DNA of 22,749 nucleotides from a virus: positions 1 to 22,749 of IMG/VR virus record IMGVR_UViG_3300042465_002490; one strand, 5' to 3'. The notes below the pieces were generated by a model, which did not search any database, had not been told where the DNA came from, and saw only the letters and a program-made list of their open reading frames with translations. Of the stretch, positions 1-22,749 are shown in pieces; position 1 is the stretch's first letter; every line of letters begins with the position of its first letter. A program made the position numbers and the translations under genes.

Positions 1-1
1 G

Positions 2-196
2 CAGGCTCTTGCCAAGGCTGTATCTATGGGTGGCGAGTATGGCGCACAGCCAACAATCGTGTACGGAACAGTTACAGACCTCTTGCAGCGTTTCCGTCCA
101 GTTGGTTGGAAGCACTTCGTTGGTTACTCAGTATTCCGTCAGGAAGCACTGCGTCGCATTGAATCTGCTTCAAGCATTGGTGCAAACAACGCCTAA
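2..196 (+). CDS. Probable major capsid protein, C-terminal end (5' truncated)
   Basis: An open frame enters from the left edge and ends in TAA, giving the last 64 residues of a larger protein. The tail contains TDLLQRFRPVGWKHFVGYS followed by FRQEALRRIESASSIGANNA. This resembles the C-terminus of major capsid proteins in uncultured actinobacterial phages, as I recall that family; I could not align it. The position directly before a very strong terminator and upstream of virion genes fits a highly expressed capsid gene. The start lies outside the window. It could instead be another abundant virion protein. Confidence 0.6.
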   Translation, partial: QALAKAVSMGGEYGAQPTIVYGTVTDLLQRFRPVGWKHFVGYSVFRQEALRRIESASSIGANNA

Positions 197-215
197 TTCC
201 CGACAAGGAATTGCG

Positions 216-244
216 AAAGCCCCTGCCGAAAGGTGGGGGCTTTT
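216..244 (+). terminator. Rho-independent terminator after the capsid gene
   Basis: AAAGCCCC at 216-223 pairs with GGGGCTTT at 236-243. The stem continues through two wobble pairs and two C-G pairs to a GAAA tetraloop at 228-231, giving about 12 bp, and runs into TTTT. It sits 20 nt after the capsid stop codon and would insulate capsid transcription from the next genes. Confidence 0.9.
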
Positions 245-246
245 GC

Positions 247-259
247 TATTCTTAAGACA
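247..259 (+). promoter_or_regulatory. Extended -10 promoter, probably leaderless start
   Basis: TGCTATTCT forms an extended -10 (TGn plus TATTCT at 247-252). The A of the next ATG at 259 follows after 6 nt, which is where transcription should begin, and no Shine-Dalgarno lies between. CTTAAG at 251-256 overlaps the element. The block is nearly identical to the one before the gene at 11334, which supports a shared leaderless promoter type. Confidence 0.5.
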
Positions 260-516
260 TGACTACCTTCAGACCACCTACAGATAACTATGTGAACTGG
301 GCTTTACCAGGGGAGCGTGGCATCCTTGCTGTCTTAAGACCTGGACGGCGTGGACGCAATGTGTTTAAAATGAACGACGGTTCGTTCACTGAGTTTCAAC
401 CATCAGAACAAGAAGACATTGCCATCACCTACCACGGTGGTCATGTCCATACGATTGATGCCACAGAAGAAGCAGACCTTATAGCGGCTGGATACGGAGA
501 CTACATTGAAGCATAG
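259..516 (+). CDS. Small conserved phage protein, function unknown
   Basis: An 85-aa protein. The N-terminal half has a PGERGILAVLRPGRRGRNVFK stretch rich in Arg. The C-terminal half contains YHGGHVHTIDATEEADLIAAGYG. The 'GGH-(V/I)-x-x-(I/V)...L-x-x-AGYG' ending is familiar from small proteins located just after capsid genes in actinobacteriophages; I know no assigned function. ATG at 259 has no Shine-Dalgarno and follows a -10-like element, so translation is probably leaderless. Its end overlaps the TTG start of the next gene. A head-tail joining or capsid accessory role is possible from position only. Confidence 0.75.
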   Translation: MTTFRPPTDNYVNWALPGERGILAVLRPGRRGRNVFKMNDGSFTEFQPSEQEDIAITYHGGHVHTIDATEEADLIAAGYGDYIEA

Positions 517-778
517 GGAAACACATCCAGGTTTGAATGTTGAGGGTTGTTTCGGATGCCGAGTAGCGGGGGTACAGATGGGGTCTAACTCCACCACCAC
601 CAAAGGTGAAGCGGTGTCTCATATTAACCAGCGTGAAAAGAACTGGTCTAAAGATATGCCTGCCTATAAGCGTCTCCGCAAAGAAGGACTGCAACCTAAA
701 ACGATTGACGGCTGTCATGCTGTTGAACAACTGGCTACTTCACGCCACCAAATTGAAGGAACGCCAGCACCTCTTTAG
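506..778 (+). CDS. Small conserved phage protein with CxxC, TTG start
   Basis: A 90-aa protein starting at TTG (506), preceded by GGAG and overlapping the previous stop by 11 nt. The N-terminus reads MKHRETHPGLNVEGCFGCRV, with a single CxxC at residues 15-18. The middle has AYKRLRKEGLQPKTIDG and the C-terminus is Ala/Glu/His rich. The combination of HPxLxVxxCFGC near the start and 'YKRLRxxGxQPxxIDG' in the middle is common in actinophage hypothetical proteins. One CxxC alone is not a full zinc site, so a dimeric site or a redox role is possible. No function is assigned. A competing frame at 606-824 is a shadow. Confidence 0.7.
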   Translation: MKHRETHPGLNVEGCFGCRVAGVQMGSNSTTTKGEAVSHINQREKNWSKDMPAYKRLRKEGLQPKTIDGCHAVEQLATSRHQIEGTPAPL

Positions 779-781
779 TGC

Positions 782-797
782 TACAATCTTTGCTGTA
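782..797 (+). promoter_or_regulatory. Extended -10 element before the BppU-like gene
   Basis: TGCTACAAT gives an extended -10 with TACAAT at 782-787. The ATG follows after 9 nt without a Shine-Dalgarno, so the transcript would be leaderless or nearly so. No convincing -35 hexamer is visible. Confidence 0.35.
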
Positions 798-1135
798 TGG
801 CTCAACCCGCTGACCAAGACCTAACTATCACTCGTGGTGATACAGAGACCCTCGTTGTGACTATCACGACTGACGGGTCTACAGCCGTTGACATCACAGG
901 ACGCACCTACGCATCTCAGATTCGCAGCCAGCAGGACTCCACCACTATTAAGGCATCATTTACTTGCACCGTTACTTCTGCTGCTACGGGTCAAGTTACC
1001 TGTGTCTTAAGTGCTACTTCTTCTGCTGCTTTGTCTGCTGGGCTTTACTTCTGGGATTTGCAAGAAAATGCTTCGGGTGTTATTTCCACTATCTTGTCAG
1101 GCAATGTCACAGTTCTTGCTGATGTAACTAGGTAA
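797..1135 (+). CDS. BppU N-terminal-like baseplate or fibre protein
   Basis: A 112-aa protein with the pattern [14 protein letters not shown], then [13 protein letters not shown], then GLYFWDLQ and a final beta-strand region. 'Rgd(t/d)...itv...G..vDlTG.t...qiR' followed by a 'Y.wDlq' strand is typical of the small beta-sandwich at the N-terminus of phage baseplate upper proteins (BppU_N-like), which attach fibres to the tail. Here the domain stands alone and directly precedes the collagen-like fibre, so it may be that fibre's adaptor. The stop is followed at once by the next ATG (TAACAATG), suggesting coupling. Confidence 0.65.
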
Positions 1136-1137
1136 CA

Positions 1138-3365
<2,228 letters not shown>

Positions 3366-3369
<4 letters not shown>

Positions 3370-3587
3370 CAAACAAATATGACAAATATCTAACCAGCGA
3401 ACAAAAGGTTGCGGTAATTACACAAAAGTTGCAGCAGTTTGCGGCAGAGGCGTTTCAGCATGAACTTTCAAAGAAGGTGTTTGTGGCGATGGGGGATAGT
3501 TCTGGTGTGGAATTGTCTGAAAATTTAATTTTACAATTAGAGACTGCTATTTCTATTGGAGAAACAGAGTTGAATTCGTTTTCGTAA
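3366..3587 (+). CDS. Small protein after the fibre, function unknown
   Basis: A 73-aa mostly helical protein starting at ATG that overlaps the fibre stop (AAATGA). It is acidic overall, with residues such as [20 protein letters not shown] and an amphipathic C-terminal helix. No motif is recognised. Its tight coupling to the fibre gene suggests a fibre assembly partner or chaperone, as is common just downstream of phage fibre genes, but this is position-based inference only. Confidence 0.6.
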
Positions 3588-3617
3588 CGGATGTTTGTAC
3601 CAACAGAAGGGAATTAT

Positions 3618-4655
3618 ATGAAGATTGCTGTATACACAATCGCTCTCAACGAGGGAAAACATGTCCAGCAATGGGCTGACTCCTGCACCGATGCTGACTA
3701 TCGCCTCATCCTAGACACAGGTTCAACAGACCAAACGACAACCCTCGCCCACCAACTCGGTATCCACACTGTCACTCGTGTTATCAGTCCGTGGAGGTTT
3801 GACACAGCCCGCAACATGGCACTGTCCATGCTCCCCAAAGACATTGACCTGTGCATTGCTTTAGACATGGATGAGCAACTGCAACCAGGCTGGCGTGAAG
3901 CACTAGAAACAATCCCTGCTGGTACGACCCGCCCACGCTATAAATACATCTGGTCATGGAACCCCGACGGGTCTGAAGGCTTGGTTTATGGTGGCGACAA
4001 AATCCACGCCAGACACGGCTACACATGGAAACACCCAGTCCACGAAGTCCTCAAACCCACCGACGGTGAAACCCAACACTGGGTAGACGGGCTACAAATC
4101 CACCACCATCCAGACTCCTCAAAGTCCCGCAGTCAATACCTGCCCCTACTCAAACTTGCTGTAGAAGAAGACCCTAGGGATGACCGCAACCAGTTCTACC
4201 TAGCCCGTGAGTTGTTCTTTCACGGGGACTATGCCTTAAGCCAGTATCATTTTGCACGGCATCTAGACATATCCACTTGGAACCCAGAGAGGGCAGCCAG
4301 CCATAGGTACCTAGCCAAGATGGTACCCCTTGTAGCCGACTACCACCTGTATCGTGCCATTTCTGAAGACCCAACCCGTCGTGAATCATGGGTTGCTTTA
4401 GCGATGTACTACCACGAGAAACGCAATTGGCTCGGAGTTAGAAACGCAGCATCCTCGGCTTTAGCAATCACCGAGAAACCTTTGGACTATCTTTGTGAAG
4501 CAGACGCTTGGGGTTGGCTACCACACGACCTAATGGCTATAGCCTGCCACCACCTCGGAGACACAGACGAAGCGTTCTACCACGGTGCTGAAGCGGTGGC
4601 GTTAAACCCAACAGATGAAAGACTTAAGACAAACCTGTCTCATTATCGGCTATGA
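3618..4655 (+). CDS. GT2 family glycosyltransferase with C-terminal TPR-like repeats
   Basis: A 345-aa protein. The N-terminus (residues 1-130) is a GT-A fold family 2 glycosyltransferase: an ALNEGKHVQQW start, LDTGSTD at 32-38 for nucleotide-sugar binding, and a DMDE metal-binding motif at 83-86. Residues about 185-345 are helical TPR-like repeats (HLGDTDEAFYHGAEAVALNP). The start was set at ATG 3618 because AGAAGGGA lies 6 nt upstream; an in-frame ATG at 3591 lacks a ribosome site. The gene sits between fibre and adaptor genes, so a virion protein such as the Thr-rich collagen fibre is a plausible substrate. Host surface glycan modification is the alternative. Confidence 0.85.
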   Translation: MKIAVYTIALNEGKHVQQWADSCTDADYRLILDTGSTDQTTTLAHQLGIHTVTRVISPWRFDTARNMALSMLPKDIDLCIALDMDEQLQPGWREALETIPAGTTRPRYKYIWSWNPDGSEGLVYGGDKIHARHGYTWKHPVHEVLKPTDGETQHWVDGLQIHHHPDSSKSRSQYLPLLKLAVEEDPRDDRNQFYLARELFFHGDYALSQYHFARHLDISTWNPERAASHRYLAKMVPLVADYHLYRAISEDPTRRESWVALAMYYHEKRNWLGVRNAASSALAITEKPLDYLCEADAWGWLPHDLMAIACHHLGDTDEAFYHGAEAVALNPTDERLKTNLSHYRL

Positions 4656-4683
4656 TTGCCTTGGCTGAACACAAGGAGTTTGC

Positions 4684-5571
4684 ATGTCCACAGTTGGAAC
4701 CGTAGTAGACCGTACCTTGCGCCAGTTAATGTCTGGCACGGTAGAGGAACGCAACAAAACAGTTGGTGCCTTGACTGCTACATCCACATCTGTTGTTTTC
4801 CAGTATGAACTTGGCGGTTTGCGTCAGGGCGGTGTTATTCAAATAGATAACGAACTGATGTATGTGTGGGAAGTTTCCCAAGGTTCCAAAACGGCAACAG
4901 TTGAACGGGCATGGAATGGCACTACTGCTGCTGCTCATGTTTCTGGTTCTGTGGCTATTGTTGACCCTAAGTTTCCTAGGGCACAGGTTGTTGAGGCAAT
5001 CAACGCAGAGATAGACGACTTGTCTAGCCCTATGAATGGGCTGTACCAAATCAAATCATTAGAGTTAAACTACAACGGTACTTGGAACATGATTAACTTG
5101 CCAACTACAGACAAAATCATTGACCTTGTTTCTGTGACGGTGCGCTATATCGCTACTGACTACCCAAAGATTACCCGTTGCCGCCTCATCCGTGACCTAC
5201 CAAATGATGACTTCAGTGCTGGCTATGCTATTCGTTTTGATGAGCAGGTTCGTGCTGGACGCATGATTGTGGTGTATAAAGCACCGTTCACCAATGTAAC
5301 TACCGAGGCTCAGAACCTTCAGAACATTGCTGGGTTCCCAACCACCGCTGAAGACATTCTCATGATGGGTGCCCAGATTCGTTTGGTTTCTCCTCGTGAA
5401 GTAAAGCGTAACTTCACTGAGTCACAGGGTGACACTCGCCGTTCAGAAGAAGTACCTACAGGGTCAGTGTCTAGTTCTATTAACAACATTATCCGTATGC
5501 GCCGTGACCGTATCACTGCTGAAGCGGCACGACTTGCAAGGCAATACCCAACTTTTCTTAGCAGGGTTTAA
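4684..5571 (+). CDS. Conserved virion protein, possible head-tail adaptor
   Basis: A 295-aa protein with an AAGGAG ribosome site 6 nt before ATG. The N-terminus (TVVDRTLRQLMSGTVEERNK) is followed by beta-rich segments containing IQIDNELMYVW and TVERAWNGTTAAAH. A helix follows (AQVVEAINAEIDDLSS), and the C-terminal helices include REVKRNFTESQGDTRRSEEV. The first half resembles ligand-site-like insertions found in phage neck and baseplate proteins. I recall the family as a conserved structural protein in uncultured aquatic phages. Its place just before a 700-aa beta-rich protein parallels the tail-adaptor then nozzle order of T7-like phages, but I see no motif that proves it. Confidence 0.55.
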   Translation: MSTVGTVVDRTLRQLMSGTVEERNKTVGALTATSTSVVFQYELGGLRQGGVIQIDNELMYVWEVSQGSKTATVERAWNGTTAAAHVSGSVAIVDPKFPRAQVVEAINAEIDDLSSPMNGLYQIKSLELNYNGTWNMINLPTTDKIIDLVSVTVRYIATDYPKITRCRLIRDLPNDDFSAGYAIRFDEQVRAGRMIVVYKAPFTNVTTEAQNLQNIAGFPTTAEDILMMGAQIRLVSPREVKRNFTESQGDTRRSEEVPTGSVSSSINNIIRMRRDRITAEAARLARQYPTFLSRV

Positions 5572-5574
5572 CTA

Positions 5575-7677
5575 ATGGCGGTAACAACATTTACCCTGCC
5601 GTATTTTGGTACGCCACCGTATTTCTCTGGTATCAGTTCCGTTACGGATTTAGTTCCTAATGTTTTTCCTGTAGCCGTTGATGGTCGCCCGTACATGATT
5701 GACCAGAAATCAGGAAAATTTCAACGGGGTTATGAACAGCGTGTTCGTGACTCTACGGATGATTCCACCACCCCTGGTGAAGGTGCCATCAACCCTGGTG
5801 GTTTGTGGAGGCGTGGTCAGGACTCGTGGCATAGTGGTGCGGGGCAAACCTATGCGGATATGGATGAGTCTGCACCATATCGTTTTTATAAATCTAAAGG
5901 TGTGAACCCTTGGGGTAAAGGGCAGTTAAGTCTTTTGAATGCCACTAAGCGGTCTTTGGAATCTGCTAATACAAACTTGTTTACTTGTGTTGTTGAATCA
6001 GGTGGCACCCAGTACCTGTATGTAGCAGATGGCGGTGTTGTTAGGTTTTCTAGCGCACCTTTTACTTATATAACTTCAACAGTTACTAATGTTTCTGCAT
6101 CAGCAGGGACAATTACTTATACAGCAGCGGCTCATGGTTTTACTGCTGGTCAAAAAGTTGACATCACTGGTATTGTCCCGACTGCATACAACCTTTCTGG
6201 TGCAACTATTGCTACGGTAGCGACAAATACTTTTACCATTACAAATGCTACCACTGGTTCTTTCGTATCTGGCGGGACAGCAGTTCAACGCCCCGTATGG
6301 ACCGCTATTACAACAGGGTCGCCTACCACATTGCCAACAACTGCTATCACTGGTTTAGAAACCAACGGTCAGAATGTTTACATTGCGTGGACAAGTAACG
6401 ACATTTGGTACACAACACCAGGTTCAACCACCGCCACATTCTTCTATCCAACATCAGGCACAGACGACCAAACTTATGACGCTTTTGGCTTTGCAAAAGG
6501 TCGTGGATTTGCAGCGGTAAACCAAGACCTCTACCAAATCGGTGTCGGCTCAGGCAGCCATACTATTTTCTTTGACAACCCTGACACAACATTCCGATGG
6601 GCAGGCGCAGCAGCAGGACAAAATGCTGTGTATGCAGCAGGACATGCAGGCAACAAAAGCATCATCTACAAAATAACTATCAAACAAGCAGACGGCGCAC
6701 TTGATGTCCCAGTGGTATCACTTGAACTACCAGTCGGTGAAATAGTCACAGCCATCCACGGCTACCTAGGATTTATAGTTATAGGTTCAAACAAAGGTGT
6801 CCGTTTTTGCAGCACAGATGCACAATCAAATCTTGTCGCAGGTTCACTCATCCCCACCACTGGCGCAGTCAATGACTTCACATCAGAAGACCGATTCGTT
6901 TGGTTCACATACAGCAACTACGACGGAACCTCTACAGGTCTTGGTCGTCTAGACCTATCAGTATTCATCTCACCAAATACCCCCGCACATGCGACAGACC
7001 TCATGTATACCAGCACATCAGATGTTAAATCTGTAGCAACCATCAGCGGAAAACGCATCTTCACAATCTCTGGTGTAGGGGTCATCGTTGAAGACACAGC
7101 AAACCTTGTTGCTTCAGGAGAAATAGAAACAGGGACATGGCGTTGGGGTATCCCAGACCGCAAGTTCATCGCCAAAGTAGACACCCGTTCCACCCCACTT
7201 GTGGGTGCTATTACTTCATACTTGAAAATTGACGATGGGGATTATGATTCTGTTGGTCGGTGGGCTACCGTTAGTGACACCGAAAACTCTTTTAATGGTT
7301 CCGACTTTAAAACGATTGAAGCAGGGTTTAAGTTTGTATTAGAACGGTCTTCTTCAAACACTGCTGAAGGTCCGACCTTTACCCGTTGGATGGCTAGGGC
7401 ATATGCCGCCCCGTTCCGTTCCCAGGTTTTCTCTGTCCCTCTCCTCTTACATAAGTCAGTAACTGTCAGGGGTAAAGAGTATTACTATGATGTTTACGGG
7501 GAACAAGCGTTCTTTGATGGGCTTATTGAATCGCCTCGTATCACCACCCTACAGATTGGTCCCTCTATTCATAGCGTTATCCTTGAGGATACGGTCTGGG
7601 AACCTGCAGATTCTACGGGTAACAGTTGGGCATTTGATGGGACGCTTGTAGTAACCTTTCGTTCGGTAGAGAACTAG
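5575..7677 (+). CDS. Large beta-rich tail protein, possible nozzle/tubular tail B-like
   Basis: A 700-aa protein nearly devoid of helices. The N-terminus (residues 1-50) has PYFGTPPYFSGIS and VTDLVPNVFPVAVDGRP. Residues about 168-238 are an Ig-like insert of the 'AHGFTAGQKVDITG...YNLSGATI...NTFTIT' type seen in phage tail proteins. Strand-turn repeats compatible with a beta-propeller run from about 250 to 600. The C-terminal 100 residues (VRGKEYYYDVYGEQ) are beta-rich. The size and order after an adaptor-like gene fit the nozzle protein of short-tailed phages. It starts 3 nt after the previous stop and is followed by AGGAG for the next gene. A minor tail or hub protein is the alternative. Confidence 0.55.
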   Translation: MAVTTFTLPYFGTPPYFSGISSVTDLVPNVFPVAVDGRPYMIDQKSGKFQRGYEQRVRDSTDDSTTPGEGAINPGGLWRRGQDSWHSGAGQTYADMDESAPYRFYKSKGVNPWGKGQLSLLNATKRSLESANTNLFTCVVESGGTQYLYVADGGVVRFSSAPFTYITSTVTNVSASAGTITYTAAAHGFTAGQKVDITGIVPTAYNLSGATIATVATNTFTITNATTGSFVSGGTAVQRPVWTAITTGSPTTLPTTAITGLETNGQNVYIAWTSNDIWYTTPGSTTATFFYPTSGTDDQTYDAFGFAKGRGFAAVNQDLYQIGVGSGSHTIFFDNPDTTFRWAGAAAGQNAVYAAGHAGNKSIIYKITIKQADGALDVPVVSLELPVGEIVTAIHGYLGFIVIGSNKGVRFCSTDAQSNLVAGSLIPTTGAVNDFTSEDRFVWFTYSNYDGTSTGLGRLDLSVFISPNTPAHATDLMYTSTSDVKSVATISGKRIFTISGVGVIVEDTANLVASGEIETGTWRWGIPDRKFIAKVDTRSTPLVGAITSYLKIDDGDYDSVGRWATVSDTENSFNGSDFKTIEAGFKFVLERSSSNTAEGPTFTRWMARAYAAPFRSQVFSVPLLLHKSVTVRGKEYYYDVYGEQAFFDGLIESPRITTLQIGPSIHSVILEDTVWEPADSTGNSWAFDGTLVVTFRSVEN

Positions 7678-7687
7678 GAGTTATTAT

Positions 7688-8848
7688 ATGCCAGTTAACG
7701 GTAAAAGTAGAAGGTCATATACAGGCTCAGCAGTACCCAACACGCTTGGTTCTCAACTTGAGGAGAACGCCACAACCATAAGTCTTCCTACTGCAATGGT
7801 CGGTTGGGCTAACGATGGGGTTCCTTTCTTTGTAGTGGTTGAACCTGGCACTGCTAAGGAAGAAAAAATTTGTGTCAAGTACAACACTTCAACAAGTCTT
7901 ATTGTTGTGGACCCTGCTGACACTTCCGTATGGGCTGAAGATGTATTGGGTCGTGGTGTAGATAACACCAGTGACCAAGTACACAAAGCAGGTTCTGTTA
8001 TTTATCCTGTGTTCACCTCTATTGAAGCAAACCAAGCAAACGAGTTGGTGTCTAAATACGCCAATGCTGGTTCTGTTGTGTATCAAGGTTCTGGTACACC
8101 AGGTACCTTTACTGAACTTGCTATTGGTACAGCCAGTCATGTCTTAAGAGTTAACTCTGGTGTCCCACAATGGGGACAGATTACTGCCGACGGTATCGGT
8201 ACTGGTGCTGTTACTTCAGAAAAAATCCTTGACGGAACTATCGTATTGGGCGACCTTGCCGCAGCGTTGGTCACTTACCTTGTTCCTGTCGGTACCATTA
8301 ATGCTTATGCTGGTGCTACTGCACCTAATGGTTGGCTTTTGTGCAACGGCACAAGCACCACTGGTTATACAGCGTTGGCTGACCTTGTTGGTGCTACAAC
8401 CCCAGACCTTCGTGGTCATACGCTTGTAGGTAAATCATCATCAGCACCGTTTGATGGCGTATTACTAAGCAAGTTTGGTTCTACCACCAGCACCGCAGCG
8501 CATACCCATGATTTGGGAAGCCACACCCACGATTTCCCTCACCAACACGGTGGGACAACTGGTGTTAACAATGTAGACCATACGCATAATTACACTCAAA
8601 CGGGTCAAAATGCTGCTCTTGTTGTAAACGCATCAGACACAACAGCGGATGTTGTAAACCAACCACTTGGTTCGGCAACAACAGGTCAATCAACAACGCA
8701 CACACACGCTTTCACAACAAACATCAACTACCCAACATCAACCCTCACAGAAGGTCCTTCAACCAACACTTCAGGTGCATCATCGGCTTCCGCAACCCAC
8801 GGCAATGTCCAGCCTTCAGCCCTCGTCAACTTCATCATCAAATACTAG
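7688..8848 (+). CDS. Tail fibre with phage tail-collar domain
   Basis: A 386-aa protein with AGGAG 7 nt before ATG. The N-terminal half is a beta-rich attachment region. From about residue 203 it shows the phage tail-collar signature: GTINAYAGATAPNGWLLCNG, then TPDLRGHTLVG. After it come repeated HxH motifs (HTHDLGSHTHDFPHQH, DHTHNY, THTHAF) and the ending QPSALVNFIIKY. This is the layout of T4 gp12/gp37-like tips, where His pairs hold metal ions in a trimeric needle. The role is receptor binding. It is the last virion gene before the lysis region. Confidence 0.88.
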   Translation: MPVNGKSRRSYTGSAVPNTLGSQLEENATTISLPTAMVGWANDGVPFFVVVEPGTAKEEKICVKYNTSTSLIVVDPADTSVWAEDVLGRGVDNTSDQVHKAGSVIYPVFTSIEANQANELVSKYANAGSVVYQGSGTPGTFTELAIGTASHVLRVNSGVPQWGQITADGIGTGAVTSEKILDGTIVLGDLAAALVTYLVPVGTINAYAGATAPNGWLLCNGTSTTGYTALADLVGATTPDLRGHTLVGKSSSAPFDGVLLSKFGSTTSTAAHTHDLGSHTHDFPHQHGGTTGVNNVDHTHNYTQTGQNAALVVNASDTTADVVNQPLGSATTGQSTTHTHAFTTNINYPTSTLTEGPSTNTSGASSASATHGNVQPSALVNFIIKY

Positions 8849-8850
8849 GA

Positions 8851-8864
8851 TAAGATACCAACCA
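8851..8864 (+). promoter_or_regulatory. -10 element with leaderless start before the holin candidate
   Basis: TAAGAT at 8851-8856 is followed by 7 nt (ACCAACC) and ATG. The block GATAAGATACCAACCATG closely matches GATAAAGTACAACCCATG before the gene at 10240. Neither has a Shine-Dalgarno, so both transcripts probably begin at or near the start codon. Confidence 0.45.
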
Positions 8865-9091
8865 TGATTAAACTACAAACCCTCATCCTCCGAATCTTTG
8901 GGGTATTCGGCTCATCCGCACTCGCAGCCGTAGCAGGTGGCGCAATCTTCGGAGTTGAACTCTGGAAATCAGCAGCCATCGCAGGTGTAGTAGCCGCAGG
9001 TAAAGTAACTGAAGCCCTGCTTCGTTCATGGTCTGAAGACGGTACGCTTACTAAAGAAGAAGTTGCAGCAGCCTTCGGCAAAAAGGCGTAG
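8864..9091 (+). CDS. Holin candidate, small membrane protein
   Basis: A 75-aa protein. A hydrophobic stretch from about residue 8 to 46 (IFGVFGSSALAAVAGGAIFG, then AAIAGVVAAG) could form two short or one long membrane segment, rich in small residues. The charged C-terminal tail (EDGTLTKEEVAAAFGKKA) resembles the cytoplasmic ends of small actinophage holins. It comes first in the lysis region, ahead of the endolysin at 10417, and overlaps the next gene by 29 nt. The holin role is inferred from size, topology and place. Confidence 0.65.
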   Translation: MIKLQTLILRIFGVFGSSALAAVAGGAIFGVELWKSAAIAGVVAAGKVTEALLRSWSEDGTLTKEEVAAAFGKKA

Positions 9092-10226
9092 CCGTTACGC
9101 CCTCGTAGGGGTTGTACTTTCCATTCTGTTTCTGTCATCTAGTGCTAGTGCAGAAAATCCAATCATCACTGGTATCACTGATTACTGGTTTGAATACACC
9201 GAGCCGACACAGTTTGAGGCACGGACATACATGGTTGACGGGCATCCGTCTGACCCTCAACTGTGGCTGTACGACGAGCAAGGTGTTTTACTTGTCAGCG
9301 TTGATGACCATTTCGGTTTACAGTCATACATTTCCAGAGAGGTGCAGCCTGGTCGGTACCGCCTGCGGGCGGGTACTTGCTGTTGGCAACCAGATATTTG
9401 GCGTGGAGGTAACGGCTGGAATGAACGGTATGAGTTGAGTTTCAATGGGGAACCAGCGAACACCACATCCACTACTGAGGAGCCGACAACTACTACATCG
9501 TCTACTACCACGACCTCTACTTCTACAACCTCTACAACTAGCACCACCACAACATCTACGACCACTACAACCAGCACGACCACTACAACCAGCACTACAT
9601 CTACGACTAGTACGACATCTACAACCCTTGCACCAACGACCACAACAACGCTGCCACCAACAACAACCACGGTACGCCCAACGACAACAACCACATCGTC
9701 TACCACCACCACAACAGTAACGCCCACAACAACCACAGAGTTGCCAACAACCACCACATCTACTGTTCCCATTCCTCAAACAACTGTTGCTCCATTGCCT
9801 GTGCTAACCACGACAACGGTAACCATGCCAACAACTTCAACAAGTACATCTACTACCTCCACTACAACAACGACGACAACGCTACCACCAGTTGTTGTGC
9901 CTCCTGTCGTAAGTCCTGAACAAGCAGTGGCTCTGGCTACAAGTTCTGAAGCGTTGGCTACCATCACAGCCGAGGAAGCAACCCAAGTCTTTGACGCTCT
10001 GGTAGTTGATGACTTAAGTGAGGAGCAACTTACTGAACTGGTGTCAGCAGTCCAATCCGCACCCGTGTCTGTCAGAAAAAGTTTTGAATCATCAGTCAAT
10101 GTATTCGGTGGGGCAGTAGACACCTATGTCCCCATCGGTTCAACGGTACCTGTCAGTACCCGTCGTGCCCTCATCGCCATCACAATCATGACCTCACTCA
10201 TGGCTATCCCAACTAAACGAAAGTGA
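9063..10226 (+). CDS. Secreted Thr-rich protein with C-terminal membrane anchor
   Basis: A 387-aa protein from TTG 9063; no later in-frame start precedes the signal peptide. Residues 1-30 are a signal peptide (KRRSR, then VVLSILFLSSSASA). Residues 31-135 form a beta-sandwich-like domain with PQLWLYDEQGVLL and GRYRLRAGTCCW, resembling bacterial pre-peptidase C-terminal-like domains. Residues about 136-275 are a Thr/Ser/Pro-rich mucin-like linker. The C-terminal domain has paired SEEQLTELVSAV-type helices and a VNVFGGAVDTYVPIGS motif. It ends in a short hydrophobic segment and TKRK. Similar Thr-rich and 'VNxFGG...YVPxGS' endings occur, as I recall, in Acidimicrobiia secreted proteins, suggesting host origin. 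It may be a surface or superinfection factor. Confidence 0.7.
   Translation: MQQPSAKRRSRYALVGVVLSILFLSSSASAENPIITGITDYWFEYTEPTQFEARTYMVDGHPSDPQLWLYDEQGVLLVSVDDHFGLQSYISREVQPGRYRLRAGTCCWQPDIWRGGNGWNERYELSFNGEPANTTSTTEEPTTTTSSTTTTSTSTTSTTSTTTTSTTTTTSTTTTTSTTSTTSTTSTTLAPTTTTTLPPTTTTVRPTTTTTSSTTTTTVTPTTTTELPTTTTSTVPIPQTTVAPLPVLTTTTVTMPTTSTSTSTTSTTTTTTTLPPVVVPPVVSPEQAVALATSSEALATITAEEATQVFDALVVDDLSEEQLTELVSAVQSAPVSVRKSFESSVNVFGGAVDTYVPIGSTVPVSTRRALIAITIMTSLMAIPTKRK
9463..9890 (+). repeat. Low-complexity ACN-rich tract encoding the Thr linker
   Basis: About 430 bp dominated by ACA, ACC, ACG and ACT codons with interspersed TCN and CCN. It encodes Thr/Ser/Pro runs. The base composition (CA-rich on the plus strand) differs sharply from both flanks of the gene and opens spurious long frames on the opposite strand. 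Confidence 0.85.
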
Positions 10227-10240
10227 TAAAGTACAACCCA
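10227..10240 (+). promoter_or_regulatory. -10 element with leaderless start, second copy
   Basis: TAAAGT at 10227-10232 is followed by 7 nt (ACAACCC) and ATG. It closely matches the element before the holin candidate (8851), suggesting parallel expression of the two small membrane proteins. Confidence 0.45.
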
Positions 10241-10413
10241 TGCGTAAATATCTAGGAGCCATCATCAGCCTCTCGCTGTGGTTAACCAGCACTGGACTTA
10301 TGCTTATCACCCTGTCTGGGGATACGCTCAACAAGGCTCTATACATTAGTGCAGTTGCCTTCGCTATAAACATAATCGCTATTGCCGTTGGCATTGGCAT
10401 AGACGAGGAATAA
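10240..10413 (+). CDS. Small two-helix membrane protein, holin/antiholin candidate
   Basis: A 57-aa protein starting MRKYLGAIISLSLWLTS. Two hydrophobic segments, about residues 5-24 and 33-53, are separated by a short SGDTLNK turn; it ends DEE. Two-helix topology, small size and location 3 nt before the endolysin gene fit a class II holin or antiholin. Its leaderless-type start matches that of the gene at 8864. No family is recognised. Confidence 0.6.
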   Translation: MRKYLGAIISLSLWLTSTGLMLITLSGDTLNKALYISAVAFAINIIAIAVGIGIDEE

Positions 10414-10416
10414 ATC

Positions 10417-10929
10417 ATGCGCAAATACACAGGCTCATCTGATGGGGTATCAAAGACAAACGCAGCCCGACCTGGCTTACTTAAGTTAGTAGATTTATGC
10501 GGGCGTAGATGGGGCTTCACCAACATGGGTACCTTTGCTAATCGCATGATGAACAACCCGAAGGCTGTAGCAGGTGACCCTAAGTGGTTGTCCGTCCACG
10601 CCACTGGTCGTGCCTGCGACCTCGGATATGCAGACCGCAAGGATGCAGTACAGGCATGGGACTGGTTCGTTCTGCATGCTGATGCGTTAGAGATTGAAGA
10701 AATCCACGACTACGCATACGATGCAAATGTTAAAGACAAAGTGCAGGGATGGGGCAGAGGCTACCGTTGCCAGCGTAAACCAGGCGAGAAACTTGTCAAG
10801 ATTTATAATGATAAAGACAATGCTGGTTCAAGGGGTGGCAAGTGGTTGCATCTAGAAATTTCTCCTGCGATGGCTGACGACCCTGAACGCTTTGAAGTAG
10901 CGTGGCGTGCCTTGCCTAAGCCTGCATAA
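10417..10929 (+). CDS. Endolysin, M15-type zinc peptidase (D,D-carboxypeptidase fold)
   Basis: A 170-aa protein with GAGGAA upstream of ATG. The M15/VanY signature SxHxxGxAxD is visible as SVHATGRACD at residues 59-68 (His61 and Asp68 as zinc ligands). WLHLE at 143-147 supplies the third His (145). A central IHDYAYD and WGRGYRC region is typical of phage peptidases that cut peptidoglycan cross-links. There is no signal peptide, so export needs a holin, in line with the small membrane proteins around it. No separate cell-wall-binding domain is seen. It is translationally coupled to the next gene (TAATG). Confidence 0.8.
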   Translation: MRKYTGSSDGVSKTNAARPGLLKLVDLCGRRWGFTNMGTFANRMMNNPKAVAGDPKWLSVHATGRACDLGYADRKDAVQAWDWFVLHADALEIEEIHDYAYDANVKDKVQGWGRGYRCQRKPGEKLVKIYNDKDNAGSRGGKWLHLEISPAMADDPERFEVAWRALPKPA

Positions 10930-11159
10930 TGGACATCGTTAGTGTTCTCGCTACAATTGCTGGGTCTATTGTTTCTATCGGCGTTATCTATCGTGGTGTT
11001 GTTAGACCAATTTTTCGGTGGGCACAACGACTAGATAAAGCAATCACTACTGTTGAGATGCACATGAAAAACAACGGTGGTGCTTCATTGCGTGATGCTA
11101 TTGACCGCATAGAAAATCGTTTAACTATAGTTGAGGACTATGTAACGAAGCCTCGGTAG
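10929..11159 (+). CDS. TM plus coiled-coil protein of the lysis region
   Basis: A 76-aa protein starting in the endolysin stop (TAATG). One membrane helix (about residues 4-25, VLATIAGSIVSIGVIYRGVV) is followed by a basic turn and an amphipathic helix with NNGGASLRDAIDRIENRL. The 'NGG(A/S)S(L/M)RDA(I/V)DRIE' motif is common in actinophage membrane proteins near lysins. A holin-accessory or spanin-like role is possible; the function is unproven. Confidence 0.7.
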   Translation: MDIVSVLATIAGSIVSIGVIYRGVVRPIFRWAQRLDKAITTVEMHMKNNGGASLRDAIDRIENRLTIVEDYVTKPR

Positions 11160-11162
11160 TGA

Positions 11163-11179
11163 TAGTGTCTTAAGTCCTA
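11163..11179 (+). promoter_or_regulatory. Possible -10 element followed by CTTAAG
   Basis: TAGTGT at 11163-11168 abuts CTTAAG (11169-11174), and ATG follows at 11179. No clear Shine-Dalgarno is present. This is a weak promoter candidate. Confidence 0.25.
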
Positions 11180-11313
11180 TGACTAACGAAACAATTGAAA
11201 CACTCCTGTATTTTCTTTCTAAAATCCATGTGCAACCAGCACAACAAGACCAATTCTTCTGGGCTGTTAAACAGTTAGAAGCCTTACGCAATAAGCAAAC
11301 CCAAGCAGCCTAA
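11179..11313 (+). CDS. Very small protein, function unknown
   Basis: A 44-aa helical protein beginning MTNETIETLLYFLSKIHVQP and ending ALRNKQTQAA. The start is ATG 11179, just after a CTTAAGTCC block similar to those before minus-strand genes but in the opposite arrangement. Spacing and lack of overlap with larger genes support it. Nothing indicates a function. Confidence 0.5.
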   Translation: MTNETIETLLYFLSKIHVQPAQQDQFFWAVKQLEALRNKQTQAA

Positions 11314-11321
11314 ACCTCTAC

Positions 11322-11334
11322 TATTATTAAGCCA
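11322..11334 (+). promoter_or_regulatory. -10 element with leaderless start
   Basis: TATTAT at 11322-11327 with ATG 6 nt later. CTATTATTAAGCCATG matches CTATTCTTAAGACATG before the gene at 259 at 14 of 16 positions. No Shine-Dalgarno is present. Confidence 0.45.
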
Positions 11335-11459
11335 TGGCAAATACCCGTGACCTTTTTATGTGCCCGCAATGCGGAGAGATGTGGCTGTCAAGAACGGGAC
11401 GGTACTGTGTTGAGTGCCGAGTGGAAGGTGAACCCCTTGATGACCCAACAGACGACTGA
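11334..11459 (+). CDS. 41-aa zinc-ribbon-like protein
   Basis: MANTRDLFMCPQCGEMWLSR is followed by YCVECRVEGEPLDDPTDD. Two CxxC pairs (residues 10-13 and 25-28) separated by 11 residues make a minimal zinc ribbon with an acidic tail. The leaderless promoter-like block places the start at ATG 11334. Small zinc ribbons of this type are common in actinophages and may bind nucleic acid or protein. The end overlaps the next gene by 20 nt. Confidence 0.6.
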   Translation: MANTRDLFMCPQCGEMWLSRTGRYCVECRVEGEPLDDPTDD

Positions 11460-11721
11460 GTTCGCACCGCAAGAATACCCAGTCGCTCTCATCTACTGGG
11501 CTGATGCGTGTGGCGGTGATGCAGGCTGGCTCACACTTGACGAAGTAGAAGACGACGGCGAAGTGTTGGTACAATCAGTAGGCTTTCTTGTACCTGTTGG
11601 TGACGCTGGGGCTAAAGAAAACCATCTGACTTTACTGCAAACAATTCACGATGGTGAAGGTATCAACTTGTTTTATATCCCTGTTGCAATGGTCAGGAAA
11701 ATTGTTTTACTAAACGCTTGA
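11440..11721 (+). CDS. Conserved phage protein, function unknown
   Basis: A 93-aa protein, start chosen at ATG 11440 with GGAAGG upstream; an upstream in-frame ATG at 11347 would overlap the zinc-ribbon gene almost fully. The sequence contains YPVALIYWADACGGDAGW, then VQSVGFLVPVGDAGAKENH, and ends IPVAMVRKIVLL. The pattern 'V.V.WxDAxxxxGW...SVG(F/W)L...IP...V..I..L' is familiar from small phage proteins near replication genes. It looks like a compact beta-barrel. No function is known to me. Confidence 0.7.
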   Translation: MTQQTTEFAPQEYPVALIYWADACGGDAGWLTLDEVEDDGEVLVQSVGFLVPVGDAGAKENHLTLLQTIHDGEGINLFYIPVAMVRKIVLLNA

Positions 11722-11771
11722 CATTGACACACCCCACCTGTACTCTGTGACGCAACAACTGTTACACAGAG
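11718..11771 (+). promoter_or_regulatory. Sigma70-like promoter with inverted repeat, recombination module
   Basis: TTGACA at 11718-11723, a 17-nt spacer and TACTCT at 11741-11746 form a canonical promoter 39 nt upstream of the exonuclease gene. An inverted repeat, CTCTGTG at 11743-11749 and CACAGAG at 11765-11771, overlaps the -10 and start region and could be an operator. The gene's ribosome site (GAAGGGGAAG) follows directly. Confidence 0.75.
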
Positions 11772-11784
11772 AAGGGGAAGTTAA

Positions 11785-12735
11785 ATGACTTTCAATCGTT
11801 ACCGTATCCACAAAGAACCACACGGTTCACAAGCATGGCTGAATCAGCGTTACATGGATGAGCAAGGCAACCGCCGAATCTCAGCCAGTGCAGCAGCCGC
11901 TATCTATGGCTTGCATCCTTTTGTAAAGAAAGACCATTATGCAGCCGAACAACTATCAGGTGTGGCACCTACACCTATCACCCCTAATGCGGCGATGGAG
12001 ACAGGCAACCGCCTTGAAGACACCATCATCTCATGGGCTGGCGACAGGCTCGGTGTTGAGTTTGAAACACCAAAGGAACTGTTCTGTTATGACACAGACA
12101 ACGGCTGTCATCTCATCTCTACTCTTGACGGATGGAACGAGGAGACACGCCACATCCTTGAGGTCAAGACCACGAGCCGTGAGTATTCAGGTACCTTGCC
12201 TGATTACTGGCGCATCCAAGGCATCACTCAATACATTTGTGCTGACGCTAAGCGTGTGACATGGGCTGTATTTGACAACACTCTGCGTCTCACATTGGTT
12301 GAGCAGGTCATCACCGAGGAAGAAGTTGCTGAACATATTGAAGCGGTGACCGAGTGGTTGAATAGTGTTGAGTTAGGCATGACACCAGCAGGTGTTAAGT
12401 GGTCTTATGAAACCATGCAGACTAGGTATCAGCGTCCCGTGTCACGCACGGTTGAGTTGCCTAGTGAAACTGCTGACTTAATACAGAGGTTGCGTCATGT
12501 ACGCAATGAACTTGCATCGTACAAGCAGTTAGAAGATGAATTAAAAGCAGAGGTTTGCGAGTTGCTAGGTGACGCAGACACCGCTATATTGAATGGTGTC
12601 ACGGTTGCGACATGGAAGGGACAGAAGCGGGAGTCATTTGATTCTAAAGCACTGCGCCTTGCCCATCCTGACCTTGCCAAACAATTTATTAAAGAAGTAC
12701 AAACCCGTACATTTCTCTTGAAGGGAGAAAAATAA
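11785..12735 (+). CDS. YqaJ/lambda-exonuclease-like recombination nuclease
   Basis: A 316-aa protein with GGGGAAG upstream of ATG. Motifs fit the YqaJ viral recombinase branch of PD-(D/E)XK nucleases: SASAAAAIYGLHPF at 33-46 (DNA end binding), GNRLED with Glu78, TLDG with Asp115, LEVKTTS with the catalytic E126-V-K128, and WRIQGITQY with Gln145. The C-terminal third is helical. It degrades one strand of linear dsDNA to expose single strands for the annealing protein encoded next; the two genes overlap (AATAATGG), the usual exonuclease-annealase pair. It is driven by the strong promoter at 11718. Confidence 0.88.
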   Translation: MTFNRYRIHKEPHGSQAWLNQRYMDEQGNRRISASAAAAIYGLHPFVKKDHYAAEQLSGVAPTPITPNAAMETGNRLEDTIISWAGDRLGVEFETPKELFCYDTDNGCHLISTLDGWNEETRHILEVKTTSREYSGTLPDYWRIQGITQYICADAKRVTWAVFDNTLRLTLVEQVITEEEVAEHIEAVTEWLNSVELGMTPAGVKWSYETMQTRYQRPVSRTVELPSETADLIQRLRHVRNELASYKQLEDELKAEVCELLGDADTAILNGVTVATWKGQKRESFDSKALRLAHPDLAKQFIKEVQTRTFLLKGEK

Positions 12736-13397
12736 TGGAAACAGAAAACACCAACGAACTACTAAAGGTACTGAGTAAGTACGCAGTGCCAGACCCGAAG
12801 ATTGTAGGCAAACTACCCAAGGGTGGAACCCAACTTGACTTCGTAGGTCACGCAGACATCACCCGTATCCTTATTGAGATTGACCCACACTGGCGTTTAG
12901 TTCCTATCGCATGGGAGAACGGACGACCAGCAATGAACATCGTGAATGACATGGCAACCATGTGGTTTGAACTCACCCTGCTCGGCACGGCACGCCTCGC
13001 TATTGGGTCAGCCAAATCCAACGCCCCCGACCTAGACAAAGTTTTGTATGGAGATGCGTTACGCAACGGAGCCATGAGGTTCGGAATTTCACTCAATTTG
13101 TGGACAAAGAACGAATGGGAAGACCTAGACCACAACCCAGTCCCGTCTAAGCCACGCCCGTCAGCCCCCGCCAGTGCCCCTGAGCAGGCTCCTAAGCAGG
13201 CTAAACCCAAGACCCTAACCCCACTGTCACAGGCACAGATTGACCAGTTCAACACCGCCTGTGAAACCAAAGGCATAACGCCCCTAGCGGTAGCCCTCAA
13301 CGCAGGCATCCCCGAAGGTACCCCTTGGATGGAGTCACACCTCCCAGCCCTACGGTCAGCCTTCAAAGAACTCGCATCATTCAAGGACGGCGAGTAA
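12735..13397 (+). CDS. Single-strand annealing protein, Rad52/Erf-like
   Basis: A 220-aa protein. The N-terminal 135 residues hold LPKGGTQLDFVGHADITRIL, EIDPHWRLVPI, MWFELTLLGTARL and GDALRNGAMRFGISLNLWTK. The 'DALRNxAMRFGxxLxLW' block is typical of phage Rad52/Sak/Erf-type single-strand annealing proteins. A Pro/Ala-rich linker (about 138-165) leads to a C-terminal helical domain. It should coat ssDNA produced by the exonuclease directly upstream and promote annealing. Which superfamily (Rad52-like or Erf-like) it belongs to is not settled by eye. Confidence 0.75.
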   Translation: METENTNELLKVLSKYAVPDPKIVGKLPKGGTQLDFVGHADITRILIEIDPHWRLVPIAWENGRPAMNIVNDMATMWFELTLLGTARLAIGSAKSNAPDLDKVLYGDALRNGAMRFGISLNLWTKNEWEDLDHNPVPSKPRPSAPASAPEQAPKQAKPKTLTPLSQAQIDQFNTACETKGITPLAVALNAGIPEGTPWMESHLPALRSAFKELASFKDGE

Positions 13398-13579
13398 TGG
13401 CTAACAAAAGAACAGTAGACCCCACCGCCAGTGAAGCATCAGCCCACATCATCGGCTTACGGGTAACACCATCACAGTTAGAACAGATTGCTTTCTTATG
13501 TAAGCAACGCAACACAAAGCGGTCACAATTATTCCGTGACTTAATCCGCCAGGAACTTGAAACAGAACTTGCTAAGTAA
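13397..13579 (+). CDS. Ribbon-helix-helix DNA-binding protein
   Basis: A 60-aa protein starting in the previous stop (TAATG). The sequence IIGLRVTPSQLEQIAFLCKQ followed by RNTKRSQLFRDLIRQELE is a complete ribbon-helix-helix (Arc/MetJ/CopG) fold: strand GLRV, helix A TPSQLEQIAFLCKQR, helix B KRSQLFRDLIRQEL. Such dimers bind short palindromes. It is a candidate for the protein binding the CTTAAG or GTGAC inverted repeats in this window, although nothing directly links them. A longer frame beginning at 13325 overlaps the annealase and is not needed. Confidence 0.75.
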   Translation: MANKRTVDPTASEASAHIIGLRVTPSQLEQIAFLCKQRNTKRSQLFRDLIRQELETELAK

Positions 13580-13797
13580 TGTCCAGTTACGAAGAACTTC
13601 TTGACAACATGGAAGAACGAAACAAACTGTTGAGTGAACAACTTAAACAAACCAAAACAGAGGTACAGGAGTGGAGACGCATAGCCAATGCGTTAGCCCA
13701 CGCCAGTGCCCTGTCAGTGGACAAGAACACACCACTGGTAGCGCACGAGCATTACCGCAAGTGGGAACATAAGAACAGGGCGTGGTGGGGTGTCTGA
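13579..13797 (+). CDS. Small coiled-coil protein
   Basis: A 72-aa protein beginning in the preceding stop codon (TAATG). The first 40 residues (LLDNMEERNKLLSEQLKQTK) form a strong coiled coil. The rest contains HASALSVDKNTP and HEHYRKWEHKNRAWW. It resembles small actinophage proteins of unknown function encoded among replication genes. It overlaps the next gene by 8 nt. Confidence 0.6.
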   Translation: MSSYEELLDNMEERNKLLSEQLKQTKTEVQEWRRIANALAHASALSVDKNTPLVAHEHYRKWEHKNRAWWGV

Positions 13798-14095
13798 TGA
13801 ACGCATACATGGTCGCTCTACCTACCTAAAATACAAATGCCGATGCACTGTATGTGTCCATGACGCAAGAGAGTACCGTGTCAATAGAAAGAAGCCTGTC
13901 TTAATGCTTGACGGTGAACCGCTTATTGACAGGCTCAACCGAGACGGGCGCATTTTATCTGTCAATACCAGCACCACCCACAAGTGGAGAACTAGAGGGT
14001 TGAGTGTTTACTTAGCCGACAGGTGGGCAGTTAAACTTGGCTACCACCCTATTGAAATATGGGGCAACGATTTTTACAGAGGATGTAATGAGTAA
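13790..14095 (+). CDS. Putative DNA-binding protein with Cys cluster and HTH-like end
   Basis: A 101-aa protein with GTG start at 13790. The N-terminus has IHGRSTYLKYKCRCTVCVHD (Cys-x-Cys-x-x-Cys), like the 'HG(T/R)..xYxxxxCRCxxC' opening of small actinophage regulators, with basic REYRVNRKK after it. The C-terminal half (VNTSTTHKWRTRGLSVYLAD, then RWAVKLGYHPIEIWG) looks like a helix-turn-helix excisionase-like fold. A DNA-binding role is likely; the target is unknown. It overlaps the resolvase gene by 8 nt. Confidence 0.6.
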   Translation: MSDERIHGRSTYLKYKCRCTVCVHDAREYRVNRKKPVLMLDGEPLIDRLNRDGRILSVNTSTTHKWRTRGLSVYLADRWAVKLGYHPIEIWGNDFYRGCNE

Positions 14096-14423
14096 AGCAA
14101 AACAAAAAGGAACCAAAGCCGAGACTGATGTAGTCCTATGGCTTAAGGCAGAAGGTTGGGTACACGCAGAGCGTCGTGCTTTGTCAGGCAATCTTGACAA
14201 GGGTGACATCAACATGGGTGCCCCAGTCGTTATAGAAGTTAAAGACCATAAGACAATTACCTTGTCTGAATGGATGAAAGAATTGAAGGTTGAGATGGCT
14301 AACGCCAATGTAACTATGGGTGCTGTCATTGCTAAAAAGCGTGGCACTATGCAGGTCGGGGACTGGTACGCAGTGATGCCTGCCTTTGTGTTTGCTGACT
14401 TACTTAAGGAAGCAGGATACTAA
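14088..14423 (+). CDS. Holliday-junction-resolvase-like PD-(D/E)XK nuclease
   Basis: A 111-aa protein. Start ATG 14088 follows AGAGGA and overlaps the previous stop. KGTKAETDVVLWLKAEGW carries the first conserved Glu (12). ALSGNLDKGDI has Asp40, and VVIEVKDH gives E50-V-K52. This Glu...Asp...ExK arrangement in about 110 residues is that of small archaeal/phage Holliday junction resolvases (Hjc-like) used in many actinophages. It probably resolves branched replication or recombination intermediates made by the exonuclease/annealase pair. Confidence 0.75.
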   Translation: MSKAKQKGTKAETDVVLWLKAEGWVHAERRALSGNLDKGDINMGAPVVIEVKDHKTITLSEWMKELKVEMANANVTMGAVIAKKRGTMQVGDWYAVMPAFVFADLLKEAGY

Positions 14424-14593
14424 TGAGTGACTACATACATAAGGACGATGCGTACGAATGGCTCCACGATAAGGAGATTGAGTTCGCAGAGCAAGACTTC
14501 GCCAAGGTACAAGCCGAGCGTGACCAGTTGAAACTTAAAGTGCTTGAACTATCAACCGAAGTTGAACGCCTATCAAGAGAGTTAGCAAGATGA
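14423..14593 (+). CDS. Small coiled-coil protein
   Basis: A 56-aa acidic protein beginning MSDYIHKDDAYEWLHDKEIE and ending in a leucine heptad helix (QLKLKVLELSTEVERLSREL). The start overlaps the resolvase stop (TAATG), and the end overlaps the next small gene. No function can be assigned. Confidence 0.55.
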   Translation: MSDYIHKDDAYEWLHDKEIEFAEQDFAKVQAERDQLKLKVLELSTEVERLSRELAR

Positions 14594-14676
14594 CAGATTT
14601 TTTTATGATGGTCATAATGGTCACCGCAGTTTTTATTTGTGGAATATTTTTTGGAGACCATTACCGTGACTGGTGA
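14590..14676 (+). CDS. 28-aa single-pass membrane peptide
   Basis: ATG 14590 overlaps the previous stop (ATGA). The product MTDFFMMVIMVTAVFICGIF plus FGDHYRDW is one membrane helix with a charged C-terminal end. Very short but tightly coupled on both sides, so plausibly translated. No function is known. Confidence 0.4.
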   Translation: MTDFFMMVIMVTAVFICGIFFGDHYRDW

Positions 14677-15094
14677 TATGTCAATCGGAGGGTACGACCC
14701 TCGGTTTGATTTTAAAACTGACTTAAGTTACGGACATCAAGGTGAACAAAACCTTATTGACTTCTTCCATGCACTGAACGATGGCACTGTTGAAGTGAAG
14801 GCTGACCGTTACCGCAACGGACGCATGGCTGTGGAAACAGAGCAGCGACCTCACGGTGGGCAGTGGAAACCTTCTGGTATCAATGTGACACAGGCAAAGT
14901 GGTGGGCGTACAGGTTCGCACCTGACTCTTATGTTCTTGTATCGGTGGAACGCTTAAAGAACTATCTACGGTACAACTATGCGCTGTTGAACAAGCGTGA
15001 CTTTGCTTCTGGCTCTGACAATCCAGCACGAGGGTTCTTGTTGTTCCCTCCACAGGTGCAGGATTTACAGACCAGTGAGTTATATGACTGCTAA
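14666..15094 (+). CDS. PD-(D/E)XK-like nuclease family protein
   Basis: A 142-aa protein. GTG at 14666 was chosen because GGAG lies 9 nt upstream; ATG 14678 is the alternative. GEQNLIDFF carries Glu27, TVEVKADR gives E43-V-K45, and MAVETEQ has Glu57. PSGINVTQAKWWAYRF follows. The 'E...ExK...ExE....SGI..T.A.WW.y' layout occurs in small phage proteins with a restriction-endonuclease-like fold. It is distinct from the resolvase encoded two genes earlier. The substrate is unknown. Confidence 0.6.
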   Translation: MTGDMSIGGYDPRFDFKTDLSYGHQGEQNLIDFFHALNDGTVEVKADRYRNGRMAVETEQRPHGGQWKPSGINVTQAKWWAYRFAPDSYVLVSVERLKNYLRYNYALLNKRDFASGSDNPARGFLLFPPQVQDLQTSELYDC

Positions 15095-15132
15095 ACTATT
15101 CCAATCCGTTTAACACTTAAGACAGGAGAACT

Positions 15133-15147
15133 ATGAACCCTAACTGA
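15133..15147 (+). other. Possible 4-codon upstream mini-ORF (MNPN)
   Basis: ACAGGAGAACTATG places a good Shine-Dalgarno 4 nt before an ATG that reads only Met-Asn-Pro-Asn then TGA. It lies 25 nt ahead of the Rpf-like gene and 11 nt after a CTTAAG. It could be a leader affecting translation of the next gene, or a decayed start. Confidence 0.3.
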
Positions 15148-15172
15148 CACATCACTTTACGAAAGGACAACC

Positions 15173-15607
15173 ATGCGCAAACGCATCCTCACCTCTATCA
15201 TCGCCCTATCCCTACTATCAGCGTCCCCAGTGCACGCATCCACAACGGACAAGCACACCCACCGTAAATATCACGGTCTTATGTCAGATTATTTCTACGA
15301 CAGGCTCGCATCCTGCGAGACAGGCGGGAACTGGCAACACTCCACTCGCTCCTACACAGGAGGACTCGGCATAGCACGAGGCACATGGCAACGCTGGTCA
15401 AACAGCAGTAGCGCCAAAGGCAAAAGCCCCCGCTACCAAGTACAAGTGGCAGACAACATCGCATTCATGGGACACACCAAAGACGGAGTGTTCAAACATC
15501 CAGTAGGGGTGTTCGGTTGGGGCTGTGTCAAGAACACACCCGAACTACAAGCACTCATCTGTAAGTCAAAGAACCCAAAAGTATACCGCAAAAGGAGAAA
15601 CTGCTAA
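15173..15607 (+). CDS. Secreted Rpf-like muralytic transglycosylase
   Basis: A 144-aa protein with GAAAGGAC upstream of ATG. A signal peptide covers residues 1-22 (MRKRILTSIIALSLLSASPV, then HA). The Rpf/lysozyme-like domain begins at about 40: DRLASCETGGNWQHS has the catalytic Glu49, and GGLGIARGTWQRW follows. The C-terminus holds Cys117-type positions (WGCV, ALICKS) and a basic end. Resuscitation-promoting factors cleave actinobacterial peptidoglycan. In a phage, a secreted form could loosen the wall for release or wake dormant hosts. It lies away from the lysis genes, within nucleic-acid genes. Confidence 0.8.
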   Translation: MRKRILTSIIALSLLSASPVHASTTDKHTHRKYHGLMSDYFYDRLASCETGGNWQHSTRSYTGGLGIARGTWQRWSNSSSAKGKSPRYQVQVADNIAFMGHTKDGVFKHPVGVFGWGCVKNTPELQALICKSKNPKVYRKRRNC

Positions 15608-15637
15608 GGTAAAAGTGACACGCATGGGGGTAAACCT

Positions 15638-16066
15638 GTGGACACAGCAACATACAGAGACAGCCAACGCTTCTGGCGCAAAGTAACCATCGGTTCACCT
15701 GACGAATGTTGGGAGTGGCAAGGGTCACGCCGAGGTGACAACTACGGACAACTGTATGTAGCCCACAAACACAGAGCAGCCCACCGCTTCTCATTCTTTC
15801 TAGCCAACTGTTACTACCCACCTGTCGTAAGACACAAGTGCGACAACAGGGTATGTGTCAATCCCCACCACCTACAAGGCGGGACACAGACAGACAACAT
15901 GAGAGATGTAGTAGAGAGAGGCAGACACTTCTATGCAAACAAAACCCACTGCCCACGAGGACATGAATACAACCAAGAGAACACCTACCTCCGACCCAAG
16001 GGAAGCCGAGAGTGTCGGGCGTGTAGGAAAGAAAGAAAGAACACGCTGGTCTTGCACAAGTTGTAA
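15638..16066 (+). CDS. HNH endonuclease
   Basis: A 142-aa protein with GTG start preceded by GGGGG. CWEWQGSRRGDNYGQLY and HRAAHRFSF hold the first His (49-50 region), and VRHKCDNRVCVNPHHLQGGT is the core HNH_3 motif with H66, N70, N75 and H77-H78. A second Cys/His cluster (HCPRGHEYNQENTY, then CRACRKER) forms a zinc site. This is the usual composition of free-standing phage HNH nucleases, either homing-type or involved in DNA processing. It is inserted between the Rpf-like gene and ssb. Confidence 0.85.
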   Translation: MDTATYRDSQRFWRKVTIGSPDECWEWQGSRRGDNYGQLYVAHKHRAAHRFSFFLANCYYPPVVRHKCDNRVCVNPHHLQGGTQTDNMRDVVERGRHFYANKTHCPRGHEYNQENTYLRPKGSRECRACRKERKNTLVLHKL

Positions 16067-16178
16067 GACATCAGTAACATTGTTTGTCGCAGTTAAGTAT
16101 GCGCCAACACACACCTGCCTTAAGAAAGCAGGACGGATAACACCATTAAAGAAAGAAGAAGCGGAACCAAATGAGTAA
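15963..16178 (+). CDS. Small zinc-binding protein overlapping the HNH gene
   Basis: A 71-aa reading frame whose convincing part is the C-terminal 45 residues: ERTRWSCTSCKTSVTLFVAV, then HTCLKKAGRITPLKK. CxxC plus a later Cys suggests an incomplete zinc ribbon like short actinophage proteins with 'W.C..C...V...V....C'. The first 35 residues overlap the HNH gene in another frame, so the true start is uncertain. ATG 15963 has GAGGA nearby; a later start is possible. It overlaps ssb by 8 nt. Confidence 0.45.
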   Translation: MNTTKRTPTSDPREAESVGRVGKKERTRWSCTSCKTSVTLFVAVKYAPTHTCLKKAGRITPLKKEEAEPNE

Positions 16179-16575
16179 CCACATCACAATCAACGGCAAG
16201 GTAGGGCAAGAGCCTGAACTGCGCTACACCCAAGGAGGCATGGCAGTCTTAACATTCTCCGTTGCTGACACATACGGCAAAGATGACAAGAAGAAAACAA
16301 CATGGCACAATGTCACCGTGTTCTCTAAACTTGCAGAGAATGTAGCCAACACCATTGCTAAAGGTTCAACTGTCATAGTCGTAGGTCGCTACGAACAAGA
16401 CGAGTTCACCAAGAAAGATGGAACCAAAGGCAAGAGCCTGAAGTTAATCGCTGATGAAGTCGGTGCGTCATGTCGTTGGAACTCTTGGGTTCAAGACAAC
16501 ACCGAAGCAACGATGCAACAAATCGGACAGGTATTTCCTACCGCCTCACAGGTATCAGAAGACGAGTTCTTCTAA
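16171..16575 (+). CDS. ssb: Single-stranded DNA-binding protein
   Basis: A 134-aa OB-fold protein. The N-terminus, MSNHITINGKVGQEPELRYT, is followed by GGMAVLTFSVAD, TTWHNVTVFSKLAENVANTI and KGSTVIVVGRYEQDEF, the diagnostic bacterial SSB core. The acidic tip EDEFF resembles the EcSSB DDIPF end that recruits repair and replication partners. The intervening tail is short compared with host SSBs. It protects ssDNA during replication and recombination and probably works with the exonuclease/annealase pair. Confidence 0.93.
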   Translation: MSNHITINGKVGQEPELRYTQGGMAVLTFSVADTYGKDDKKKTTWHNVTVFSKLAENVANTIAKGSTVIVVGRYEQDEFTKKDGTKGKSLKLIADEVGASCRWNSWVQDNTEATMQQIGQVFPTASQVSEDEFF

Positions 16576-16835
16576 TGTCTGACCCACTGTCAATGTCATT
16601 TGATATGTGGATGGAAGTTGGCTTAAGACAGGGGTGGGTAACACCACCTCTGTGCCACACCCACGATGGGCTACCCACCACACCTGATGAAGACCAAGCC
16701 TTTGAGGACGGTGACGACATCTGTATCCACATCTTGCGTCTCTATGCAAACCCACAAGAGAAAGCAGACTGTGAAGAAAACCACTCGCCAACGGTATGGC
16801 GCAATCCATTCCCCGAACTTAGACCCATACCCTGA
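16575..16835 (+). CDS. Conserved phage protein, function unknown
   Basis: An 86-aa protein whose ATG lies in the ssb stop (TAATG). MSFDMWMEVGLRQGWVTPPL is followed by CHTHDGLPTTPDEDQAFEDG and DDICIHILRLY. The 'W...G...G.v..p.C.tHDG.P.t..E...f..G.D.Cih..R' pattern is widespread in small actinophage proteins near ssb or replication genes. The Cys and His residues (C27, H28, H30, C50, H52) could bind a metal. Confidence 0.7.
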   Translation: MSDPLSMSFDMWMEVGLRQGWVTPPLCHTHDGLPTTPDEDQAFEDGDDICIHILRLYANPQEKADCEENHSPTVWRNPFPELRPIP

Positions 16836-16968
16836 CCAGAAATCCTGCGACCATTGCGGGACAGTAGCCCGTGCGCTTACCGTGTGGGAACCTAAACAGA
16901 TAGCCGACTGCGGTTGCGCTTGCCATTGGGCAAGACGACATGACTCAACGAAGAAGAAGAACAAGTGA
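16744..16968 (+). CDS. Small Cys-rich protein overlapping its neighbour
   Basis: A reading frame of up to 74 aa. The C-terminal half is convincing: KSCDHCGTVARALTVWEPKQ, then IADCGCACHWARRH, with CxxC and CxCxCH clusters that could form a zinc site. The N-terminal part overlaps the preceding gene by 92 nt and is basic and low in complexity, so translation may begin later. The end overlaps the WhiB start as GTGA. Exact start uncertain. Confidence 0.5.
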   Translation: MQTHKRKQTVKKTTRQRYGAIHSPNLDPYPDQKSCDHCGTVARALTVWEPKQIADCGCACHWARRHDSTKKKNK

Positions 16969-17234
16969 AACGCTGGCAAGATGATGCGCATTGTAAAGGG
17001 TTAGATACCAACATCTTTTTTCCCGAAGTGTTTGGTGACCAACAGAACGGCATGATATGGGAGCAGGCTAAAAGAATCTGTCGTGCGTGCCCTGTCACCG
17101 ATGAATGTCTTAAGTCCGAACTTGCCTTTGAGCAGGTGAGTGGCAGGCGCAACGGTATGTGGGGTGGGCTTACACCCAAGGAACGGGAGCAGTATGCCCG
17201 CAACCCCATGAACATACGCATGAAGAAGCCCTAG
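16965..17234 (+). CDS. WhiB-family Fe-S transcription regulator
   Basis: An 89-aa protein with GTG start overlapping the previous stop. Four Cys in WhiB spacing: C10, C39, C42, C48 (CRACPVTDEC), binding a [4Fe-4S] cluster. The GMWGGL turn at 64-69 and the basic end (PKEREQYARN, then RMKK) are the family's DNA/sigma-factor-contacting parts. WhiB proteins are confined to Actinomycetota and their phages and act with the principal sigma factor. It is the last gene before the convergent terminator. Phage WhiB proteins can down-regulate host division genes. Confidence 0.92.
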   Translation: MKRWQDDAHCKGLDTNIFFPEVFGDQQNGMIWEQAKRICRACPVTDECLKSELAFEQVSGRRNGMWGGLTPKEREQYARNPMNIRMKKP

Positions 17235-17264
17235 CCATCGGGAAGGGGAACCGACGACTAGGGC
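17228..17264. terminator. Hairpin between convergent gene blocks
   Basis: GCCCTAG (17228-17234) pairs with CTAGGGC (17258-17264), and an inner TCGG/CCGA pairing extends the stem. The whiB stop codon lies in the left arm. No long T tract follows on either side, so it may act as a bidirectional attenuator rather than a classical terminator. The gap to the first minus-strand gene end (17265-17287) holds nothing else. Confidence 0.6.
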
Positions 17265-17287
17265 AAATCAAGTGTATCAGATTGGTT

Positions 17288-17551
17288 TTATCTGAGTTGC
17301 ATTATTCTATACGACGACTTGTAATAAACCGAGCACATCGTTGCTGAATACTCTGCTGTCTTACGACTTGGGAATATCTCAGCCCTTGCCCGTGTTGGTG
17401 TCCACTTCCATACTTCATACGGGCAGTACCTAAAGTATTTGTATGGTGTCCCGCTATCACAGGTAGCCAACGCTATGACCCAGCGTTCCCTTGTCTGCTG
17501 TGGTTTGGCTTCGTGTTGCGGGTAGAACAGTCTTGTTAGTTTGCTCCACAC
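17288..17551 (-). CDS. Small phage protein, function unknown
   Basis: An 87-aa protein from GTG (complement of 17549-17551), overlapping the preceding stop (TAGTG). The middle reads RWVIALATCDSGTPYKYFRY, then CPYEVWKWTPTRARAEIFPS and RKTAEYSA. 'VWKWT...A..Fp...A...A' resembles small phage proteins that carry a beta-hairpin and helix, of unknown function. It is the last gene of the minus-strand block. Confidence 0.5.
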   Translation of the reverse strand: MWSKLTRLFYPQHEAKPQQTRERWVIALATCDSGTPYKYFRYCPYEVWKWTPTRARAEIFPSRKTAEYSATMCSVYYKSSYRIMQLR

Positions 17552-17748
17552 TAGAACGGTTCGGCTGTCCAGTAGGTGAGGTCACGCCCCGTGCATACAG
17601 GACATAAGTCAGTAGGTGTGCCCACTTCAATGTCGTAAAACCAACCGTGCTTAAACTCTGCCACTCGTGCATCTGTTGGTGTGCCGTAGTAGGTGAGTGG
17701 TGATATGCCTTCGCACTTGTCGCATTGCAGCCTGATGATTGCGCTCAT
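17551..17748 (-). CDS. Small zinc-ribbon protein
   Basis: A 65-aa protein. MSAIIRLQCDKCEGISPLTY opens with CxxC at 9-12, and VGTPTDLCPVCTGRDLTYW supplies a second CxxC at about 49-52. Two CxxC pairs 36 residues apart around a beta-rich middle (EFKHGWFYDIEV) make a rubredoxin-like zinc ribbon. The start overlaps the upstream stop (ATGA). Related small ribbons are common in actinophage early regions; no function is known. Confidence 0.65.
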   Translation of the reverse strand: MSAIIRLQCDKCEGISPLTYYGTPTDARVAEFKHGWFYDIEVGTPTDLCPVCTGRDLTYWTAEPF

Positions 17749-18002
17749 CGGTTGTACTCATTGACTGAACTAATCCAGCACCAGCCAGCCACACCCATGA
17801 GGATAAGGCTAAGAAGGAACGAGGACTCCAGCGTGAAGAACGAACCGAGACAGAACACGAAGCCAGAGAATGTCCGTGCCTTGTAGTTCATCTGGCGTGG
17901 TGCATGACCGAGCCTGTCTCTCACCGCTTGGGTGCGGGTGCGTATGTCTAGTGGTTTGTCCCATGATTTTACTGCGGGATGGTTAGGTGAATAGCGTTTC
18001 AT
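17745..18002 (-). CDS. Membrane protein with basic N-terminal domain
   Basis: An 85-aa protein. Start ATG (18000-18002) follows GAAGGAAGAAG and overlaps the upstream stop (ATGA); a longer frame to 18131 would cover the neighbouring gene. Residues 1-42 are basic (HPAVKSWDKPLDIRTRTQAV). Two membrane helices follow (FSGFVFCLGSFFTLESSFLL and SLILMGVAGWCWI). Function unknown; it might act at the host membrane early in infection. Confidence 0.6.
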   Translation of the reverse strand: MKRYSPNHPAVKSWDKPLDIRTRTQAVRDRLGHAPRQMNYKARTFSGFVFCLGSFFTLESSFLLSLILMGVAGWCWISSVNEYNR

Positions 18003-18214
18003 TCTACTTCTTCCTTCTCCCACATCTGTGGGTGTGTAATGAATGTTCCTTCGTCTGTCATCTCGGTAGCGAATAGTTGTTTGGTTCCGATGTACTGAAC
18101 GCCTTCCATGTGGCGTACTGCCTTGACGCAAGACTGAAAGATACTTACTGCCTCATCAAAGTTTTCCACATCGGTTAGTTCGTATGTTACCTGTGCTGTC
18201 ACAATAATGTTCAT
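17999..18214 (-). CDS. Small protein, function unknown (starts at a CTTAAG block)
   Basis: A 71-aa protein. MNIIVTAQVTYELTDVENFD is followed by a helix (EAVSIFQSCVKAVRHMEGVQ) and strands ending MWEKEEVE, a beta-alpha-beta-like small fold. The ATG is preceded by AGAAGGACTTAAGTC, so the repeated block supplies its ribosome site and spacer. It overlaps both neighbours by 4 nt. No family recognised. Confidence 0.65.
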   Translation of the reverse strand: MNIIVTAQVTYELTDVENFDEAVSIFQSCVKAVRHMEGVQYIGTKQLFATEMTDEGTFITHPQMWEKEEVE

Positions 18215-18378
18215 GACTTAAGTCCTTCTGTATTGTCAAGTCGTTCAAGTGTGATTAAGTATCCATCTCCGATGTCATCGTTCATGTCTTTAATCATCGG
18301 GCTGAAGTGGTAAGTGATGAGTCCATCTACTGACCTATCTTCGGCGTGTTCAATGGTGATAAGTAACTGTGTCTTCAT
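18211..18378 (-). CDS. 55-aa protein, function unknown (CTTAAG block at both ends)
   Basis: MKTQLLITIEHAEDRSVDGL continues to DMNDDIGDGYLITLERLDNT and ends EGLKS. The ATG follows AGGTCTTAAGTC. The C-terminal GLKS and the TGA stop are encoded by the next copy of the block. The composition is acidic and beta-rich. It overlaps the next gene by 4 nt. A clear example of a small gene framed by two copies of the motif. Confidence 0.65.
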   Translation of the reverse strand: MKTQLLITIEHAEDRSVDGLITYHFSPMIKDMNDDIGDGYLITLERLDNTEGLKS

Positions 18379-18381
18379 GAC

Positions 18382-18645
18382 TTAAGACCTCACTTGCTTA
18401 TTGACAATGGTCTTGAATGTTGAGGTGTCGGTGGTCATGAACCCAGTACCATCGTCAATCAACGGGTACACAGTCACGCTCATCTGTCCGTCACCTGCGT
18501 ACAGGTTAAGGTCGTAGCCAGCGTGTGAGTTCCACTCGTCATGCTCTTGGTCTGCGTGGTGCCACTTCGGGTGCGTCATGCTGAACAGTAAAGCCCATGA
18601 CTTGCCAAACATTTCTACGCTCTTAGGTATGTCAAATGTTTTCAT
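18382..18645 (-). CDS. Small protein, function unknown
   Basis: An 87-aa protein. MKTFDIPKSVEMFGKSWALL, then HPKWHHADQEHDEWNSHAGY and LYAGDGQMSVTVYPLIDDGT. The His/Trp-rich centre (HPKWHHADQEH) could bind a metal, but no known motif is complete. The ATG is preceded by AAAGGACTTAAGTC. Here the downstream block is read in another frame, so the protein ends VRS with TAA inside CTTAAG, not GLKS. Confidence 0.65.
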   Translation of the reverse strand: MKTFDIPKSVEMFGKSWALLFSMTHPKWHHADQEHDEWNSHAGYDLNLYAGDGQMSVTVYPLIDDGTGFMTTDTSTFKTIVNKQVRS

Positions 18646-18833
18646 GACTTAAGTCCTTTGTTCTTGTGCTTGGTTTCAATGGCTACTGCCACGCCCCAAC
18701 GCTCGCTATCGCTGGCATCTTCCACATCACGCCAGTCATCATCTGACCAGTCTGTCGTGACGATGCGGATAAGTTTCTTTGCTGAACCATACGACCCATC
18801 TTCCGTGAAGTAATGTACTTCTCTATCTTTCAT
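18642..18833 (-). CDS. Small acidic protein, first gene after a structured leader
   Basis: A 63-aa protein. MKDREVHYFTEDGSYGSAKK, then IVTTDWSDDDWRDVEDASDS and ERWGVAVAIETKHKNKGLKS. Its start is not a CTTAAG block but AAGGGG in a small hairpin, below the tRNA-like leader at 18885-18928. The end reads GLKS from the next block. It begins a run of five or six overlapping genes. Function unknown. Confidence 0.65.
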   Translation of the reverse strand: MKDREVHYFTEDGSYGSAKKLIRIVTTDWSDDDWRDVEDASDSERWGVAVAIETKHKNKGLKS

Positions 18834-18943
18834 TTCGTATTCCCCTTCTAGGATTACCTACTGCTACACCCCTTCGGTGTTGCATGGTGGGTGGTCAGGA
18901 CTTGCACCTGACTGTCTGCTAGTCACCCTGTCTGACTTAAGAC
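18834..18943 (-). promoter_or_regulatory. Structured RNA leader with tRNA-like minihelix
   Basis: Read on the minus strand: outer stem GGGTG (18924-18928) with CACCC (18889-18893). An 11-nt linker ACTAGCAGACA follows. The inner stem GTCAGG (18907-18912) with CCTGAC (18894-18899) closes a 7-nt loop TGCAAGT, and the tail reads ACCA. The inner stem abuts the outer one with no gap, as a tRNA T-arm stacks on its acceptor. A hairpin ACACC/GGTGT (18866-18880) and a weak hairpin around AAGGGG follow before ATG. CTTAAG lies at 18936-18941. No convincing promoter is visible immediately upstream, so it may lie within a longer transcript. Confidence 0.65.
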
Positions 18944-19138
18944 TCAGCCTTTACTTATCACTTGCTGTGCTAAATCTCTAATGCTTTTATTGTGCTTGAC
19001 TTGGCGAGCATACGCTTCGCTACCATCATCTTCTGTTAGATACATCCAGTTGCAAGCGTCTTTGTATGTGTCGTTGGCTATTGCCCTGACCCAGTTCATC
19101 TGCTCCCTCGTGAATGTAACCGTTACGGTATCTTCCAT
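18944..19138 (-). CDS. Small protein, function unknown
   Basis: A 64-aa protein. ATG (19136-19138) was chosen because AAGGGA lies 5 nt upstream; a TTG at 19159 is the longer alternative. MEDTVTVTFTREQMNWVRAI is followed by ANDTYKDACNWMYLTEDDGS and helices to QQVISKG. A strand then a helix-rich body is seen. It is the first gene behind the promoter at 19181-19209. No family recognised. Confidence 0.6.
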   Translation of the reverse strand: MEDTVTVTFTREQMNWVRAIANDTYKDACNWMYLTEDDGSEAYARQVKHNKSIRDLAQQVISKG

Positions 19139-19180
19139 TGCTTCCCTTACTTTCTTCAAGTTGTTTAACTTGATATCTCA

Positions 19181-19234
19181 ACTGTAACACAGTTCATGTT
19201 ACTTGTCAAGTCTTTTCTTCGTGACTCTTGTCAC
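19181..19234 (-). promoter_or_regulatory. Sigma70-like promoter with upstream inverted repeat
   Basis: On the minus strand TTGACA (19204-19209), 17 nt, then TACAGT (19181-19186). Upstream, GTGAC-TCTT-GTCAC (19221-19234) is an inverted repeat centred 18.5 bp from the -35 edge. The promoter at 20601 has a similar repeat at exactly the same distance. CTTAAG at 19244-19249 lies just beyond. It drives the gene at 18944 and possibly the run below it. Confidence 0.75.
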
Positions 19235-19395
19235 ACCATCAGACTTAAGTCAGGTCTTACGACTCGCTCTATCTGAACATCCTTGCACCCAACTTCAATC
19301 CAATCGGAAGCGACCACTAAAGCCTCGCTCCACAACAGATAGAAGTCATGCACCTGCACATCACCAACGGTCACCGTGTATTTCTGTGTGCTCAT
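19231..19395 (-). CDS. 54-aa protein, function unknown
   Basis: MSTQKYTVTVGDVQVHDFYL is followed by LWSEALVVASDWIEVGCKDV and QIERVVRPDL. A strand, a helix and a final 'DV.IE.V' strand fit a small alpha-beta fold found in short actinophage proteins. The start overlaps the upstream stop (TGATG). A longer frame to 19497 runs through the neighbouring gene and is rejected. The end touches the inverted repeat of the next promoter. Confidence 0.6.
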   Translation of the reverse strand: MSTQKYTVTVGDVQVHDFYLLWSEALVVASDWIEVGCKDVQIERVVRPDLSLMV

Positions 19396-19901
19396 CAGCC
19401 GTACACAACCTCTCCGAGAAGAATGAACTGCACCACTTGGTCTGCGTTGATACAGTCCCAGTCGTTGAACGCACAGTCCAACCCGTGATACATACAAAGC
19501 AAAGCCTTAAGTGTTGTGTCATTAAGTCTGCCGTGTTCAGGTATCTGACTTAAGTCAAGGTCACCCTTGCCTACCTTCGTGATGAAGTCGGCAATGATTT
19601 CGCTGTCAATGTAGAGAGGCTTACCGAACTTAAGCCAAGCACCACCGTACCCATCAAAGCCTTTGGTTTCCATGCCGTACTCGGGGTCGTCCTGCCCCAC
19701 CTCTTCTAAGTCCTCCTCCTCGTAGAGCGTGACGCTTGCGTGCGTCCCCATCTTGCCTAGTTCGTAGTCCTTGCCGTCGTTCGCCCACTTGTAGGTGCCG
19801 TTCGCTACCGCCCATGATGCGATACCGCATGACCCCCCTTCGTATGCGTCAATGAGAATAGAGCAAGCGTTGTCTATGAGTTGTTCCCGTGTTGCTAACA
19901 T
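19395..19901 (-). CDS. Conserved phage protein, function unknown
   Basis: A 168-aa protein. ATG (19899-19901) follows GGGGGTG and overlaps nothing essential upstream. MLATREQLIDNACSILIDAY, EGGSCGIASWA and KPLYIDSEIIADFI are followed by a C-terminal FNDWDCINADQVVQFILLGE plus VVYG. The 'D....D.vvQ..LFGEvvYG' ending and the EGGS segment occur in a common actinophage early protein; I know no function. It is co-transcribed with the genes at 19903 and 19231. Confidence 0.65.
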   Translation of the reverse strand: MLATREQLIDNACSILIDAYEGGSCGIASWAVANGTYKWANDGKDYELGKMGTHASVTLYEEEDLEEVGQDDPEYGMETKGFDGYGGAWLKFGKPLYIDSEIIADFITKVGKGDLDLSQIPEHGRLNDTTLKALLCMYHGLDCAFNDWDCINADQVVQFILLGEVVYG

Positions 19902-19902
19902 C

Positions 19903-20490
19903 TCACACCCCCACAATCTGTGTCATTGCTGACTTAAGTACCGAGATGAGGCGTTCCATCTGCGCTTTGTTGAAGTCAAGATGAATGTCACGGTGTCGCC
20001 ATTGGTCGGTCAGTCTTTCCGTTTTGTCAAGCAACTCAAGATTGAACAATAGGTTCGCTAACTCGGCACGGGTGGCTACGAACTGTTCGTGCTCTTCGTT
20101 CTGTTTGTCTGCCTCACGCTGGTTCCGTTCTTGTGTCTCAATAAAATCGGCAAGCATACTTGCCTCTGTTTTCTCTGACTTAAGTACGAGGCGGGTAGGC
20201 ATTGACTCAACACTCCCGTAGGTAACGAAGCACCGTTCTGCTATCGGGCGGGTATCGTAAATCCACTCGCCTTGTTCATCTTCAAGGTACTTGCTACCAT
20301 CTTCTGTCTTAAGGTGGTTTTCTCGGTTGAAGTACACGCCTTTAACTCTGACATAAGACTTGTCATGAGCCATGCCTATCACTTGGTACCATCTCGGGTA
20401 CTCGCTGTACTTGCCCGCAACCATGTTGCCATTGGTGAATATCGCTTGCGGATTGCTCACAATAATCTCTAGTATGTCTTGTCTTTTCAT
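19903..20490 (-). CDS. Protein with N-terminal beta domain and coiled coil
   Basis: A 195-aa protein. The first 70 residues are beta-rich (GKYSEYPRWYQVIGMAHDKS, YVRVKGVYFNRENHL), followed by a charged linker. A helix and coiled coil cover about 110-170 (ADFIETQERNQREADKQNEE), with amphipathic helices to the end. It starts at ATG below the tRNA-like leader and hairpin at 20497-20513, and is the first gene of its operon. No family recognised. Confidence 0.65.
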   Translation of the reverse strand: MKRQDILEIIVSNPQAIFTNGNMVAGKYSEYPRWYQVIGMAHDKSYVRVKGVYFNRENHLKTEDGSKYLEDEQGEWIYDTRPIAERCFVTYGSVESMPTRLVLKSEKTEASMLADFIETQERNQREADKQNEEHEQFVATRAELANLLFNLELLDKTERLTDQWRHRDIHLDFNKAQMERLISVLKSAMTQIVGV

Positions 20491-20594
20491 TTTACTAATC
20501 CCCTTCTAGGATTTGTCTACTGCTTCGGCACTTTGCCTTGGCATGGTGAGCGGGTAGGACTTGCACCTATCTGTCTGCTGGTCGCTCGTTGTAT
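20491..20594 (-). promoter_or_regulatory. Structured RNA leader, second tRNA-like minihelix
   Basis: Minus strand: outer stem GAGCG (20583-20587) with CGCTC (20548-20552), and linker ACCAGCAGACA. The inner stem GATAGG (20566-20571) with CCTACC (20553-20558) has one A-C mismatch. The loop is TGCAAGT and the tail ACCA. Against the copy at 18885 the outer stem differs at two pairs, and both remain paired (covariation). A hairpin GGCA/TGCC (20527-20537) follows. AATCC/GGATT (20497-20513) closes over AAGGGG, the gene's ribosome site. The predicted transcript start is only about 7 nt before the first stem. Confidence 0.7.
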
Positions 20595-20600
20595 GTATTT

Positions 20601-20656
20601 ATTTAATCAAATGTTTAACGCTATGTCAAGGGTATTCGGTGTGAACTTTGTCACAC
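20601..20656 (-). promoter_or_regulatory. Sigma70-like promoter with upstream inverted repeat
   Basis: On the minus strand TTGACA (20624-20629), 17 nt, then TTAAAT (20601-20606). Inverted repeat GTGTGA-n6-TCACAC (20639-20656) is centred 18.5 bp from the -35 edge, the same distance as at the 19181 promoter. CTTAAG at 20663-20668 is just upstream. It would produce the leader and the operon from 20490 down. Confidence 0.7.
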
Positions 20657-20806
20657 TCCTGTCTTAAGACCCGCCAACTCCTCGCTCGTGTAGAGAATGA
20701 GACTGCGCAAGTCTGTCGCCAGTCGGGTACGGCTACCATGTAGGTCTACCTCTACTTCTAAGTCTGCCTCTAACATTCTTAGGTACGCCTCTAGTTCTTC
20801 TCTCAT
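20651..20806 (-). CDS. 51-aa protein, function unknown
   Basis: MREELEAYLRMLEADLEVEV continues to DLHGSRTRLATDLRSLILYT and ends SEELAGLKTGV. It is a helical, acidic protein with a leucine-rich N-terminal half. The ATG follows AGGTCTTAAGTC and overlaps the upstream stop (ATGA). Its stop lies within the inverted repeat of the next promoter. No function can be assigned. Confidence 0.6.
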   Translation of the reverse strand: MREELEAYLRMLEADLEVEVDLHGSRTRLATDLRSLILYTSEELAGLKTGV

Positions 20807-20991
20807 GACTTAAGACCTACCGAACTACCCGATACCCACCGTGAGCCTGACCCTGCGACAGGGGAGACGAGGTAATCCACCGCCCCCCAGCGCAATCGGC
20901 TGTCGGTAATCGTGACCTCGTACTTAAGACCTGACCCGTCCTCCCACTCGGCTACCTTCCCGATGTTCTTGATTAGTTCTAATGTTGTCAT
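20803..20991 (-). CDS. Small SH3-like protein, function unknown
   Basis: A 62-aa protein. MTTLELIKNIGKVAEWEDGS is followed by GLKYEVTITDSRLRWGAVDY and LVSPVAGSGSRWV. A helix then a run of strands (VTITDSRLRWG, DYLVSPVAG) suggests a small beta-barrel like those in many short phage proteins. It starts after AAGGACTTAAGTC and ends GLKS from the next copy. Function unknown. Confidence 0.65.
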   Translation of the reverse strand: MTTLELIKNIGKVAEWEDGSGLKYEVTITDSRLRWGAVDYLVSPVAGSGSRWVSGSSVGLKS

Positions 20992-21467
20992 GACTTAAGT
21001 CCTTCCCTGATTGTGTTCATGATTCCGTCGGCGTGTCCTCGTGTCCACTCCCACGCTATGTTGTCGTCCTCGTTTGCGATTATCCCGCACACCTTCCGCC
21101 TAATAGCCGAGCAGATAGCCTTTGCTAGTGATGCGTCCCAAGTAGGAGCCTCACACGACTGGTACTCATAGCCTCGTAACGAGTGGAGCACTTGACCCCA
21201 CGAGATGACGGGACCACCGAGATAGGGAGCGATGCCGTTGCCGTTGTAGCGGTACGCTTCGCACGGTGTCGCCTCCTGATAGCGATAGTTCACGCTGTCA
21301 TAGTTTGCTGTCTTAAGTATGGAGCCGAGCCTGTCTGCGTCCTCGTGCTGGTTGAAGTAGTGCCACTCACCATCTCGGAAGATGCCGAGTCTGTCGTCTC
21401 GTGTGCCTCGTAGTCCTACTGCTACGAGTAGGTCTATGGTGTCGTCACCTAATATGTATGCGCTCAT
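20988..21467 (-). CDS. Conserved phage early protein, function unknown
   Basis: A 159-aa protein. LGIFRDGEWHYFNQHEDADR is followed by LGSILKTANYDSVNYRYQEA, then LHSLRGYEYQSCEAPTWDAS and a helical end. 'N..SVn.RY' then 'YeYQSCE...W..S.A' is a recurring signature in phage hypothetical proteins of actinophages; no biochemical role is known to me. It starts after AGGACTTAAGTC and ends GLKS. It overlaps both neighbours by 4 nt. Confidence 0.72.
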   Translation of the reverse strand: MSAYILGDDTIDLLVAVGLRGTRDDRLGIFRDGEWHYFNQHEDADRLGSILKTANYDSVNYRYQEATPCEAYRYNGNGIAPYLGGPVISWGQVLHSLRGYEYQSCEAPTWDASLAKAICSAIRRKVCGIIANEDDNIAWEWTRGHADGIMNTIREGLKS

Positions 21468-21667
21468 GACTTAAGTCCTGCTTCTGCCATTGTGCGCCAC
21501 ATCTGTGCGATGTCTCCCGCTTGCTCCTCGGTGAGGCATGGGATAGTGAATGTGTGACTGTCGGAACTGTCACCTGTTGGACTCGCTACCCATATCTCTA
21601 CGGTGGTGCCCCATAGCATGACTGCTACGATGCGCCCTTTCTTGTGTGTGTGAAAATGTGTTTCCAT
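21464..21667 (-). CDS. Small protein, first gene after a hairpin-rich leader
   Basis: A 67-aa protein. The start is METHFHTHKKGRIVAVMLWG at ATG 21665-21667, because AAGGGGG precedes it; an upstream in-frame ATG at 21748 would run through stable hairpins. The middle (TVEIWVASPTGDSSDSHTFT) is beta-rich, and the end is a helix finishing GLKS from the CTTAAG block. The His-rich N-terminus (HFHTH) may bind metal. Function unknown. Confidence 0.65.
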   Translation of the reverse strand: METHFHTHKKGRIVAVMLWGTTVEIWVASPTGDSSDSHTFTIPCLTEEQAGDIAQMWRTMAEAGLKS

Positions 21668-21786
21668 GTTGTCCCCCTTGGGATTATGTAGAGCCTTAGT
21701 GCTCCCTAGAAAGTTCGTGTCGTAAGACATGAACCCTCTAGGCAACACCTCCCCCGTAGGGGAGGGGCTACCTCTGTCTTAAGTCC
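21668..21786 (-). promoter_or_regulatory. Hairpin-rich intergenic leader
   Basis: Minus strand, in order: CTTAAG at 21778-21783; a 7-bp stem CCTCCCC/GGGGAGG (21748-21765) closed by a UACG tetraloop; a long stem (21705-21742) of CCTAGA/TCTAGG plus GTTCATGTC/GACACGAAC with G-U pairs between; a GAGC/GCTC hairpin; and TCCC/GGGA (21672-21683) around the ribosome site. There is no T tract, so it is more likely a processing or stability element than a terminator. No promoter is evident. Confidence 0.6.
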
Positions 21787-22560
21787 TTACTCGGCTACCG
21801 TGAAATCCTCCTCGCATGCTCGGCACGCACCCACGAATGGGAGGTCTTTGCGACTGACTCGCACCGAGTGACCACAGGCGCAGGACGCCTTGAGGAGGTT
21901 CTTGTTCCGTCCCTTGGGAGCCGAGCCACCGCCGAACATTCCACCGAAGCCACCTATTGAGATGCCTCCACCCTGTCCAACTTTGGTGCCTGAGACCACC
22001 GCAATAGCCTCCTCTAGTTTCGTGATGCAATCCGCCCATCGTGTGGCGCATTCGTCCGATACCTCGGTGTGGCTCCAGCCGATTGACTCGGAGACCTTGG
22101 TGATGGTGAGACCGAACACTCGTTCGGCTGTCGCTTGGAACTTCTTGTTGTGTCGTCCGTTGCTGTCCACATCTCGGATACCTTGGACGATGTTGTAGGC
22201 GTGGGCTGTTTCGTGGGCTGTCGTGCCGAACACCGCCCGAGCACCTCGGCGCAAGTTCTCACCCGAGACCATTATCTCATGGAATCCCTTTTCGGTTGTC
22301 TTGGTTGGTGTTAGTCCCATTGAGATAGCCCACCCTGCATATGGGTAGTCCCCGTCTAATTCTTCTTGCTCCTGTGCCCATGTTGGACGCACCGAGATGT
22401 GACCCCATGCTCGGGCGGAGCGTTGAACGGTGAACACAGCGGGAGGCAATGCCACCCCCTCTGTCGTAAGTACGGACTCGGCGAGGATGTCGTACACCTC
22501 GTGAAGTGCGGTGATGACAGGCGCAAGAGTCGCATCCTGTGTGGTGGTTAGTGTGTCCAT
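21787..22560 (-). CDS. SprT-like zinc metalloprotein
   Basis: A 257-aa protein. The HExxH motif is HETAH at 116-120 in VFGTTAHETAHAYN, and VDSNGRHNKKFQATAERVFG gives the likely third ligand His137. This is the SprT/Spartan-like zinc metallopeptidase pattern. A Gly-rich linker (GGGISIGGFGGMFGGGSAP, about 197-215) leads to a C-terminal zinc ribbon (C227, C229, C246, C249: CACGHSVRVSRK, then CRACEEDF). Known SprT-like proteins cut protein-DNA crosslinks, but phage versions are uncharacterised. ATG follows GAGGGGGA. It is the most upstream gene of the minus-strand block seen here. Confidence 0.82.
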   Translation of the reverse strand: MDTLTTTQDATLAPVITALHEVYDILAESVLTTEGVALPPAVFTVQRSARAWGHISVRPTWAQEQEELDGDYPYAGWAISMGLTPTKTTEKGFHEIMVSGENLRRGARAVFGTTAHETAHAYNIVQGIRDVDSNGRHNKKFQATAERVFGLTITKVSESIGWSHTEVSDECATRWADCITKLEEAIAVVSGTKVGQGGGISIGGFGGMFGGGSAPKGRNKNLLKASCACGHSVRVSRKDLPFVGACRACEEDFTVAE

Positions 22561-22749
22561 GATTCCCCCTCGGGATTATGTAGCGGAGCGGGTGCCCCAC
22601 TTGATATGTACAACGGTACACGATGGAGACCCCATCCCCACCATCGTAGAGTGTGACATTTGTCACAATTCATTTGTAGTGTGCAAGTAATTATCTATTT
22701 CGTCATGACGATATTTTCATGACCTACCATAGCCAGAGGGGGGTTACTC
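22561..22749 (-). promoter_or_regulatory. Upstream region of the SprT-like gene with stacked palindromes
   Basis: About 190 bp without a gene. It holds a perfect inverted repeat TGTGACATTTGTCACA (22652-22667), a 7-bp inverted repeat ACGATGG/CCATCGT (22620-22647), TGTAC-AACG-GTACA (22607-22620) and TCCC/GGGA (22564-22575) around the ribosome site. TACGAT at 22643-22648 is a possible minus-strand -10, but no good -35 was found. The first repeat resembles those at 19221 and 20639 and may be an operator. Confidence 0.5.

Follow-up and report, generated by a model that had tools for sequence, protein, structure and literature searches.

Two copies of an RNA element on the minus strand of the window (the whole 22,749-nucleotide stretch of viral DNA that was analysed) belong to a family of which at least 303 distinct copies were recovered from 141 loci, mainly in phages of Actinobacteria and also in one phage of the Bacteroidota (Riemerella). 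Sequence comparison argues that the element folds into a pseudoknotted minimal mimic of tRNA, 40 nt long, consisting of a 5-bp (sometimes 6-bp) acceptor-like stem (P1), an 11-nt linker, a 6-bp T-arm (P2) and a T-loop, with P1 apparently stacked coaxially on P2. Both the RNA family and its fold are virtually certain to be real. The family appears to be undescribed so far: no Rfam family matches the element above threshold, and no paper describing it was found in the open-access literature. To our knowledge, it is the smallest mimic of the tRNA elbow, its pseudoknot is absent from tRNA, and as a tRNA-like structure it is new both in the topology of its elbow and in its genomic use.

Two copies in the window

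The first copy (18885..18932, minus strand) is matched by covariance model R1, which was built from an alignment of 76 diverse copies, at 63.2 bits (E 1.1e-14), and shares in the covariation of the family. Its P1 (GGGTG, 18928-18924, with CACCC, 18893-18889) is followed by the D-loop-like linker ACTAGCAGACA (18923-18913), by a P2 arm (GTCAGG, 18912-18907, with CCTGAC, 18899-18894) that encloses the T-loop TGCAAGT (18906-18900), and, beyond the helix, by an unpaired purine and a cytosine at the positions equivalent to 73 and 74 of tRNA (R73-C74, 18888-18887). The second copy (20544..20591, minus strand; R1 54.6 bits, E 2.4e-12) has a P1 of GAGCG (20587-20583) with CGCTC (20552-20548), the linker ACCAGCAGACA (20582-20572), a P2 arm of GATAGG (20571-20566) with CCTACC (20558-20553), an identical T-loop (20565-20559), and R73-C74 at 20547-20546. 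The initial annotation, made from the window alone, had noted that the second linker has the same 11-nt length, identical at 10 positions, and the same loop, and that two P1 pairs change in a compensatory manner; both observations hold, the two pairs differing on both sides (G-C to A-U and U-A to C-G). The 6-bp arm that it described is formed by the first copy, but the second has an A-C mismatch and only 5 of the 6 pairs. It had correctly considered the structure too small for a tRNA: ARAGORN called no tRNA in the window, and a cloverleaf is ruled out because only the 11-nt linker lies between the stems, with no anticodon arm.

Both copies precede genes on the same strand. Directly 3′ of the first copy is a predicted hairpin (P3, 18862..18884, minus strand), then a small predicted hairpin (18837..18857, minus strand) that contains the Shine-Dalgarno-like sequence AGAAGGGG (18849-18842), and then the ATG (18833) of a gene for a 63-aa protein (18642..18833, minus strand); the upstream gene (18944..19159, minus strand) ends with a stop codon 15 nt before P1. 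The second copy is likewise followed by a predicted P3 hairpin (20521..20543, minus strand) and a small predicted hairpin with AGAAGGGG (20494..20516, minus strand), before the ATG at 20490 of a gene for a 195-aa protein (19903..20490, minus strand). Neither downstream protein has a match in Pfam or PHROG. A possible promoter, TTGACA-N17-TTAAAT (20601..20629, minus strand), recognised by eye from its resemblance to the consensus, lies just upstream of the second copy and could place it near the 5′ end of a transcript. The window includes WhiB-like and transglycosylase-like genes, which fit an actinobacterial host.

Two copies alone are weak evidence for an RNA structure, because a 13-nt loop probe with two mismatches allowed finds at least two matches in 15% of shuffled sequences. 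Energy folding predicts the described fold for the first copy and not for the second, and minimum free energy structures show both stems in 109 of 176 copies of the family; for both reasons, energy folding is uninformative by itself.

Homology search and covariation

The first search pattern, in which the linker, the loop and a few bases of the arm were fixed, found 17 further virus contigs, and looser patterns gave many more among the matches listed. P1 was never constrained by any pattern, and positions 73 and 74 were free in all of them; linker positions 5 to 7, loop positions 1 and 5, and in most patterns linker 10 and loop 6 were fixed, so that invariance at these positions is not a measurement. 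A tRNA-like minihelix supported by covariation, as had been claimed from the two window copies, was strongly confirmed, with 8 or more of the 11 stem pairs present in 279 of 312 pattern matches. The relatives pair at P1 although the patterns left it free, which settles the observation made in the window.

In the 76-sequence alignment, 97.6% of cells are paired and the covariation score is 0.656, compared with 0.167 when shuffled and no more than 0.155 when the partners are slid; the result is the same for a further set, of 118 distinct rows, that was aligned with the model itself. Both stems covary while the length of P1 plus P2 stays near-constant at 11 bp, sometimes 12 bp. Searching with R1 recovered both window copies, and locus L070, which has five genuine tRNAs, gave no match to the model. 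Weak R1 matches of 20-28 bits, some of which resemble divergent copies and one of which is inside an annotated coding sequence (L175:14204), were excluded from the covariation statistics. For the statistics on position -1, R73-C74, distance from stop codons, mutual information, and the linker and loop of 305 copies, the pairing of P1 and P2 served as a filter.

A putative elbow formed by linker and T-loop

The consensus of linker positions 1-11 is A C N R G C A G R C A; residues of the loop are numbered 54-60. Among 305 distinct copies, linker 4 and loop 55 (the 18-55 contact of tRNA) are G-U in 240 and A-G in the remaining 65; one scan pattern was open to all four combinations of A or G with G or T, and only these two occur. 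Linker 2 and linker 8 of the same copies are C-G in 218, G-C in 48, A-U in 33 and U-A in five, with one mismatch. Linker 9 and loop 60 are A-U in 208, G-C in 47, C-G in 27, U-A in 15 and otherwise in eight; the mismatch A-C was open in one pattern and C-A or T-G in another, and neither A-C nor C-A was ever seen. Linker 10 and loop 59 are C-G in 294 and G-C in nine, with two mismatches. Linker 5 and loop 56 (the 19-56 contact) are G-C or rarely G-U, which is consistent with pairing and shows no covariation.

When similar neighbourhoods were collapsed into 169 clusters, the mutual information was 0.78 for 18-55, 1.14 for 2-8 and 1.18 for 9-60, compared with shuffled maxima of 0.03, 0.09 and 0.13, respectively. 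A structure-free, corrected ranking of all column pairs, in which the stems had been used as a filter and the tertiary pairs had not, places 9-60, 2-8 and 18-55 on a level with the stem pairs, and 10-59 further down. From these pair statistics it follows that linker positions 4 and 5 act as tRNA residues 18 and 19. The linker is predicted to be a miniature D-loop closing a D-hairpin of one pair, its R18-like and G19-like bases inserted into the T-loop, while linker 9-10 and T-loop 59-60 would form a pseudoknot that gives a minimal elbow. The earlier recognition of a T-loop-like loop is supported; the term minihelix was apt for the acceptor-like stem and T-arm, but a whole elbow is indicated because the linker acts as a miniature D-loop pairing with the T-loop.

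The acceptor-like end

The helix opens with G-C (G1-C72) in 68 of the 76 aligned copies and ends with R73-C74, present in 242 of the 243 copies whose P1 is not extended and in 297 of 305 copies of a wider set, all selected for pairing of the stems. In the few copies with a 6-bp P1 (L076, L082, L138), the purine and cytosine shift along with the helix end. With the same selection, position -1 is A in 67% of copies and T in 3%, by which the -1/73 position stays unpaired. The ACCA end seen in the window does not extend to the family: positions 75 and 76 are variable, there is no encoded CCA, and only R73-C74 is kept. The alignments thus point to an elbow and an acceptor-like end that are separated by a fixed 11 bp (sometimes 12 bp), the latter comprising G1-C72, unpaired -1/73, R73 and C74.

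Position in phage genomes

The initial annotation placed the element in an operon leader. The family supports a leader position, for the most part one between cistrons directly behind a stop codon, and a single phage may have many copies. In 13 annotated phage records, 60 of 62 copies (weak R1 matches included) are intergenic, and the next start codon is at a median of 45 nt downstream. Among 224 copies that have an upstream orf (by a simple longest-frame rule, and with paired stems), the distance from its stop codon to P1 is 6, 7 or 8 nt in 104 and less than 6 nt in only eight. The typical order on the 3′ side is a P3 hairpin, a Shine-Dalgarno sequence and a start codon; a P3 hairpin starting at +3 to +5 after P1 was found in 126 of 169 cases, with a mean z of -1.77. 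Some phages have 8-10 copies, confined to a region that appears from its gene content to be expressed early, and in phage Joe all copies are in one block of the right arm on one strand. Of the intergenic gaps in six such annotated regions, 59 measure 60 nt or more and 41 are shorter; the element is present in 46 of the former and absent from all of the latter.

BLAST matched 258 phage records, 140 of them over at least 80% of the query, with phages of Streptomyces (114) and Mycobacterium (52) leading; some of the weaker matches are real tRNAs, such as those that overlap annotated tRNA genes. Model matches were found in phages of Streptomyces (Joe, Izzy, Endor2, phiScoe15), Mycobacterium (Predator, Papyrus, Megatron06), Gordonia, Actinomyces and Bifidobacterium, and in Riemerella phage GDF21. 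The Riemerella phage carries two copies in one intergenic region (L176 752-799 and 889-936), by which the family reaches beyond the Actinobacteria. A close copy is present in a metagenome-assembled genome (MAG) of Acidimicrobiaceae, and the element is on the bacterial chromosome in two of the 12 genomes reached through the loci. Chromosome scans of low sensitivity found it in 3 of 396 within the phylum of Xylanimonas and in 0 of 296 within the phylum of an Alloprevotella MAG, which supports phage specificity, short of proof.

In the phage records examined, the elements are unannotated except for one copy in Endor2, the 3′ half of a tRNA-Arg (L186 4370-4452, in GenBank and by ARAGORN) being the element copy at 4407-4454; this tRNA-Arg is most likely a false call. 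The annotated start of gp54 of Mycobacterium phage Beckerton (L191 3001) falls inside an element copy and is therefore probably wrong. Being neither a gene nor a tRNA, the element seems to have been overlooked in the well-studied phages of Streptomyces and Mycobacterium, in which it is abundant.

Resemblance to tRNA and to tRNA-like RNAs

The element shares with tRNA the residues U54, C56, R57 and A58, the pair G53-C61, contacts like 18-55 and 19-56, G1-C72, R73 and C74. It differs in having no anticodon arm, a D-stem of a single pair, an 11-bp stack and no CCA, in pairing residues 59-60 with the linker, and in permitting A-G at 18-55.

Its best match in Rfam, below the gathering threshold of 42.5 bits, is mascRNA (RF01684; E 0.11, 26.9 bits). 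The tRNA-like 3′ elements mascRNA and menRNA of MALAT1 and NEAT1 have in common with the phage element an acceptor stem, a T-arm and a reduced D-hairpin that gives two bases to the elbow at the T-loop, all inside a longer transcript. In contrast, mascRNA is an animal nuclear RNA that is released and has a third, anticodon-like stem and a longer acceptor stem, whereas the phage element has no third stem, has Watson-Crick pairs from the linker to 59/60, and lies between protein genes. Both RNase P and RNase Z cut mascRNA, which has the same elbow and a reduced D-arm (PMC11693755).

Possible function

The best mechanism that can be offered for the element is that of an intercistronic signal recognised by RNase P and separating early mRNAs, an assignment made tentatively and at slightly less than an even chance. 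The host RNase P would clamp the elbow and the acceptor end and cut 5′ of P1, splitting the polycistronic early mRNA behind each stop codon; each downstream cistron would gain a folded, tRNA-like 5′ end resisting 5′-end-dependent decay, and with the P3 hairpin and the Shine-Dalgarno sequence next in line, its translation would start independently. With 6-8 nt between the stop codon and P1, such a cut would leave the upstream orf whole and yield a short 5′ leader. RNase P stacks on the 19-56 pair of its substrate and measures to the 5′ end, its landmarks being the elbow face at 19-56, a fixed length of the stack and the 3′ end (PMC4810234, PMC4919913). It is favoured because the elbow contacts, the length of the stack, G1-C72, unpaired -1/73, R73 and C74 are features on which an enzyme gripping both the elbow and the acceptor end would rely, because it is reported to cut phage RNAs and mRNAs (PMC11143913), and because the nearest Rfam model, sub-threshold mascRNA, is a substrate of RNase P and RNase Z. 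It is favoured also because other partners of tRNA fit less. EF-Tu and the CCA-adding enzyme, both put forward in the initial annotation, require a free 3′ end, as do aminoacyl-tRNA synthetases; a tRNA-modifying enzyme acting on U55, as TruB does, is disfavoured by the A-G form of 18-55, TruB requiring U55, which 65 of 305 copies do not have; and RNase Z supplies no reason for keeping C74. Counting against RNase P are the variability of C75 and A76, of which it usually uses C75 as well as C74, and the usual stack of 11 bp, one short of tRNA. Pairing of the RNase P RNA with C74 is not obvious, since that of Xylanimonas (one host, whose genome has one element) has no clear GGU in P15 of the Rfam alignment. 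The spacing of 6-8 nt also counts against it, as a ribosome terminating at the stop codon would keep any downstream fold at this distance.

This last point leads to the possibility that the element is not cut and acts on translation or mRNA stability, the elbow and P3 either shielding the 5′ side of the cistron or abutting the terminating ribosome so as to favour reinitiation or an independent start at the following gene. We consider this unlikely. With P1 6-8 nt after the stop codon, the structure would be approximately where it abuts a ribosome that has the stop codon in its A site, a spacing familiar from frameshift signals; the occupancy of the longer and not the shorter gaps in early regions, the short distance to the next start codon and the P3 hairpin that follows are in agreement. 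Such a role leaves the strict elbow contacts and R73-C74 unexplained, as any stable hairpin would shield, and the second copy in the window has no stop codon close upstream.

A binding site for a protein that recognises the elbow, either a tRNA-binding protein of the host or a regulator encoded by the phage, might coordinate the early genes; this is unlikely as well. A regulon is brought to mind by the confinement of up to 8-10 copies to one early region, where the small genes that they precede are unrelated, and recognition by shape typically goes with a fold that is strictly kept while the stem sequences vary freely. The hosts are very different, however, including that of the Riemerella phage, so the partner protein would have to be conserved and probably host-encoded, and no dedicated phage gene was identified among the phages examined.

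Excision of a stable mini-RNA by RNase P and RNase Z together is improbable: mascRNA, the closest Rfam family, is made this way (PMC11693755), but cleavage by RNase Z after position 73 leaves the conservation of C74 unexplained, and a product made from so many divergent copies in each phage would be redundant. A metabolite riboswitch built on the T-loop, as had been suggested, is more improbable still. The leader position, the conserved loop and linker, and the small predicted hairpin that holds the Shine-Dalgarno sequence in the window would suit a riboswitch; against it, no known riboswitch class of Rfam matched, 8-10 copies in one phage precede unrelated genes with no common regulated function, and elbow pairing accounts for nearly all conserved bases, leaving no obvious ligand pocket. 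That the element is a hairpin arisen by chance or is left over from an attP site or a tRNA gene, as the resemblance of the T-arm half to tRNA and the tRNA-Arg call in Endor2 might suggest, is refuted by the alignment covariation and the mutual information, given hundreds of copies with full covariation that includes non-tRNA contacts, and a model with no match to the real tRNAs of L070.

If RNase P does cut the element, a ribozyme on which the host depends has been recruited by these phages as a general-purpose device for mRNA processing; if it does not, the element represents a new way of starting translation or stabilising mRNA within operons. The element may well enable the tRNA-processing machinery of the host to act on phage mRNAs. 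A phage-wide system of mRNA punctuation, in which mini-tRNAs after many early stop codons would be cut by RNase P to yield separate mRNAs with tRNA-like 5′ ends, is conceivable, and is proposed with a little more reserve than RNase P recognition itself; it would be akin to the tRNA punctuation of mitochondria. The element also explains most of the longer intergenic gaps (60 nt or more) in the early regions that were analysed.

Comparison with other phage RNAs and repeats

C4 and M3, which come from enterobacterial phages, are small RNAs and do not recur between cistrons as the element does. Cleavage by host RNase P has been reported for the C4 antisense RNA of phages P1 and P7, the M3 RNA of phi80, and mRNAs (PMC11143913); C4 and M3 are similar to the element as phage RNAs. 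Cluster K mycobacteriophages have repeats upstream of some non-structural genes, the SAS, 13 bp long and no more than a few nt from the start codon, and the ESAS, made up of 17-bp inverted repeats (PMC3203893). The element is not one of these, by eye: the published SAS GGGATAGGAGCCC is absent from its consensus, and the ESAS layout differs. Intergenic motifs have been published for Microbacterium phages (PMC7302621). The Cluster EC motif TAGACTATAGGTGTAAGC was rejected as a distant member of the family, its sites being promoter-like and the best R1 match having E 0.43. In Microbacterium phage Quhwah (L192, L193), the published 18-bp Cluster EC repeat has TTAGACA approximately 20 nt upstream of TAGACTAT and looks like a promoter. 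A link to cobalamin riboswitches had been raised because the element loop resembles the GGTGNAANTCC-like T-loop (L4) of that class. The element has no cobalamin riboswitch core, its loop pairs with the D-like linker, and the window has no match in Rfam either at gathering thresholds or at E<=5.

Other sequence features of the window

The sequence CTTAAGTC occurs 23 times in the window (0.72 expected), the repeats being in the minus-strand gene cluster at 18215-21785; one of them (18934-18941) is immediately 5′ of the first element copy. Some take the form of the palindrome GACTTAAGTC at gene ends, due to which several of the window's proteins end in GLKS. The repeats are possibly operator or stoperator sites. 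Elsewhere in the window (1138-3369 and 9063-10226) are genes, noted by eye, for a collagen-like protein with GPTGPTG repeats and a threonine-rich repeat protein, which are probably fibre or surface proteins.
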